Source: an uncultured bacterium (GTDB lineage Bacteria > Cyanobacteriota > Vampirovibrionia > Gastranaerophilales > Gastranaerophilaceae). Taken from it: 64,000 nucleotides of DNA. Location of the stretch: assembly GCA_949282195.1 (NCBI GenBank), contig CASDOW010000004.1:1-64000 (forward strand), written 5' to 3'. Position 1 is the first letter of the stretch. Every line of letters starts with the position of its first letter. Position numbers and translations under genes: made by a program. The notes under the pieces are model-generated. The model ran no database searches. It saw only the letters and a program-made list of their open reading frames with translations, and had not been told where the DNA came from. Positions 1 to 64,000 of the stretch are shown piece after piece.

Positions 1-574
1 AAATCTTTGATTTCACAGGAGCATACTTTTGAAGTTTGAATTGCGGCGCGATGCGCCCAATGAAAACGAAAAAGCATACGGATGTGAGTCCGTGACGGCA
101 GACCGTAGAGGTCTGGCGGACAGGACGACACTGGACGATTGCGACGTAGAAATCTTTGATTTCACAGGAGCATACTTTTGAAGTTTAAGCCTTAGTCCGG
201 CTGGACTTAGGCGAAAACGAAAAAGCATACGGATGTGAGTCCGTGACGGCGAAACGTTGAGTTTCGGCGGACAGGACGACACTGGACGATTGCGACGTAG
301 AAATCTTTGATTTCACAGGAGCATACTTTTGAAGTTTGAATTGCGGCGCGATGCGCCCAATGAAAACGAAAAAGCATACGGATGTGAGTCGGCGCGATGC
401 GCCCAATGAAAACGAAAAAGCATACGGATGTGAGTCCGTGACGGCGAAACGTTGAGTTTCGGCGGACAGGACGACACTGGACGAAAGCGACGTAAGAATT
501 TGTGTGAAGCACAAATTCCTCAGGAGCATACTTTTGAAGTTTAAGCCTTAGTCCGGCTGGACTTAGGCGAAAAC
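1..574. repeat. modular hairpin repeat array, ~150-bp unit
   Basis: Units lie at 1-149, 150-300, 301-495 (enlarged by an internal duplication) and 496-574 (partial); the array continues off the left edge. Each unit has conserved blocks (CAGGAGCATACTTTTGAAG; AAAAGCATACGGATGTGAG; ACAGGACGACACTGGACGA) separated by three variable hairpins. At the first hairpin, GAAATC/GATTTC alternates with GAATTTGTG/CACAAATTC. At the second, ATTG-c-GGCGC/GCGCC-CAAT (40-61) alternates with GCCTTAGTCC/GGACTTAGGC (one mismatch). At the third, CAGACC/GGTCTG (99-115) alternates with CGAAAC/GTTTCG. A fixed stem ACGGA/TCCGT (78-93) sits in the middle block. The sequence differs while the pairing is kept, so structure seems to be what is preserved. 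The array is clearly GC-richer than the flanks. Whether it acts as RNA or as DNA is unknown, and I do not recognise the family. Confidence 0.9.
345..436. repeat. 46-bp tandem duplication inside repeat unit 3
   Basis: Bases 345-390 are repeated exactly at 391-436. The duplicated piece starts at the GGCGC hairpin and ends at TGTGAGTC, so unit 3 carries two copies of the second hairpin and of the GCATACGGATGTGAG block. The exactness suggests a recent slippage or unequal recombination event within the array. Confidence 0.9.
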
Positions 575-593
575 ATTTGTTATTTTATTAAGG

Positions 594-716
594 TTATCTT
601 CTTTTGAAAGATGAGCATTTTTTCAATCTACTTAAGTTGATAGCTTTCATTTCAATTAAATCTATAAGCTCAACTTGTTTCATATTCCTTATTTCCCTAA
701 GCTCTTTAACATTCAA
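594..716 (-). pseudogene. possible XRE-type helix-turn-helix remnant (40 aa)
   Basis: The minus strand reads a 40-residue peptide from a TTG at 716 to TAA at 594, preceded by GAGAGG about ten bases upstream. Residues about 4-33 (KELREIRNMKQ, then VELIDLI, then INLSRLKK) resemble the first helices of an XRE/Cro-type HTH domain, which normally spans about 55 residues. It lacks the end of the domain and anything after it. It may be a truncated regulator or a chance reading. The 575-803 stretch otherwise shows no gene; a 67-codon TTG-initiated plus-strand frame there (604-807) has no recognisable content. Confidence 0.25.
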
Positions 717-803
717 TATGACAAACTACCTCTCAATATTTGTATACTTTATTCTTAATATTAGAAAAGAATTAAACCATATCAAATTTATTTCAACAAA
801 CAA

Positions 804-833
804 TTGACTAATAATTATTTTTAATTGTATACT
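804..833 (+). promoter_or_regulatory. near-consensus promoter for the glycosyltransferase remnant
   Basis: TTGACT (804-809) and TATACT (828-833) are separated by 18 bases, close to a sigma-70 type consensus. Transcription would start near 840, giving a leader of about 48 bases before the GTG start at 888. Confidence 0.6.
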
Positions 834-887
834 TATCACAAATTACCATTTTATTGGTCTATTGCGCCAAGAGGAAGTTTCAATCTG

Positions 888-1836
888 GTGAAAATTTCAA
901 TTATTATACCTATATATAATGTGGAAAAATATTTACGAGAATGTTTGGATAGCATTCTTGCTCAATCCTTTCAAGATTTTGAAATAATATGCGTAGATGA
1001 TGGTTCTGCAGACAGTTCCTTGGCTATTTTACAAGAATACAAAACAAAAGATGACAGATTTGTAATATTACAACAAAGGCATTCCGGTGCCGGAGCTGCC
1101 AGAAATAACGGTATAAAACTAGCAAGAGGAGAATATATACAATTACTTGATGCTGATGATTATTTTGAACAAACTTTATTAGAAGATATGTTTGCACATG
1201 CTAAACAACATAATGCAGATTTAACTGTGTGTTCGTCTAAAAAAGTTGACGCTTCGGGCAATATAATTGAAAGCGGCAATCCGCTCTGGCCTCTTGATAT
1301 CGATAAAGTACCACTCGAGCAACCGTTTTGCTGGAAGGATTTTCCGGAAGATATCTTTAATTTCTTTTGTGTAATACCTTGGAATAAGCTATATTTGAAA
1401 AAATTGATTACTGATAATAATTTATTTTTTCAAAATATTAAATCCAGTAACGACTTAGCCTTTAGCCATTTGGCAAGAATTTGCGCAAAGAAAAATTATT
1501 GTATTTAATAAAGAACTCATAAATTACAGATGTAACAGAGAAGACAGTATTGCTGAATATAGAGCCGATAATACAATAAATATCATTAAAGCTTTTTTAT
1601 TTGTAGAATCTTTCTTGAAATATAAAAACATCTACCCAAGCCTCAAGGAAGGATTAACTAAAGCATTTATAAACCATATTCGTGCAGGTGTTATACTTTG
1701 GAATCTTAAACAAATAAGACAAGAAAACATAACAGAGAAATTTCTGACGTTAACAAAAAACACTTATAAATTTATGGATCAAGATATTATAAATCTTGTT
1801 TGTTACGGCAAAATAAAACATCTGGATTTTAGATAG
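888..1836 (+). pseudogene. family-2 glycosyltransferase, frameshifted
   Basis: This is a GT-A fold family-2 glycosyltransferase remnant. It opens with KISIIIPIYNVEKYL and continues with VDDGSADSS, SGAGAARNNGIKLARG and the metal-binding LLDADDYF. Such enzymes move a sugar from a nucleotide donor onto surface polysaccharides. GTG at 888 is preferred over an upstream ATG at 825 because AGAGGAAG lies about ten bases before it and conserved sequence begins there. The first frame stops at 1508. From about 1490 the reading continues one frame over (IIVFNKELINYRCNREDSI and onward) to a TAG at 1834. The slip falls at an A5 run at 1491-1495, so either a single-base indel or a sequencing error is possible. 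Intact homologues are usually about 300-330 residues, which matches the combined length. Confidence 0.75.
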
Positions 1837-2058
1837 CCAAAGTTTGATGACATTGATATTTATAATGAAATTCCAGGTGGAGCGTTTTTTGTTAGCGAAG
1901 ATTACAAAAAAGGGGTAATAGATAAAGACGGGAAAGTTATTTTAAATCCAATCTATGATGAAATTTCGTATAAAATAAAAGGAAAAGAAATATTTTTCAT
2001 TGCAAGAGCAAAAAATTATGAATTTAAATTTAACAATAAAGGAGATTCGCTTGAATAA
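1837..2058 (+). pseudogene. WG (KWG)-repeat protein fragment
   Basis: Directly after the TAG at 1834, the same frame stays open to TAA at 2056-2058 with no start codon of its own. It reads PKFDDIDIYNEI, then KKGVIDKDGKVILNPIYDEI, the pattern of WG repeats (GxIDKxGKxVIxPxYDEI), so this is about one and a half repeats. WG-repeat proteins have no defined biochemical role that I can assign. The piece could be the tail of a WG protein whose front was lost when it was joined to the glycosyltransferase remnant, or part of one long gene broken by the TAG. I favour decay. Confidence 0.5.
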
Positions 2059-2167
2059 TCAAATTAATTTTGATAGGATAGTTGAAACACCTTATAAGAA
2101 CAATAAAATAAAAGACATGTTCTCTATTGTTGAACAAGAAAGCTAAACTGATTATACAAAAGGCTAT

Positions 2168-2710
2168 ATGGCAGAAGATATTTTTGAAAAAATTTTTAAA
2201 GATTGCAAAAGATATTCTATAAAAGAATTATATAATAACTACGGTATTATCCCTAAAGAAAAAGGTATATATCTTGTAGAATGTCCTGAAAATTTTAAAG
2301 TTGTTTTTAGCGATTATCCTGAAAGAGAATTAAAAATTAACAAATATTTTTATGCAACAGATCTTGCCGACAAATATAAAAGAACTTCATATAACAGAAT
2401 ATTAAATATAGCAAAAGCAGATATAAGAAAAAAAGGCACTGCTTTAAACAAGCGAATTAAAGAATTAATAGAGTGTGGATACAGAAAAAAAGACAAACAC
2501 GATGGCGGACAAGCTATATGGCAAATTCAAAATAATGAACAATTGTTTGTGTGTTGGGAAACGCTTGATGAGATTAATAGAAAATGGAACAAAACTTTCG
2601 ATACTGCTAAAGATGCAAAAAGAGCATTAATTGATTATTTTTATAATAAATATAATGAATATCCGCTAGCTAATATGGAAGAACAAGGAAGATATAAAAA
2701 ACATTTATAA
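2168..2710 (+). CDS. GIY-YIG-nuclease-like protein, probably 5'-truncated
   Basis: The product has 180 residues. KGIYLV near residue 37, the basic stretch KRTSYNRILNIAKADIRKK, and HDGGQAIWQI followed by LFVCWE near residues 116-134 resemble GIY-YIG-type small proteins, where a GG-x-x-IWQ segment followed by a hydrophobic-C-W strand is common. The second YIG part is not clear, so activity is doubtful. The same frame is open upstream from a TTG at 2051 (31 codons, preceded by AGGAG at 2039-2043) but is cut by TAA at 2144, which suggests the real gene started there and is broken. It lies with other damaged genes. Function is uncertain. Confidence 0.5.
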   Translation: MAEDIFEKIFKDCKRYSIKELYNNYGIIPKEKGIYLVECPENFKVVFSDYPERELKINKYFYATDLADKYKRTSYNRILNIAKADIRKKGTALNKRIKELIECGYRKKDKHDGGQAIWQIQNNEQLFVCWETLDEINRKWNKTFDTAKDAKRALIDYFYNKYNEYPLANMEEQGRYKKHL

Positions 2711-2831
2711 ACAAATGTTGTTAGCAAAATTTTAAATCTTCTATTGCTTGAATTAAATTCAAAACACAAGAGTGTTATCTTTAATCTTTTAAAAATTAAT
2801 CCAAATTATCAGTAAATATTTTTAAGAGCAA

Positions 2832-2860
2832 TTGAAAGTTTTATTCAAGATTGCTATTAT
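2832..2860 (+). promoter_or_regulatory. cysE promoter
   Basis: TTGAAA (2832-2837) and TATTAT (2855-2860) are exactly 17 bases apart. The start codon follows 22 bases after the -10 box, with GTGAGG as ribosome binding site. The gap between 2711 and 2831 shows nothing else I can name. Confidence 0.6.
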
Positions 2861-2881
2861 TATCTTATCAAGTGAGGTAAC

Positions 2882-3532
2882 ATGCGCATTTTTAATTGGA
2901 TTAAAACTATAATAGAAGATATAAACACAATAAAAGAAAAAGATGCAGCAGCAAGGAGCATTTTAGAAGTTATTTTTCTATATCAAGGTTTCCATGTTCT
3001 TTTAGCCCATAGAATTGCACACAAGCTTTTATATTGGAAAATTCCTTTCATTCCAAGGATGATTTCTCAAATTGCAAGATTTTTTACAGGAATTGAAATT
3101 CACCCCGGAGCCTCAATCGGAAAAAGGTTTTTCATTGACCATGGCATGGGTGTTGTAATCGGTGAAACCACAATAATTGGAGATGATGTTTTAATTTATC
3201 AGGGTGTTACACTGGGCGGAACAGGAAAAGAACAAGGTAAACGCCACCCGACCTTAGGAAATTTTGTAACAGTCGGAGCAGGAGCAAAAGTCCTTGGCAA
3301 TATTGAAATAGGGGACTATACAAACATTGGAGCAGGCTCCGTTGTAATAAGTGATGTGCCTGAACACTGCACAGTTGTGGGAATTCCGGGGCGAATTGTA
3401 AAACAAAAGAAATTTATCCATGGGCAATTACAGCACAACAGAATTCCTGACCCTGTTTTGTGTGAAATGAACAGATTAAAATATGAAATAAAAGATTTAA
3501 AAGAACAACTAAAAGAAAAATCTAATTTATAA
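2882..3532 (+). CDS. cysE: serine O-acetyltransferase
   Basis: This enzyme acetylates L-serine with acetyl-CoA, the first step of cysteine synthesis, in the cytoplasm. The 216-residue product has the N-terminal helical part ([16 protein letters not shown]) and then the left-handed beta-helix of hexapeptide repeats. It carries the CysE signatures [20 protein letters not shown] (catalytic His in DHG), [30 protein letters not shown] and GIPGR. This is the short form of the family (about 220 residues), with a charged coiled tail after residue 180. No cysK is adjacent. The stop abuts the stop of the convergent exporter gene with no bases between. Confidence 0.95.
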
Positions 3533-5068
3533 TTAATCTTTTGGTGCGCTCATAACAAAGCACAGAGGAATAAACATAAAACACAATAAACTGAATATTG
3601 CAAAAATATCAACATAACTCAATAATTTAGCTTGAGATAACATTGAATGATAAAGTATGCCATTTGCTTTTTTTGCTGCTGTCATTGTGGGTAAAAAAGT
3701 GCCGACTTTTGCGCTTAGAGAGCTTACTCTTGTTAAAAATTGCGTATTTAGCGTGCTTAAATTTGAAACAAGATAATTTTGATGAACTTGAGACAAAGCA
3801 ATAACTAGTGCATTTGTAATTGAAATTGTAAAAGCGGTTACAACACATTTTGATAGAGAATGCAACCCTGCCGCAAGTGCTAATTTTTCTTTTTCAACAG
3901 TTGCAAGTGCAAGTTTTGTAATCGGAATAAAAGCAAACATAATCCCTGCCCCTAAAATTATATTTGGGATTATAAAATAAGAAAATGAAACTTGTAAATT
4001 TAACTGTGTAAATGTGAAAGTACTTGTTGCCAAAAGAAAATAACCAATTGCAGCTATAATTCTGTTATCTAAAAATTCGCACAATTTTGATACAATCATC
4101 ATAAATACAATACAAGATACAGCTCTTGATGTTAAACTTAACCCCGCAAGCTCCGCATTATACCCCATTAAACTTTGGACAAACCCAGGCAAAGTGCTTA
4201 AGGTCATATAAGCTAACATATTTACACCGGAACCCAAGATTGTTCCTATAAAAAAGTTTTTATTTTTAAATATTCTAAAATCAGTTATAGCTCCTTTATA
4301 TTCTAATTCCCATACAATAAAAAATATCATTGAACAAACTGAAAATCCGCTCAGCCAGCAAATCCACCTGCAATCAAACCACCCATATTGACTTCCTTTG
4401 TCTAAAACAGTTTGCATGGGTAAAAGCCATAAAATTAAGGCAGAAAAACCAACAACGTCAAATTTGTCAATTTTAATTGATGTTCTATTGTTCATAACAT
4501 TACAATGAATCATAACCATGGAAGCCACAACAACAGGAATATTAATAATAAAAATCCATTGCCATGATAAATGTTCAACTAAAATCCCGCCCATAGCAGG
4601 GCCGACAATCGCTGACACCATCATCCCAAGACCAAATATACCCATAGCAGCCGCTTGCAGGTGTTTTGGGAAAACTTGCATTAAAATAGCTTGGCTCAAT
4701 GGCATAAAAGGGCCGCCGCCTATCCCTTGAATAATTCTTCCGATAATTAAAATATTCAAATTTGGTGCCATAAAACAAATTACAGACCCAATTGCAAAAA
4801 TAAGAGAAATTATTTTCAATAATTTTCTTCTTGTAAATTTAACCTCCAGCCAGCCTGTAATGGGTAACATCATAGCATGGGCTATCATATAGCTTGTTAC
4901 AACCCAGTTTGCTTCATCTCTCGTTGAACCAAACTGACCTGCAATATACGGGATTGCAACGTTAACAGATGATGTCGCTAACATTGAAAAGACAGTCGGA
5001 AGCATTACGCTTATGGTAATCAGCCAAAGCGGTATATTTAATTTTTCATATAGTGATTTTGTTTGCAC
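3533..5068 (-). CDS. emrB: DHA2-family MFS drug exporter, EmrB type
   Basis: This inner-membrane drug:H+ antiporter has 511 residues, and its hydrophobicity fits the 14 membrane segments of the DHA2 family. Visible motifs are the MFS loop GWLEVKFTRRKLLK, IIGRIIQGIGGGPFMPLSQA, and the antiporter motif C region VGPAMGGILVEHLSWQWIF. It pairs with the membrane-fusion protein just upstream (12-base gap) and probably with the outer-membrane channel encoded divergently. Substrates cannot be told from the sequence. The order marR-emrA-emrB on one strand suggests one transcript repressed by MarR. Confidence 0.93.
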   Translation of the reverse strand: MQTKSLYEKLNIPLWLITISVMLPTVFSMLATSSVNVAIPYIAGQFGSTRDEANWVVTSYMIAHAMMLPITGWLEVKFTRRKLLKIISLIFAIGSVICFMAPNLNILIIGRIIQGIGGGPFMPLSQAILMQVFPKHLQAAAMGIFGLGMMVSAIVGPAMGGILVEHLSWQWIFIINIPVVVASMVMIHCNVMNNRTSIKIDKFDVVGFSALILWLLPMQTVLDKGSQYGWFDCRWICWLSGFSVCSMIFFIVWELEYKGAITDFRIFKNKNFFIGTILGSGVNMLAYMTLSTLPGFVQSLMGYNAELAGLSLTSRAVSCIVFMMIVSKLCEFLDNRIIAAIGYFLLATSTFTFTQLNLQVSFSYFIIPNIILGAGIMFAFIPITKLALATVEKEKLALAAGLHSLSKCVVTAFTISITNALVIALSQVHQNYLVSNLSTLNTQFLTRVSSLSAKVGTFLPTMTAAKKANGILYHSMLSQAKLLSYVDIFAIFSLLCFMFIPLCFVMSAPKD

Positions 5069-5080
5069 GGCTTTTTATGC

Positions 5081-6154
5081 TTATTTTATTTTTACTCTTG
5101 GTACGACACTCATGCCAGGAACGATATTATAATTTGAGATATCTTCAGTAAATACAATTTTAACAGGTACCCTTTGAACAACTTTTACATAAGAACCAAC
5201 AGCATTTTCAGGAGGGAAAAGACTTGCCTTAGCACCTGATGCCCTTTGGATACTATCCACTACGCCGTCAAAGGTTTTTCCTCCATAAGTATCAATTTTA
5301 ATTTTTACTTTTTGACCTTTTTTCATATGAGTCAATTGCGTTTCTTTAAAGTTTGCAACAATATAGCAATCTTTAGGCACAATTGTAACTATCGGGTGTG
5401 CTTTTTGAGCATATGTACCGATTTCAACATTTTTATTAGTTATTGTTCCGTCCTTTGGAGCAATCAAGGTTGTATATGATAAATTTAATTTAGCTTGTTC
5501 AACATCTGCCATTAATCTTTTAATTTCAGCTTCTTGAGAACTTTTTTTAGATATTGTTGAATTAAGTGCGCTATTTGTAGCTTTTAATTGTTCTTGAGCA
5601 GCCTTAAATTGTGCTTTTGCAACATCCAAATTTTTAATTGCATTGTCTAAATCCTGTTTTGTAACAGAACCGTCTTTATATGCGTTTTTATATCTCACAT
5701 AGTCACTGTTTGCATATTCAAGAGTTGATTTAGCGCTATCAATATTATTTTGGGTTTGTTTTGTCATAGCGCCCATTTTATCTATATCGCTAACTGAAAC
5801 TTTTAATTCAGCTTGCGCTTTTTCCAGTTTTGCTTTTGCGCTATCGAGCGCCACTTGATAATCCGCAGGGTCAATTTGAGCTATAATTTCTCCTTCTTTT
5901 ACAAAATCGTTATCATCAACATTTAATTCAACAATTTGACCTGAAACCTTAGGAGCCAGATAAATCATATGAGCTTCAACAAAAGCATCATCCGTTGATT
6001 GATAAAATGAAGAATAAACTATACCGAATATTCCCATTAAAACAAAAACAATTGCCGTAATAACAGGAATTATGACTCTTTTTTTCTGATATGGCTTTCT
6101 TTTTTCTAAAACTTTTTTTCTTGCTTCTTTATAGTATTTCGAATTTTTATTCAT
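5081..6154 (-). CDS. emrA: HlyD/EmrA-family membrane fusion protein
   Basis: This is the periplasmic adaptor linking EmrB to an outer-membrane channel. It has 357 residues: a basic cytoplasmic start, one membrane anchor (about residues 27-50), a biotinyl-lipoyl half-motif (VSGQIVELNVDDNDFVKEG), a long alpha-helical hairpin rich in K, A and E (about 95-215), the second lipoyl half (LIAPKDGTITNKNVEIG) and a beta-barrel end with VVQRVPVKI, typical of EmrA. It starts 15 bases after the marR stop, so it is likely cotranscribed. Confidence 0.93.
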   Translation of the reverse strand: MNKNSKYYKEARKKVLEKRKPYQKKRVIIPVITAIVFVLMGIFGIVYSSFYQSTDDAFVEAHMIYLAPKVSGQIVELNVDDNDFVKEGEIIAQIDPADYQVALDSAKAKLEKAQAELKVSVSDIDKMGAMTKQTQNNIDSAKSTLEYANSDYVRYKNAYKDGSVTKQDLDNAIKNLDVAKAQFKAAQEQLKATNSALNSTISKKSSQEAEIKRLMADVEQAKLNLSYTTLIAPKDGTITNKNVEIGTYAQKAHPIVTIVPKDCYIVANFKETQLTHMKKGQKVKIKIDTYGGKTFDGVVDSIQRASGAKASLFPPENAVGSYVKVVQRVPVKIVFTEDISNYNIVPGMSVVPRVKIK

Positions 6155-6169
6155 TTTTTTTACCCTTTT

Positions 6170-6625
6170 TTATGTTTTCAATTTTGTACTTTTTGAAATG
6201 TTTTCTTTAATTTTATTCAATATTTGATGACATTTCAATAATTCTTCATAATCTATATTATTTAAATAACTTGCTCTAATTTTTGTAATAATAGGAAGAA
6301 TTTTATCTCTTAATTCACTTCCTTTTTTCGTGATTTTAATTCTGTTTATTTGTCTACCGTTTGAATCAATTGAGCGCTCTAATAGGCCTTGTTTTTCTAA
6401 AATATTTATTAAACGATTAACATTTGCCCTATCTTTACCGATTAATTCGCCGATTTGTCTTTGATAAATTTTTTCATTTTTTGCAATCGTATCTAAAATG
6501 ATGAATTGTTCGGGAGTGATTTCAAACCCGTATTTTTTAAAGCACCTTAAAGTAAGCACTTTAATTAAGATTGCTGTTGATACTACGGTATTTGATAAAG
6601 AATTTTTTTCAAGTTGATTTAACAT
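6170..6625 (-). CDS. MarR-family transcriptional repressor
   Basis: This winged-helix regulator of 151 residues has an N-terminal dimerisation helix, then EQFIILDTIAKNEKIYQRQI, then the recognition part GKDRANVNRLINILEKQGLLE and the wing SNGRQINRIKITKKG. It is the first gene of the efflux operon. A perfect inverted repeat lies 15 bases upstream of its start and overlaps its -10 box, so it most likely represses itself and emrAB, and perhaps the divergent channel gene. The inducer is unknown. Confidence 0.9.
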   Translation of the reverse strand: MLNQLEKNSLSNTVVSTAILIKVLTLRCFKKYGFEITPEQFIILDTIAKNEKIYQRQIGELIGKDRANVNRLINILEKQGLLERSIDSNGRQINRIKITKKGSELRDKILPIITKIRASYLNNIDYEELLKCHQILNKIKENISKSTKLKT

Positions 6626-6640
6626 TTCGCTTTACTTTTA

Positions 6641-6672
6641 TTTTTTTATGTTATCATAATAACATAAAAAAA
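6641..6672. promoter_or_regulatory. MarR operator: perfect 14-bp inverted repeat
   Basis: The left arm (6641-6654) and right arm (6659-6672) are exact reverse complements around a CATA spacer, with core ATGTTAT/ATAACAT. It sits between the divergent marR-emrAB and channel genes and covers the marR -10 box. The size and position are what is expected of a MarR-dimer site. Confidence 0.75.
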
Positions 6673-6681
6673 TTTTGTAAA
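6653..6681 (-). promoter_or_regulatory. marR-emrAB promoter
   Basis: Read on the minus strand, TTTACA (6676-6681) and TATGAT (6653-6658) are 17 bases apart. The -10 box lies inside the operator palindrome, so repressor binding would block polymerase. The message would begin about 20 bases before the marR start. Confidence 0.6.
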
Positions 6682-6709
6682 TACTAAAATTAAAAATTCA
6701 TTAACAACT

Positions 6710-8095
6710 ATGACAAAGAAAATTTTATTACTGTTTTTTATATCTCAATTGATGCTGTCTTGTTTTGCTTTTAGCTTAAAGAAAAATCAAGACAGCTCTC
6801 AAGATAAACTTCAATATTTAAATTTAAATTTTTGGGAAAAATTTCAAGACGACAATCTTATCTATAATTTGCAAAAAGCATTTAATAACAACATAGATTT
6901 AAAAATTGCAAATTTAAAAGTAAAAGAAAGTGATAAAATTGTTAAAATGTCCTTGTCTCAAGAACTCCCGCAAATAACTTTTGACGGGCAATTAGGAAGA
7001 ACTTTTGCTTCTTCTGATTTATATCGGGGCGATAACAATTTTCAAATATACAGCTATAAACTATCAAGATTTTTACTTCCCGTAACGGCAAGCTATGAAA
7101 TAGATATTTGGGGCAAAAACCGCCTTAGAACAAAAGGGCAAAAACAAAGCCTTAAAATGGTTCAACAAGACGAAAGAGCAACATATATAATTTTAGCTTC
7201 AACTTTAGCCGTTGATTATTATAATTTAGTTAAAACAGATAAATTACTTGAACTTCACAAAAAACTTTTTGACCTATCCGATAAAACTCTTAACTTAGTT
7301 TCAAACAAAGAAAAAATCGGACTTGCCTCAATTGACGATGTTCTATCTGCAAAAGAAAACAAAGCTCAAATTGAAGCAGGAATAAATGACCTTGAAACAA
7401 ACAAAGAAGTTTTGCAAAATCAAATCGCCTATTTATTATCCGATAAACTTTTTGAAGATATAAAAAGAAGCTCGTTTGATAAAGTAAATCCCTTAAATAA
7501 TACTCCTGAAAGCCTAAATTCAAGTATCATTCTAAACCGACCCGATGTCATAGCAGCCAAAGAAGGAATTCTAAAAGCAGACTATGAAGCTCGTGCTGCC
7601 AAAAGAGATTTACTTCCAAGCTTCACTATTATGGGAACTTTTGGTTTTAACGGATACACAAGTTTATCTAAAATTTTTGGTGCTCACACAGGAATGGCTG
7701 ACTTATGGCTTATGCCAAATTGGGATATTTTTGACGGAGGTCGAAAATATAACATCATGAAATTAAGAAAGCTTCAATATGAACAAGCTCAAAAAGAATA
7801 TGAAAAAGCTGTTATTGCCTCAATTCAAGAAGTTAACGATACATTAGCCATACTAAAAAAAGAAAATAAAAACTATAACTTATCAGAATATATTTCAGAA
7901 ATCACAAAAACAAAAGCAAAGTTAAAACTAAACAACAGAAACTACGGGCTTGCAAACGATTTAGATTACATTTTGTATCAAACTGCCGAAATTTTAGCGC
8001 AAGAAAAGTTGGTTAGCGATAAAATAAATTATATAATTTCATCTGTAAATTTATATAGAGCAACAGGTGGTGCTGATTACACAGAAAATCTATAG
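6710..8095 (+). CDS. TolC/NodT-type outer-membrane efflux channel, likely lipoprotein
   Basis: The product has 461 residues: a signal peptide ending in a lipobox-like MLSC at residues 15-18, then two outer-membrane efflux protein (OEP) repeats. Landmarks are LNFWEKFQDDNL, NIDLKIANLKVKESD, PVTASYEIDIWGKNR, LNRPDVIAAKEG and WDIFDGGRK, all typical of the NodT family of RND/EmrAB outer-membrane channels. The predicted outer-membrane location implies a diderm cell. It is transcribed away from marR-emrAB across the shared operator, so the three parts of one tripartite pump are probably co-regulated. There is no strong Shine-Dalgarno before the ATG. Confidence 0.9.
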   Translation: MTKKILLLFFISQLMLSCFAFSLKKNQDSSQDKLQYLNLNFWEKFQDDNLIYNLQKAFNNNIDLKIANLKVKESDKIVKMSLSQELPQITFDGQLGRTFASSDLYRGDNNFQIYSYKLSRFLLPVTASYEIDIWGKNRLRTKGQKQSLKMVQQDERATYIILASTLAVDYYNLVKTDKLLELHKKLFDLSDKTLNLVSNKEKIGLASIDDVLSAKENKAQIEAGINDLETNKEVLQNQIAYLLSDKLFEDIKRSSFDKVNPLNNTPESLNSSIILNRPDVIAAKEGILKADYEARAAKRDLLPSFTIMGTFGFNGYTSLSKIFGAHTGMADLWLMPNWDIFDGGRKYNIMKLRKLQYEQAQKEYEKAVIASIQEVNDTLAILKKENKNYNLSEYISEITKTKAKLKLNNRNYGLANDLDYILYQTAEILAQEKLVSDKINYIISSVNLYRATGGADYTENL

Positions 8096-8133
8096 ATTTA
8101 ATTATCGTTAACTACAAAATAAGGAAAAACCTT

Positions 8134-9426
8134 TTGGAAATTTTAGCAAGATTAAACGGGCTTATTGGAATTATTTTTATTCTTGGCATTTGCTATTTAA
8201 TGTCTAACAATAAAAAAAGAATTAACTATAAAACAGTGGGGGTAGGATTAGTGCTGCAATTTACCCTTGCTGTTTTTATTATGAAAATCCCTTTAGGAGT
8301 GAAAATTTTTGAATTTCTGGCAAAAATAATCAATAAAATTCTTGCGGCGTCAATCGAAGGTTCAAACTTTGTTTTTGGCTGGTTAACCTCATCGCCCGAT
8401 AAAATAACAGAATTATTCCCTCAAAACGATTATATTTTCGCCCTTATTATGATGTCCACCATGATTTTAATTTTAGTTATGGTAAATATCTTATATTATT
8501 ACGGCATAATGCAAAGAGTCATTCTTGTGTTGGGCAAAATAATGAATAAAATCATGGGTGTTTCAGGTGCAGAAGCTTTATCAAATTGCGCAAGCCCTTT
8601 CGTAGGAAATGTTGCAGCGCAATCATTAATTAAGCACTATCTTCCCAATATGACCCGTTCTGAAATGCTTGCAGTTATGACAGGGTCAACTGCGTGTATT
8701 TCTGCCAGTTGTATCGCTATGTATACAGGCTTCGGAATAAGCACCGAATACCTATTAGCAGCTTCTGTTATGGCAATTCCGGGGTCATTTGTGGTATCTA
8801 AGATTGTTTATCCTGAAACATTAGAACCGCAAACAAAAAAAGATTTTAAAATCTCAGACAAGAAAAATGATGTTAATCTATTGGCTGCCATTTCAAAAGG
8901 CGCTTCAGAAGGTATGAGAGTATCGATTAATGTTGTGGCGGTTTTAATCGGTTTAGTTGCGATAATTGCTTTTTGTAATGAAATACTAGCTCATTTAGGA
9001 CTATTTTTATTTAAATATCTTCATCTTGACCTGTCATTCATCGGTATCGATATGCAGCATTTATCCATTCAAATGTTAGTGGGTAAAGTATTCTCCATTT
9101 TTGCAGCTTTAATCGGAGCAACTTGGGGCAATATTGAAATGATAGGAACCTTAATAGGTGAAAAATTTATTTTAAATGAAACAATAGCCTATATTGACTT
9201 AGTAAAATATATAGATTTAGGTGCATTAAGCCAAAAGAGCATAGTAATTGCAACTTTTGCCTGCTGCGGTTTTGCAAATCTGTCAACAATTGCAATTCAA
9301 ATCGGAGGTATTGGCGAACTTGCTCCAAATCAAAGAAAAAACTTGGCAAGATTAGGCGTAAAAGCTTTGGTTTGCGGAACATTAGTGAGCTATATTTCAG
9401 CGGCAATGGCAGGAATATTATTATAA
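8134..9426 (+). CDS. concentrative nucleoside transporter, NupC/CNT family
   Basis: This inner-membrane nucleoside:cation symporter has 430 residues with the CNT layout of N-terminal, gate and C-terminal domains. Landmarks are GVGLVLQFTLAVFIMK, EALSNCASPFVGNVAAQSLI (nucleoside-contact region), MTRSEMLAVMTGS and the late CGFANLSTIAIQIGGIGEL segment. TTG at 8134 is chosen as start because AAGGA stands eight bases before it and the family N-terminus begins there. The stop overlaps the ATG of the next small ORF (TAATG). Confidence 0.92.
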   Translation: MEILARLNGLIGIIFILGICYLMSNNKKRINYKTVGVGLVLQFTLAVFIMKIPLGVKIFEFLAKIINKILAASIEGSNFVFGWLTSSPDKITELFPQNDYIFALIMMSTMILILVMVNILYYYGIMQRVILVLGKIMNKIMGVSGAEALSNCASPFVGNVAAQSLIKHYLPNMTRSEMLAVMTGSTACISASCIAMYTGFGISTEYLLAASVMAIPGSFVVSKIVYPETLEPQTKKDFKISDKKNDVNLLAAISKGASEGMRVSINVVAVLIGLVAIIAFCNEILAHLGLFLFKYLHLDLSFIGIDMQHLSIQMLVGKVFSIFAALIGATWGNIEMIGTLIGEKFILNETIAYIDLVKYIDLGALSQKSIVIATFACCGFANLSTIAIQIGGIGELAPNQRKNLARLGVKALVCGTLVSYISAAMAGILL

Positions 9427-9593
9427 TGAGTGAAGTTATATCAAAAACAATTAAAATAGCTGTCGATAAATTACCGCCAAGCGTTGAATTTATTGAAAAC
9501 GAAATCAAAAAAACAGGTTTAGACCCTATCAGGTGGGCAATTACAGATGTAAATAAAAAAGAGCTGACTCTCAGTGTGTCAGCTCTAAAATAA
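9426..9593 (+). CDS. small hypothetical protein (55 aa), coupled to the nucleoside transporter
   Basis: The ATG overlaps the last base of the transporter stop codon, so translation is probably coupled. The peptide is soluble and slightly charged, with KLPPSVEFIENEIKKTGLDP in the middle; I do not recognise it. Its last nine codons (KELTLSVSA region) are encoded within a perfect 9-bp hairpin that serves as terminator for the opposite strand, which limits how freely its C-terminus can vary. Confidence 0.55.
   Translation: MSEVISKTIKIAVDKLPPSVEFIENEIKKTGLDPIRWAITDVNKKELTLSVSALK
9551..9586 (-). terminator. intrinsic terminator for the minus operon ending in the WecA/TagO-like gene
   Basis: Arms AGAGCTGAC (9560-9568) and GTCAGCTCT (9578-9586) pair perfectly. 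Read on the minus strand the stem is followed by a run of T residues (9555-9559), then ATTT. It lies 20 bases past the minus-strand gene's end and inside the 3' end of the plus-strand small ORF. Confidence 0.8.
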
Positions 9594-9605
9594 TTTATAT
9601 TGCCA

Positions 9606-10652
9606 TTAATTATCTTTTTTCTTAATTAATTTTGAAACTACATTCAATATTAATAACACACCGATTAAACTTAGCGCGATAATAATAAACATACTTTTTG
9701 TGCTTACGACAATTATGGATAATAACGCACAAACCATTGAGAAACTAGCCAATAATAAGACCAATTTATCTTGAGAATAACCGGCATGCAATAATTTATG
9801 GTGAATATGTTCAGCGTCTGCTACAAAAGGACTTGAGCCTTTTAAAATTCTTCTTGTAGAAGAAAAAACAACATCCATTAAAGGAATTGCAAGAATTAAA
9901 ATAGGTAAATACATACTAATTCCTTGACTTGGCTTTACAATACCTGTTATAGATAGTGTTGCCAATAAAAAGCCTGCATATAAAGCCCCTGAATCACCCA
10001 TAAAAATTTTAGCCGGATTATAATTAAAGGTTAAAAACGCACACATTGCACCCATTAAAATGAATGCTATTAGAGCTGTAATCGGCACACTAGGCGCTAA
10101 AACCAAAGATACTATTCCAATTGCAAGAGCTGAAATGCTGACAATAGAGCCTGCTAAACCGTCAATTCCGTCTATAAAATTAATAGCGTTTGTAATCCCT
10201 ACAATCCATAATAAGGTAATCGGATATGACATAATTCCAAGCTCAATATTGGCGCCAAAAGGATTATAGAATGTTTCAATTCTAACCCCCAAAAGAATAA
10301 CTATTGTAGCTATTGCAATTTGAATAAACAATTTAAATTTAGCATTTAAACCGTAAACATCATCAATTAAACCCATTAAAAACATCAAAGACCCGCCTGT
10401 TATAATAGCAGATAAGCCTTGACCTTTCGGATAATAACTCAATACAACCAAAAATAAAAAAGTTAACATAACGGACGACCAAATTGCAACTCCGCCAAGG
10501 CGTGAAATTTGCCCATGGTGGATTTTTCTTTCGTTCGGAACATCAACAAGATGATTTTTCTTTGAAAAATAAATAACCAATGGCACTATAAAAATGCCTA
10601 ATAAATAAGCAATTATTGTTCCTAAGACATGTGCTTGAGATAATTTAATCAT
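9606..10652 (-). CDS. polyprenyl-phosphate sugar-1-phosphate transferase, WecA/TagO type
   Basis: This enzyme transfers HexNAc-1-phosphate from UDP-sugar to undecaprenyl phosphate at the inner membrane, starting a surface glycan. It has 348 residues and about 10-11 membrane segments. Motifs in order are the front signature VPNERKIHHGQISRLGG, FLMGLIDDVYGLNAK (Asp pair), NAINFIDGIDGLAG, IFMGDSGALYAGF and, near the C-terminus, DAEHIHHKLLHAG. The HIHH motif and the R-K-I-H-x-G start favour WecA/TagO over MraY. It follows glyA after a 9-base gap and ends at a clear terminator. Confidence 0.9.
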   Translation of the reverse strand: MIKLSQAHVLGTIIAYLLGIFIVPLVIYFSKKNHLVDVPNERKIHHGQISRLGGVAIWSSVMLTFLFLVVLSYYPKGQGLSAIITGGSLMFLMGLIDDVYGLNAKFKLFIQIAIATIVILLGVRIETFYNPFGANIELGIMSYPITLLWIVGITNAINFIDGIDGLAGSIVSISALAIGIVSLVLAPSVPITALIAFILMGAMCAFLTFNYNPAKIFMGDSGALYAGFLLATLSITGIVKPSQGISMYLPILILAIPLMDVVFSSTRRILKGSSPFVADAEHIHHKLLHAGYSQDKLVLLLASFSMVCALLSIIVVSTKSMFIIIALSLIGVLLILNVVSKLIKKKDN

Positions 10653-10661
10653 AATCTTTCC

Positions 10662-11897
10662 TTACATATTTTCATACAATGGAAATTGTTTACACAATTC
10701 CAATGATTGTTTTCTTAAATTTTCTTTTGTATCTTTTTCCAAAATAGCATCTGCTATAATTTTTGCAATTTTTTCCATTTCAGGCTTTTTCATTCCTCTT
10801 GTGGTTGTTGCAGCTGTTCCAATTCTAACTCCTGATGTTACAAAAGGAGAGGTTGGATCATTTGGAACAGTGTTTTTATTAGCAGTTATACCCACTTCCT
10901 CTAATAAATTTGCAACATCTTTTCCTGTTTTATTTAATCTTCTTAAATCGATTGTCATAACATGGTTTTCAGATTTTCCACCCACAATATCAATTCCGTT
11001 TTCAATTAATTTTTGAGCTAAATAAGATGAATTTTCAACAACTTGTTTTGCGTATGTTTTAAACTCTTCACTAAGTGCTTCTTTTAGGGCTATTGCTTTA
11101 CCTGCAATGATATGCTCCAAAGGTCCCCCTTGAATTCCGGGGAATACTGCTTTATCTATTCCTTGAGCGTGTTCTTCTTTACACATAATAATGCCGCCTC
11201 TTGGACCTCTAAGGGTTTTATGAGTTGTAGTTGTAACAAAATCAGCATAAGGAACAGGGCTTGGATGAACTCCAGCTGCAACTAACGCTGCAATATGAGC
11301 TATATCGACCATAAAATAAGCGCCGACTTTTTTTGCAATATTTGAAAATCTTTCAAAATCAATTATTCTTGAATAATTGCTGGCACCTGCAATAATTAAT
11401 TTCGGTTTGTGTTCTAATGCTTTTCTTTCAACATCATCATAGTCAATTACACCGTTTTCATCAACGCCGTATGAAACCACGTTATAATTAATTCCTGAAA
11501 AATTAACACTTGACCCATGGGTTAAATGGCCGCCATTTGATAAATCCATGCCTAAAATTGTATCCCCTGTTTTTAAGGCATATAAAAATACAGCCATATT
11601 AGCCTGAGCTCCGGAGTGCGGCTGAACATTGGCATGGTCGCATTTAAAAAGCTCGCAACATCTTTTAACTGCTAATTCTTCAATTTTATCTATAAATTCA
11701 CATCCGTTATAGTATCTTTTATAGGGTTTACCTTCAGCGTATTTGTTTGTTAATACACTTCCACATGCCGCCATAACAGCAGGAGAAGTAAAATTTTCAG
11801 AAGCAATTAATTCAATCGTTTCTCTTTGTCTTTTTAATTCTTGTTCAATATAGCCTGCAACTTCAGGGTCTGTTTGTTTTATAATATCAAGCTCCAT
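10662..11897 (-). CDS. glyA: serine hydroxymethyltransferase
   Basis: This PLP enzyme interconverts serine and glycine with tetrahydrofolate and supplies one-carbon units for purine and thymidylate synthesis. The 411-residue length is normal. Visible signatures are [57 protein letters not shown] and the PLP lysine in [21 protein letters not shown] stands six bases before the ATG. It heads a two-gene unit with the WecA/TagO-like transferase. Confidence 0.97.
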
Positions 11898-11971
11898 TAA
11901 ATTCTCCTCATAAAATATCTAAAACTATTTTACATTAAAAATAATTCAATAAAGAGAACTTAATAAAAATT

Positions 11972-13063
11972 TTATTTAGCAAGAAATTTTATTAATTGAT
12001 TATAATCAGATTGTTTTTTTGCTTTAAATGCTTCAAGAGTAGCTTTGTCTACTCCTTCAAACTTCAATTTATCAAGAACATCAATTTCTGCACGTCTTGC
12101 ATACACTTCGCACACATTTGTAACATATGCCAAATAATCATTTTTGCCTGTTTTATAATCCAAAATTAATGACTCAATCATGCTTTTTGGTGTAAACATA
12201 GGCGTATATATATTTTTACCGTCCTTACTTTTGGCATATATTTCAAATACCGCAGGGTTTAATTTTCTATCACTATTTACTTTAACAAGAACATCTCCAA
12301 CAGTTGCAATTTTTTGATCTAATGAAATTTCTTTTTTTGGAGTAAAACTAAATACAAAAGGAAATATTTTCTTAATTGATTCATCAGAAAGCTCTGGGAA
12401 TTGCTTTTTAAAACCGGATAAAATATACTCTTTTGCACCTTCCCCATGGAGTGACATTTGTAATTGCCTTGCATGCTCTAATTCATGAGCTAAAGTTGTA
12501 GCCTCCTCCATTAAAAATTCAGGCAATGTTCCTTTCTCGAGTCCCATTTTTTTAGCTGTCTTAGAATCTAACCAAACAAACATATTTTTGGCGGAATCTG
12601 TTCCTCCTTTTTCTTTTGCAGCTTTATAAAAGTTTTTAATAGATAAATTGTTTTTGTTTATTCTAATAGTATTATCATTAGGAAGATAACCGCCAAGCGT
12701 ATTTTTATCTAATTTTTCAAACTTTAGTTCAGGTTTAACAAAATCAAAGCCGCTTTTTTTCATATGTTCAGCAACATCATCAGCTAATTTATTATATTGT
12801 TCTGTTATTAATTTTTTAATTTTATTTGTATTATAACATTTAACTAAACCATAAACAGCCGCAAGAGCGGTGCCAATACCCGCACCAATTAACAGAGCTT
12901 TTTTAACATTCACTTTTGGTTTTTTTGAAGTAAATTCAACACTGTCTTTTTGCAAAGGAGCTAAATTTGAATTTTTAACAACGGAATTTGCAGCACTCAA
13001 AGTTTGTGTGTTTGAATTTTTAATATTATTCAAGTAACTTTGATTTATTTGTGACAATTCCAT
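11972..13063 (-). CDS. HExxH zincin-like protein A (membrane-anchored), lineage family
   Basis: This is a 363-residue protein of no named family that I recognise. After a polar start with VEFTSKKP (residues 42-49) comes one membrane segment (about 54-73, ALLIGAGIGTALAAVYGLV). The soluble domain contains HELEH at 193-197, a zincin zinc-binding signature, with NVCEVYARRAE near 317-326 offering a glutamate (E319) as third ligand. Blocks shared with the next two genes are KPELKFEKL, the LAHELEHARQ helix, SLHGEGAKE, FxFxPKKEI and the N-x-x-E helix. AAGGGG lies five bases before the ATG. A metalloprotease is likely; substrate and side of membrane are unknown. Confidence 0.7.
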   Translation of the reverse strand: MELSQINQSYLNNIKNSNTQTLSAANSVVKNSNLAPLQKDSVEFTSKKPKVNVKKALLIGAGIGTALAAVYGLVKCYNTNKIKKLITEQYNKLADDVAEHMKKSGFDFVKPELKFEKLDKNTLGGYLPNDNTIRINKNNLSIKNFYKAAKEKGGTDSAKNMFVWLDSKTAKKMGLEKGTLPEFLMEEATTLAHELEHARQLQMSLHGEGAKEYILSGFKKQFPELSDESIKKIFPFVFSFTPKKEISLDQKIATVGDVLVKVNSDRKLNPAVFEIYAKSKDGKNIYTPMFTPKSMIESLILDYKTGKNDYLAYVTNVCEVYARRAEIDVLDKLKFEGVDKATLEAFKAKKQSDYNQLIKFLAK

Positions 13064-13135
13064 AAAAACCCCTTAATATCTAAAAAACACAAGGGAAGAA
13101 ATTATTGCCTTTTGAGTTCAATTTATTAAACAATA

Positions 13136-14140
13136 TTAAACATTCTGTTTCGAATAAATTAAATAAAAAATTCTTTTTACTCTGTTTCTTTTGGCTTTTG
13201 TAAAATTTTGTATGGTGTTTTCGTCCACTCCCTCAAATTCACCGTTTTTGACGGCTAAATATTCTGCAATAAAAGCGTCTAATTCAGATAAATTAGTTAT
13301 ATATTCTTCATAACTTTTATTTACTTTAATCATTGAACTTAATATTGTTTCAGGTTCAAAAAATAAAATACAACTTCCATTATCAAGCTCTAATAAATTT
13401 TCAAAATCAACACAATCTAATTCGCCTTTTTTTAAACCTACATTTTGAAAAACAGCTTTTTTATCTGGTTCAATTTCTTTTTTGGGTTCAAACTCAAATA
13501 CAAAAGAAAATAAACGCCTAACTTCTTCATCAGGCAATTTATAAAGAGTTTGAATAGTCTTGATGAATAAATTTTTTGCTCCTTTTAGATGAAGTATGGT
13601 TTGAATTTGTTTTGCATGCTGAAATTCATGGGTCAAAATTGAGTTCATAATAAGTCTAAACTCTTCAATAGAGGCTTGTTTGATGTTACTTTTTGATTGT
13701 TTTTCTTTTTGTTCTAAAGAACTAAAATACCCTATAAAATCATCTGATTTATACCATTTATTTAAAGATGATTTTTTAGAATTTATTACAATTGTATTGT
13801 CCCATATATGATAGTCAGCATTAATATCATCGGGAAGTTTTTTAAATTCCAATTTTGGTTTTTGAAAAGTCAAACCTTGTTCTTCAAATTCTTTTGCAAT
13901 TTGTGCCGATAATTTTTCATATTCTTCTTGAATAATTTTAATGGCTAAATTTCTATCTTGCTCTATAGCTTGAATTTCTCTTAGAAAAGATTTAATTCCA
14001 TAAAAAGAAGGTGAACTTTTCTTTTTTAATTCAAAGGTATCCTTTGAAAGAGTATTAAAGGTTTTTAAAATTGCTGTTTTATTGTTAATATTGTTATATT
14101 TTATATAAGAATAATTTTTTATAGATGTAATCATAAACAT
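13136..14140 (-). CDS. HExxH zincin-like protein B
   Basis: This 334-residue paralog of its two neighbours has no clear membrane segment. PSFYGIK at residues 44-50 occupies the place of the short N-terminal motif seen in other proteins here. HEFQH at 171-175 is the predicted zinc site, followed by AKQIQTILHLKGAK and FVFEFEPKKEI. NLSELDAFIAEYLAV supplies the conserved E of the presumed third ligand. It starts two bases after the stop of paralog C, and AGAAAG near that stop can act as ribosome binding site, so B and C are cotranscribed. An ATG two codons in is an alternative start. Protease function is inferred from the motif only. Confidence 0.68.
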   Translation of the reverse strand: MFMITSIKNYSYIKYNNINNKTAILKTFNTLSKDTFELKKKSSPSFYGIKSFLREIQAIEQDRNLAIKIIQEEYEKLSAQIAKEFEEQGLTFQKPKLEFKKLPDDINADYHIWDNTIVINSKKSSLNKWYKSDDFIGYFSSLEQKEKQSKSNIKQASIEEFRLIMNSILTHEFQHAKQIQTILHLKGAKNLFIKTIQTLYKLPDEEVRRLFSFVFEFEPKKEIEPDKKAVFQNVGLKKGELDCVDFENLLELDNGSCILFFEPETILSSMIKVNKSYEEYITNLSELDAFIAEYLAVKNGEFEGVDENTIQNFTKAKRNRVKRIFYLIYSKQNV

Positions 14141-14142
14141 AA

Positions 14143-15060
14143 TTAACTTTCTAAATATTTAAATAAATAATGCATAGTTCTTTTTTTTAAATATGCGATA
14201 TATTTATCAAAACTATTATCATTCTCAGAAAAACCTATTTTCTGAAACACATCAACTTCGAGCATATGAGCTAAAACTTCGTTAATACTTGAAAAATATT
14301 CTTCTTTTGTTAGTTCTTTACCTACAAACACAGCGCCAAACATTTCCCTTGGAGCAAAAAGAGGAATGTAAGTATTCTTTGAAACGCGTCTTATTTTAGC
14401 AGGATTTATCTTATCTTCATACCCGTCAGCAATACAAAGCTCAAAATTACAATATGGAATTGGTTCATCTAAAGAGATTATTCTTTTTGGTTTAAAATCA
14501 AGGACAAAAGAAACGCTTCGCGCCAATTCTTCTCTTGAAACATCAGGATTAAGTTTTTGCAGTCCATCAAGATACATATCTTTTACCCCTTCAGCATGAA
14601 GAGTAATTTGAGTATTTATCGCATGCTGCATTTCATGAACAAGATAACCTGTAATTGCTGTCGGCAATTTATATTTTCGACTTCTTATTCTTTCGTGTGA
14701 ATTAAAATATGGGTCAACTGTTATTGTATTAAAATCAGAACTATAATTAGCACGTGTAGGCGCATCATTTATTTTTTGAAAAACGAGCTTTGGTTTTTCA
14801 AAAGCATAACCCATTTTTTCCATTTTTTTAGCGGTTTCATCAGCTAATATTTCATATTCTCTATAAATATCTCTTTTTATTTTATCCAGCTGAATTTTAT
14901 CTTTTACTGTTTGAAAAGGTGTTTTATGCATACTCAAAGGAACTCTTTTAGCTTCCGTATCTGAACCTAAAGGCGAAGAATTAGAGTTTTTAGAAGTATT
15001 TTTTGAAGTTTTTTTAATGCCAAAGTATTTAATAGGGCTAGCAGTTAATGAGATTCTCAT
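14143..15060 (-). CDS. HExxH zincin-like protein C
   Basis: This third member of the cluster has 305 residues from the ATG at 15060, chosen over one at 15093 because AAAGGA precedes it by five bases. SPIKYFGIKK near the N-terminus resembles the F-x-G motif of the neighbours. HEMQH at about 142-146, TLHAEGVKD, FVLDFKPKRII and SINEVLAHMLEVDVF correspond to the conserved blocks of A and B, including the downstream N-x-x-E. It is the first gene of the three-gene series. It is probably a zinc peptidase acting on an unknown target; no pro-domain or secretion signal is obvious. Confidence 0.68.
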   Translation of the reverse strand: MRISLTASPIKYFGIKKTSKNTSKNSNSSPLGSDTEAKRVPLSMHKTPFQTVKDKIQLDKIKRDIYREYEILADETAKKMEKMGYAFEKPKLVFQKINDAPTRANYSSDFNTITVDPYFNSHERIRSRKYKLPTAITGYLVHEMQHAINTQITLHAEGVKDMYLDGLQKLNPDVSREELARSVSFVLDFKPKRIISLDEPIPYCNFELCIADGYEDKINPAKIRRVSKNTYIPLFAPREMFGAVFVGKELTKEEYFSSINEVLAHMLEVDVFQKIGFSENDNSFDKYIAYLKKRTMHYLFKYLES

Positions 15061-15187
15061 ATTTTTCCTTTTTTTACATTTAACATAAAACAAATGAATA
15101 ATTTAAATTGCTTAATTTTTTTATTGTAAAATTATTATTGTCACGAGTTTTATATAAACGTCGCAAAAAATAGAAAGATTAACAACA

Positions 15188-16975
15188 ATGAAAAATAAAA
15201 AACTTAGAAATATAGCAATTATTGCTCACGTAGACCATGGCAAAACCACCCTTGTAGATTGTATTTTAGACGCTACAAATGTATTTAGCGAGCACGAACA
15301 AATGGGAACTTGCGTTTTAGATAATAATGATATTGAAAAAGAAAGAGGTATCACAATACTATCTAAAAATGTTGCCGTTGAATATAAAGGGGTTAAAATT
15401 AATGTCGTTGATACCCCCGGTCACGCTGATTTTGGCGGAGAAGTTGAGCGTGTTTTAGGTATGGTTGATGGAGCACTGTTAATTGTTGACGCCCAAGAAG
15501 GCCCAATGCCTCAAACAAGATTTGTTTTATCAAAAGCTCTTGAGCTTGGCATAAAAATAATCGTTGTAATCAATAAAATCGATAAACCGGGTGCAGACCC
15601 TGACGGAACACTTGATAAAGTCTTTGATTTATTTACGGAATTGACAGACAGAGATGATTTAATTGATTTCCCTGTAATTTACTCTAGTTCACTAAATCGC
15701 TATGCAAAAGTTAACTTAGAAGATGAAAATAAAAACATTCTTCCTTTATTGGATTGCATTTTAGAAAACATTGAAGGTCCTGAAGCAGATATAGATTTGC
15801 CTTTACAACTTCAAATCACAACGCTTGATTATAATGATTATGTTGGAAGAATTGCAATCGGAAGAATTAAAAACGGTTCAATAAAATCTCAAGAACAAGT
15901 TGCCCTATTAAAAGCAGACGGCACAATTGAAAAAGGCAAGATTGTTAAATTGTTTGGCTTTAAAGACCTTGGAAGAGTAGAAATTCAAGAAGCATTCGCG
16001 GGTGACATCGTTGGTGTTGCAGGTTTTTCTGATATTCAAATAGGCGAAACCATTTCTTGTTTATCTAATCCTGTTGCTCTGCCTTTAATTAAAATCGATG
16101 AACCGACTCTTCAGATGAACTTTTCAATTAACGATTCACCTTTTGCAGGAACCGAAGGCAAATTTGTTACATCAAGACAATTAAGAAAAAGATTATATTT
16201 TGAGCTTGAAAAAAATGTATCGCTTAGAGTTGAAGATACAGAATCAACAGAAGTATTCAAAGTTTCAGGCAGGGGTGAATTACATCTTGGCATTTTAATT
16301 GAAACAATGAGAAGAGAAGGTTATGAATTTCAAGTTTCAAAACCGGAAGTAATTTATAAGGAAGTTAACGGCGTTAAAATGGAACCGTTTGAAAACTTAA
16401 TCGTAGATGTACCTGAAGAATTTGTTGGTTCTGTTATTGAAAAATTAGCTTCAAGAAAAGCTCAAATGGTTTCAATGGATGCAGGCATAAAAAGAACAAA
16501 TATTGATTTCACAATTCCAGCCAGAGGTCTGATTGGTTTTAGATCTGAATTTATCAGAATGACAAAAGGCGAAGGTATAATGTATCATACTTTTGACAGA
16601 TATGATGAGTACGCAGGCGACATTCCGCGTCAAAGAACGGGCTCTTTAATTGCCCACGAAGACGGTGAAGCGGTTGCATATGCACTTCATCAGTTTGAAG
16701 ACAGAGGTGTATTTTTTATAACTCCTAAAACAAAAGTATATAGAGGCATGATTGTGGGTGAATGTAACCGCCCTCAAGATATTGCGGTTAATGTTTGTAA
16801 AACTAAAAAAATGACAAACATGCGCTCAGCCACAGCTGATGTTATGGTAACTTTGCAAGCGCCCAAAATTATGGGTCTGGAGGACGCTCTTGAATATATT
16901 CAAGATGATGAACTTGTCGAAATAACGCCAAAAAATGTCAGAATAAGAAAAGCTGATTTAGTTAAATTAAGATAA
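15188..16975 (+). CDS. typA: ribosome-associated GTPase TypA/BipA
   Basis: This translational GTPase of the EF-G family binds the 70S ribosome and helps subunit assembly and stress adaptation. It has 595 residues, close to the usual 600-610. G motifs are IAHVDHGKTTLVD (G1), RGITI (G2), VVDTPGHADFGGEVE (G3) and VVINKIDKPGADP (G4), followed by domain II, the EF-G-like domains III and V (RGELHLGILIETMRREG, ARGLIGFRSEF) and the BipA-specific C-terminal domain (TNMRSATADVMVTL). The Shine-Dalgarno is weak (AGAAAG). It is monocistronic with its own terminator. Confidence 0.97.
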   Translation: MKNKKLRNIAIIAHVDHGKTTLVDCILDATNVFSEHEQMGTCVLDNNDIEKERGITILSKNVAVEYKGVKINVVDTPGHADFGGEVERVLGMVDGALLIVDAQEGPMPQTRFVLSKALELGIKIIVVINKIDKPGADPDGTLDKVFDLFTELTDRDDLIDFPVIYSSSLNRYAKVNLEDENKNILPLLDCILENIEGPEADIDLPLQLQITTLDYNDYVGRIAIGRIKNGSIKSQEQVALLKADGTIEKGKIVKLFGFKDLGRVEIQEAFAGDIVGVAGFSDIQIGETISCLSNPVALPLIKIDEPTLQMNFSINDSPFAGTEGKFVTSRQLRKRLYFELEKNVSLRVEDTESTEVFKVSGRGELHLGILIETMRREGYEFQVSKPEVIYKEVNGVKMEPFENLIVDVPEEFVGSVIEKLASRKAQMVSMDAGIKRTNIDFTIPARGLIGFRSEFIRMTKGEGIMYHTFDRYDEYAGDIPRQRTGSLIAHEDGEAVAYALHQFEDRGVFFITPKTKVYRGMIVGECNRPQDIAVNVCKTKKMTNMRSATADVMVTLQAPKIMGLEDALEYIQDDELVEITPKNVRIRKADLVKLR

Positions 16976-16976
16976 A

Positions 16977-17001
16977 AAAAGACCGCAAAAAGCGGTCTTT
17001 T
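16977..17001 (+). terminator. typA terminator
   Basis: The stem AAAAGACCGC (16977-16986) and GCGGTCTTTT (16992-17001) encloses a five-A loop directly after the typA stop. The T run is within the right arm. Confidence 0.85.
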
Positions 17002-17118
17002 AATTACAAAACTACAAATTTTAAAAATAAAATTAGCAAATTTTTTTATTTAGCGCTTTTGTAATATCTACATAAGAAATAATACAAAATTAATCAAAAA
17101 AACAAGAAAGGAATAATA

Positions 17119-17589
17119 GTGATAAATAAAATCAATTCAAATATAAGTTTTAAAGGAAAAGTGTATATTGGCGGCACAAACGAACAACAAAGAACAGAAT
17201 TTGCTAAAAAAATAAATACCTATGCTCCTGAAGATAAAGAAAGAATAATCTGGGGATTGAGCAACATTAAAAGTATACTTAAATCAGCTACACCTGAAGA
17301 AGACACATATCTAATAGATTTTAAACATACAAAATCTGATGATTTTGGCGATACACTACAATTAAGCGTTGAAAAAGGCAAAGCAACTTTAAAAACTATA
17401 GAAGTTAGCGCAAATGATGTAAATTCTGAAGATGAATTTACAAAAACATTCAGCCCTGAAAGTCAAACAAATGCAATCAGACGCATATTTACAAGTATGG
17501 CTGACGCAATGCATGCTTATGTTAGAGAGGTTAATTATAAACCCAAAGAAAGTGATGAAATTGAACAAATTTTAAGCAAACTTAAATAA
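17119..17589 (+). CDS. hypothetical protein with N-terminal ISFKG motif
   Basis: This 156-residue soluble protein starts at GTG 17119, with AAAGGA six bases before. It opens MINKINSNISFKGKVYIGG and then has alternating helices and strands with no catalytic motif that I know. The ISFKG segment at residues 9-13 matches ITFKG in the diguanylate cyclase nearby and resembles segments in the HExxH proteins, suggesting a shared localisation or processing tag of this lineage. It stands alone between two terminators. Confidence 0.65.
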   Translation: MINKINSNISFKGKVYIGGTNEQQRTEFAKKINTYAPEDKERIIWGLSNIKSILKSATPEEDTYLIDFKHTKSDDFGDTLQLSVEKGKATLKTIEVSANDVNSEDEFTKTFSPESQTNAIRRIFTSMADAMHAYVREVNYKPKESDEIEQILSKLK

Positions 17590-17606
17590 ATATTCTTTAT
17601 AAGACA

Positions 17607-17637
17607 AAACAGACTGCAGTGAGCAGTCTGTTTTTTT
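17607..17637 (+). terminator. terminator after the FKG-motif protein
   Basis: AAACAGACTGC (17607-17617) pairs with GCAGTCTGTTT (17623-17633) around an AGTGA loop, followed by further T residues. Confidence 0.9.
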
Positions 17638-17739
17638 ATAAGTATCAACACCTCATTTCATTCATTAACAAAAATTTACATTTCATAAAATCTGATTTTA
17701 TGCGATAATTTAATCATTGAAAGTTAAAGGAGATTAAAG

Positions 17740-19419
17740 ATGAGAGATATTTCACCTCTACAAAAAGAAAGACTTGCTTATAAACCAAAATTAGCAGGTG
17801 CTTTAGCAAACGGCATTAAAAATATTAAACTTGCTCTTGGTGCTGAAACTCAAGCAGTAGCCGACAGGGAAGATATTAAAAAATTATTTTCACACGTATA
17901 CGGTAAACCAATTGCAAAATTCGATACAGTTGGTCAAGATTTATCTGACGAATTAAAAAACATTGGCGTTATTCTTTCAGGCGGTCAAGCCCCCGGAGGA
18001 CACAATGTTATAGCTGGTTTATACGACGCTATAAAAACAGCAAACAAAGAAAATAAATTATACGGTTTCTTAGGCGGTCCTTCAGGTATTGTTGACGGTA
18101 AATACATGGAAATGACAGATGAAATCATTAACGCATACAGAAATACCGGCGGTTTTGATATCATTGGTTCAGGCAGAACGAAATTAGAAACTGAAGATCA
18201 ATTTAAAAAAGCTCTTGAAGTTTGCAAAAAACTTAACATTAGCGCTATTGTTATTATTGGCGGAGATGATTCAAATACAAACGCTTGTCTTTTAGCTGAA
18301 TGGATGGCTGAAAATAACACAGGAATTAGCGTAATAGGATGTCCTAAAACAATAGACGGCGATCTTAAAAATGACCAAATCGAAATCTCATTCGGTTTTG
18401 ATACAGCAACAAAAACTTATGCTGAATTAATCGGAAACATCCAAAGAGATGCAAACTCAGCTAAAAAATATTGGCACTTTATTAAATTAATGGGAAGAAG
18501 CGCTTCACATGTTTGTCTTGAAGTTGCACTTCAAACTCAACCAAACATTACTTTAATCGGCGAAGAAGTTGAAGCTAAAAAACAATCCTTGAACGACATT
18601 GTTTCATATATGGCTACAATTATTGCTCAAAGAGGTAACGCAGGTAAAAACTTTGGTACAGCTCTAATTCCTGAAGGTTTAATTGAATTTATTCCTGAAA
18701 TGAAAGTTATGATTGCTTCATTAAATGATTTACTTGCAGGTTTAGAAAAAGATGAAACATATAAAAACGCTTCTCAAAATCAAAAATATGAAATTATTTC
18801 TTCAAAATTAGACACAGAAAGTGCTAACTTGTTTAATTCTCTACCTTCTCAAATTAAAGCACAATTATTAATGGATAGAGACCCTCACGGTAACGTTCAA
18901 GTTTCAAAAATAGAAACAGAAAAATTGTTAATTGAAATGGTTAGAGAAAAACTTGAAGAAATGAAAAAACAAGGCTCATACAAAGGCAAATTTGCAGACC
19001 AAGCACACTTCTTCGGCTATGAAGGAAGATGTGCAATGCCTTCTAACTTTGACGCAGATTACTGCTATTCACTTGGCTACAATGCATTTGCTTTAGTTCA
19101 ATCAGGTCTTACAGGCTATTTATCATCAATCAAGAATACAACAAAACCTGCAAGCGAATGGGTTGCAGGAGGCGTTCCTCTTACAATGATGATGAACATG
19201 GAACGTCGTCATGGCGAAATGAAACCTGTAATTAAAAAAGCACTTGTTGATTTAGAAGGTGCGCCTTTTAAAGCTCTTGAAAAAAATAGAGATAAATGGG
19301 CAAAAGAAGATTGCTATATCTTCCCCGGAGCAATTCAATACTTTGGACCTTCAGAAGTTTGTGATGTTACAACAATTACATTGCAATTAGAACAAGAAAA
19401 ACAACTTGTTAACGTATAA
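17740..19419 (+). CDS. pfp: pyrophosphate--fructose-6-phosphate 1-phosphotransferase
   Basis: This reversible glycolytic enzyme uses PPi instead of ATP. The 559-residue length is that of the long PPi-PFK group (plant-beta/spirochaete type). Motifs are [17 protein letters not shown] at the donor site, [22 protein letters not shown] where the second Asp replaces the Gly of ATP enzymes, [10 protein letters not shown] with the PPi-type Lys and catalytic Asp, and [18 protein letters not shown] precedes the ATG. It implies an energy-sparing fermentative glycolysis, consistent with an anaerobic gut bacterium. It is monocistronic. Confidence 0.93.
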
Positions 19420-19432
19420 ATAATAAATAAAA

Positions 19433-19476
19433 TATACAAAAACACACTTACAAAAAAGTAAGTGTGTTTTTGTATA
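19433..19476. terminator. long-stem terminator after pfp
   Basis: There are 19 perfectly paired bases on each side (19433-19451 and 19458-19476) around a six-A loop. The right arm contains TTTTTG. The stem begins 13 bases after the pfp stop. Confidence 0.85.
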
Positions 19477-19512
19477 GCAAATTATAATATTTAGGATTTT
19501 TATACACATCAA

Positions 19513-20529
19513 ATGATTAAAAAAATTCAAAATAGCCCCATATTTATTTATAAAAACAAAATAAATCCGTCACCAAAAAATATCATAACTTTTAAGGGAA
19601 ATTGCGAAGATTGTTTTATTCGAAATACCCCTGAAGATACTTATGACTCCTTTAGCGGATTAAAAGACAAGAAAACATTAATCCGCTCAATTGAAAAAAT
19701 AATTTCATCAGGTAATGACGATTTTTATCTTGCAATGTTTGATATAGACAACTTTAAATCAATAAATGAATTGCTGGGATATATTGTCGGAGATGAATTT
19801 ATATCTGAAATTGCAGATATTATAAAACAAGAAGGCAAAAAAGAAGGTTTTGAAGGATACAGGTTTGGCGGAGAAGAATTTATATTGTTAGTTCAAGGCG
19901 GCAATATAGAAAAAATTAAAAAATTATGCAAACAAATTCAAGATAAATTCAAAAAAAGCAGAATAATTACCCAATACGAAAATGAATATATAACTAAATG
20001 CCAAAGAAAATTAAATGAACTTTTAAAAATTGACGCGCTTTTGGCAAAAATAAAAGAGGAAGAAATAAATTATAGGACACTTTCTGAATTAGCAGAGCTT
20101 GATTGTGAACTATTAAGAAATTCTACTTTTAAAAACAGGCTAAATAAGGCAAAAAAAGATTACAAACATCATCTTGAAGAATTAATAGCGCTCGCACTTG
20201 AACAAGAAGATTCTTCAACAATAAAAAGTGTTCTTTATGATTTATCCAAAAAAATACAATCGCAAGACCCAAAAAATTATAAAGACTTATTTGAAAATAG
20301 CAGCATAAAAGACTATCTGAATGACAAATTCGAAAATAAAGATAAAATTCAAGAACTTCTACGCTGGCTTAGTGTACACAAAAAAAACAACGGTTTTTCG
20401 GCAACTAGCAGCATAATAAAACTAAAACAAGATACGCAAAATTCAGCTATTGAACTAATAAATACAGCAGGAGAAGAACTAAAAAGGGGCAAGGGCATAA
20501 ACAAAGGAGAAGTTTACATAAAACTTTAA
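19513..20529 (+). CDS. diguanylate cyclase-like GGDEF protein with a large internal insertion
   Basis: This 338-residue protein has ITFKG at residues 25-29, then a GGDEF domain. It starts with FSGLKDKKTLIRSIEKII and has MFDIDNFKSINE (metal Asp and substrate-side Asn), LLGYIVGDEF and the active-site GGEEF at 119-123. About 150 residues of charged helices then intervene before what looks like the domain's final part (GFSATSSIIKL, SAIELINTAGEELKRGKG), which normally follows the GGDEF loop within about 40 residues. The catalytic motif is intact, so c-di-GMP synthesis is plausible. No sensor domain or membrane segment is visible; the insertion may be the regulatory part. Confidence 0.75.
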   Translation: MIKKIQNSPIFIYKNKINPSPKNIITFKGNCEDCFIRNTPEDTYDSFSGLKDKKTLIRSIEKIISSGNDDFYLAMFDIDNFKSINELLGYIVGDEFISEIADIIKQEGKKEGFEGYRFGGEEFILLVQGGNIEKIKKLCKQIQDKFKKSRIITQYENEYITKCQRKLNELLKIDALLAKIKEEEINYRTLSELAELDCELLRNSTFKNRLNKAKKDYKHHLEELIALALEQEDSSTIKSVLYDLSKKIQSQDPKNYKDLFENSSIKDYLNDKFENKDKIQELLRWLSVHKKNNGFSATSSIIKLKQDTQNSAIELINTAGEELKRGKGINKGEVYIKL

Positions 20530-20605
20530 TCCCATATTTCAATAAAACAAATAATATTTGGTTTATGGTAAAATTATAGGGCTGATACTTAAAAAAGGAA
20601 ATAAA

Positions 20606-21697
20606 ATGTTAAAAGTAGGAATAGTAGGACTCCCAAACGTCGGTAAATCAACTTTATTCAATGCGCTAACCAATTCAAAAAATGCCCAAAGCGCAAATTA
20701 CCCTTTTTGCACAATCGAACCGAATGTTGGAGTTGTAAATGTTCCTGATGAAAGATTATATAAGCTAAAAGACCTTGTTCACACCCAAACCGTCATACCC
20801 ACAGCAATTGAATTTGTTGATATTGCAGGACTTGTAAAAGGTGCTTCTAAAGGCGAAGGTTTGGGAAATCAATTCTTACATAACATTAGAGAAGTTGACG
20901 CCATTGTTCAAGTTGTCAGATGTTTTGATGATGTTAATACAATCCATGTTAACGGAAAAGTTGACCCTGTGGATGATATTGAAACAATAAATATGGAGCT
21001 TGCTCTGGCTGATATTTCAACCTTAGAGAATATTTCAAAAAGAATTTCAAAACAAGTTAAAGCAGGTGACAAAGAAGCCAAAATTCAAGATAGCGTTATA
21101 CAAAAATGTATGCCATTCCTTGAAAAAGGTCAATTTATTGACTCAAGCAATTTCACAGAAGATGAAAAAAAGGCGCTTCATTTTTGTCATTTATTAATGT
21201 CAAAGCCTGTTATTTATTGTGCTAATGTTTCTGAAATGGATTTATTAAACGGAAACGAATACACTAAAAAAGTCAGAGAACATATTGGCAATAACGCTCA
21301 AATGGTTTTAATTTGCGCCAATTTAGAAGAAGAATTGGTTGACCTTGGCGAACAGGAAGCAAAGAACTACCTAAATGAGCTTGGAATTAAAAATTCAGGC
21401 ATAGAACAAATGATTAAATCCGCTTATGATATTTTAAATTTAAGAACATACATCACAGCGGGCGAAAAAGAAGTTCGAGCTTGGACAATCACAAAAGGCA
21501 CAAAAGCTCCAAAAGCAGCAGGAGTTATCCACACAGACTTTGAAAAAGGCTTTATTAAAGCCGAAGTTGTTTCTTATGATGATTTTATTTCAGCAGGCTC
21601 TTGGGCAGCTGCAAGAGAAAAGGGAGTTGCTCGCCTTGAAGGAAAAGACTATATTGTTCAAGACGGAGATATAATGGTATTCAGATTTAATAATTAG
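20606..21697 (+). CDS. ychF: redox-regulated ATPase/GTPase YchF (OLA1)
   Basis: This conserved Obg-related P-loop NTPase prefers ATP and is linked to ribosome and stress control. It has 363 residues from the ATG at 20606, which is preceded by AAAAAGGA; an earlier in-frame ATG at 20558 would add an unconserved extension. Motifs are VGIVGLPNVGKSTLFNALT, YPFCTIEPNVG, FVDIAGLVKGASKGEGLGN and the C-terminal TGS-like domain (RAWTITKGTKAPKAAGVIH, VQDGDIMVFRF). Length and motifs are normal. Confidence 0.96.
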   Translation: MLKVGIVGLPNVGKSTLFNALTNSKNAQSANYPFCTIEPNVGVVNVPDERLYKLKDLVHTQTVIPTAIEFVDIAGLVKGASKGEGLGNQFLHNIREVDAIVQVVRCFDDVNTIHVNGKVDPVDDIETINMELALADISTLENISKRISKQVKAGDKEAKIQDSVIQKCMPFLEKGQFIDSSNFTEDEKKALHFCHLLMSKPVIYCANVSEMDLLNGNEYTKKVREHIGNNAQMVLICANLEEELVDLGEQEAKNYLNELGIKNSGIEQMIKSAYDILNLRTYITAGEKEVRAWTITKGTKAPKAAGVIHTDFEKGFIKAEVVSYDDFISAGSWAAAREKGVARLEGKDYIVQDGDIMVFRFNN

Positions 21698-21815
21698 TTT
21701 AAAAGTGTTATAAATACATTATTTCAAACTGTTACAGAATTTTATTAAATAATTGATGATTGAAAATTTAAATCGGGCATTATATTAATAGATAGGTAAA
21801 AAGGTCAGAAGAAAA

Positions 21816-23411
21816 ATGAGCGAAGTCCAATTTCAAAATGATATTCAAAAATTAATTGAAATCTTGCCTCTTAAAATTAAAAGAAATATTCAAGAAGGCT
21901 TATTGGATGACGCCATTGAAATAGTTCTTGATATCGGCAGAATTCCTGAAATACGCCTTGGAAACGGGAAAATTATTTCTCTTGGGTCTGATACCGTTAC
22001 AAGAGAAGATCTTGATTATATAACCGAACAACTCCCGGAATTTACTTCCGATAATCGTTCGGGAATAGCCGGCACTCTCCATAGAATTAGCGCAATCAGA
22101 AACAGACAAGGTAAAATTGTAGGCTTAACCTGTAGAATAGGCAGAGTAATCACAGGAACAATAGAATGTATCAAAGATTTTGTTGTACAAAATAAATCTA
22201 TTTTATTTTTAGGCCGCCCCGGAGTCGGAAAAACTACAAAACTAAGAGAAATCACCCGCCTTATGGCAGATGAGCTTGGTAAGCGTGTAGTTGTTGTTGA
22301 TACATCCAATGAAATCGCAGGTGACGGTGATGTTGCACATCCTGCAATCGGAAAAGCAAGAAGAATGCAAGTTTCTCAGCCTGAATTTCAAAAAGACATA
22401 ATGATTGAAGCTGTCGAAAATCATACTCCTGAAGTTATTGTAGTGGATGAAATCGGAACAGAACAAGAAGCACAAGCCGCAAGAACAATCGCAGAACGCG
22501 GCGTTATGCTTATTGCAACAGCACACGGCAACACTCTTGATAATTTAATCAAAAACCCGACACTATCCGATTTAATTGGCGGAATTGATACAGTTACTTT
22601 AGGAGATGACGAAGCAAAACACAGAGGCTGTCAAAAAACAGTTCTTGAAAGACAAAAGCAACCGACTTTTGATATAGTAATTGAGATTATAGACAGAAAC
22701 ACCCTAGCTATTTATAAGGATTCTGCAACTGCCGTTGATTATATTTTAAGAGGCTGGCCAATAAGCCCTGAAATCAGAAAAGTGGACGGAAATTACAAAG
22801 AAAAAAAGCCCGAAATTAATATATTGAAAAAGGTTGAAGAGCTTGAAAATAAAACCCTTAACACCTCTCAATCCCCTTTGAGCTTTAATTTCAACAGACA
22901 AAAATACGTTCAAGAAAACAAAAAACATAAAAAAATCTATATCTATGCCGTTTCTCGCTCGATTGTAGATAAACTAATCGAAAGACTTGATATAGATGCG
23001 CAAATCGTAAGAAATGTTGAAGAAGCGGATTTTGTTATAGCGCATAAAAATTTCGCAAAAGGCGGAACAAAAATCCTTGCAACTGCAAACGAATATCATT
23101 TACCTGTATTTTTTGTAAGAACTAATTCTATGAGTCAAATTCAAAGAGTATTAAAAGAAGCTCTTAATTTAACTCAAGAAAATCAAGAAATTCAATCTTT
23201 AACAAATTACAAAGATGCAACAGAATTAGCACTGGATGAAACAAATGCGGCTATTGCAAAATTATCGGAAGGGGCTGAAGTAATTGAACTTGAACCGCAA
23301 GAAAAACAAATAAGAAAACTTCAACACGAACTTGTTGAAGCCCATGGGTATCGCTCAATCAGTGTTGGAGAAGGAAATTTTAGACACTTAAAAATCTTCA
23401 AAGATGAATAA
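21816..23411 (+). CDS. Ycf45/SpoIIIAA-like AAA ATPase with R3H domain
   Basis: This 531-residue protein has an N-terminal part (IPEIRLGNG) and then a SpoIIIAA-like AAA core with Walker A FLGRPGVGKTTKLRE (about 127-141), the VVVVDTSNEIAGDGDVAHP region, Walker B EVIVVDEIGTEQEA and ATAHGNTL. A variable linker follows, with a ~70-residue second region (IYIYAVSRSIVDKLIERL) and a C-terminal R3H-type nucleic-acid binding end (LVEAHGYRSISVGEG). This arrangement is known from cyanobacteria and plastids (Ycf45). Its role is not established; binding of single-stranded nucleic acid is suggested by R3H. It overlaps the next gene by eight bases. Confidence 0.88.
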   Translation: MSEVQFQNDIQKLIEILPLKIKRNIQEGLLDDAIEIVLDIGRIPEIRLGNGKIISLGSDTVTREDLDYITEQLPEFTSDNRSGIAGTLHRISAIRNRQGKIVGLTCRIGRVITGTIECIKDFVVQNKSILFLGRPGVGKTTKLREITRLMADELGKRVVVVDTSNEIAGDGDVAHPAIGKARRMQVSQPEFQKDIMIEAVENHTPEVIVVDEIGTEQEAQAARTIAERGVMLIATAHGNTLDNLIKNPTLSDLIGGIDTVTLGDDEAKHRGCQKTVLERQKQPTFDIVIEIIDRNTLAIYKDSATAVDYILRGWPISPEIRKVDGNYKEKKPEINILKKVEELENKTLNTSQSPLSFNFNRQKYVQENKKHKKIYIYAVSRSIVDKLIERLDIDAQIVRNVEEADFVIAHKNFAKGGTKILATANEYHLPVFFVRTNSMSQIQRVLKEALNLTQENQEIQSLTNYKDATELALDETNAAIAKLSEGAEVIELEPQEKQIRKLQHELVEAHGYRSISVGEGNFRHLKIFKDE

Positions 23412-24072
23412 AACAGAAACAATAGAAAATTTTCAAATAAAATATAAAAAACACATTTTTTCAAAATCAATTAAAATTACTTTAAAAAAAGACGATTTTA
23501 TCTTGGTTACAATGCCTTATATTTGCCCATATAAAACCGCAAGAGAATTTTTATTATCCAATTTTGAAAAAATTAAAAATTTCAATTTAAATAAAAAAAT
23601 TATCCCTCAAAATTTTAAAACAAAATTTGATACTCTAAAAATTATTCCTTTTAGTGAATTAAAAACAATAAAAAAAGATAAAATAATTCATTTTTATTAT
23701 CCAAAAAATGAAGATTTTTCATCTAAACAAATCCAAAAAGAATTATCAAAAGCCTATCTTGAAGCTTTGAAAATTGAAGCAAAAAATTATCTCCCTCAAA
23801 GACTAGAATTTTTAGCCAAAAAATATAATTTTAAATACAATAAAACTTCTCTAAGAAATCAAAAAACACGCTTTGGCAGCTGCTCATATCAAAACAATAT
23901 AAGTTTAAATATAAATTTAATGAAATATGATTTTGATATCATTGATTATGTCTTAATCCATGAATTATGTCATACAAAAGTTAAAAATCATTCCAAAAAT
24001 TTCTGGATAGAAGTTGAAAAATATTGCCCTGATTACAGGGAATTAAGAAAAAAATTAAAATCAAATTATTAA
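23404..24072 (+). CDS. YgjP-type (DUF45/M48-like) metallopeptidase
   Basis: The product has 222 residues, and its ATG lies inside the end of the Ycf45-like gene, so the two are coupled. The C-terminal half has the YgjP signature RNQKTRFGSCS, then the zinc site HELCHTKVKNHSKNFW, where HExxH is followed by a third His, and the end YCPDYRELRKKL. The N-terminal half is a beta-rich part typical of the family. Predicted cytoplasmic zinc peptidase; substrate unknown. It is very lysine-rich, in line with the low GC. Confidence 0.88.
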   Translation: MNKTETIENFQIKYKKHIFSKSIKITLKKDDFILVTMPYICPYKTAREFLLSNFEKIKNFNLNKKIIPQNFKTKFDTLKIIPFSELKTIKKDKIIHFYYPKNEDFSSKQIQKELSKAYLEALKIEAKNYLPQRLEFLAKKYNFKYNKTSLRNQKTRFGSCSYQNNISLNINLMKYDFDIIDYVLIHELCHTKVKNHSKNFWIEVEKYCPDYRELRKKLKSNY

Positions 24073-24132
24073 GTTTAATTAATTTAATTAAAAAATTAAT
24101 CAATAATTTTTCTGTTCAGGTTTAATATGTAT

Positions 24133-24138
24133 TATAAT
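24133..24138 (+). promoter_or_regulatory. -10 box of the small secreted protein gene
   Basis: A perfect TATAAT lies 25 bases before the ATG at 24164; no good -35 box is visible at the usual distance. Confidence 0.4.
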
Positions 24139-24163
24139 ATCAATATGAAAGGTGGAGGAAAAT

Positions 24164-24445
24164 ATGAAAAAAATATTAATTTCATCACTATTATTAATGT
24201 TTGCTTTTAGCGGTTTAACAATGGCTCGAACAGTTTATGATTCAACAGGAAGAAACATTGTTCATGACGGCACTTTAAGAGGTCAAAAAAGAGAAGCGGC
24301 ACAAAGAGCAGAACAACAAAGAAAAATGCAAGCAGCTGCAGCGGCAAAATTAAACTATGAACAAGCTCTAAAATCTCTCGAAGAACCAAAACCAAAAACA
24401 AACTTCTATCAAGACAGAATTCAAACAAATAAAGAAGAAAAATAA
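24164..24445 (+). CDS. small secreted, Gln/Ala/Arg-rich protein
   Basis: This 93-residue protein starts at ATG 24164, with GGAGG five bases upstream; an ATG at 24152 lacks such a site. It has a clear signal peptide (KKILISSLLLMFAFSGLTMA, cleavage near residue 22), then VYDSTGRNIVHDGTLRG and a charged helical stretch with AAQRAEQQRKMQAAAAAK that probably forms a coiled coil. It is not a family I can name. Export to the periplasm is likely. Confidence 0.75.
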   Translation: MKKILISSLLLMFAFSGLTMARTVYDSTGRNIVHDGTLRGQKREAAQRAEQQRKMQAAAAAKLNYEQALKSLEEPKPKTNFYQDRIQTNKEEK

Positions 24446-24449
24446 TCTT

Positions 24450-24476
24450 AAAAGCCTCAATCAATTTGAGGCTTTT
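24450..24476. terminator. bidirectional terminator between the secreted protein gene and galE
   Basis: AAAAGCCTCAA (24450-24460) pairs with TTGAGGCTTTT (24466-24476). It follows the plus-strand stop by four bases and overlaps the last codons of galE on the minus strand. Confidence 0.85.
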
Positions 24477-25471
24477 AATTTATCAAACAAAACCTTTTCC
24501 CATTCAAAAGCATTTTTAATGCTGTCAAAGGTTGTTCTTTTAGGTTTCCAATTAAGAATTTCTTTTGCTTTTGAAGAATTAGCAAGCAAAATCTTTGGAT
24601 CACCCTCTCTTTTTTCAACAATCTTGAAGTTAATTTCTTGCCTTGTAACTTCCTGAGAAATATTAAATATTTCCCTAACACTTTGACCTTCTTGAGTGCC
24701 CAGATTAAAAACATCTGTTTTATTGAATTTATTTAAATAATCAAGTGCCAATCTGTGGGCATCGGCTAAATCCAATACGTCAACATAATCTCTTATACAG
24801 GTGCCATCTTTAGTATCATAATCATTTCCAAATATTTTAAACTCAGATGTTTTATTGAAAACTGATTTTAAAATATTGGGAACTAAATGTGTTTCAGGGT
24901 TATGCCATTCTCCTATTCTTATTTTTTCATCAGCTCCTATAACATTAAAATATCTCAATCTTATTGATTTTAAATTATAGGCTTTATCATAATCATCCAT
25001 AATTTTTTCAATCATTAATTTTGTACTTCCATATGGATTTATAGGGATTTGCGGATGATTTTCATCAATCGGAGTATATTTTGGCTCTCCATATGTTGCA
25101 GCAGTAGAAGAAAACACAATTTTTAAAATATTATTTTCAATCATGGAATTTAACAAGTTAACAGTGCCTAAAACATTATTAGAATAGTATAAGCTTGGAT
25201 TAACGACACTTTCTTTCACTTGAGATAACGCAGCAAAATGAATTACAGAATCAATTTGAAATTTTTTAAAAACAGACGAAATATCTTCTTTATTTTTTAA
25301 GTCGCCTTGAATAAATTTTATTTTAGGATTAATTTTTTGTAATTCATAAACTGTTTCAATATGACCTGTTGATAAATTATCAAAAATCAAAATATCATCT
25401 AAACCATATTCACTGAAACACAAGGCACAATGACTGCCAATATAGCCTGCCGCTCCTGTTATGAGTATCAT
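24461..25471 (-). CDS. galE: UDP-glucose 4-epimerase
   Basis: This NAD-dependent epimerase interconverts UDP-glucose and UDP-galactose for surface glycans. It is an extended SDR fold of 336 residues: ILITGAAGYIGSHCAL (NAD site), FDNLSTGH, FIQGDLKN, VIHFAALSQVKESV, FSSTAATYGEP with the active Ser/Thr, and NPYGSTKLMIEK with the catalytic Y-x3-K. GTCIRDYVDVLDLADAH and LNWKPKR near the end are GalE-typical. It follows pheT with a 12-base gap on the same strand. Confidence 0.95.
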   Translation of the reverse strand: MILITGAAGYIGSHCALCFSEYGLDDILIFDNLSTGHIETVYELQKINPKIKFIQGDLKNKEDISSVFKKFQIDSVIHFAALSQVKESVVNPSLYYSNNVLGTVNLLNSMIENNILKIVFSSTAATYGEPKYTPIDENHPQIPINPYGSTKLMIEKIMDDYDKAYNLKSIRLRYFNVIGADEKIRIGEWHNPETHLVPNILKSVFNKTSEFKIFGNDYDTKDGTCIRDYVDVLDLADAHRLALDYLNKFNKTDVFNLGTQEGQSVREIFNISQEVTRQEINFKIVEKREGDPKILLANSSKAKEILNWKPKRTTFDSIKNAFEWEKVLFDKLKASN

Positions 25472-25483
25472 ATTTCCCTTTTT

Positions 25484-27949
25484 CTATCTGAGAGTTAAAC
25501 CTATTATATTTTTTTCAAGATTTGATCTTATTTTTGCCATTTCTGCTTGAATTATATCATCAGTTAGCGTTTTACCATCATCTTGCAGAGTTATTCTAAA
25601 AGCAAGAGATTTTTTACCCTTTTCTATGTTTTCACCTTCATAGATATCAAAAACCTTTACACCTTTAAAAATATTTTTATCCGCAGATTTTTTAATTGCT
25701 TTATATAATTCTTCAACCGTAATTTCTTTTGGTGCGCTAAAAGCAATATCTCTTTGAACTGCGCCATATATAGGCAATTTTTTATATTTTACTATTGACG
25801 GATTAATAGCACAAATTACTTCTTCAAGATTAATTTCAAAAATATAAAGAGATTGATTGAACTTCAATTTATCGGATAAAATCGGATGTAATTTACCAAT
25901 GTATCCTATTGGCTGTTTATTTTTTCCCAAAATTGAAATCATAGCACCTTGCGCAGGATGAATAAACTCATAATTTTTAGCATCACTATCAGAAAATGCA
26001 GAATAAATTATTCTTTTTGATAAACCTAATTTATCGAACAAGCTTTCTAAAACACCTTTTAAGGTATAAAAATCGTCTTGTTTTTTTACAACTAAGCTAT
26101 TGTTAATGTTACCAAAAATGCAGCCTATCAACTTTCTTGTTTCAACAACTCCGGCGTCATCTTCTGTCGGGGTTGTTTTTTGAATATAGGTTTTTCCGAT
26201 TTCATATAATCTGAAGTTCTTTTGTCCGTTATCAAAATTATTTTTAACAACTTCTAGCATATTAGGATAAAGATTTTGTCTTAAGGTTGAAAAATCTTCG
26301 CTATGAGGATTTTTTACCCTTATTGCAACTTCATCGTCAAGCGGTTGATTAAATGTATTACACAAATTTTTACCAATTAGGGAACTTGTAATGATTTCGT
26401 CAAAACCATAAGAAAGCATTAATTCATTAACTGTTTTGATTGTTTTTGTATCAAAGCTTATATCCGCTCCTTGGTTAATATTCGGAAGCTCGGGAGAAAT
26501 TTTATCAAAACCGTCTATTCTTGAAATTTCTTCAATTAAATCAATTTCTCTTTCAACATCGCCTATTCTGTAACTTGGTGTTTTAAATTTTGCAGCTAAT
26601 TCATTTTTTCCCAATAATTCAAAACCAAGATTTTGAAGAATTTGAATTGAGCGCTCTTGAGGAATTTCAACACCCAAAATTCTCTTAATTTCAGAATTTC
26701 TTAAAGTTATTTCAACATCCTCAAGTTTATCACATCCTGCTTTTGAAATCCCAATCAATTCAGCATTTGCATATTTTTGAAGAAGTTCAATTGAACGATA
26801 CAGCCCTAATGTAACCATTTCGATATCAATACCTTTTTCATATCTTGATGAGGCCTCAGAGCGATATCCTACAGAGCGAGCTGATTTACGATTAGTATGC
26901 GGAGTAAAATACGCTGCTTCAAGAGCGATATTTTTAGAATTAGAATCGATTTCAGAATTTAATCCCCCAAAAACACCGCCTATACAAACGGGCTTTTCTT
27001 TTGTAGCAATAACTACACTTTGATTGGGTGTTAATTTTCTTTCTACTTCATCAATGGTTACTATCGATTCGTTTTCATTTGCATATCTCACACAAAGATA
27101 ATTATCCAATTTATCATAATCAAAAGCATGCTGAGGTGTGCCATATTCAAGCATAACGTAGTTTGTAATATCTACTATATTGTTAATCGGACGCATGCCT
27201 GCTGCAATAATCCTTCTTTGAATAAAATCAGGAGAAGGCTTTGTTACAAGATTTTTTAAAATTGCAACACTATAAAACTTGCATATTTCATCATCTTTAA
27301 TTTCAACCTCAAAATCAGTCGTATTGTTAACTTCGATTTGCGGTTTTTTAAATTTCATAGGACGATTAAATAATGCGCTTAATTCTCTTGCTATCCCAAT
27401 AACGCTCATCTGATCGCCCCTATTGGCCGTTGGTGCTGTATGGAAAATAATTTCATCAGATAAGTTCATTAATTTTTCCAACGGTTGATTTAGTTCAACA
27501 TTATCATACAATCTGTTTAAAATTAAAATACCGTCCTCATCTTGTAAACCCGATAAACCAAGTTCATCTTGAGAGCATAGCATTCCTTGAGATTCAACCC
27601 CTCTGATAACTGCGGGAGTAAGCTCAAATTGTTCCCCTGTTTTTCTATTTAAAACTTTAGAACCAACAGAAGCATAAGGAATAATTTGACCTATTTCAAT
27701 ATTTTGCGCACCGCAAACAACTCTTTTTTCAACTCCGCCTATATCAAGAGTTACAAGATGAAGCTTGTCGGCATTTGGGTGATTATCTATTTTGATTATT
27801 TTTGCTGTAACAATATTTGTGAAAGCAGGCTTTTTATACTCAATTTCTTCAACTTCAAGACCTGACATTGTTAAATTGTGGGCAATTTCTTCAGGAGCAA
27901 TTCCTGCTAATTCAACAAATTCATTTAACCATTCATATGAAACCTGCAT
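25484..27949 (-). CDS. pheT: phenylalanyl-tRNA synthetase beta subunit
   Basis: This is the beta chain of the alpha2-beta2 PheRS, with editing activity. All domains of the 821-residue full-length form are present: the opening MQVSYEWLNEFV, an EMAP/tRNA-binding domain at about 40-150 (VTAKIIKIDNHPNADKLHL, VVCGAQNI), B3/B4 editing, B5, the class II-like core and the C-terminal anticodon-binding FDX-ACB domain (YGAVQRDIAFSAP, SLAFRITLQDDGKTLTDD). pheS is not adjacent, which is unusual compared with the common pheST operon; it must be elsewhere. Confidence 0.96.
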   Translation of the reverse strand: MQVSYEWLNEFVELAGIAPEEIAHNLTMSGLEVEEIEYKKPAFTNIVTAKIIKIDNHPNADKLHLVTLDIGGVEKRVVCGAQNIEIGQIIPYASVGSKVLNRKTGEQFELTPAVIRGVESQGMLCSQDELGLSGLQDEDGILILNRLYDNVELNQPLEKLMNLSDEIIFHTAPTANRGDQMSVIGIARELSALFNRPMKFKKPQIEVNNTTDFEVEIKDDEICKFYSVAILKNLVTKPSPDFIQRRIIAAGMRPINNIVDITNYVMLEYGTPQHAFDYDKLDNYLCVRYANENESIVTIDEVERKLTPNQSVVIATKEKPVCIGGVFGGLNSEIDSNSKNIALEAAYFTPHTNRKSARSVGYRSEASSRYEKGIDIEMVTLGLYRSIELLQKYANAELIGISKAGCDKLEDVEITLRNSEIKRILGVEIPQERSIQILQNLGFELLGKNELAAKFKTPSYRIGDVEREIDLIEEISRIDGFDKISPELPNINQGADISFDTKTIKTVNELMLSYGFDEIITSSLIGKNLCNTFNQPLDDEVAIRVKNPHSEDFSTLRQNLYPNMLEVVKNNFDNGQKNFRLYEIGKTYIQKTTPTEDDAGVVETRKLIGCIFGNINNSLVVKKQDDFYTLKGVLESLFDKLGLSKRIIYSAFSDSDAKNYEFIHPAQGAMISILGKNKQPIGYIGKLHPILSDKLKFNQSLYIFEINLEEVICAINPSIVKYKKLPIYGAVQRDIAFSAPKEITVEELYKAIKKSADKNIFKGVKVFDIYEGENIEKGKKSLAFRITLQDDGKTLTDDIIQAEMAKIRSNLEKNIIGLTLR

Positions 27950-28004
27950 TTTTATTTCCTTATTAACTTATTAACTTAACTTTATTATATTACAAAAATA
28001 TCAA

Positions 28005-29582
28005 CTAGATTATAATTTCTATTTCATTTTTATATGTAACATAGCCCAAATATGTATTTGGCGGTTTTTTAAGATTTTTTCTTTTTGTCATAATGATTGA
28101 AGTTTTACCTGAATTTTTGGCCTTTGAATTTTCTTTGGTTAATTTTGCACAAAATTCCAACACTTCTTTATTTGGTTCTTTTTTATTATTTGGAACCTTT
28201 AAAATAATATGAGCCGAAGGAAAATTAAGCCCATGGAACCATAAATCTTCCTTTGAAGCGACTTTAGAGATTAAATAATCGTTTTGTTTGTTGTTTTTAC
28301 CAATATAAATTTCATAACCCCTAAAATCAATTTTTTCTATTTTAGATGTTTCATTTTCTTTTTTATCTTGAATTAAACCTAAATCAATTAATTCATTTTT
28401 AATATCGCTTAATTCTTCAAAAACTGTCGAATTTTCGATATTAAATAATATACCCTCATAGTATTCAAGCTTTTCTTTTGCTTCTTGAAATCTTGAAAAA
28501 TTATATTCATAGCTTGTTTTGGCTTTTTTATATAATGCATAATATTTTTGCATATTTTCATTTATTGATTTTGTTTCATCAAGTTCAATTGTTTTATCTT
28601 CTATTTTAAACTCTTTTTCGCCCTCTTTAATTAAATACATATAAGCCATAATTAAATCTGCATTTTCTTTATATTTAAGAGCTTTTAGGTTATCGGGTTT
28701 AAATTGAGTGATTTTAGTTAATTTTTTAATATCATTTGATAAATATTTTTTTAATTTAGCTTTTTTTGAAGATAAAATTTCATCAAACATGATATTTGAG
28801 AAATAACTATCAATTGAATTGTTAACGCTTTTTTCACCTTGCCAAAAAGAACAAATAAATTCTTTATTTTCAAGATTTTGAAGCCCTTGAAGAAATTTAA
28901 AAATCTCATCAAAACCAGAAAACCTATTAAAAACCTCTTTTAAAAGCGCTTGATTAAAATAATAAAAATTCTCACTAATTTCTTTAATATCTTTATTTTT
29001 AGCTATTTCATAAAAAGTTGAAAAACTTGTATTTAAAATATCGAGCTTTTGCTTTTGAGGAGGATAAATATATTTTATTCCGCCATAAATTTCTCTTATT
29101 GAGCTTTTTTCTTGGGAAATATTATGAATAGAACCTATTATTATTTTATTTTGCGCATTATATAAAATAATATTAGAGTGCTTACCCATAAATTCAAGCG
29201 CTAAACACATTTTTGTTAATGAACCGATTTCATCAAAATAATCAAAATAAAGCTCCAATATTCTTTCATATTTTACAAGTTTAAAATCCTTTATTTTAGA
29301 ACCGTTTAAATATTTTCTTAATTGCATACAAAACATCGGCGGTTTTTGAGGAATTTTTATACCTCTTTTTTTATTTGACAGTTCATCAATAAAGCAAATA
29401 TGAGGATATTTTGGATTAATATTTATATATAATTTTTTATTTTCGGATTTAGATATATTTCTGATATTTAAAATAATCTCGTATCTTGAAGGCAATTGAA
29501 TTTTTTGCACAACAGAGCCCAAAATAAAATCTTTATTTTCTTCATAAAAATATTTTAATGTTAAAGAATCAAAATTATACAT
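28005..29582 (-). CDS. rqcH: NFACT-family ribosome quality-control factor RqcH
   Basis: This protein binds stalled 50S-peptidyl-tRNA complexes and directs alanine tailing. It has 525 residues from ATG 29582, where the family start MYNFDSLTLKYFYEE lies; an upstream ATG at 29705 would overlap nadD. It has the NFACT-N domain (KPPMFCMQLRKYLNGSKI, LEFMGKHSNIIL), a helical coiled-coil middle (about 290-400) and the NFACT-R domain (KEDLWFHGLNFPSAHIILKV, KKPPNTYLGYVTYK). At the DR site needed for tRNA recognition the sequence appears to read ER (YERILELYF, E106-R107). It is divergent from nadD with a 33-base gap. Confidence 0.88.
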   Translation of the reverse strand: MYNFDSLTLKYFYEENKDFILGSVVQKIQLPSRYEIILNIRNISKSENKKLYININPKYPHICFIDELSNKKRGIKIPQKPPMFCMQLRKYLNGSKIKDFKLVKYERILELYFDYFDEIGSLTKMCLALEFMGKHSNIILYNAQNKIIIGSIHNISQEKSSIREIYGGIKYIYPPQKQKLDILNTSFSTFYEIAKNKDIKEISENFYYFNQALLKEVFNRFSGFDEIFKFLQGLQNLENKEFICSFWQGEKSVNNSIDSYFSNIMFDEILSSKKAKLKKYLSNDIKKLTKITQFKPDNLKALKYKENADLIMAYMYLIKEGEKEFKIEDKTIELDETKSINENMQKYYALYKKAKTSYEYNFSRFQEAKEKLEYYEGILFNIENSTVFEELSDIKNELIDLGLIQDKKENETSKIEKIDFRGYEIYIGKNNKQNDYLISKVASKEDLWFHGLNFPSAHIILKVPNNKKEPNKEVLEFCAKLTKENSKAKNSGKTSIIMTKRKNLKKPPNTYLGYVTYKNEIEIII

Positions 29583-29599
29583 AATTAATTTTATTGTAA

Positions 29600-29605
29600 T
29601 ATAAT
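29600..29605 (+). promoter_or_regulatory. -10 box directly before nadD (leaderless candidate)
   Basis: A TATAAT hexamer ends ten bases before the nadD ATG, and no Shine-Dalgarno lies between them. Transcription would start about four bases before the start codon. No strong -35 is visible. Confidence 0.4.
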
Positions 29606-29615
29606 AATAATTAAT

Positions 29616-30227
29616 ATGAAATGTTATTTTTTCGGCACATTCAATCCTATCCACAAAGGACATATTGAAATTGCAAGACAGGTTAAAGAAAAACTTGGCT
29701 TTCAATCTGTTGTTTTTGTACCGTCATATATGCCGCCCCACAAGGCAACAAAAGAAATACTTTCATTTTCCCACAGATTAAAAATGGTTCAATTAGCTGT
29801 CGGGGAAGAAAACACATCTGATATTGAACATAGATTAAAAGTTCCAAGTTATACCTATCGAACAATCGAAAAACTTTTTGAAGAAAACGACAATCAAAAA
29901 GTTAATTTTATAATAGGTTATGATCAATTTTTTCAAATTGAAAATTGGAGAGAACCCGAAATTTTAAAAGAAAAAATTCATTTTATTGTTATACCGAGAA
30001 AATTTCAAAATGGTCAGGTTTTAAGTTTAAAAGCTTTTGAATATTTAAAAAATAAAGGTTACAGTTTTGAAATTTTAAACATCGATTTTCTTGATGTTTC
30101 GTCAAATATGATTAGAAAATACATTGAAGAAAATCAAGATATAACAGGATTGGTTAGTTATGAGGTTAAAAACTACATTGAAAACAACGGATTATATTCT
30201 AAAATGGCTGTCAGAAAATCTGTCTGA
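29616..30227 (+). CDS. nadD: nicotinate-nucleotide adenylyltransferase
   Basis: This enzyme joins nicotinate mononucleotide and ATP to deamido-NAD in NAD synthesis. The 203-residue nucleotidyltransferase has the phosphate-binding GTFNPIHKGHIEIA, FVPSYMPPHK, the middle IIGYDQFFQIENWREPE and the terminal signature LDVSSNMIRKYIEE. There is no ribosome binding site before the ATG. Its end overlaps the HD-domain gene by 68 bases, the usual nadD-yqeK pairing. Confidence 0.93.
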   Translation: MKCYFFGTFNPIHKGHIEIARQVKEKLGFQSVVFVPSYMPPHKATKEILSFSHRLKMVQLAVGEENTSDIEHRLKVPSYTYRTIEKLFEENDNQKVNFIIGYDQFFQIENWREPEILKEKIHFIVIPRKFQNGQVLSLKAFEYLKNKGYSFEILNIDFLDVSSNMIRKYIEENQDITGLVSYEVKNYIENNGLYSKMAVRKSV

Positions 30228-30786
30228 AAAAAGATATAAACACTCCCTGGGTGCTGCATTGTGCGCTCAAAAATTGGCTAAAATATATAATCAAGACGAA
30301 GAAAAAGCATATTTAGCAGGATTAGTTCATGATTGCGCCAAAAATCAAGATGATTTTAAGCTGATGGAAATCATTAAAAATGAAATAAAGACAGGCTTTT
30401 TAAATTCTGAACTAAAAAACCCAAAAACATACCATGCTATTGTCGGAGCTTATTTTATAAAAGAAATTTTCAAAATAGAAGATAGTGAAATCATAAGTGC
30501 CGTTAGAAATCACACAATAGGCTCAGTTGATATGACCCTATTTGATAAGATTATTTTTTTAGCTGATAAAATTGAACCAAACACGAGAGATGAAAAATAT
30601 TCTAAAAAAATCTGGAAAATATTAGAAAAAAATAAAGGTGTAATCGGGCTTGATTTAGCTATATTAAAATGTTTCACAGAAACCATTAAAAGCTTAGTTA
30701 AAAGAAAACTCTATATTTGTCCTACAACAATTGATGTTTATAATATGCTGATTGAAAACGTAGGAGATTTATTAGAAGACGATTAA
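30160..30786 (+). CDS. yqeK: HD-domain Ap4A hydrolase YqeK
   Basis: YqeK cleaves diadenosine tetraphosphate symmetrically. The 208-residue protein has the HD metal site pattern H-SLGAALCAQKLA, LAGLVHDCAKN, YHAIVGAY, AVRNHTIG and IIFLADKIEPNTRD, all at the expected places. The ATG at 30160 gives a 68-base overlap with nadD; conserved sequence starts about 12 residues later, so a shorter form from a rare start codon is possible. Its stop shares two bases with the stop of the convergent helicase gene. Confidence 0.88.
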   Translation: MRLKTTLKTTDYILKWLSENLSEKRYKHSLGAALCAQKLAKIYNQDEEKAYLAGLVHDCAKNQDDFKLMEIIKNEIKTGFLNSELKNPKTYHAIVGAYFIKEIFKIEDSEIISAVRNHTIGSVDMTLFDKIIFLADKIEPNTRDEKYSKKIWKILEKNKGVIGLDLAILKCFTETIKSLVKRKLYICPTTIDVYNMLIENVGDLLEDD

Positions 30787-33113
30787 TCAACATTTATGGG
30801 TTCAACATTAATTAATTTAATAGACTCACGTGCTGTTTGTTTAAGATTTTCAGAGATATTATCCAAAATAGTCAATTGTCTTAAAATATCAATTGTTCTT
30901 TTAAATGTTCTTACAACATCCCCTTGAGAAAAATCTGTTTCGGAGAACATATTTTCCCAAGTATCCATTGGATTGTTTTCAGGATTTAAATTAGCACCAA
31001 TCCAATACTCAACAAACCAGCAAAAATGTTGATTTAAATACATCGGATTTTCAATGTTATTATCTCTTTCAAGAAGAAAAATTTTTCTTCTTATGTCTTT
31101 TATTTTATTTAAAACTTTTCTGACTTCTTTTGAGCAAGGCTTTGATAGACCTTCGTCATTATTCCTGATGTCTTCACTTATAATTGCGCAAATTACGGAC
31201 GATAATTCCTGACAAGATAAATTATCCAATAATCCCGATAAAATTATTTCAGATAAATATAATTCATTTTCACATCTCAATGCCATTGTGGTTTTTCCTT
31301 GTTGGGTCGGATAATTATCTTTTAAATTACCTGTTATTTCAAGGATATTTTTATGAGCTAAGAATTTTTGCCAATAAACATCTTTTTGAAATTCAATTTC
31401 TTTATCTAATTTTTTGATTTCTTTTTCATATCTTTGAGTTAATTCGATACATTTTTTATGTTTTTTATATATTTTACAAGCATTACAGCCATAGGTTTCA
31501 ATTTTTCTTAAAAATTCTTTTGACTTTTCTCTATATTCAACAACTTCAGGAACATTTTCAGGGTTTTTATACTTTCCTTTTGCCTGTCTTTTTAGAGTTT
31601 TATATATTGTTCTTGTTTGAACATATAAATTTTTTAATTTATTATATTCTTCAAAATCTTTATCATCATGGTGCCACCTGCAATTAAAATCATGCGCAGC
31701 TATAATATCTTGCTCTCTTTTTTCTCGTTTTGATAAAAGAGGAGTTAACCTATCAGTTGATGAAAAATAGCCAAATGTTTTAAAAATAAGCTCTTTTGCT
31801 TCATCAAGAGAAAATCTTTGTAACAAATTTAATACCATTGAATAGCTTGGTGAAAACTTACTTTCTAATGGATTAGCGTCCGATTTAACAAGTGCTGCAA
31901 CTTCATCAGGAGTTTGAAAAGGGGTTCCGATTATTACAACATATCCAATTTCATCCATGCCGCGGCGGCCTGCTCTACCGGACATTTGAAGAAATTCATT
32001 AGCAGTTAACATTCTATGCCCTGAATCCGTCCTTTTTGAAATTGAGCTTATGATTGTAGTTCTAGCTGGCATATTAATTCCTGCAGCCAGTGTTTCAGTT
32101 GCAAAAACAACTTTTATTAATCCTTTTTGAAATAATTTTTCAACCAATGCTTTCCAAGCGGGTAAAAGCCCTGCGTGGTGGGCTGCAATTCCTGATTTAA
32201 TTAAATCCAATTGAGGGTTATTTTCTAAATAAGGATATTCTTTTAAATATTCATCAAGAATTTTATTAAGTTCAAGCGTTTCTTCTTTTGATAAAAGCTC
32301 TAGTTTTAAACATTTTCTGGCATTTTCATCACATTTTTTTCTTGAAAAAGTAAAATAAATAGCTGGAAGCATATTTTTTTCATTTAATACCTCAACAACG
32401 CTTGTGGTTGGATTTTTAACTTTTTCTTTTTTATTAAAGTATTTAAATTTACTCTCAGGCTTAATTTTTTTGTTTAAATCTCCGCTTGGAGTTAATAGAG
32501 GTAAAATCGTATGAGGTTTAGATGAGTCATAATAAAAAAATCTTAACGGTACCGGTCTAAAATCTGTATAGACAAGTTCTGTTTTAGAATGAACCGTGTT
32601 AATCCAATCAGTTAACTGCTTTGAATTTTTAACAGTAGCAGATAAAGCTATAATTTGAATATTTGTAGGGCAATATATAATACTTTCTTCCCAAACAGTC
32701 CCCCTTGATTCATCATTCATATAATGAACTTCATCAAGCACAACGTATCTGACATTATTCAGATTATCCTTTAGAGAACCAAAAGTGGTGCCATAAAGCA
32801 TATTTCTAAATACTTCCGTTGTCATAACAACAATTTGAGCATCTCTGTTTATTGTAGTATCACCTGTTAGCAACCCTACAAGGTCGCTGCCGTAAATACT
32901 TGAAAAATCGTTGTATTTTTGGTTAGAAAGCGCTTTTAAAGGAGTTGTGTAAAAAATTCTCTCCCCCTTTTCTAAAGCTAAATGTATGGCACTTTGAGCA
33001 ATACAAGTTTTGCCTGCTCCTGTTGGAGCGCAAACCACTACACTTTTGCCATTTTCAATGTGTTTAATGGCTTCTTGTTGAAAATCATCCAGTTGAAAAT
33101 TAAAACCATACAT
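30783..33113 (-). CDS. Ski2-like DExH RNA helicase with DSHCT domain
   Basis: This 776-residue SF2 helicase has a Q-like start FQLDDFQQEAIKHI, Walker A APTGAGKTCIAQ, motif Ia TPLKALSNQKYND, DEVHYMND (a DEVH box), SATVKNS (motif III), FATETLAAGINMPA, QMSGRAGRRGMDEIG (motif VI), a cysteine-containing coiled insert (about 510-570) and a C-terminal DSHCT domain (LSSVICAIISEDI). The layout matches Mtr4/Ski2-like helicases found in cyanobacteria and chloroplasts (ISE2 group). It probably unwinds RNA in processing or decay; partners are not known from context. Confidence 0.9.
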   Translation of the reverse strand: MYGFNFQLDDFQQEAIKHIENGKSVVVCAPTGAGKTCIAQSAIHLALEKGERIFYTTPLKALSNQKYNDFSSIYGSDLVGLLTGDTTINRDAQIVVMTTEVFRNMLYGTTFGSLKDNLNNVRYVVLDEVHYMNDESRGTVWEESIIYCPTNIQIIALSATVKNSKQLTDWINTVHSKTELVYTDFRPVPLRFFYYDSSKPHTILPLLTPSGDLNKKIKPESKFKYFNKKEKVKNPTTSVVEVLNEKNMLPAIYFTFSRKKCDENARKCLKLELLSKEETLELNKILDEYLKEYPYLENNPQLDLIKSGIAAHHAGLLPAWKALVEKLFQKGLIKVVFATETLAAGINMPARTTIISSISKRTDSGHRMLTANEFLQMSGRAGRRGMDEIGYVVIIGTPFQTPDEVAALVKSDANPLESKFSPSYSMVLNLLQRFSLDEAKELIFKTFGYFSSTDRLTPLLSKREKREQDIIAAHDFNCRWHHDDKDFEEYNKLKNLYVQTRTIYKTLKRQAKGKYKNPENVPEVVEYREKSKEFLRKIETYGCNACKIYKKHKKCIELTQRYEKEIKKLDKEIEFQKDVYWQKFLAHKNILEITGNLKDNYPTQQGKTTMALRCENELYLSEIILSGLLDNLSCQELSSVICAIISEDIRNNDEGLSKPCSKEVRKVLNKIKDIRRKIFLLERDNNIENPMYLNQHFCWFVEYWIGANLNPENNPMDTWENMFSETDFSQGDVVRTFKRTIDILRQLTILDNISENLKQTARESIKLINVEPINVD

Positions 33114-33138
33114 CTGTTATTTAAATTCCACAATATTT

Positions 33139-33597
33139 TTATTTAACACCTGTTGAGCCAAAGCCGCCCTCAGCCCTTTGAGTATCAGACAAATCATCAG
33201 CCACAATAATTTCAGGCTTTAAAACCTCCATTATTGCCATTTGGGCAATTCTGTCCCCTCTTTGAACAGTAAAATCAACTTTAGAGTGATTAATCAATCC
33301 AACACAGATTTCGCCTCTGTAATCCTCATCAATTGTTCCTATTCCATTTACAACGGCAATCCCTTTTTTAATTGCCAAACCTGAACGAGAACGAACCTGA
33401 GCTTCAGTGTTGTGAGGCAATTCAATTGCAATTCCTGTCGGAATCATTCTGATTTCACCTGAAGGAATAATAATATCTTCATCGATTGCCGCAATTAAAT
33501 CCATAGCAGAAGCGCCTTGTGTTTTATATTCAGGCATTGAAACAAAATTAGGTAATTTTTTTATTTTTAGAGTTAATTTTTCCATGGTTTTAGTCAT
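33139..33597 (-). CDS. dut: dUTP diphosphatase
   Basis: This enzyme hydrolyses dUTP to dUMP, keeping uracil out of DNA. The 152-residue product has the five trimeric dUTPase motifs: GASAMDLIAA, RSRSGLA, NGIGTIDEDYRGEI, RGDRIAQMAI and the C-terminal arm RAEGGFGSTG. The ATG at 33597 is preferred because GAGGG precedes it; an ATG five codons on is possible. It sits 9 bases from coaX and 25 bases upstream of the helicase gene on the same strand, so one operon is likely. Confidence 0.95.
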   Translation of the reverse strand: MTKTMEKLTLKIKKLPNFVSMPEYKTQGASAMDLIAAIDEDIIIPSGEIRMIPTGIAIELPHNTEAQVRSRSGLAIKKGIAVVNGIGTIDEDYRGEICVGLINHSKVDFTVQRGDRIAQMAIMEVLKPEIIVADDLSDTQRAEGGFGSTGVK

Positions 33598-33606
33598 TTT
33601 TCCCTC

Positions 33607-34371
33607 TTATTTATTTAAGTTATACAGTTCTTTTAAGCCAAACAAGGTTAGGTCTTTATCAATATAATCTAAGACATCATCCATATTATCAAATAATACT
33701 GATGAATAACCGCCAGTTGCAATTATTGTGGCTTTTTGGTTTAATTCTTTTTCGCAATTTTTAATCATGCCTTCAATCAAACATTTATGCCCTAAAACAA
33801 TACCTGATAACATAGCTGAAATAGTGCTTTTACCGATTGCTTTATCAGGAGCTTCAATTTTTAATTTTGGCAATTTTGAAGTAAATTGGGCTAAAGAATT
33901 TGCTTGAATTTTAAGCCCGGGGGCAATAATACCGCCCACAAAGCAAGCGTCTTTATCTACAATATCAAAAGTTGTTGCAGTACCAAAATCAATAACTATT
34001 GCAGGCAGTTTGTATTTTATAGCGGCAGCTGTTGCATTTGCAATCCTATCGGCACCAATTTCTTTATTGTTATTCAATGCCAATTTAATCGGCATTTTGG
34101 ATTTATAAGACAAGCTGATTGCTTCTATTTTTAAATATTTTTTAATAGCATACTTATATGTTTCACACAATTGCGGAACAACGGAAGAAACAATCGCACC
34201 TTTTATTTTAGAAGTTAAGTTATTATGATTTAAAATAGCCAATAAACTAATGCCATATTCATCTGCTGTCTTTTTAACATCAGAAGAGAGTCTGAAAGTT
34301 TCAACGAGTTTATCATTTTCATAAACCCCCAAAGATGTATTTGTATTTCCAATATCAATTACTAAAAGCAT
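33607..34371 (-). CDS. coaX: type III pantothenate kinase
   Basis: This enzyme phosphorylates pantothenate, the first step to coenzyme A. It has the ASKHA fold and 254 residues, with phosphate-1 motif IDIGNTNTSLGVY, GADRIANATAAA, VIDFGTATTFDIV and the late ATGGYSS. No other coa genes are nearby. It precedes dut on the same strand and lies 35 bases after gatD. Confidence 0.94.
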   Translation of the reverse strand: MLLVIDIGNTNTSLGVYENDKLVETFRLSSDVKKTADEYGISLLAILNHNNLTSKIKGAIVSSVVPQLCETYKYAIKKYLKIEAISLSYKSKMPIKLALNNNKEIGADRIANATAAAIKYKLPAIVIDFGTATTFDIVDKDACFVGGIIAPGLKIQANSLAQFTSKLPKLKIEAPDKAIGKSTISAMLSGIVLGHKCLIEGMIKNCEKELNQKATIIATGGYSSVLFDNMDDVLDYIDKDLTLFGLKELYNLNK

Positions 34372-34406
34372 AAAACAATTTTATTATAGACATAAATTTT
34401 TAAAAA

Positions 34407-35144
34407 CTATTTTGTTTCTAAAATAAAGTTATGTGAATACCATTCTATATCATCACATAATGGCGCTAAAGGAATTTTGCATTTATATTTAACTCTAAGC
34501 GCTGCTGCGATAAAAAAGTCGCATAAATGAGGGTTTTGAGCCAACAATGGACCTGTTAAATATGTGCCTATAACATTATTAAACTTAGCACCTTCGGTTT
34601 TGTCTTTTGCATTATTACCTTTGCCATTGCGCAATATTAAAAACGGACTTACACCCGACTTTAAAAAAGTAACCATGCCATGGTTTTCAAAACCCACTAT
34701 TGTCCTATTTCTCAAAAAAGGACAAACTCCCACCAAAGCCCCATAATAAAGATTTTTACCTGTATTTGTATCTATATCAAGTATTTTAATGCCTTCTGTT
34801 TTTCTCTGGTTATGAAGCTGATAAGAATTTCCAAAAAGCTGATATCCGCAATTAACTGCAAGCATAGGCACATTTGAATAAGCTGCAATTTTTAATTCTT
34901 CTTCATTTTTTTTCAAAAATTCTAAGGTATAATTAAGCGCTTGAGTATTAGATCCCCCGATATAATAAAAATCATATTTAGATGCTTGCACTCTTTCATT
35001 TGCGTATATTTCATGCAATACAACTTCAACATTTCTTTTTTTTGCTCTTTGAATAAAAACATCAATATTTGCTTTATCACAAAAACCTTTTAAAATGTCA
35101 GGATATAAATATGCAATTTTTAGTTTAAGAGGATTTTTTGACAT
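34407..35144 (-). CDS. gatD: GatD-type lipid II glutamine amidotransferase subunit
   Basis: This 245-residue class I-like (CobB/CobQ) glutaminase supplies ammonia for amidation of the D-glutamate of lipid II together with the ligase MurT. Visible are YIGGSNTQALNYTLEFL, the nucleophile elbow MLAVNCGYQLFG (Cys), ENHGMVTF and the catalytic His region GTYLTGPLLAQNPHLCDFF. murT, which is normally next to it, is absent from the window. It overlaps proS by 20 bases, so coupling is to proS instead. A different CobQ-like role cannot be excluded. Confidence 0.82.
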   Translation of the reverse strand: MSKNPLKLKIAYLYPDILKGFCDKANIDVFIQRAKKRNVEVVLHEIYANERVQASKYDFYYIGGSNTQALNYTLEFLKKNEEELKIAAYSNVPMLAVNCGYQLFGNSYQLHNQRKTEGIKILDIDTNTGKNLYYGALVGVCPFLRNRTIVGFENHGMVTFLKSGVSPFLILRNGKGNNAKDKTEGAKFNNVIGTYLTGPLLAQNPHLCDFFIAAALRVKYKCKIPLAPLCDDIEWYSHNFILETK

Positions 35145-36834
35145 ATTTTATTACATTTTCAATTGCTTCATCAGGCGTTAATTTAGTCATTACGCCGTCT
35201 TTTCTTGTTTTATATTCAACAAGACCTTCTTGAATAGTTTTACCTACCGTAATTCTTATCGGAAAACCGATTAAATCAGCGTCTTTAAATTTTACGCCTG
35301 CCCTATCGGATCTATCATCAATTACGGCTTCAATACCTTCTTTAGTTAATTTTTCATAAATTTCATAAGCAACCTTTGATTGAGTTTCATCATCAATATT
35401 AACAGGAACAATATCAACATGATAAGGTGCAATTTCAATTGGCCAAACAATTCCAAAATCATCATGGTATTTTTCAATTGCTGCTGCCATTGTACGAGAA
35501 ACCCCAATACCATAACAGCCCATAATATATGGTTTTAATTGACCTTTTTCATCAGTGTAGCAAGCTCCCATAGGTTCAGAATATTTTGTTCCAAGCTGGA
35601 ATATGTTTCCGACCTCAATCCCCCTTGTAATATATAAAGGTTTGCCGCACTCAGGACAGAATTCGCCTTCTTTTACTAATGAAATATCGTAAAATTCAAT
35701 TCCTTCTTCAAGGTTAGCTCCTACAATATGTTTATCTTTAATGTCTGCACCAAGTACAAAATTCTTCATCCCTTTTACCGTATTATCAAATACAACCCTA
35801 ACTTTTGATTTATCAACGTTTCTATATGAAATAAATCCTGCTTCGCTATTTAAAAATTCTTTTACTTCATTATTTTCCATAGGACGAATTTCAAGAGCAT
35901 TTAAAACATTCATTAATTTAGTTTCTTCAACTTCTTTATCCCCTCTAATCATAGCTATTACTGGCCTTGAATCAGCAATATAAGCTACAGCTTTTAAAAT
36001 GCAATTAGCATTAACTTTTAAAAACGCTGCCAATTCTTCAATTGTTTTTGTATTTGGCGTGTCCACAATTTCTTCTTTATCAAATCCGCCGTCTGTTGTT
36101 TCAATCGGCAATTTTGAAATTGCATGGTTAGAATTTGCACTATATGAGCAATTTTTACAATAAAATACATCATTTTCCCCGACCATTGTGTCAACTAAAA
36201 CCATGTATTCATGAGAAACAGCGCCTCCTATTGCCCCTGAATCCGATTGAACCGCTGTTGTTTCAAGACCGCAGCGATTGAAAATAGATGTATAAGTTTT
36301 ACCCATAACTTCATATTCACGCTCTAAATCTTCTTGCGTTGTATGGAATGAATAAGCATCTTTCATTATAAATTCTCTACCTCTCAACAAGCCAAAACGA
36401 GGACGAATTTCATCTCTGAATTTTGTTTGAATTTGATATAAATTTAAGGGCAATTGTTTGTATGAATTTACAACTTCACCCACAACACTTGTTATAACTT
36501 CTTCATGGGTCGGAGCAAGACACATTTCATTATCATGTCTGTCTTTGCATCTTAAAAGTTCTTTTCCATATTTTTGCCATCTGCCTGACTTTTGCCAAAC
36601 TTCAGCAGGCTGCACAAAAGGCATTGTCAATTCTTGAGCACCGGAAGCGTTCATTTCTTCTCGAATTATGTTTGAAATTTTAGCCAAAACTCTTTGCGCT
36701 AATGGCATATAAGTATAAATACCGTTTGCTAATTTTTTAATATAACCTGCTCGAACTAATAATTTATGAGATATGGCTTCTGCGTCATTCGGAAATTCTC
36801 TTAGTGTTTGCACAAAAAGTTTTGACATTTTCAT
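35125..36834 (-). CDS. proS: prolyl-tRNA synthetase, bacterial type
   Basis: This class II synthetase charges tRNA-Pro. The 569-residue length fits the bacterial form with the INS editing domain. Landmarks are ANGIYTYMPLAQRVL (motif 1 region), LAPTHEEVIT, QTKFRDEIRPRFGLLRGREF (motif 2), the insertion at about 225-400, GNIFQLGTKYSEPMGA, MGCYGIGVSRTMAAAIE (motif 3) and the anticodon domain (DIVPVNI, VIDDRSDRAGVKFKDADLIG). GGAG lies 12 bases before the ATG; a second ATG two codons in is less well placed. Confidence 0.97.
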   Translation of the reverse strand: MKMSKLFVQTLREFPNDAEAISHKLLVRAGYIKKLANGIYTYMPLAQRVLAKISNIIREEMNASGAQELTMPFVQPAEVWQKSGRWQKYGKELLRCKDRHDNEMCLAPTHEEVITSVVGEVVNSYKQLPLNLYQIQTKFRDEIRPRFGLLRGREFIMKDAYSFHTTQEDLEREYEVMGKTYTSIFNRCGLETTAVQSDSGAIGGAVSHEYMVLVDTMVGENDVFYCKNCSYSANSNHAISKLPIETTDGGFDKEEIVDTPNTKTIEELAAFLKVNANCILKAVAYIADSRPVIAMIRGDKEVEETKLMNVLNALEIRPMENNEVKEFLNSEAGFISYRNVDKSKVRVVFDNTVKGMKNFVLGADIKDKHIVGANLEEGIEFYDISLVKEGEFCPECGKPLYITRGIEVGNIFQLGTKYSEPMGACYTDEKGQLKPYIMGCYGIGVSRTMAAAIEKYHDDFGIVWPIEIAPYHVDIVPVNIDDETQSKVAYEIYEKLTKEGIEAVIDDRSDRAGVKFKDADLIGFPIRITVGKTIQEGLVEYKTRKDGVMTKLTPDEAIENVIKYVKKSS

Positions 36835-36903
36835 AGTTAATTAATTCTCCATTTTGATTTATAAGTAATATAATTTTATTCCAAAAGCATTCTAAATAAA
36901 ATA

Positions 36904-36935
36904 TTGTATTGCTAAAAAGTTAAAAAATATATAAG
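36904..36935 (+). promoter_or_regulatory. possible promoter immediately before the NuoL-like gene
   Basis: TTGTAT (36904-36909) is followed after 18 bases by TATATA (36928-36933), overlapping TATAAG (36930-36935). The ATG comes nine bases after the latter with no ribosome binding site, so the message may be leaderless. Confidence 0.35.
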
Positions 36936-36943
36936 ATAAAGCT

Positions 36944-38353
36944 ATGGATATTAGTATTTTTATCTTTAGCGGTGCGGTTTTTCTTCCTTTGTTATTTGTG
37001 TTATTGATAATAACAACAAAACTGACTCTGCAATATATAGATAAAAGGCTTACAAACTGGGGTTTAGGTGTTTCAAATCTTGTATCTTTATTGTCTTTTA
37101 TCTATTTAAAATTATTTTATTTAAACCAAAAAAACATAAACTACATTTATGAGCTTCCTTCAATCGGGGATTTAAAAATCGATTTTGGAATATTGACAGA
37201 TAAAACTAATATAAATTTTTTAATATATTGCGCTTTAGTTTATTTTTTAATTTCAATATATTCAATAATTTATTTTGATAAAAATAAGCAATTTATTTTT
37301 ACAAAACCAAAATATTACATATTTTTAGGGCTTTTGGGTTTTAATACCTATCTTTTTATTTGTTCTCAATCATTAATTCAAAGCTTAATTTTATGGATAA
37401 TTCAAGGAATTATTATTCTTGTATTTTCTTATTTTGATATATTCAAAGATTGTGCAAATTATAATATAACAAGATTTTATCGAATATTTTCAATTGGGGA
37501 TTTTTTATTTTTGGTATCTATCTTAATTTTGTTCAGATATTCAATCTTATCTCAAGGCTATATACAATCAACATCGATTAATTATTCGCAACTGAACGAA
37601 TTAATAAGTTATACTTATGGAATTGCAAATCCTTTTGAATTTATTATATGCGCAATTGGTTTAATCGGAGCAATAACATCAAAAATGTTTATTCTTCCTT
37701 TTAATTGTTTTTATAGCTTTATTTCAAATTCTTCAAACATTCTTTATTTATCAATTATAACTTGTGCAAACAGTGTTTTAGGGTGCTATCTTTTAATTAA
37801 AACTATGCCGTTTTTTGAATTTATGCCAAAAAGTTTATTATGTTTTAAAATTCTTTTAATTTTAAGCATTATATCTTCTTTAGTTTTTCTTATTTTTGAA
37901 AAAAATATCAAGATTTTATTTGGCTATATAATAACCATAATAAACGCATTTTTTATATACAGCTATTTGACATTTAATAAAACAAAATCATTAACACTTT
38001 ATTTTATTTTAAATCTTATTGTCTTAATTTTAGTGAGCTTCCTGTTGTATAAAAATAAATTAAATATCAAAAAACAATTTTTCAATAAACAAAAAGGATT
38101 TTTCTTAGAAAAACTGCATATAATATTTTTTGAAAAAATTCCCGAAATAATTTCAGAAATATTAGATTTTATCAATGATAAAATCACTAAAAATTTAATA
38201 TATACTACAATAAAAATATTTAATTATTTCTTATCTTTATTTGCTTTAAAAAACTTCAGAAATAACTCCTATAAGACTTTAAGAAACATTTTTATTATAA
38301 TTGCACTAATTGTTCTTATGACAATATTTATTGCACTTTTTGGGGAGAAATAA
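36944..38353 (+). CDS. divergent NuoL-like membrane protein, shortened
   Basis: This very hydrophobic protein has 469 residues (NuoL is about 610). The order of landmarks follows NuoL: the TM5 counterpart LILWIIQG (about 148-155), SIGDFLFLVSILIL (compare RVGD in NuoL), then AITSKMFILPFNCFYSF, where K247 matches the proton-path lysine, and NIKILFGYIITIINAFF. It then skips most of the second antiporter half and ends like NuoL (LRNIFIIIALIVLM). The TM5 glutamate essential in antiporter subunits is not present; Q154 is nearby. It is the first of three abutting genes. A proton or ion channel-like role is possible, but loss of function is equally open. Confidence 0.6.
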   Translation: MDISIFIFSGAVFLPLLFVLLIITTKLTLQYIDKRLTNWGLGVSNLVSLLSFIYLKLFYLNQKNINYIYELPSIGDLKIDFGILTDKTNINFLIYCALVYFLISIYSIIYFDKNKQFIFTKPKYYIFLGLLGFNTYLFICSQSLIQSLILWIIQGIIILVFSYFDIFKDCANYNITRFYRIFSIGDFLFLVSILILFRYSILSQGYIQSTSINYSQLNELISYTYGIANPFEFIICAIGLIGAITSKMFILPFNCFYSFISNSSNILYLSIITCANSVLGCYLLIKTMPFFEFMPKSLLCFKILLILSIISSLVFLIFEKNIKILFGYIITIINAFFIYSYLTFNKTKSLTLYFILNLIVLILVSFLLYKNKLNIKKQFFNKQKGFFLEKLHIIFFEKIPEIISEILDFINDKITKNLIYTTIKIFNYFLSLFALKNFRNNSYKTLRNIFIIIALIVLMTIFIALFGEK

Positions 38354-39814
38354 ATGATTGAAATTTTTGAAAATATAAAAAATATTATATTAATTTTTTC
38401 AATGTTTTTGCCTTTTATTTTTGCAATAATATTAAGCTCAAGCTTTTTTATTAAAAATCCTATTCATATAAGAAATCTTATAAACAGTTTTTTTATATTA
38501 AATTTTTCTATAATTTCAACAATAATGTTTCTTGTAAATAATTTTAACTTTACCGTATTTAATATTGATTTTTCACTAAATACAGTATCATCATTGTTTT
38601 TATTTTTTAGCGCATTTGTTTTTATGTTATTTTCGATATTTTCAAAAAACACAATAACAAAATCTCATAGGGCTATTTATAGTGCATTAATTTTATTGTT
38701 GGGAATTATTCAGACATTTATTCTTGCTAATAATATATTTGTATCATTTGGCTGCATATTTTGGAGCTTTTTGATTTTTTATCTTCTACAAAATATTCAT
38801 AATAAAACCGATGATACTAAAAAATTTCTGAAATTTAAACTTATTGAAGATTGTCTTATTTTTCTAATTGCAATTTTTCTTATGGGCTATGACTTTATAA
38901 GATATTTTTTAGTAAACAACATAACCTTCAACTATACAAATATAGCAGATAATTTATATCATATTAATGATTTTTCAATTTCTCTGGCATTTTTTGGATT
39001 TTTAATTTTAATCTTTAGATTTTTTAATTTTATTCCGTTTAATAATTTCAAAACAAAAAACCTATCAATTACAAATATATTTATAACTTTAATTAATATA
39101 ACAAGTTCAATTATTATGGGGTTAATATTATTATTTAAGATATACCCCTCGTTTGATTATTTATTTTATCATTATCAGGAAATAATTGCGATTTATTTAA
39201 TTTTTAATTTGCTTTATTATTCAATACTTTCTCTAAAAATAAGCTCTCTAATTAAATTTTTCATAAATTCAATTACTGCAAATTTAATAGTCGGGTTATT
39301 TGCATTGTTTATTTTTGACAACAACGGAATAAGTCAATGCATTTATTATATCTTATCGCTTATTGTGTCATATCTGCTTTTAGGCTTTATATTTATGACA
39401 TTAACAAATAAATTTAAAACAGATATAATAGATGATTTTAAAAAAATTACACAAAAATCTTTAAAGGTTATTTTTATATTTTCACTTTTAAATTTAATAA
39501 GAACACCTTTTTTATTAATGTTTAGTTCAACATTTACAATTCTTAGCTCCATATTCGCTCTTGATAGCGAAGCAATCATATTAAATGTATCTGTTTATAT
39601 TCTTGTAGTTGGTTTATTTATATTAACTTTATGCATGCTGAATTTAGGATATAAAATTTTAATTATGCCCTATGATATTCCTGATTTTAAATTTTTTACA
39701 GGCAAAAGCGCTATATTTTGCTGTTATATTTTAATATTTTTAATTATTGTAATGACATTAGGTTATAGCAATATATTTGATTTAACGGTTAATAGTTTTA
39801 ATTTTGGAAATTAA
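38354..39814 (+). CDS. divergent NuoM/NuoL-like membrane protein
   Basis: The product has 486 residues with some 13-14 hydrophobic segments, and it starts on the base after the preceding stop. IFWSFLIFYLLQNI (about 135-148) sits where antiporter subunits have the W/L-E motif but shows no Glu. FLILIFRFFNFIPFNNF aligns with the lysine segment (K-x-x-x-x-P-L/F-H) with Arg instead of Lys. The rest is low in charged residues, as expected for membrane helices. The assignment rests on pattern and neighbours rather than clear identity. Confidence 0.5.
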   Translation: MIEIFENIKNIILIFSMFLPFIFAIILSSSFFIKNPIHIRNLINSFFILNFSIISTIMFLVNNFNFTVFNIDFSLNTVSSLFLFFSAFVFMLFSIFSKNTITKSHRAIYSALILLLGIIQTFILANNIFVSFGCIFWSFLIFYLLQNIHNKTDDTKKFLKFKLIEDCLIFLIAIFLMGYDFIRYFLVNNITFNYTNIADNLYHINDFSISLAFFGFLILIFRFFNFIPFNNFKTKNLSITNIFITLINITSSIIMGLILLFKIYPSFDYLFYHYQEIIAIYLIFNLLYYSILSLKISSLIKFFINSITANLIVGLFALFIFDNNGISQCIYYILSLIVSYLLLGFIFMTLTNKFKTDIIDDFKKITQKSLKVIFIFSLLNLIRTPFLLMFSSTFTILSSIFALDSEAIILNVSVYILVVGLFILTLCMLNLGYKILIMPYDIPDFKFFTGKSAIFCCYILIFLIIVMTLGYSNIFDLTVNSFNFGN

Positions 39815-39817
39815 TAT

Positions 39818-41224
39818 ATGGAAAATATGATACTTAATTTTAATAATCAACCAAATTTAAATGAGCTTATTTCATTTCTTTCAGCTGAAATTGTGTGCAT
39901 TTTAGGCATATTTTTAAATTTCTTTTTCTTTTTATTTTTTAAAAGAAAATTAAACATAAAAAGAATTTCAAATTTTATTACTAACGGAACTTTTATTTTA
40001 AATCTGTTGATATCGGGGGTTATTTATTTTTCAATTTTCTCTCATAACCAAGATTTCAATGTTACTTTTTTAAACAACTTATTTATAATTGATAAAAGCT
40101 CATTTTTAACAAAAATATCGATTAATCTTTTATTAGTTGGATTTTTATTCACTCAATATAAATTAATCGGAAAAATCAAATTCAAAACCCCGTTATTAAA
40201 TTCAATAATTCTTCTTCTTGGTGTTATTGGGGGGCTTATATCATACAGTATGAATATTATACTTATATTTTTGCTTTTAGATTTGAGCGTATTTTTAATT
40301 TATAAATTTGCTTCAAATATGAGAATAAGAAAATATACAACCTATTGCCCCGATTTTATTTTAATAACATTATGTTCAAGTTTTCTTTTTTATTCTTTTT
40401 ATATTCTTACATTATTCATTCAAAATGATTTACAATTACATATAATTAATGTTTGTCTTGTTGTATCTTTTCTTCTAAAAATAGGGTTATTTCCTTTTTA
40501 TAACTATCAATTAGATAGAAATTACAAAATAAATCTGCCATATAGCGCATTATTATTTATGTATTTGCCTTATCTTGGCATATGTTCTTTCAATAAAATG
40601 TCATTATGTCAAAATTTAAATTCCGATATTGGTCAAATTCCTGTTATATTATTCATAATATTTTCAATTGTAATATTTTCAATATTTGCCCTAAAACAAA
40701 AAAATCTTGTGAAATTTTTTGCTAACACAAATTCTGTTTTTAGTCTTCTTATAATATTAAACATTATTCTTTTTGGCTTCAATAATTTTAATATTGAAAC
40801 AAGTTTTAATTGTGCTGTTTTATTCTTGGGATTATATTCACTATTAACCATATTAAAATTAAACTACAATCCAGATAAAATCAATTTTAATACACTAACT
40901 GCAATATTTTTCCACAACAAAGTATATGCATTAATCCTTGCAATTTCACTATTAATTATGTCATCAGTAATTTTTAGCGATACCTTAAAATCCTTTCTAA
41001 AAATAATAAAAAATATTTATTTATTTGATGCATATGGATATATTGCAGTCATAGCAATAGTTTTTGCTTTTATGGCAATTTTATTAAATTCGCTAAAAGC
41101 AGTCTTGAATATCTATAAATTTGATAAAAAATCTATTAAAAACAAGATGAAAAAAAGAACAACGATAAATTACGTTGTTCCTGTTTTTTCAATATTATTT
41201 TTGGTAGTAAAAATATTTTTATAA
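39818..41224 (+). CDS. divergent NuoN/NuoM-like membrane protein
   Basis: This 468-residue protein is the third of the series and starts three bases after the previous stop. NIILIFLLLDLSVFLIYKF has Asp where NuoN/NuoM carry the conserved Glu before L-S. VSFLLKIGLFPFYNYQLDR closely matches the NuoN lysine segment (FKLSLVPFHLWTPD), with the Lys kept and the H-x-W-x-x-D part changed. Of the three it has the best preserved residues. Its last 22 codons are encoded downstream of a terminator-like hairpin (41157-41180) inside the gene, and it overlaps the convergent gene by six bases. Confidence 0.55.
   Translation: MENMILNFNNQPNLNELISFLSAEIVCILGIFLNFFFFLFFKRKLNIKRISNFITNGTFILNLLISGVIYFSIFSHNQDFNVTFLNNLFIIDKSSFLTKISINLLLVGFLFTQYKLIGKIKFKTPLLNSIILLLGVIGGLISYSMNIILIFLLLDLSVFLIYKFASNMRIRKYTTYCPDFILITLCSSFLFYSFYILTLFIQNDLQLHIINVCLVVSFLLKIGLFPFYNYQLDRNYKINLPYSALLFMYLPYLGICSFNKMSLCQNLNSDIGQIPVILFIIFSIVIFSIFALKQKNLVKFFANTNSVFSLLIILNIILFGFNNFNIETSFNCAVLFLGLYSLLTILKLNYNPDKINFNTLTAIFFHNKVYALILAISLLIMSSVIFSDTLKSFLKIIKNIYLFDAYGYIAVIAIVFAFMAILLNSLKAVLNIYKFDKKSIKNKMKKRTTINYVVPVFSILFLVVKIFL
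41150..41189. terminator. bidirectional terminator inside the end of the NuoN-like gene
   Basis: GAACAACG (41157-41164) pairs with CGTTGTTC (41173-41180). On the minus strand the stem is followed by seven T residues, fitting termination of the secreted-protein gene that ends at 41219. On the plus strand CTGTTTTTT follows, still about 35 bases before the NuoN-like stop codon. Confidence 0.7.
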
Positions 41225-41593
41225 ATTTTCTACGCTTGATTTTTCTTCAAGAGCTGAAGAATAGTGGGTTGTGCCATCCATCCAAGTGTTTGTGAAATTA
41301 ATTTCATGCTCGCCAAATTTGCCGTCATCTTGGAAAGGGTCAACATATCTTTTTAAATGTGTATAAGCATTTCCCAATTTTCCCTTAGGTGTTTTTGGCT
41401 GAAAACGGCGAGTATATGTCCCGTTTTGACCTTTATTTATATCATTTGCCAAATCTACCATCATTAAAGCACTGTCGCTATATCCTTGGGCTCTTAAAAC
41501 GTCAATATCAGAGGTTTCATTTTCATTATAATAAGCAAAAGAAACCGCCGGTATAAAAGCCATAACTCCAAGTAATACTAATAATTTTTTCAT
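41219..41593 (-). CDS. small secreted hypothetical protein
   Basis: This 124-residue protein starts at ATG 41593, with AAAGGA seven bases upstream; an in-frame codon at 41611 lacks this. It has a clear signal peptide KKLLVLLGVMAFIPAVSFA cleaved near residue 20, then a soluble part with ETSDIDVLRAQGYSDSALMM and many Asn/Thr/Tyr, without cysteines. RRFQPKTPKGKLGNAYTHLK is basic. I do not recognise the family. Likely periplasmic or surface. It overlaps the NuoN-like gene by six bases tail to tail. Confidence 0.72.
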   Translation of the reverse strand: MKKLLVLLGVMAFIPAVSFAYYNENETSDIDVLRAQGYSDSALMMVDLANDINKGQNGTYTRRFQPKTPKGKLGNAYTHLKRYVDPFQDDGKFGEHEINFTNTWMDGTTHYSSALEEKSSVENL

Positions 41594-41662
41594 TAATATA
41601 TCCTTTACCAAACAATAACCATTTTCTTATATTATATAACATGTTTTTATTTTTACAAAGTG

Positions 41663-42715
41663 TTAAGATATTTTTAAGTCCGAGTATATTATTTTTTCCA
41701 ATTCATTTAATAATTCTTCTTGCGGAACTTTTTTAATCATCTGCCCTTTTTTAAAAATATACCCTTCGCCAATTGCCCCTGCTATGCCATAGTCAGCTCC
41801 TGCAGCTTCTTTTGGACCGTTAACAGGACAGCCCATAGTTGCTATTGTAATGGGAGCTTCAATGTTTGAAAATCTTTCTTCAACTTTTTTTGCTAATCCG
41901 ATTAAATCAATTTGTGTTCTTCCGCAAGTCGGACATGAAATAAAATTAACTCCGCCTTTTCTTAAATCAAGAGCTTTTAAAATTTCTTTTGCGAGTTTTA
42001 CTTCTTCAATGGGGTTTTCTGTTAGAGAAACTCTTATTGTATCTCCTATATTTTGCGCCAATAAAGCCCCTATTGCAACAGATGATTTAACAATTCCGCC
42101 TCTTAAAGTGCCTGCTTCTGTTAAGCCAATATGAAGAGGATATGGAATTTCGTTATATATTTTTTCATATGCTCTTATAGTAGTCATAACATCAGAAGAT
42201 TTAAGAGAAACTTTAATCAAATGAAAATCCAAATCTTCAAGAATTTTTATGTGTCTTTTGGCTGAAATAATCATCTTGTCTACAAGACTAAGAGATTTAT
42301 CTTCATATAATTCTTTTTCTAATGAGCCTGCGTTTACTCCTATTCTAATCGGCGTATTTGTTTGTTTTGCCATTTCAACGACTTTTCTTGTGTGCTCAAT
42401 ATTTCCAATATTTCCGGGGTTAATTCTTAAGGCGTTTATCCCCATATCCATAGCAATTAGCGCTAATCGATAATCAAAATGAATATCAGCAACAGTTGGA
42501 ATGGGTGAATTTTTAATAATTTCTTTTAGGGCATAAGCACAATTTTTATTTAAAACAGCAAGCCTTATTATCTCGCAGCCTTCTTTGGCTAAAGCTTCAA
42601 TTTGTTTTAGTGTCGAATAAGTATCATCGGTTTTAGTGTTCGTCATAGATTGAATTGATATAGGAGCACCTGCGCCAATTTTAACATCCCCAATTTTTAT
42701 TTGAATTTTTTCCAT
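41663..42715 (-). CDS. ispG: 4-hydroxy-3-methylbut-2-en-1-yl diphosphate synthase
   Basis: This iron-sulfur enzyme of the MEP isoprenoid pathway (GcpE) has 350 residues. The TIM-barrel start GAPISIQSMTNTKTDD, DIHFDYRLA, LRINPGNIG and IRIGVNAGSLEKEL are followed by the cluster-binding domain with SCPTCGRTQ and MGCPVNGPKEA, giving the three Cys and Glu ligands. Length is normal for the bacterial form. Its promoter region overlaps that of the divergent glycosyltransferase. Confidence 0.96.
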   Translation of the reverse strand: MEKIQIKIGDVKIGAGAPISIQSMTNTKTDDTYSTLKQIEALAKEGCEIIRLAVLNKNCAYALKEIIKNSPIPTVADIHFDYRLALIAMDMGINALRINPGNIGNIEHTRKVVEMAKQTNTPIRIGVNAGSLEKELYEDKSLSLVDKMIISAKRHIKILEDLDFHLIKVSLKSSDVMTTIRAYEKIYNEIPYPLHIGLTEAGTLRGGIVKSSVAIGALLAQNIGDTIRVSLTENPIEEVKLAKEILKALDLRKGGVNFISCPTCGRTQIDLIGLAKKVEERFSNIEAPITIATMGCPVNGPKEAAGADYGIAGAIGEGYIFKKGQMIKKVPQEELLNELEKIIYSDLKIS

Positions 42716-42745
42716 AATTTACAAACCGCCCTTAGTTTAAAAATA

Positions 42746-42758
42746 TGCTAGAATTATA
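42746..42758. promoter_or_regulatory. overlapping divergent extended -10 promoters (ispG / GT39-like gene)
   Basis: On the plus strand TGCTAGAAT (42746-42754) is an extended -10 for the glycosyltransferase gene. On the minus strand TGTTATAAT (its TATAAT at 42753-42758) is an extended -10 for ispG. The two share bases, so they may exclude each other. No -35 boxes are convincing. Confidence 0.45.
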
Positions 42759-42785
42759 ACATAAATTTTATACAAGGGGAGATTT

Positions 42786-44873
42786 GTGGATAATTCATAT
42801 ATTGAAAAAAGAAAAAACAAAATTATTAAGACCGCCTTTTGGATTTTAATTGCTTTTAGCATATTTTCAATAATTTCTATATTTTTAAAATATCCTTATA
42901 AATTTCAAATTAAAGGATTTAATACACCCTTAAACCCAATTACAATAAATCTTGAACTGAATAAAAAATATGAAAAAAATATTTTCGCTTGTTTTAATGA
43001 CTACTGTTTAAATTTCGAAAATAACGGCATAACAAATATCTACTCTTTGAAATTCAACAATCAAATTGCAGGTTTTTGCGATTCTAAAATAAAAAATATT
43101 TATATTGCTTATCCTGATGATATTAAAGACTTTGAAAATAATATCATTGGTTTAAGCTTATATACAGGACAAAAAACAGAATTTTTAAGTAAAAATGATA
43201 TTTTAAAATTAAAAAAGAAACATTTTGAAATGGAGCTGGACGGCAAAAAAGAAACTTATCAAGCATACAATTTAAATTTTAAAGGTAATTATAAAGGCTA
43301 TATCTCTCATATTCACAATTTATTTTTAGCTTTATTTTATAATTGGCAAATTTTTATTATTCCTTATTTTTGGCTATTTATTGCCTATTTAATTTACAAC
43401 TTTAAAAAAGAAATTTTTGATTTTAAGCTGCCCAAAAATACTCCTTATTATATTCTTGGCGCAATAATTATTTTAGGAATATTTTTAAGACTAACGGGAT
43501 TTTTAGATTATCCTTTGTGGCTTGATGAAATCTATACTAAAACAGTGGCAATTAAAAGCTTTGTTTCAACTTTTAATGATGCCGGAAATCCTCCAATGTT
43601 TTTTATTTTAGAATACATTGTTTCTAAAATTTTTGGCTCATCTGATTTAGCATTAAGAATTTTTCCTTTTATTTTCGGCGTATTAATCATTCCGATGACT
43701 TTTCTATTATTAAAAGACAACAATCAAAAATCAATTAAAACAGCGCTTTTTGGCGCATTTTACGCATCAATTAATACTATTTTTATATATCATTCTCAAG
43801 AAGCAAGATGTTATTCAATGGCAATGTTTTTAAGTATTGCTGTAATTTATTTTCTTTTTAAATATTTAAAAAATTATAAACTTAAAGACCTTATTATATT
43901 TTCAATTCTTTCAATAATGACCATAAATACACATTATATTTTGACAATTTTTGTTATGGGAAATTTTTTATGGGGTGTGTTTAATTTATTAAACAACAAA
44001 AAAGAACTTTTAAAATTCTTTTTATCTAATATTTTAATCGGATTAACATTTTTGCCTTATTTAATTCATATTTATAAAACCTCGTTCAATCAAGGGTTTA
44101 ATTCATGGATAGATGAATTATCCAAAAACACTTTTTTGTATACAATCAACGAATATTTTATAAATAAATATGTATTTTTAGCTTTATGCATAGTTTTATT
44201 AGTAATACTTATTATGTCATTTTTACCTGATAAATGGCTAAATAAAATTAATCTTGAAAAAGATAAAAATAAAGAAAATCTTTTTATATATCTTATTTTT
44301 TCAATTGCATTTATTTTGATTATTTCATCAATGATATCAATTTATATTAAACCGATTTTGCACAAAAGAATACTTTTAGCAGGCTATGGACTATTATTTT
44401 TATTGGAAATTGTTTCAATAAGTTCTATTTTTCATTTTATTAAAGAAAACAAAATTTTTAGAATGTTACAAGGAATTTATTCAATAATTCTATTTGCAAT
44501 TTGCTTATTGATAACTCACCCAATGCCATTAAGAGAAATGTATCGATTGGATGATTTTATGAATTTCATTCAAAATAACATTAAAAATTATCCTTCCAAC
44601 TATGAAATCCACGCAATTACAAACGACAGAGAAGACTATCTTGATTATTTTCCAAAATTAAAAAATAATAATAGAATTATCTGGCATTATGTGGACACAA
44701 ATGCTATGAAATATTTAAAGAAAATATCTAAAAATGATTATATTAAAGGCAAATATGGTGTAGTTTATCTTCACAACATGTCGGCTGATATTGAATTTAT
44801 GTCTTTAATTAATCCCAATATGTCGGTTTATAAAACTAATACAATCAACAACGGAAAAATAATTTATAAATAA
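42786..44873 (+). CDS. GT39/ArnT-like polyprenyl-linked sugar transferase (GT-C)
   Basis: This 695-residue membrane protein has one N-terminal membrane segment (about 18-34), a ~150-residue polar domain (35-180) and then a GT-C core with about ten segments. PLWLDEIYT (D247-E248) is the catalytic acidic motif in the first loop. AGNPPMFFILEY, DLALRIFPFIFGVL and HSQEARCYSMAMFL are typical of the family that transfers sugars from polyprenyl phosphate to lipids or proteins outside the membrane. The polar domain before the core is unusual and unidentified. GTG start with GGGGAG five bases before. It heads a four-gene run. Confidence 0.8.
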   Translation: MDNSYIEKRKNKIIKTAFWILIAFSIFSIISIFLKYPYKFQIKGFNTPLNPITINLELNKKYEKNIFACFNDYCLNFENNGITNIYSLKFNNQIAGFCDSKIKNIYIAYPDDIKDFENNIIGLSLYTGQKTEFLSKNDILKLKKKHFEMELDGKKETYQAYNLNFKGNYKGYISHIHNLFLALFYNWQIFIIPYFWLFIAYLIYNFKKEIFDFKLPKNTPYYILGAIIILGIFLRLTGFLDYPLWLDEIYTKTVAIKSFVSTFNDAGNPPMFFILEYIVSKIFGSSDLALRIFPFIFGVLIIPMTFLLLKDNNQKSIKTALFGAFYASINTIFIYHSQEARCYSMAMFLSIAVIYFLFKYLKNYKLKDLIIFSILSIMTINTHYILTIFVMGNFLWGVFNLLNNKKELLKFFLSNILIGLTFLPYLIHIYKTSFNQGFNSWIDELSKNTFLYTINEYFINKYVFLALCIVLLVILIMSFLPDKWLNKINLEKDKNKENLFIYLIFSIAFILIISSMISIYIKPILHKRILLAGYGLLFLLEIVSISSIFHFIKENKIFRMLQGIYSIILFAICLLITHPMPLREMYRLDDFMNFIQNNIKNYPSNYEIHAITNDREDYLDYFPKLKNNNRIIWHYVDTNAMKYLKKISKNDYIKGKYGVVYLHNMSADIEFMSLINPNMSVYKTNTINNGKIIYK

Positions 44874-44882
44874 GGAGAATAT

Positions 44883-45620
44883 ATGAAAATAGCAGTTATA
44901 TCTGATATTCATGCTAACGCACTGGCATTTGACAGTGTTTTAGATGATATTGAAAAATTCAACCCTGATAAAATATTTTGCCTTGGGGATATTATTTTAG
45001 CAGGATACAACCCTAATTATGTATGTCAAAAAATCTTTGAACTGAAAGAAAAATATAAAGATAATTTTGAAATAATTCAAGGTAACACAGATAAAATGGT
45101 TGCAAATTGCACCCCTGAACTAATTAAAAAAACAAAAGAAGCCTTTAGCTGCATGGGATACTCTCTAGAAGAAGATGTTAAAATAACAGATAAAAAATAT
45201 ATTGATTTTGTTAAAAATCTGCCCGAGAAAAAATTAGTTGAACTAAACAATTTAAAAATAGAGCTTGTCCATGGGTCGCCAAGAAATCAAAGCGAAAATA
45301 TTTATCCTAATTTACCTATAGAAGAAATAGAACAAATGGTTAGTTTGTCATCTGCGGATTTGATTTTATGCGGACATACACATTTACCTTGCGGATATAG
45401 CTTAAATAGCGGCAAAACTGTAGTAAATGCAGGGTCTGTAGGTCGAGCTATGACAGAAGACAAAATGCCCATATATCTTCAATTAACCATTGACAAAAAC
45501 GGAAAATTTTTCACAGAACACAAAATAATAAAATACGACAACGAGCTTGTTTCAAGACATATTCTGGCTCGCGGTTTTAAACACTGCGAAGATTTAGCTA
45601 AAATGTATATTGCACAATAA
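44883..45620 (+). CDS. metallophosphoesterase, YfcE/MJ0936-like
   Basis: This 245-residue calcineurin-like phosphoesterase has the metal-site blocks ISDIHANALAFDSVL, CLGDIILAGYNP, IIQGNTDKMV, ELVHGSPRN and LCGHTHLPCGYSL followed by VVNAGSVG. Such enzymes hydrolyse phosphodiesters in the cytoplasm; the substrate is unknown. It begins nine bases after the glycosyltransferase stop, with AAGGAG ahead of the ATG, so cotranscription is likely. Confidence 0.88.
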   Translation: MKIAVISDIHANALAFDSVLDDIEKFNPDKIFCLGDIILAGYNPNYVCQKIFELKEKYKDNFEIIQGNTDKMVANCTPELIKKTKEAFSCMGYSLEEDVKITDKKYIDFVKNLPEKKLVELNNLKIELVHGSPRNQSENIYPNLPIEEIEQMVSLSSADLILCGHTHLPCGYSLNSGKTVVNAGSVGRAMTEDKMPIYLQLTIDKNGKFFTEHKIIKYDNELVSRHILARGFKHCEDLAKMYIAQ

Positions 45621-45664
45621 TAACTTAACCATTTATGATAAAATAAAATAAAAAAGGATAAAAA

Positions 45665-46816
45665 ATGGCAAATTTAGAATTAATGCACCAAAATGCGGCA
45701 AATGAATATGAACAAAGAAATTTTGAAAAAGCTCTTGAAATATATAATGAAATAATAAAACTAAACCCGATTGACGAAGTTGCACTTTCTTGCGTTATGG
45801 ATATTTATCTTGAGCTTGAAGACAAATTTAATTATTATCTTGCAAGAGCAAATGTTAATATAGCTCAAAATAAACTGGAATACGCCATAAATGACACAAA
45901 AAAAGCAATAGAACTTGATGCAGATAACATTGAAGCAAGAAGAAAACTGGCAAGGTTATATAGAGTTGACAAGAAAAATTTAAAATCAATTGATGAATTT
46001 TTAAGAATACTTGAACTAAAAGAAGATGAACCCGATGTTTATTTTGAATTAGTTGATTTATATATGAAAGAAGACAGCATTGAAAGCGCTGTTTCTATTG
46101 CAAAAAAAGGGCTTAGCATATTTAAAGATGATAAAAACATGAAAAATATGTTAGCTCAGCTATATTTTAAAGCAAACGATTTAAAATCAGCTCTTGAAGT
46201 TGTGGATGATGAATTTTTAAAGATTAAAATTCTTCTTCAAGATGAACAAAATGAAAATGCAATTGAACTTTTAAACAAAGTAGATTATGAAAATTTAGAC
46301 AAAATTCAAAAAAGAAATTACCACATTTTAAAGGCGCAATATCTTTATAATACAAAACAATTTGAACAAGCCCTAAAAGAAGTTGAAGCATATGACAAAA
46401 TAATTTCAGCTGACGCATTATCATTTCAAATGAAGGCTTTAATTTATGAAGAATTAAATGACGAATTTAGGGCGCATTTTAACTGGGGCTTTTGCTATAA
46501 ACTCCAAGGCAAAAACGACGAAGCAATTGTTGAATTTACAAATGCATACAACAAAAACCATAAAGATAAAACAACATTAATTGAGCTTGCAAAATTATAT
46601 CAATTAAACAAAGAACGCTTTGTTGCTATTGAATTTTGGCAAAAAGTTTATGAAATCGACAAAGATGAACAAGCAAGAGAAATATTAGCCGAGTTCTATT
46701 ACTCTGAAGGCAATTTTCAAAAAGCCGAAGAATATGGTAAAGTAATAGAAGAAAAACAAGAAAATTACAAAGGTTTAATTGATAAAATAATGGAGTTTTT
46801 CTCTAAAGATAAATAA
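45665..46816 (+). CDS. tetratricopeptide-repeat protein
   Basis: The product has 383 residues and is almost wholly helical. At least eight TPR-like pairs are visible, for example FEKALEIYNEIIKLNPIDEV, LEYAINDTKKAIELDADNIE, KSIDEFLRILELKEDEPDVY and RFVAIEFWQKVYEIDKDEQA. There is no signal peptide or membrane segment, so it is probably a cytoplasmic scaffold. AAAAGGA precedes the ATG. It lies between a phosphoesterase and a 51-residue ORF on the same strand. Confidence 0.85.
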   Translation: MANLELMHQNAANEYEQRNFEKALEIYNEIIKLNPIDEVALSCVMDIYLELEDKFNYYLARANVNIAQNKLEYAINDTKKAIELDADNIEARRKLARLYRVDKKNLKSIDEFLRILELKEDEPDVYFELVDLYMKEDSIESAVSIAKKGLSIFKDDKNMKNMLAQLYFKANDLKSALEVVDDEFLKIKILLQDEQNENAIELLNKVDYENLDKIQKRNYHILKAQYLYNTKQFEQALKEVEAYDKIISADALSFQMKALIYEELNDEFRAHFNWGFCYKLQGKNDEAIVEFTNAYNKNHKDKTTLIELAKLYQLNKERFVAIEFWQKVYEIDKDEQAREILAEFYYSEGNFQKAEEYGKVIEEKQENYKGLIDKIMEFFSKDK

Positions 46817-46831
46817 ACTTAGGAGAGTATT

Positions 46832-46987
46832 ATGGATAAAAATAGTTTTAATAACTATCAAAAAAAGCCATCATACGAAAAAAAATTGCAAGATATGAAA
46901 GCTTTGCTTTTAGATAGCGAAAAATGCAAAGAAATTGCCAAAAAATTAAGCGAATATATTTCAGATGATAACAAAGGCAAGTCTTAA
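46832..46987 (+). CDS. small hypothetical protein (51 aa) after the TPR gene
   Basis: An ATG at 46832 with AGGAG six bases upstream opens 51 codons, ending at TAA 46985-46987, 15 bases after the TPR gene. The peptide is charged and helical (EKKLQDMKALLLDSEKC, then EIAKKLSEYI). The good ribosome binding site and the terminator overlapping its stop support a real gene. Function unknown; it may work with the TPR protein. Confidence 0.6.
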   Translation: MDKNSFNNYQKKPSYEKKLQDMKALLLDSEKCKEIAKKLSEYISDDNKGKS

Positions 46988-47001
46988 ATTATAGACTTGC
47001 C
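46976..47001. terminator. shared terminator overlapping two convergent stop codons
   Basis: GGCAAGTCT (46976-46984) pairs with AGACTTGCC (46993-47001) around TAAATTAT. The loop holds the stop of the plus-strand 51-codon ORF and of the minus-strand membrane protein. Plus-strand readout continues AATGTTTTT. Confidence 0.65.
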
Positions 47002-47918
47002 AATGTTTTTGATAAATTTTTAAATACGACGTTTAATTCATATGAATTATTTGAATTTCTGTTCATTGTCATATATTCGCCAATAGGAATACCTGCATAT
47101 TTATTATGATTTAAATGTTGATATTTTTTTCTGAATAATGCACTTGTTAATGCCCTATTTTGCATTTTAAAACTTTGGATTTCATAGTGCTGTTTTTGAA
47201 TTTTTGATAAATCAACAAAATCATTATTTTCATAAGCATCGGTTGTTATGCTTGGAATAAGCTTGAAATTATATTTTTCATCCAATATTTTTTGAATTTT
47301 GGATAACATCTTTAACAATGTTCCATAAATTTTATCATATTCTTCAAAATTATTGGAAACGATAATCATTACCTCATTTAAAGAAATTTTGATGTTTTTA
47401 TTTAGACCGTTAAATATTTCTTTTAGTCTTTTAAAAACAGCTTTATTCAGTTTCTTTTTGATTTCATCATTAATATTTGAATTTTCATAGCTCAAAGAAA
47501 GACATATTGAATAACTTTTGATTATGTCAAACTCTTTTAGGCGATTTTTTTCTTCTTCAATTCGTTTTATTCTTTCCTGATTATCAAGATAATCTCTATA
47601 TTGTTTCAACAATCTTGATTCTATTTTATCTATCAAATAGTAACTAAACATAGCAGGAAAAATTAAACAAAATAAAAATATACTTGTATTTCTGTAGATA
47701 TACAATGAATTATCAAAAGGGAAAATTATTTTAGCAAGCGGCGTAAAGATTTTACCCGTATAATCCAAAATCGTGCTGTCTGACATTACGCCAATCCAAT
47801 ACAGCATATATACAAAACTAAGAAAAACAAAACCAAATATAGAAAAAGTAACCATTTTTCTTAAAGATTTTGCCTTAGTTTTTACTTCAATTCCATACAA
47901 GTTGTCTGTGTAGCTCAT
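46989..47918 (-). CDS. two-TM membrane protein with coiled coil and possible degenerate cyclase-like domain
   Basis: This 309-residue protein has two membrane segments (about 23-45 and 78-97), a basic coiled coil (about 98-127, DYLDNQERIKRIEEEKNRLK) and a soluble domain (about 130-300). That domain's order of strands and helices (SYSICLSLSYE, LNKAVFKRLKEIFNGL, LNEVMIIVSNN, a long helix, KLIPSITTDAY) is reminiscent of nucleotide cyclase catalytic domains, but no metal-binding aspartates stand at the expected places. It could therefore be an inactive sensor or signalling relic. I do not recognise the family. Confidence 0.55.
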   Translation of the reverse strand: MSYTDNLYGIEVKTKAKSLRKMVTFSIFGFVFLSFVYMLYWIGVMSDSTILDYTGKIFTPLAKIIFPFDNSLYIYRNTSIFLFCLIFPAMFSYYLIDKIESRLLKQYRDYLDNQERIKRIEEEKNRLKEFDIIKSYSICLSLSYENSNINDEIKKKLNKAVFKRLKEIFNGLNKNIKISLNEVMIIVSNNFEEYDKIYGTLLKMLSKIQKILDEKYNFKLIPSITTDAYENNDFVDLSKIQKQHYEIQSFKMQNRALTSALFRKKYQHLNHNKYAGIPIGEYMTMNRNSNNSYELNVVFKNLSKTLASL

Positions 47919-47942
47919 AATATATATCCTCTATATATTTAA

Positions 47943-47999
47943 TAAAAAAAATTCTTCAAAAAAATTGCCTAGATTTTGCAAAATTTTTGAAGAATTTTT
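47943..47999 (-). terminator. gatA terminator
   Basis: A 16-bp perfect stem (47947-47962 with 47984-47999, core TTCTTC/GAAGAA) lies 19 bases past the gatA stop. On the minus strand it is followed by more T residues. Confidence 0.75.
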
Positions 48000-48018
48000 A
48001 AATTTTTATATTTTAATA

Positions 48019-49479
48019 TTAAATATTTGGTCTTTGGTTATAAACCCCAAGCTCTTGTTCCAGCGCATATGCGCTTTGTAATAATGTCATTTCATCAAGA
48101 TTTTTTGCTATTATTTGTAACCCAATCGGCATATTATCTTTATCAAAACCGCAAGGCATAGATAGCGCAGGTGCTCCGACTAAGTTTGATGAAATTGTAG
48201 CAATATCTGTTAAATACATCTCAAGAGGATTATTTGCTTTTGAATTAAGGTCAAAAGCGGTTGTCGGGCAAGTTGGAGATACTAAAATATCTACACTTTC
48301 AAAAGCTTTATTAAAATCATTTGCGATTAATCTTCTTAGTTGCTGCGCTTTTTTATAATATGCGTCGTAATAACCGCTTGATAGCGCATACGTTCCAAGC
48401 ATTATTCTTCTTTTAACCTCAGGACCAAAGCCTTCAGCTCTTGTTTTACAATACATATCTAAAAGATTTTCGCAATTTTGTGCTCTATAACCATATCTAA
48501 CCCCGTCAAAACGAGCCAAGTTAGAACTTGCTTCAGCTGTTGCAACAATATAATAAACGCCGATTGAATGTTTCAATAAAGGAAGCGAAATCTCTTTTAT
48601 TTCAGCGCCCAATTTCTCATAAGTTTTAATGGCATTTTCAATGCTTTCTTTAACATCATCAGCAACACCTTCAGCCATTAATTCTTTAATTACACCAACT
48701 TTTAGGCCTTTAATATCTTTTTTAAGATTAGCTGAAATATTGCCTACCTCTAAATTTAGGGATGTTGAATCCTTAACATCATAGCCTGCAATTGCTTCAT
48801 AAAGATGTGTAACATCTTCAATGCTTCTTCCAAAAGGACCGATTTGATCCAGAGATGATGCAAAAGCAACCAAGCCATAGCGGGATACTCTGCCATAAGT
48901 CGGCTTAAAGCCTGTGATACCACAAAATGAAGCCGGCAGACGAATTGAACCGCCTGTATCTGAACCCAAAGATAAAGTTACTTCACTTGCGCTAACGCTT
49001 GCGGCAGAACCGCCTGAAGAACCTCCAGGAACTTTATTTAAGTTGTATGGATTTCTAACAATTTTAAAAGCTGAATTTTCATTACTTGAACCCATTGCAA
49101 ACTCGTCAAGATTTGCTTTTCCTAATATAGGAACAAGGTTTTCTTTTAATTTTGTTGTTATAGTAGCGTCATATGGTGATACAAAATTTTCTAAAATTTT
49201 TGATGAACAAGTTGTTTTAGAGCCTGTCATGTTCATATTATCTTTAAGAGCAGTCGGAATACCTGCCAAAAAAGGGATTTGTTCATTTTTGGCAATTTTT
49301 TCATCAACCCTTTTTGCTGTTTCTATAGCTTCATCAAAAGTTGTCGAATTAAATGCTCCTAATTTTTCATCTAATTTTTCTATTCTTTCAATTGAAGCCT
49401 TTGTAAGCTCAAGTGCGCTCACTTCTTTATTAATAAGAGCTTTATGTTGTTCAGTCGCTGTCTTTTTAAGTAATTCCAT
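48019..49479 (-). CDS. gatA: Asp-tRNA(Asn)/Glu-tRNA(Gln) amidotransferase subunit A
   Basis: This amidase-signature subunit releases ammonia from glutamine for the GatCAB complex, which makes Gln-tRNA(Gln) and/or Asn-tRNA(Asn). It has 486 residues. The Ser-cisSer-Lys triad is visible: Lys in PTALKDNMN, then PGGSSGGSAASV and LGSDTGGSIRLPASFCG. YGRVSRYGLVAFASSLDQIG and the late CPTTAF and PIGLQII are GatA-typical. gatB and gatC are not adjacent, which is common in some phyla. Confidence 0.96.
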   Translation of the reverse strand: MELLKKTATEQHKALINKEVSALELTKASIERIEKLDEKLGAFNSTTFDEAIETAKRVDEKIAKNEQIPFLAGIPTALKDNMNMTGSKTTCSSKILENFVSPYDATITTKLKENLVPILGKANLDEFAMGSSNENSAFKIVRNPYNLNKVPGGSSGGSAASVSASEVTLSLGSDTGGSIRLPASFCGITGFKPTYGRVSRYGLVAFASSLDQIGPFGRSIEDVTHLYEAIAGYDVKDSTSLNLEVGNISANLKKDIKGLKVGVIKELMAEGVADDVKESIENAIKTYEKLGAEIKEISLPLLKHSIGVYYIVATAEASSNLARFDGVRYGYRAQNCENLLDMYCKTRAEGFGPEVKRRIMLGTYALSSGYYDAYYKKAQQLRRLIANDFNKAFESVDILVSPTCPTTAFDLNSKANNPLEMYLTDIATISSNLVGAPALSMPCGFDKDNMPIGLQIIAKNLDEMTLLQSAYALEQELGVYNQRPNI

Positions 49480-49522
49480 TAAACATACTCCATTATAAAA
49501 ATATTTGTCTTACAATTATTCT

Positions 49523-49882
49523 ATGACAAATAAAACAATTGGTAAATATGGCGAACAAATAGCAAAAAATTTCTTAATAAAAAAAGGGTTTAAAATTTTA
49601 GAATTAAACTATCGATATTCTCGTCTGGCAGAAATTGATATTATAGCTAAAAAAAATAACACCATTCATTTTATTGAAGTTAAAACAAGAACACAAAACT
49701 TCTTTGGAGAACCTTTAGAGGCAATTAATCAATCTAAATTAAAATCAATTTATAAATGCGCGCTGTATTATATGCAAAATGTGTCTATGAAAAATGAGAA
49801 ATATCAAATAGATGCCATAGGAATTTTATTAAACAAAGACAACGACCCTTCTATAACTTATCTTGAAAATTTAACTTTTTAA
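49523..49882 (+). CDS. YraN/UPF0102-family endonuclease-like protein
   Basis: This 119-residue protein starts at ATG 49523. TACAAT (49511-49516) ends six bases before it and there is no ribosome binding site, so a leaderless message is likely; a TTG at 49505 is an alternative. Motifs are GKYGEQIAKNFLIKKGF, LNYRYSRLAEIDIIAKK, IHFIEVKTRT and INQSKLKSIYKCALYYM, the PD-(D/E)XK-like core of the family (D then E-V-K). The role is not firmly known; it is often linked with DNA processing. Its end overlaps the convergent TIGR02757 gene by 12 bases. Confidence 0.87.
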   Translation: MTNKTIGKYGEQIAKNFLIKKGFKILELNYRYSRLAEIDIIAKKNNTIHFIEVKTRTQNFFGEPLEAINQSKLKSIYKCALYYMQNVSMKNEKYQIDAIGILLNKDNDPSITYLENLTF

Positions 49883-50602
49883 ACTTCGCTCAATTCCTAA
49901 GCCAAAAAGCGCAAAATCATATTTAACGGGGTCAAATTCATCAAATTCTTTCAATTTTTCACTTAATTCAATAACTGCCCTAAAATCATTTTGTTTTCTT
50001 TTTAATAATCCAAACTCTCTTGAAATTCTGGCTACATGAGTATCTAAAGGAATTAAAAGCTCATCTTTTTTAATCCCTTTCCATAATCCTAAATCAACTT
50101 TGCCGTCCCTAACCATCCACCTTAAAAACATGTTTATTCTTTTTAGTGCCGATTTATTTTCAGGCTTTGCAAACAAAAAACAAAAACCCAAGTTATCAGA
50201 ACAATTTGAATTAGAATAAAAATAATCAGCCACTCTTTTAAATCTGTCTTGTTTTTCGTAAAATAATTCTTCTAAAGACGATTTATCAATCAAATATAAT
50301 TTGTTTAAAAGTCTTAAAAGCTCAGCTAAATCAACACTTTTTATAAATCTGTATACAAAATCATCGATAGAAGCTTTTCTATAATTCAAAATAAGCTCAT
50401 AAGGACTATCAAATAAAGAAAAAAGATATTCAAGCTTTTTAATAAATAATTCTCTTTTTCCAAAAGCAAACAAGGAAGATATAAAAGCAGCTATTTCAAC
50501 ATCTTTTTTATTTTTGTATCTGTGAGGAAATTTTATGGGGTCATTTTTTATAAAATCAGGAGTTTCATATTTTTTGACAAGACTGTCTAAAATTTCTTTC
50601 AT
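49871..50602 (-). CDS. TIGR02757/DUF2400 family protein
   Basis: This 243-residue protein belongs to a widespread family of unknown function. Visible landmarks are DPIKFPHRYKNKKDVEIAAF, SSLFAFGKRELFIKKL, RWMVRDGKVDLGLWKG and LLIPLDTHVARISREFGLL, and the end YDFALFGLGI. The DTH region and helical content recall a DNA glycosylase-like fold, though activity is not known to me. It is the last gene of a five-gene minus-strand series and overlaps tadA by four bases (ATGA). Confidence 0.85.
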   Translation of the reverse strand: MKEILDSLVKKYETPDFIKNDPIKFPHRYKNKKDVEIAAFISSLFAFGKRELFIKKLEYLFSLFDSPYELILNYRKASIDDFVYRFIKSVDLAELLRLLNKLYLIDKSSLEELFYEKQDRFKRVADYFYSNSNCSDNLGFCFLFAKPENKSALKRINMFLRWMVRDGKVDLGLWKGIKKDELLIPLDTHVARISREFGLLKRKQNDFRAVIELSEKLKEFDEFDPVKYDFALFGLGIERSLKS

Positions 50603-51036
50603 CTTAGCCCCCTAAAATAATCTTTTAAAATCTGATTACATTCTTTTTCTTTTATTCCGCCATATATTTCAATTTTTGAATTTGCCATTTTAGCAAGATT
50701 AACAGCACTTAATGCTGCGCCATATTGCACATCATAAGAACCAAAATAAAGCCTTTTAATTCTTGAATTTAATATCGCCCACATACACATAGGACAAGGC
50801 TCAAGCGTAACATACATATCGCAATCATCTAATCTCCAAGAATTTAGAACGTCGTTTGCCTTGTTAATGGCTAAAATTTCAGCATGGTAAGTTGTTTTAT
50901 TTAGCTGTTCTTTTTTATTTACCTCATTGGCAATTATCTTATCATCTTTTACTATCAGCGCGCACACAGGAATATCGAGCTTAACCTCTTTTGCCTGTTG
51001 TATTGCTTGTTCCATATATTTATTTAACATAATCAT
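50599..51036 (-). CDS. tadA: tRNA-specific adenosine deaminase
   Basis: This enzyme deaminates A34 to inosine in tRNA-Arg(ACG). The 145-residue cytidine-deaminase-like fold has the zinc site HAEILAI and LEPCPMCMWAIL and the late DYFRGLR. The exact start is unclear: the ATG at 51036 overlaps the kinase by 17 bases, and ATGs at 51030 and 51018 also fit; none has a good ribosome binding site, suggesting coupled translation. A related guanine or cytosine deaminase role is less likely given the ALSAVNLA part. Confidence 0.88.
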   Translation of the reverse strand: MIMLNKYMEQAIQQAKEVKLDIPVCALIVKDDKIIANEVNKKEQLNKTTYHAEILAINKANDVLNSWRLDDCDMYVTLEPCPMCMWAILNSRIKRLYFGSYDVQYGAALSAVNLAKMANSKIEIYGGIKEKECNQILKDYFRGLR

Positions 51037-52660
51037 TAAATTTTAAAGTAATTTTAAATTCTTCATCAGCTTCAAGATTAATATCTATTTTCATAGCTTC
51101 CGCCAACCCTTTAACAATATATAAACCAAGCCCTGTACCTCTTGTTGTTCTTGTTAAATTTGAATCAATTCTGATAAATTTTTCAAATAATTTTTCTTTA
51201 ATTTCGGGAGATATTTTTTCACATTTATTTATAACTTCAAACACAGGCATTAAACCCTCATTATAGGCTTTTATTTTTACGGGTTGTTTATTTAGCGAAT
51301 ATTTCATCGCATTATCTATAAGATTAATCAAAATTTGCTCTAATCTGTAATCATCCGCATAAACATAATTTAAATCGCGCGCAATATCAACTTCAAATTC
51401 AATTTCCCTATCGTTTAAATATTCAAGCGCCCTTGAAATAGAATCCGCCAAATCAACTTCTTGAATGTTAAATTTTAAACTGTAACTTTCAAGCTCGGGA
51501 ATAACAAGCAAATCTTCAACCATGCCTGACAGTCTTTGAGCTTGTTGTTTAATAATCTGCAAGGATTTAATTCTTGTTTGTTCGTCTACTTTAATATCAT
51601 TTCTCAATAATCTTGAAGTATAACCGATTATACTTGTCAAGGGTGTTCTAAATTCGTGGCTTGTCGCATTAACAAGGTTTTCTCTAAATTCGTTTAATTT
51701 TTCAAGCTCTCTATTTTTTTCCTTTAAATCTCTATATGAAAGTTTAATTTTATTTGCCATATAATTAAATTCTTTTGCAATAAAAACAGTTTCATTAGGT
51801 GTAAAAGGGCTTTTAATTAAATGTATTTTTTTGTCATAATTACCCTTAGAAATAGCGGTTATTGCTTTAAATAATTGTCTTATATTTATGTAAAGATAAT
51901 ATACATAAAAGCTTACTATAATAATAATTGACAATGCAGCAATACTTAAAGACGCTATAATTCTATAACGAGCTTTATTAATTGTTTTTGCGGTAATTTT
52001 TTGAGTAGTATCAACCACAACAACCCATGTCGGGTTATCTATTTTGTAGAAAGCTTTTGGGGTGTTTTTTTTGCCGAAAAATCCGACATCTTCAACAGTA
52101 TCTATATTAAAACCGTTTAATATATTATCTGCATGGTAATCATTGGCATTAGTTACAATTAACTCTTTTGTTTTATAGTCAAATATAAAAATATTTCTGC
52201 CTTTGATGTTTTCTTTTCCTAAAAGAGAATTAAAGATATCTATATTTATTTTTGCGCTTAAATAATAATTCTTCTCTGATTCAATTGGTGCAACCAAAGT
52301 CATCATGCCATTTTCGATATTATATTTTTCTTTTGGTATTTGGCTTTTTTTAATAATGTTTAGATTTTTAAATAGCCTTGTTTTTGCCTCAATATCGTCA
52401 AAATATTGAATTTTAGACATAGTGTCAGGAATATAATTAAATCCAGACGCCATTTGATTAAGCTGCGCTTGGCTTAAATTAACGTAGCTTTCTATCGCAT
52501 CACCAATATAGTGTGCCATTAAAGATGTGTTGTTTGCAAGTTCAGACCTGACTGATTGCTGAGAAACATTAGAAATAATTATCCCTATGGTAATAATAGG
52601 AACCAATACAGCAAATACAAGAACTATTATAATTTGTTCAACAATTTTTAATCGTTTCAT
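51020..52660 (-). CDS. membrane sensor histidine kinase
   Basis: This two-component kinase has 546 residues from ATG 52660, which has GAGGAA just ahead of it overlapping the regulator's end. It has a first membrane segment (about 10-30), an extracytoplasmic sensor of about 200 residues that may be Cache-like (GRNIFIFDYKTKELIVTN), a second segment (about 233-258), HAMP, the HisKA box SHEFRTPLTSIIGY (H335), the N box LINLIDNAMKYS and G2 GTGLGLYIVKGLAEAM. It is paired with the response regulator directly upstream. The signal is unknown. Confidence 0.93.
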   Translation of the reverse strand: MKRLKIVEQIIIVLVFAVLVPIITIGIIISNVSQQSVRSELANNTSLMAHYIGDAIESYVNLSQAQLNQMASGFNYIPDTMSKIQYFDDIEAKTRLFKNLNIIKKSQIPKEKYNIENGMMTLVAPIESEKNYYLSAKINIDIFNSLLGKENIKGRNIFIFDYKTKELIVTNANDYHADNILNGFNIDTVEDVGFFGKKNTPKAFYKIDNPTWVVVVDTTQKITAKTINKARYRIIASLSIAALSIIIIVSFYVYYLYINIRQLFKAITAISKGNYDKKIHLIKSPFTPNETVFIAKEFNYMANKIKLSYRDLKEKNRELEKLNEFRENLVNATSHEFRTPLTSIIGYTSRLLRNDIKVDEQTRIKSLQIIKQQAQRLSGMVEDLLVIPELESYSLKFNIQEVDLADSISRALEYLNDREIEFEVDIARDLNYVYADDYRLEQILINLIDNAMKYSLNKQPVKIKAYNEGLMPVFEVINKCEKISPEIKEKLFEKFIRIDSNLTRTTRGTGLGLYIVKGLAEAMKIDINLEADEEFKITLKFNDYVK

Positions 52661-52661
52661 T

Positions 52662-53378
52662 TTATTCCTCAAAAGAACCAAAAGGAGTTAATTTATAGCC
52701 GACATTAACAACTGTGTGAAGATATTTTGGATTTCTTGTATTTTGTTCAATTTTTTGCCTTAATCCGCCCACGTGGACTCTAACCATTCTAACATCTTCA
52801 TCAGAACCGTATCCCCAAACTTCATCTAATAAAGTAGCTAAAGTTACAGGGGAGTTTATATGCTGCATCATACAATATAAAATCTCAAACTCGGTTGGTG
52901 TTAATTTGACTTTCTTATCCAAAATCAAAGCTTCTAAGCTATCAGGCAAAATCTCTATATCTCCGGCTCTTAAAACTTCTTTTGTGGCTTGCTTTTGACT
53001 GCTTTCTCCTCTTCTTAATAAAGCTCTTATTCTTAAAAGCACTTCTTGAATTTCAAAAGGTTTAATTAAATAATCATCAGCCCCACAATCAAACCCCTGA
53101 GTTTTGTCTTCTATTGTGCCTTTTGCCGTCAACAACAAAATGGGTATATCAGGCTTTGCTATTCTGATATTCTTACAAACATCATAACCGTTCATCTTAG
53201 GCATCATCACATCTAATAAAATTAAATCGTAGTTGTTTTCTAATGCTTTTTTCAAACCTTCTTGCCCGTCAAGCGCGGTATCAACAATATATCCGCTTTG
53301 CGCAATATCAAAAGCCAAAAGCTCTCTTATTTGTTTATCATCATCAACTATTAAAAGTCTTTTATTAATTTTTTCCAT
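52662..53378 (-). CDS. OmpR-family response regulator
   Basis: This 238-residue regulator has the receiver domain LLIVDDDKQIRELL (acidic pocket), phospho-acceptor Asp in LILLDVMMPKMNGYDV, LLTAKG and DYLIKPFEIQEV. The C-terminal winged helix (LTPTEFEILYCMM, VRMVRVHVGGLRQKIE, NVGYKL) binds DNA. It overlaps the upstream NfeD gene by 14 bases and is followed at once by the kinase. AAGGTAA precedes the ATG. Targets are unknown but could include this operon. Confidence 0.95.
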   Translation of the reverse strand: MEKINKRLLIVDDDKQIRELLAFDIAQSGYIVDTALDGQEGLKKALENNYDLILLDVMMPKMNGYDVCKNIRIAKPDIPILLLTAKGTIEDKTQGFDCGADDYLIKPFEIQEVLLRIRALLRRGESSQKQATKEVLRAGDIEILPDSLEALILDKKVKLTPTEFEILYCMMQHINSPVTLATLLDEVWGYGSDEDVRMVRVHVGGLRQKIEQNTRNPKYLHTVVNVGYKLTPFGSFEE

Positions 53379-53814
53379 TGTCTATTACCTTAACATTCAT
53401 GATTTTATTTTCTTTAGATACAATTTCAACAGTAGAACCTGCTTTAATTTCTTTGTCATCTACGCTTTTTGCGCTCCAAAGCTGGTTATCTAAAATAATT
53501 TGACCAATTCCGTCAATCGAAAGCGTCTTTCCGATGTCTTTCTTTACTTTAGCAAATCTGCCTATGTATTCTTTTAAATTTTTTTCTTTTAAAATCTCTT
53601 TTTGTTCTCTTTTTAATACTGTCTTTATTAACAGGGTAAATACAGCAAATAAACCCAAAAAAACCAAAGGCTGAAAATATATATTTTCAGGCATTTTATA
53701 AGCAAATATTGCACAAAACATACAACTTGCCGCAAGACTTAACTTAATGGGGTTAGTTTTTTTCATCTCCCAAAGTAAAAATAAAATACCCAATATTGTC
53801 CAAATAATATACAT
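53365..53814 (-). CDS. NfeD-like membrane protein
   Basis: This 149-residue protein begins at ATG 53814 (a TTG stands one codon earlier). It has two to three membrane segments in the first 65 residues (YIIWTILGILFLLWEM, LVFLGLFAVFTLLI) and a C-terminal OB-fold (about 80-145: GRFAKVKKDIGKTLSIDGIG, LWSAKS, GSTVEIVSKENKIMNVKVID), the NfeD pattern. NfeD proteins usually work with a membrane stomatin or protease that is not seen here. It heads the overlapping regulator-kinase-tadA operon. Confidence 0.85.
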   Translation of the reverse strand: MYIIWTILGILFLLWEMKKTNPIKLSLAASCMFCAIFAYKMPENIYFQPLVFLGLFAVFTLLIKTVLKREQKEILKEKNLKEYIGRFAKVKKDIGKTLSIDGIGQIILDNQLWSAKSVDDKEIKAGSTVEIVSKENKIMNVKVIDNGKN

Positions 53815-53889
53815 CAATTTATATAACCAATAAGCTAACGCATATAATTATAATATAATTCAAACAAAAAAAGCTATATTATTAAAAAT

Positions 53890-54705
53890 TTATTTTTTAT
53901 CGTCTATTGAACCGACAGGAACAAAATCAACTATAACAATTTCCGGTTTACAGTTTAAGCGAATAGGTAAAACACTTGTGCCTATTCCTTTTGAAATAAT
54001 CATCTTGTTGTTTCTTGCATGTATAAGCCCGCTTGCAAACTCAACACCAAACTTGGAAGGCACAAATAAAGGCGGAGTAAAAGGCAAAATAAACTGTCCG
54101 CCATGGGTATGACCTGCTAAAATTAAATCAACATCTTCCATAATATCATAATAAACATCAGGATTATGGGTTACAACAATTCTTGGACGCATTGTGCGAT
54201 AAAATGCTTTTTCTATATCAATCCCTTTGGTTGTCAAATCGGCAAGTCCGATAATATCAACATAACGGCCTTTTATAACAGCACGTCTGCTTGAATTTTC
54301 TAATACTTTAACACCGCCATAAGCTAAATCTTGCGTTATCGCAGTTCCGTCGGTCATCCAATCTTGCTGACCCAATACACCATATACCGGAATACCAAAC
54401 ATAGCAAGCTTTTGACCGATAAGTGTAACATTCATTGATTTTTTATAGTTTTGACCGCTTAAAAAATCGCCGCCCAAAATTATTACATCAGGATGTTGTT
54501 TATTTGTTGTCATAGCGATTTTATTTAATCTATTATAGTCATTTTTCTTAAGATGTAAGTCGCTTAAAAAAGCTACTCTAATCCCGGCCAAATCCCCATT
54601 TTCTATCTTATAATTTGTCGTTGCAAGAGAATTTGGTTCAATAAAAAATGATCTAAATAGAATGTATAATAAAAGCGCCGCTAATACTAACATTTGCTTT
54701 GTCAT
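53890..54705 (-). CDS. membrane-anchored metallophosphoesterase, YkuE-like
   Basis: This 271-residue protein has an N-terminal membrane anchor (MLVLAALLLYILFRSFFI). Phosphoesterase blocks are VAFLSDLHLKKNDY, IILGGDFLSGQ, GVLGQQDWMTDG (Gln where family members usually have N-H), VTHNPDVYY and LAGHTHGGQFILPF followed by SKGIGTSVLPIRL. The YkuE group acts on lipid head-group or UDP-sugar-lipid phosphates at the membrane in some species; the substrate here is unknown. It stands alone between two divergent regions. Confidence 0.85.
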   Translation of the reverse strand: MTKQMLVLAALLLYILFRSFFIEPNSLATTNYKIENGDLAGIRVAFLSDLHLKKNDYNRLNKIAMTTNKQHPDVIILGGDFLSGQNYKKSMNVTLIGQKLAMFGIPVYGVLGQQDWMTDGTAITQDLAYGGVKVLENSSRRAVIKGRYVDIIGLADLTTKGIDIEKAFYRTMRPRIVVTHNPDVYYDIMEDVDLILAGHTHGGQFILPFTPPLFVPSKFGVEFASGLIHARNNKMIISKGIGTSVLPIRLNCKPEIVIVDFVPVGSIDDKK

Positions 54706-54816
54706 ATATTAATTCTACCATTTTATTAAAATAAAATACATATATGATTTAAAAATACATAAAATTACGTATAATTTTAATGCGCTTTTATGGAAAATAA
54801 TCTCAAAAGGAAAGTC

Positions 54817-56061
54817 ATGAAAGAAAAAGAAAGACTATACATATTTAAAGATTTTGCCTCAGATGAAAATAATCCGAAATGGATTCATTCTATAACAAGA
54901 CAAGCTCCTCTTTCACACAAGCCCTACGACATCCGCTCGGATTATGAAAGAGATAGCACAAGAATTTTACATTGCAGCGCATATAGAAGACTAAAACACA
55001 AAACTCAAGTATTTTTTGCAACAAATAATGACCATGTCTGTACAAGAATTGAACATGTAAACCATGTTGCAAGCATTTCAAAAACAATTGCTACCGCCCT
55101 TGGTTTAAATGTTTCTCTTGTTGAAGCGATTGCTCTGGGTCATGACCTTGGGCATAGTCCTTTTGGACACCATGGCGAAACAATCATTGCAAAAATAATG
55201 GAAAAAGAAGGCTTTGAAAAAAAATTCTGGCATGAAAAAAACTCTCTAAGATTTATTGACTATATCGATACGCTTCCTAATTATTGCGGTTTTAAAGAAA
55301 ATCTTAATTTAACATATGCAACAAGGGACGGCATAGTCTGCCATTGCGGAGAAGTAAACGAAAACTATATTAAGCCCAGAGATGAATATATTGACCTTAA
55401 TTTAATAGAAAAAGGCAAACAAATGCCCTACACATATGAAGGCTGTGTTGTAAAAGTATCAGATAAAATTGCATATTTAGGCAGAGATATTCAAGATGCA
55501 TACAACTATAAATTTTTTGACAAAGAAGACATGGTTACAATGAAACAAATTGCCCAAGAAGTAATGAAAAAGAAAATTAAATTTAAAGATGTAAATACAT
55601 CATCCCTAATCCACGAATTTATAACAAATTTATGCTTAAATTCAAACCCTGATAACGGTTTAACATTTTCAAAAGAATATTTTGAAATGATGAACAAGAT
55701 AAAAAAATTCAACTACCAAAAAATATATTCCAATAAACGCTTTAAACCGTTTATGAAATATGCAAAACTTGTATTAGAAGCAATATTTGATTTTTTAATA
55801 GATTACTATTCAGGCTTTGACACCATTAAAAAACTTTCAAAATATTCAAAATTCTACCCTACCTTATCAAATGATTTTTCTGATTGGCTTATTAAATACT
55901 CTAACATTGACGAAAAAACCCATAGAATAAGAAAATATAGAAACATAATCATATACGATATTGAAAATTTAATGGATTATAAACAAGCAATAATAGATTA
56001 TATCTCAGGCATGTCTGACAGCTACGCGATAAAAGCATATAAAGAATTAATTGAATTTTAA
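54817..56061 (+). CDS. dgt: dGTP triphosphohydrolase-like HD protein
   Basis: This enzyme cleaves dNTPs to nucleoside and triphosphate. The 414-residue product starts at ATG 54817, with AAAGGAAA ahead; the ATG at 54790 has no such site. It has DYERDSTRILHCSAYRRLKH (family N-terminus), RIEHVNHVASISKTI, the HD motif IALGHDLGHSPFGHHGE, YATRDGIVCHCGE and KVSDKIAYLGRDIQDA. The metal ligands (H, HD, D) all appear in place. It resembles the Dgt-like type 2 branch by length. Confidence 0.92.
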   Translation: MKEKERLYIFKDFASDENNPKWIHSITRQAPLSHKPYDIRSDYERDSTRILHCSAYRRLKHKTQVFFATNNDHVCTRIEHVNHVASISKTIATALGLNVSLVEAIALGHDLGHSPFGHHGETIIAKIMEKEGFEKKFWHEKNSLRFIDYIDTLPNYCGFKENLNLTYATRDGIVCHCGEVNENYIKPRDEYIDLNLIEKGKQMPYTYEGCVVKVSDKIAYLGRDIQDAYNYKFFDKEDMVTMKQIAQEVMKKKIKFKDVNTSSLIHEFITNLCLNSNPDNGLTFSKEYFEMMNKIKKFNYQKIYSNKRFKPFMKYAKLVLEAIFDFLIDYYSGFDTIKKLSKYSKFYPTLSNDFSDWLIKYSNIDEKTHRIRKYRNIIIYDIENLMDYKQAIIDYISGMSDSYAIKAYKELIEF

Positions 56062-56101
56062 AAGCAAAATCAAAAACATACAGGTTCACCCATAAAATTT
56101 G

Positions 56102-57469
56102 TTATATAAAATTATTTTCCTTTAGAGCTTCAATAGTACACTCTTTTGCAATTTTTACAACAAAATCCATATCTTGCTTTTGAATTATCAAAGGCGGATT
56201 AAAATATATAACATCTCCCAAAGGTCTTAATAATACGCCTTTTTTAAGAGCTTTTTTGTATATTTGATAACCAAGACGCAATTTAGAATCGAAATGAATT
56301 TTATGTTTTTTATCCTTAACAAGTTCAATTGCGTTAATTAATCCGATTGAGCGAACCTCTCCGACATTATCAAGATTTAGGAAATTCTCTTTTAATAAAT
56401 TATTAAAATATGGAGTAGTTTCCTTTAATTGCTCTTGGATTTTTCCTTTTTTAAATATATCCAATACAGCTAAAGCACAGCTTGCACCTAAAGGGTTGCC
56501 TGAATATGTGTGAGAGTGCATAAAAGCTTTATGTTTTAAATAGTCATCATAAAAAGCATTATAAATTTCATCAGTCACGGCAACTGCTGCAAAAGGCATA
56601 TAACCGCCCGTTAAACCTTTTGATAAACACATAATATCGGGTGAAATTTCAGCGTGGTTACAAGCAAACATTTTACCTGTTCTATAAAATCCGGTTGCTA
56701 TTTCATCAGCTATCAAATGTACATCATAACTATCACAAAGCTCTCTTAATTTTTTAAGATATAAACTAGGATATATTCTCATACCCGCAGAACCCTGCAA
56801 TAATGGCTCAATTAATATAGCGCAAGTTTCAATAGCATGTTTTTCAAAAGCTTCTTTTGCAAATTTAATACATTCACAGGAACAATTATCCCTATTTTTA
56901 TTAAAGGGACAATGATAACAATCGGGAGCTTGAATATGAATTACATCCATTAAAATAGGCTTATATATTTTAGAATATAAATCACAAGCACCAACCGATA
57001 ACGCCCCTATGGTTTCCCCATGGTAGCCTTCTGTCAGTGCCATAAATTTAATTTTTTTAGGTTTTCCTGTTTGCTGAAAATATTGAAAGCTCATTTTCAT
57101 TGCCATTTCAATAGCGCTTGAACCGTTGTCAGAATAATTGAACTTCTTTAAACCCTTAGGTAAAATTTTAGCTAATTCCATTGATAATTTAATTATTCCC
57201 TTATGGGAAAAATTAGCAAAAATAACATGTTCTAAAATATCAGCCTGCCTTTTTATGGCATTTGAAATATCAGGGTTGCAGTGTCCTAATAAATTGCACC
57301 ACCAAGATGAAACAACATCTTTATAGCATTTCCCTTCTATATCATAAAGATTAATTCCTTCACCTCTTTCTATAACAATAGGAGGCAGTTGTTCATAGTC
57401 TTTCATCTGTGAGCATGGGTGCCAAATATAATTTAAATCTTCTTTTTGCCAATCAATATTCTTTTCCAT
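56102..57469 (-). CDS. bioA: adenosylmethionine--8-amino-7-oxononanoate aminotransferase
   Basis: This PLP enzyme forms 7,8-diaminopelargonic acid in biotin synthesis. Its 455 residues include IWHPCSQMKDYEQLPPIVIE (BioA-specific start), VVSSWWCNLLGHCNP, NYSDNGSSAIEMAMKMS, LTEGYHGETIGALSVG, LIADEIATGFYRTG and the PLP lysine in MCLSKGLTGGYMP. A cysteine-rich stretch (CYHCPF, DNCSCEC, about 195-215), seen in some BioA forms, is present. No other bio gene lies in the window. Confidence 0.94.
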   Translation of the reverse strand: MEKNIDWQKEDLNYIWHPCSQMKDYEQLPPIVIERGEGINLYDIEGKCYKDVVSSWWCNLLGHCNPDISNAIKRQADILEHVIFANFSHKGIIKLSMELAKILPKGLKKFNYSDNGSSAIEMAMKMSFQYFQQTGKPKKIKFMALTEGYHGETIGALSVGACDLYSKIYKPILMDVIHIQAPDCYHCPFNKNRDNCSCECIKFAKEAFEKHAIETCAILIEPLLQGSAGMRIYPSLYLKKLRELCDSYDVHLIADEIATGFYRTGKMFACNHAEISPDIMCLSKGLTGGYMPFAAVAVTDEIYNAFYDDYLKHKAFMHSHTYSGNPLGASCALAVLDIFKKGKIQEQLKETTPYFNNLLKENFLNLDNVGEVRSIGLINAIELVKDKKHKIHFDSKLRLGYQIYKKALKKGVLLRPLGDVIYFNPPLIIQKQDMDFVVKIAKECTIEALKENNFI

Positions 57470-57486
57470 AAACCCATTTTATCACT

Positions 57487-58374
57487 TCAACCGTTAATGT
57501 TGAAATAAATTTCTCTTAGGGTTTTCTTGCTGATATGAGTGTATAGTTGCGTTGTTACAATGCTTGAATGTCCTAATAATTCTTGAACAACTCTTAAATC
57601 GGCGCCGTTTTCCAATAAATGTGTTGCAAAGCTATGGCGAATTGTATGAGGAGAAATTTTTTTGTGAATTAAATCACCCTGTTCTTTAATTATTCTATAA
57701 ACTTTCTGTCTTGAAATTTTTTTACCGTTATCAGCTAAAAACAAATATGGTTCACAATCATATTTTAAGGCTTTTAATTCTCTTTTTTTAAGATATTTTT
57801 TTAAAATTTCAACACATTTTTTATTTATCGGAACAATACGCTCTTTTGACCCTTTACCAAAAACTTTAATAACCTGTTGAGATAAATCAAGATTATTTAA
57901 TTTTAAATTAACAAGCTCTGAAACCCTTATCCCTGCCGAATATAAAAGCTCAATTACAGCTAAACTTTCAAGACTAAGATTGTGGTTTAAAATCTTATCC
58001 ATTTCATTTTTAGTTAAAACTCTGGGAAGTCTTTTTGGCAATTTCGGCGAAGAAACAGAGATTGAAGGATTTTTTTTAATATCTCTTCTAAAACACAAAA
58101 ACCTGAAAAATCCTTTAATGGAAGCTATTTTTCTTGTGATTGACGAAGGATTTATGTCTTTTTTTGCTAAAAACTTTGTATAAGAAGAAAAATCCCGTCT
58201 TTTTATTTCTCCGATTACAATATTATTTTTATATTCATTATCCAAAAAATCAAAAAAATCCGATATATCAGAACTATAAGCTATTATTGTATTTTTTGAA
58301 AGACCTTTTTCAATTTCAAGATAATTTATATAATCAGAAATAAGCTGGCTTATTGTTTCTTTTGTATCTTCCAT
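57487..58374 (-). CDS. XerC/XerD-type tyrosine recombinase
   Basis: This site-specific recombinase of 295 residues is the length of chromosome-dimer resolution enzymes rather than phage integrases. The N-terminal SAM-like DNA-binding part (YLEIEKGLSKNTIIAYSSDI) is followed by the catalytic set: Arg in YSAGIRVSELVNL, Lys in FGKGSKERIVPI, HTIRHSFATHLL (HxxR), LLGHSSIVTTQLYTH (His and the nucleophile Tyr). It shares one base with the stop of the upstream acyl-CoA synthetase gene (ATGA-type overlap). A second Xer would be expected elsewhere unless it works alone. No att site or phage gene is seen. Confidence 0.92.
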   Translation of the reverse strand: MEDTKETISQLISDYINYLEIEKGLSKNTIIAYSSDISDFFDFLDNEYKNNIVIGEIKRRDFSSYTKFLAKKDINPSSITRKIASIKGFFRFLCFRRDIKKNPSISVSSPKLPKRLPRVLTKNEMDKILNHNLSLESLAVIELLYSAGIRVSELVNLKLNNLDLSQQVIKVFGKGSKERIVPINKKCVEILKKYLKKRELKALKYDCEPYLFLADNGKKISRQKVYRIIKEQGDLIHKKISPHTIRHSFATHLLENGADLRVVQELLGHSSIVTTQLYTHISKKTLREIYFNING

Positions 58375-60056
58375 TACGCACCAACAAGTTTTTTAACATC
58401 GAGTCTTTTGATTTTTCTTGTTGCAGTTTTAGGAAGCTCGCCATTTTGAATTATAAAATTTGTAGGTCTTTTATATTGACTCAATTTCAACATTTGCTTT
58501 TTAACATCCGCCAAAACCATAGCTTCAACATCTTTTTTATCGTATTGATTATATAATTCATCCTTAGGACAAATTACGGCACAAACTTCCTCTGTTCCCT
58601 TTTTTTCTCCATAATTTCTAATTGAAGATAATACACAGGATTCTTTGACAAATATACTTTCTTCAATTATTTTTTCTACTTCCTCAGGAAACACTTTTTT
58701 GCCGCCCGATAAAACAATCATATTTTTAATTCTGCCTGTAATAAACAATTGCCCCTTTTTATTTATTCTTGCAATATCTCCGGTATGAAGCCAACCGTCT
58801 TTATCTATAACTTCATTTGTAAGGTCATCTTGTTTATAATAACCTTTCATAACCGCAGCGCCTCTAACAAGGAGCTCTTTTGTTTCATTATCGATTTTTG
58901 CTTCGTAGCTTTCTAAAAATTTTCCAACAGATTTCATATTGGTATTTTTATCGAAATTAACAGTTACAATAGGACTTGCTTCAGACAAGCCGTATCCTTG
59001 GAAAACATTTATACCAATTCTGTTAAAATATTTGCCCATTTCTAAATCCATGGGTGCGCCGCCTGAAATAAAACCAAAGAAATTATTTCCAAATTGATTG
59101 TGAATGTCTTTGAAAAGTCGTTTTTTCAAAAATTCAAATGGCAAAAATTTAGCTAAAATATGGTAATTAAAATTAAAAACAGCTTGCTTAAATTTAGATT
59201 GTTTTGATAAATTCGATTCAAACTGAATTTTTAACATTCTAAAAAACGAAGGAACAGTGCACATAAAGCGTACTCTTTTATCTTTCATAACAGATAAAAC
59301 ATCGCTTGGTCTTAAAGACTTAGTATAATATATTGAATAGCCCAAATTTAGAAAAGTCGCAAAACCGACGGTTAACTCAAATAAATGATTCATAGGTAAA
59401 ATTGATAATGTATTTACCTTTTCACCCTCCTTAAAGATTTTGTTAAACTCTGTTTTTAAATCTTTAATTTGAGAAAATAAATTCTTAAATGTTGTTTGAA
59501 CCCCTTTAGGATTTCCTGTTGTACCTGATGTATAAATTATTAATGCATTTGAATTTAAACTTCTGTGACGGAATTTAACATTTTTATCTATAGGTATATC
59601 ATATATACTTATATATTCGCTTTCATTATGAGTTTCATCCAGTAAAATTATGTTTTTTATTGAATTGATATCATCTTTAATTTCTTTGATTAATTTTAAA
59701 TATTTATTTGAAACAAAAACAACACTGGGGTTACAATTAGATAAAATTGAAGTTATTTCATATTTTGTTAATTTAATATCAAGGGGAATAAAAGTAGTTC
59801 CTGCTATAATTGAAGCAAAAAATGCAGCCCCAAATTCAATTTTGGATTCTGAAATTATTGCGACATGCTCTTGTCTTTTAACTTTTAATTCATTAATTAA
59901 ATAAGAGGCAATATTTTTACTTAAAGCGCTTAAGCCGCCATATGTAAACTCTGACCAGCCATATTGATTTCTCATCCCAAGAGCAATTCTATCATTGTAT
60001 TTGTTTGTTTGATTTTCAAGAAAAGATAGAACATTATCATTGGAATGTCTTGGCAT
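58374..60056 (-). CDS. AMP-dependent acyl-CoA/acyl-ACP synthetase
   Basis: This 560-residue ANL-superfamily enzyme activates a carboxylic acid, most likely a long-chain fatty acid, via acyl-AMP. Motifs are LIIYTSGTTGNPKGV (P-loop), ILPMNHLFELTVG, GYGLSEASPIVTVN, GWLHTGDIARINKKGQL, ITGRIKNMIVLSGGKKVFPE and the C-terminal catalytic Lys in LPKTATRKIKR. Phospholipid recycling is a likely role. AGGGAGGG precedes the ATG, and a promoter-like pair lies just upstream. Confidence 0.9.
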   Translation of the reverse strand: MPRHSNDNVLSFLENQTNKYNDRIALGMRNQYGWSEFTYGGLSALSKNIASYLINELKVKRQEHVAIISESKIEFGAAFFASIIAGTTFIPLDIKLTKYEITSILSNCNPSVVFVSNKYLKLIKEIKDDINSIKNIILLDETHNESEYISIYDIPIDKNVKFRHRSLNSNALIIYTSGTTGNPKGVQTTFKNLFSQIKDLKTEFNKIFKEGEKVNTLSILPMNHLFELTVGFATFLNLGYSIYYTKSLRPSDVLSVMKDKRVRFMCTVPSFFRMLKIQFESNLSKQSKFKQAVFNFNYHILAKFLPFEFLKKRLFKDIHNQFGNNFFGFISGGAPMDLEMGKYFNRIGINVFQGYGLSEASPIVTVNFDKNTNMKSVGKFLESYEAKIDNETKELLVRGAAVMKGYYKQDDLTNEVIDKDGWLHTGDIARINKKGQLFITGRIKNMIVLSGGKKVFPEEVEKIIEESIFVKESCVLSSIRNYGEKKGTEEVCAVICPKDELYNQYDKKDVEAMVLADVKKQMLKLSQYKRPTNFIIQNGELPKTATRKIKRLDVKKLVGA

Positions 60057-60086
60057 TTTACCCTCCCTAAAAGTTTTTGATATTTT

Positions 60087-60114
60087 ATTTTACAATATTT
60101 TTTAAAAAAATCAA
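60087..60114 (-). promoter_or_regulatory. promoter for the acyl-CoA synthetase gene
   Basis: On the minus strand TTGATT (60109-60114) and TAAAAT (60087-60092) are 16 bases apart, and the start codon follows 30 bases later. The box sits between the kinase end and the synthetase start. Confidence 0.4.
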
Positions 60115-60117
60115 AAT

Positions 60118-61101
60118 TTATTTTACAGGCAAGGTAATAATGAAACTTGCACCCTTGGTTTTATTGTTTATTGCCTTAATTGTTCCATTATGCGCTTTAA
60201 CAATTTTATTTACAATATACAAACCCAAACCTATTCCGATATTAGAATATTTTTTAGCTGAAGTATAATATTTTTTAAAAATATCATTAATCAAATCTTC
60301 TTTTATCCCGTCCCCTTCATCAATAACAGCTATTTCAATAAAATCATCGGTTTTATTTAAATCAATATAAATATTTTTCGAATTTTTGCCATAAAAAATA
60401 GCGTTTGAAATAAGATTATTTAAAGCTCTTTTTATAAGAAATTTATCTATTTTATATGAAATATTTTCACAATTTGAATTAAAAATTATTTCTTTATTTT
60501 GAATGGTCAAAATGCTTTTATTTTGCTCAATTACTTCTTTAATTAAACCATTTAAATTTGTTAATTCGTAATTTAAATTTAAATTATAAATATCAAGTTT
60601 TTGAGTATCCAATAAGTTTACAATTAAATTCTTTAAGTCATTATTTGATATTTTAAGATTTTTTATAGCATTTTTTTGAACATCTGAAATTGCCCCCAAG
60701 TTTCCGTTTAAAAAAAGGTCATATGTGTTATCTTGAGCTATTATAGGTACTTTTAGGTCATGGGTTAGGCTTGAGATAAAATCTTGTTTTAAATTTTGGC
60801 TTTCTTTTTCCTTTTCAATATATTCATTTATCATTGTATCTCTATCTTTAATGCTTTCTATTAAAGCATTTGTATATTTAGACAGCTGAAGCGTTAAGGC
60901 ATCAACCCCATTTTCGCATTTTGTATTTAAATTACCATATCTTGTTGAAATTATGACATTGAGATAATTTTGTAAATATTTAAACAGTCTGTTATATTTA
61001 ATACTCAATTTTGCATATTTAATTACCAAAACCAACGCAGTTATAATAATTAATGCGCAAATTAAAAAATTGAGAGCTATAAAAATCAATTTTAATTCCA
61101 A
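60118..61101 (-). CDS. orphan sensor histidine kinase
   Basis: The product has 327 residues: one N-terminal membrane segment (about 5-28), a short linker (about 30-110, no extracytoplasmic sensor), then HisKA with FISSLTHDLKVPIIA (the His in T-H-D-L), LINLLD-like helices, N box LNNLISNAIFYG, G1 DEGDGI and G2 GIGLGLYIVNKIVKAHNG. There is no response regulator next to it. It is separated from the upstream TPR gene by two bases, so they are coupled. The L-T-H-D-L-K form groups it with cyanobacterial-type kinases, but this is weak evidence. Confidence 0.88.
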   Translation of the reverse strand: MELKLIFIALNFLICALIIITALVLVIKYAKLSIKYNRLFKYLQNYLNVIISTRYGNLNTKCENGVDALTLQLSKYTNALIESIKDRDTMINEYIEKEKESQNLKQDFISSLTHDLKVPIIAQDNTYDLFLNGNLGAISDVQKNAIKNLKISNNDLKNLIVNLLDTQKLDIYNLNLNYELTNLNGLIKEVIEQNKSILTIQNKEIIFNSNCENISYKIDKFLIKRALNNLISNAIFYGKNSKNIYIDLNKTDDFIEIAVIDEGDGIKEDLINDIFKKYYTSAKKYSNIGIGLGLYIVNKIVKAHNGTIKAINNKTKGASFIITLPVK

Positions 61102-61103
61102 TT

Positions 61104-61490
61104 TTATCTTCTTTCATTTTCGATAATTTTAAGTGCTTCAATACATCTTTTTCTGTTATCAAGTTCTCTCTTTTTGGAAAAAAGAACAAGAGCTTTTCCG
61201 ATATTTATCAGGGCATTATCATATTTATTCAAGCAATAATATGAAATACCAAGATTAAAATATGCCTTATCAAATACAGGATTTAATTTTATTGCAATAA
61301 GATAGCTTCTGACTGACTTTTCGTATTTTTCAAGCGCAAATTCACACACTCCTCTATAATAATAGCCATAAGGATTTGTAGGAAAATTATAAAGCAGTTT
61401 ATCAATATTTCTCATAGCGGATTGAAAACGCTGTAAAGAAATTTTATTTTTAATAATTTGATAATATACATTTACGATATTTTCGCTCAT
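61104..61490 (-). CDS. small TPR protein
   Basis: This 128-residue protein has three TPR-like units: FQSAMRNIDKLLYNFPTNPY, YEKSVRSYLIAIKLNPVFDK and YDNALINIGKALVLFSKKRE. It has no signal peptide. It lies between the PurN-PurD fusion (17-base gap) and the orphan kinase (two-base gap), so it may act as adaptor for the kinase. Confidence 0.8.
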   Translation of the reverse strand: MSENIVNVYYQIIKNKISLQRFQSAMRNIDKLLYNFPTNPYGYYYRGVCEFALEKYEKSVRSYLIAIKLNPVFDKAYFNLGISYYCLNKYDNALINIGKALVLFSKKRELDNRKRCIEALKIIENERR

Positions 61491-61507
61491 AATAAGTCGT
61501 TTAAGTT

Positions 61508-63229
61508 TTAAACATTCAACATCTTATATTCTTTTTCGGTAAAATCAATATCGTTTAGGGTTTTATATATCAAACTTCTATCTTGTGATGTAACTGATAA
61601 AACCCTGCCTCCGTTTGATAATACTTTTCCATCAGCTATTATTATATTTGAAAAATATATTTCGGTCTTATTGTTAAGAGAATGTATATTTTTAATTTCT
61701 ACACCTTTTTTCACTTCGTTTGGATAGCCTTTTGAAGTAAGAACTACTGTTGTAACAGGCTTTTTATTTTCTTTTAATTGGATTTGATTTAATCCTTTAA
61801 CAGAACACATAAAAAATATCTCAAGCCAATCATTTTGAATATAGTTTAACAAAGATTGCGCCTCAGGATCTCCAAGCCGGACGTTATATTCAAGAACATA
61901 AATATCATCTTTTGTTATAATAAGACCCGAATATATTACAAAGGGGGTTTTAATTTTTTCTTTTTTCAAAAGATTAAAAAGCTTTTCTTTATATAAATTA
62001 AGTTTTTTATTTACCTCAAAATCGATTTCAACAGGACAAATTGACGCTAATCCTCCTGTATTTTCTCCTTTTTCATTTTGTTTAAAATCTTTGCACAATG
62101 GAAAATGAAGCAAATTTTCTCCGTCCCAAAAAGAAAACAAAGATACTTCATCTCCAAATAACTTTTCTTCAATTAATGTTATTTTTGATGATTCTCTAAA
62201 TTTTCCGTTAAGATAATAATTTAGTTCTTTTTTAATTAAATCAATATCATCTCCTAAATATACCCCTTTTCCTTTTGCAAGCCCGTTTGCCTTAATAACG
62301 GGGTTTTTAAAGTATGAAAGATATTTATCAATCTTATTTTTAGATGTAATTTTTTTATATGGAGCAGTTTTTATGTCGTATTTTGCCATTATTTTTTTTG
62401 CAAAAAGCTTTGATGATTCCAATTTTGCAAATTTTTTATCAGGCCCTATTGTTTTAATATTGAATTTATTTAGTACATCAACAAGCCCGTTAGCTAAATA
62501 TTCTTCAGACCCTATAATGACAAGATTTATGTTTCTTTTTTGGGCTTGAAGCGCTATATTTTCATAATCCGTATATTCGATTTTATTTCCTAAAGAAGAA
62601 AATCCGTCATTACAATCAGCTAAATATAAAGTATTTAAGAGTTTTGAGTCTTTTATTTTTTTTGCTATTACGTGTTCTCTGGCACCTCCTCCAATAACTA
62701 AAACATTTAATCCTAAAAGCTTTTCAATAATTCTCGGGTAATAATAATGCTCTAATTTATGGATTTCTTTTTCAAGTTTTTTTAAATTCCAATTAGGGTT
62801 AATTTCAAGTTCTTTTTGAAAAATAATTTCCCCTTCATCTACAAATTCATTTGCATAATGAATTGTTATACCTGTTTTTGTGTCATTATTTACATACGCA
62901 TATTCAATAGCGTTTAGGCCTTTATATTTAGGCAATAATGACGGATGAATATTAATAAAAGTGTTCGTTTTTATTGTTTCTTTATCTAAAATTTTGAAAA
63001 ATCCCGCCATAACAACAAAATCAAATTTATTTTTCAAAAAGAAATCTTTAATTTCTTCTTTATTCAAATAAATATATTCTATCCCTAATTTTTTAGCTCT
63101 TTTTATAACATAAGCGTCTTTATTATCCGTTAAAAGCTTAAAATTAATATCATTTCTATTTTTAAAATATTTTATAATTGCTTCAAAATTTGACCCGTTT
63201 TTAGATGAGAGAATTAATATATTTTTCAT
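61508..63229 (-). CDS. PurN-PurD fusion: GAR transformylase plus GAR synthetase
   Basis: This 573-residue two-domain purine enzyme catalyses consecutive steps: PurD makes glycinamide ribonucleotide and PurN formylates it. Residues 1-170 are PurN (ILILSSKNGSNFEAII, VVMAGFFKIL, NIHPSLLPKYKG with the catalytic Asn/His, YANEFVDEGEII with the Asp). From about 172 is PurD: LVIGGGAREHVIAKKI, the ATP-grasp part FVIYSGLIITK and LEYNVRLGDPEAQ. The order PurN-PurD is unlike the eukaryotic GARS-AIRS-GART order. PurD appears complete, with shortened loops. It overlaps purM by four bases, so PurM (the enzyme two steps after PurN) is made together. Confidence 0.93.
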   Translation of the reverse strand: MKNILILSSKNGSNFEAIIKYFKNRNDINFKLLTDNKDAYVIKRAKKLGIEYIYLNKEEIKDFFLKNKFDFVVMAGFFKILDKETIKTNTFINIHPSLLPKYKGLNAIEYAYVNNDTKTGITIHYANEFVDEGEIIFQKELEINPNWNLKKLEKEIHKLEHYYYPRIIEKLLGLNVLVIGGGAREHVIAKKIKDSKLLNTLYLADCNDGFSSLGNKIEYTDYENIALQAQKRNINLVIIGSEEYLANGLVDVLNKFNIKTIGPDKKFAKLESSKLFAKKIMAKYDIKTAPYKKITSKNKIDKYLSYFKNPVIKANGLAKGKGVYLGDDIDLIKKELNYYLNGKFRESSKITLIEEKLFGDEVSLFSFWDGENLLHFPLCKDFKQNEKGENTGGLASICPVEIDFEVNKKLNLYKEKLFNLLKKEKIKTPFVIYSGLIITKDDIYVLEYNVRLGDPEAQSLLNYIQNDWLEIFFMCSVKGLNQIQLKENKKPVTTVVLTSKGYPNEVKKGVEIKNIHSLNNKTEIYFSNIIIADGKVLSNGGRVLSVTSQDRSLIYKTLNDIDFTEKEYKMLNV

Positions 63230-64000
63230 TTTAACTCTCCCAAAATAAATGCTTCCGGAACAATTTTTTGAATTAAATCAGCATTATTTTTATCTGCGAT
63301 AATACAAAACCCTACTCCCATATTAAAAACTTTATAACATTCATTTATATCAACATATTTTTTAATAGCTTCAAAAATTTCTTGTTTTTCAATAGCTCCT
63401 AAATCAAGATTTAGCTCTAAATCATCTTTTATGACCCTCTTTAGATTGTTAAAAATGCCGCCGCCTGTAATATTTGCCATAGATTTTGCTAATTTTTTTT
63501 CGTTTATTTTTAGTGCTGTATCGTAGTATATTTTTGTAGGTTTCAAGGTTGAATTAAATAACTCTTTTGAGATTTTTTTATCCTGATAAAGTTTTCTAAT
63601 TAAGCTAAAACCATTGGAATGAACGCCAGAAGAAGGCAGTGCAAGGACAATATCCCCCTTTTTTGTATTATTTTTATCTAAAAAATCCTCTTTTTTATAG
63701 TATCCAACTAAAAACCCCGCTATATCAAAATATTTTTCCTTAATTAAATCAGGCAACTCGGAAATTTCGCCGCCTAAAAGAGCGCAATTATATTTTAATA
63801 AAATAATTTTCAAGTTTTCAATTGTTTTTTGAACTATATCACCCTCTATTTTATTAACTGCGATATAATCCAAAAAAAACAAAGCCTTTGCGCCTAAAGT
63901 TGCTAAATCATTCAAATTCATTGCACATAAATCAGATGCAATTGTATAAGGGTCATTTTTTTCTATTAAAGGAATAATTTTAGAGCCTATGCCGTCTGTG
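63226..64000 (-). CDS. purM: phosphoribosylformylglycinamidine cyclo-ligase, partial
   Basis: This AIR synthetase closes the imidazole ring in purine synthesis. The gene runs off the right edge; 258 codons are in the window and the N-terminal quarter (about 80 residues) is missing. The frame reads from the edge TDGIGSKIIPLIEKNDPYT, then ALFFLDYIAV, GGEISELPDL, LALPSSGVHSNGFSLIRKLY and ITGGGIFNNLKRV, the PurM motifs in order. An internal ATG at 63921 is not the true start. Its stop overlaps the PurN-PurD start (ATGA), giving a three-activity purine locus. Confidence 0.93.
   Translation of the reverse strand, partial: TDGIGSKIIPLIEKNDPYTIASDLCAMNLNDLATLGAKALFFLDYIAVNKIEGDIVQKTIENLKIILLKYNCALLGGEISELPDLIKEKYFDIAGFLVGYYKKEDFLDKNNTKKGDIVLALPSSGVHSNGFSLIRKLYQDKKISKELFNSTLKPTKIYYDTALKINEKKLAKSMANITGGGIFNNLKRVIKDDLELNLDLGAIEKQEIFEAIKKYVDINECYKVFNMGVGFCIIADKNNADLIQKIVPEAFILGELK

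Follow-up and report, generated by a model that had tools for sequence, protein, structure and literature searches.

Folded, Modular Repeats Behind Gene Ends in Gastranaerophilales: An Apparently Mobile Family of Non-Coding Elements

The order Gastranaerophilales is known almost only from metagenomes, and the window analyzed here, by which we mean the whole stretch of 64,000 nucleotides from one of its uncultured members, opens with a locus that raises a specific question: How does a repeat come to keep its linking blocks nearly unchanged from unit to unit and to carry unrelated sequences in the hairpins between them? The earlier note on this DNA had read the joint change of both hairpin arms as compensatory change, which would place a folded RNA or single-stranded DNA under selection, and had named the swapping of whole hairpin cassettes as the alternative.

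Layout of the array and extent of the family

The locus is a tandem array (window 1-574, all parts on the + strand) of ~150-bp units that recur as direct repeats at a spacing of 149-195 nt. Each unit joins three hairpins, A, B, and C, by constant linkers in the order A, central strand, B, central strand, GCGACGT, C, YCAGGAGC; the frame GCGACGT-C-YCAGGAGC is constant across the family and nearly identical between the window units. Every hairpin, in turn, comes in two unrelated sequences, exactly as the earlier note had described: GAATTGCGGCGCGATGCGCCCAAT and AAGCCTTAGTCCGGCTGGACTTAGGC in the A arm, AGACC-GTAGA-GGTCT and GAAAC-GTTGA-GTTTC in the B tip, GAAATC-TTT-GATTTC and GAATTTGTG-TGAAG-CACAAATTC in the C arm.

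Because window base 1 is the first base of contig C4, the array is incomplete. It begins with the remnant of a unit 0 (1..22), in which a C hairpin cut by the contig start is followed by the CAGGAGC linker and of which covariance model R1 matches the 3′ end, the 5′ part being cut off. Next comes an A arm of type 1 (23..77), CTTTT-GAA-GTTT-GA-ATTG(C)GGCGC-gat-GCGCC-CAAT-GA-AAAC-GA-AAAAG. The B and C arms of unit 1 (78..171; R1, 84.6 bits) comprise the central strand ACGGATGTG, a B base GTCC/GGAC (88-91/123-126) followed by a GTGA/GACA internal loop, the B tip (96-118) with loop GTAGA, GCGACGT (141-147), the C stem-loop (149-163), and CAGGAGC (165-171). An A arm of type 2 (172..228), GTTT-AA-GCCT-T-AGTCC-ggct-GGACT-T-AGGC-GA-AAAC, leads to unit 2, whose B and C arms (229..322; R1, 86.1 bits) have the tip GAAAC-GTTGA-GTTTC and the same C arm as unit 1. 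The second copy of A arm type 1 lies at 323..378, positions 301-390 being identical to 1-90, and unit 3 contains an exact 46-bp tandem duplication (345..436, where 345-390 equals 391-436). Its B and C arms (424..527; R1, 84.2 bits) include GCGACGT (487-493), a C arm of the other type, GAATTTGTG..CACAAATTC (494-520), and CAGGAGC (521-527). A terminal A arm of type 2 (528..574) is the last piece, beyond which AT-rich intergenic DNA begins: GC content is 45-49% within the array versus 24-33% beyond it. Folded as DNA, the + strand of the array gives z = -4.4.

The end of contig C20 carries the same kind of array, ~156 nt from ssrA, and the two are probably one array that the assembler split; such arrays break assemblies, as they did in this genome. 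Downstream in the window, a gene for a family 2 glycosyltransferase (825-1836) has a stop at 1508 and an apparent continuation in another frame, seemingly a frameshift, a pseudogene, or an assembly error.

The array is one of many. BLAST with a single unit returned 21 matches in the same genome and matches in 24 of the 28 genomes of the genus, so that the further copies for which the earlier note had proposed a search do exist. A covariance model built from 67 units counts at least 17 copies in the host genome, per-genome copy numbers being lower bounds with up to 17 candidates scored per genome. With this model, the family is present in 110 of 240 genomes and 29 of 37 genera of the host's taxonomic family, another family of the order contributes four matches in one genome, and 29 outgroup genomes (5 of the sister class, 24 cyanobacteria) have no match; named carriers are mostly Candidatus Gastranaerophilales MAGs. 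Copies at the genome, genus, and family level rule out chance or a local duplication of low value. Loose-pattern matches elsewhere are of another kind: Most of those in other cyanobacteria have no hairpin, and actinobacteria, Bordetella, and Firmicutes yielded hairpin-free stretches that are rich in GC or resemble genes, so that we regard both as chance. No window match to Rfam 15 exceeded any gathering score, 1-700 giving only sub-threshold matches, and a limited text search of the literature found no description of the repeat. Apparently, we are dealing with undescribed, short, mobile, non-coding elements of uncultured gut relatives of cyanobacteria.

Fold and exchange of stems

The cleanest view of the fold comes from the C arm, as the pattern used to collect it, GCGACGTRN{10,30}YCAGGAGC, requires no pairing between its ends and has no control matches within the genus. 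A terminal stem of at least 5 bp is present in 46 of 47 distinct C arms versus 2 of 24 chance matches in other cyanobacteria. In the 67-unit alignment, 83% of pair cells hold standard pairs (65% when shuffled), two-sided changes amount to 264 cells (78 when shuffled), and the covariation score of 0.464 (0.152 when shuffled) is lost when the partner is slid; relatedness alone can lift sequences above their shuffles, and we give more weight to the C-arm test, which is unbiased. Across genomes, these results strongly support the earlier note's reading that both arms change together; covariation, the absence of which would have counted against it, is present.

The stems are interrupted by recurrent non-canonical loops. 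RNAalifold paired the GC of GCGACGT with that of CAGGAGC, which would put a GA/GA mismatch pair between the two linkers, and the GTGA/GACA loop in B, as read from the sequence, likewise corresponds to a GA/GA mismatch pair. In the A arms, a 3-bp stem, GA/GA, and a further 3-bp stem occur in 28 of 76 cases versus 0.13 in shuffles, the same motif with other dinucleotides in 0-1, and on the complementary strand in none. This confinement of GA/GA to the + strand indicates that the conserved fold is the single-strand fold of the + strand and not a cruciform.

In RNA, the usual intermediate of stepwise compensation is a G-U pair. The element stems are almost purely Watson-Crick: G-T accounts for 8 of 719 pairs (1.1%), equal in number to A-C mismatches (8), and is 8-fold rarer than in the tRNA stems of the same loci (65 of 742, 8.8%; Fisher P = 1.5e-12). 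G-T pairs that are this few and no commoner than A-C point to arms that were probably replaced whole rather than compensated step by step, so that two-sided changes, though strong, are no proof of RNA selection, and this part of the earlier note is not supported. Its alternative of swapped cassettes fares better: The 78 units analyzed comprise about 36 basal stems, 28 tips, 46 C arms, and 69 arm combinations (approximate counts, the basal-stem caller being crude), the tip AGACC/GGTCT is found on several different basal stems, and the C arm GGGACGAAGTCCCT is combined with nine different tips. This leaves two routes: exchange of entire arms, or template switching that rewrites an arm from its partner, a process that makes and repairs stems with multi-base compensatory changes (PMC8794818).

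Genomic sites and insertion at gene 3′ ends

The elements lie directly behind genes, foremost those for tRNA and tmRNA, and mostly point in their direction. For 103 arrays the upstream feature is known; 82 are oriented with it and 21 against it, raw numbers that are inflated by orthologous loci; for 59 non-redundant upstream protein clusters the sense:antisense ratio is 41:18 (P = 0.004). Where the upstream gene encodes a tRNA or tmRNA, the orientation is sense in 17 of 17 cases, eight of them ssrA. The interval between gene end and GCGACGT clusters at 110-129 nt, with a smaller peak at 50-79 nt, which matches units with a long and a short A arm, respectively, and implies that many units start at the final base of the tRNA or at the stop codon. 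Sites include groES-groEL, nusG-L11, S8-L6, and the positions behind groEL and behind the PNPase gene. This breadth of 59 protein clusters plus tRNAs and tmRNA rules out a riboswitch or leader tied to one gene class, and the AGGAG of CAGGAGC would fit as a ribosome-binding site at one locus (L286), not at the groEL or rplK sites.

Orthologous sites are occupied in some genomes and empty in others. The nusG-rplK site is filled in G001, G003, G004, G025, and G026, and at least seven other related genomes have no insert there; groES-groEL is filled in G002, holds a partial unit in G026, and is empty in the other genomes read, an empty site being open to explanation by loss as well as by lack of insertion. 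No target repeat comparable to that of the tRNA and tmRNA sites was found behind these protein genes (nusG-rplK, groES-groEL).

At ssrA, tRNA-Leu, and tRNA-Ala, the insert starts at the last base of the gene and ends in a ~5-nt copy of the gene end. For ssrA, CTCCA is followed by TACTTTTGAAG (start also written TACTTTTG) through to GACATTAT and a second CTCCA; for tRNA-Leu, GCCCA is followed by AACTTTTGAAG (also written AACTTTTG) through to GACATTAT and GCCCA; for tRNA-Ala, CTCCA is followed by TACTTTTG through to TTAT and CTCCA. If ssrA encodes its CCA, the CCA is placed behind the insert (L259, L265, L267). The ssrA flank is empty in five genomes of the genus (G004, G015, G022, G023, G024), and other flanks hold either a single element or two in a row that differ in kind, every one of them closed by a copy of the ssrA 3′ end, which is tandem accretion at an attachment-like site. 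Empty orthologous sites, together with inserts that abut tRNA and tmRNA ends and carry a short target repeat, support what the earlier note had offered as one option, a mobile or attachment-like element.

The other element behind ssrA is a hairpin of a different kind. It is located at G000:C20:221-376 (L302), between ssrA and the C20 array, as well as in L297, L298, L299, L305, and L309; it starts near an inverted copy of the T-arm (GAACTCGC) and ends in a direct copy of the ssrA 3′ end (CTCTCGCCATCTCCA).

Explanations and known systems

We consider it somewhat probable that the repeat is a non-autonomous mobile element recognized through its fold. Such an element would be a non-coding unit of ~75-190 bp whose + strand folds as a single strand into hairpins broken by fixed non-canonical loops. 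A trans-acting recombinase would probably recognize, on the single strand, this fold together with the linkers GCGACGT and CAGGAGC rather than the stem sequence, and would insert the unit just past a gene 3′ end in the direction of the gene, leaving ~5 nt of target at the far junction. Through further insertions into an occupied site, and through unequal exchange between linkers, tandem arrays such as window 1-574 could then arise, and exchange between copies or template switching could replace the arms. We identified no recombinase and none that consistently adjoins the copies; the proteins that recur beside them mainly reflect orthologous operon genes. The Y1 transposase of RAYT type (PF01797) occurs in 1 of the 28 genus genomes and is absent from the host's own, and reverse transcriptase (RVT_1, PF00078) is absent from the host genome and from 16 of the 28, copy-rich ones included. 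Consequently, neither is required as mobilizer, and the reverse transcriptase expected for a group II intron or retro-element product is lacking.

The sense bias and the position directly behind stop codons and tRNA or tmRNA ends would also be expected of a functional RNA element, that is, a barrier, processing, or stability signal of mRNA, tRNA, and tmRNA 3′ ends that is spread by gene conversion and kept as its fold helps the host. The GA/GA and GTGA/GACA loops conserved on the sense strand and the occupation of the same operon sites across several species, for example S8-L6, agree with this; G-T pairs at the level of A-C and far below that of neighboring tRNAs, sites empty in related species (nusG-rplK, groES-groEL, ssrA), antisense copies, and one kind inside a reading frame do not, and we regard it as rather unlikely. 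Less probable still is that the hairpins persist without selection on them, through template switching at quasi-palindromes that rewrites an arm from its partner in one event while the repeats spread as neutral DNA: It accounts well for the nearly pure Watson-Crick compensation with few wobble intermediates and draws on a known activity (PMC8794818), but leaves the conserved linkers, the one-strand GA/GA loops, and the insertion at gene 3′ ends unexplained. The same process may, however, act as the route of arm change within the mobile-element explanation. Very improbable, finally, is that the repeats belong to larger integrative elements at tRNA and tmRNA genes, either as their cargo or as debris of their attachment sites, and travel with integrases or phages. 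The short target repeats at the ends of ssrA, tRNA-Leu, and tRNA-Ala and the copies that neighbor a DUF2924/serine-recombinase pair or a Gp49/HTH pair, common to several genera, speak for it; the units, however, are complete, small, and without cargo, ordinary genes precede most sites, and a search of 2.9 million viral contigs with two patterns gave no real copy, its one match being a GC-rich chance match, and we reject phage carriage.

Among known systems, the family is most like the BOX elements of Streptococcus pneumoniae with their boxA-boxB-boxC modules: Both are short, interspersed, intergenic, strongly folded by prediction, and modular with tandem modules, and the co-transcription of BOX elements counts among the likenesses (PMC3049150). 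Modular units with variable copy number, by which BOX is defined, are found in the window family too. BOX, in contrast, belongs to another organism, phylum, and set of motifs; in the window family, the linkers persist as new stems come in, and the units insert just behind the 3′ ends of tRNA, tmRNA, and other genes. REP/BIME repeats with their RAYT (Y1) are likewise hairpins behind genes for which single-strand recognition is plausible. REP stems, however, are conserved in sequence, unlike the stems here (46 distinct C arms in 78 units, many in one genus), and RAYT is nearly missing from the genus. MITEs are likewise small, non-coding, and strongly folded, and their short target repeat has a possible counterpart here, ~5 nt long, at the tRNA and tmRNA sites and not behind the protein genes, yet this family is GC-rich instead of AT-rich and has no terminal inverted repeats, the ends of the ssrA copy matching in 3 of 25 positions. 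With integron attC sites it shares tandem arrays and a structure conserved beyond sequence, but not cassette genes or paired core sites: No paired RYYYAAC..GTTRRRY boxes were found, the B loop GTTGAGT matching alone without a partner box. As defining features are lacking or, for BOX, the comparison covers modular layout and copy number, we do not file the family under BOX, REP, MITE, or attC, and view it as a new variant of folded interspersed repeat and possibly a categorically new integrative element.

Integrative elements at tRNA and tmRNA 3′ ends resemble it in their site and orientation, in the short copy of the target that they leave at the far end, and in tandem accretion; here, in contrast, the inserts measure only ~170-190 bp, have no integrase, and use many other targets. 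It is conceivable, though unlikely, that the repeats form a new class of minimal integrative element, a gene-less unit whose single strand is recognized by shape and that is aimed at gene 3′ ends, accretes into tandem arrays, and renews its stems as cassettes; possible targets would be the last base of a tRNA or tmRNA and the stop codon of an mRNA, and the class would resemble an integron without cassettes. Even the broader reading, if true, provides an order-wide family of mobile folded repeats in Gastranaerophilales, whose hundreds of natural copies with fold and sequence uncoupled allow one to ask whether a recombinase, or the cell, recognizes shape or letters.

Several loci deserve separate mention. 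In two other genera (L286:1489-1923 and L287), the sole copy is embedded in the 3′ end of a DUF2924 gene, whose C-terminus it supplies in frame, and this gene directly precedes a large serine recombinase gene. Four genera (L198, L199, L201, L202) share one copy that is flanked by an HTH gene and a convergent Gp49-like (HigB-type) gene and for this reason seems to travel with its module. Two families of the order have in common a long variant of the C arm (e.g., GCGACGTAGGATAATCGAG...GATACCCACAGGAGC; L322, L132, L139), perhaps the ancestral form. A further dispersed repeat, TGTCACCCTGAACTCGTTTCAGGGTCT with an inverted partner, surrounds several arrays (L023:3100-3800, G000:C1).
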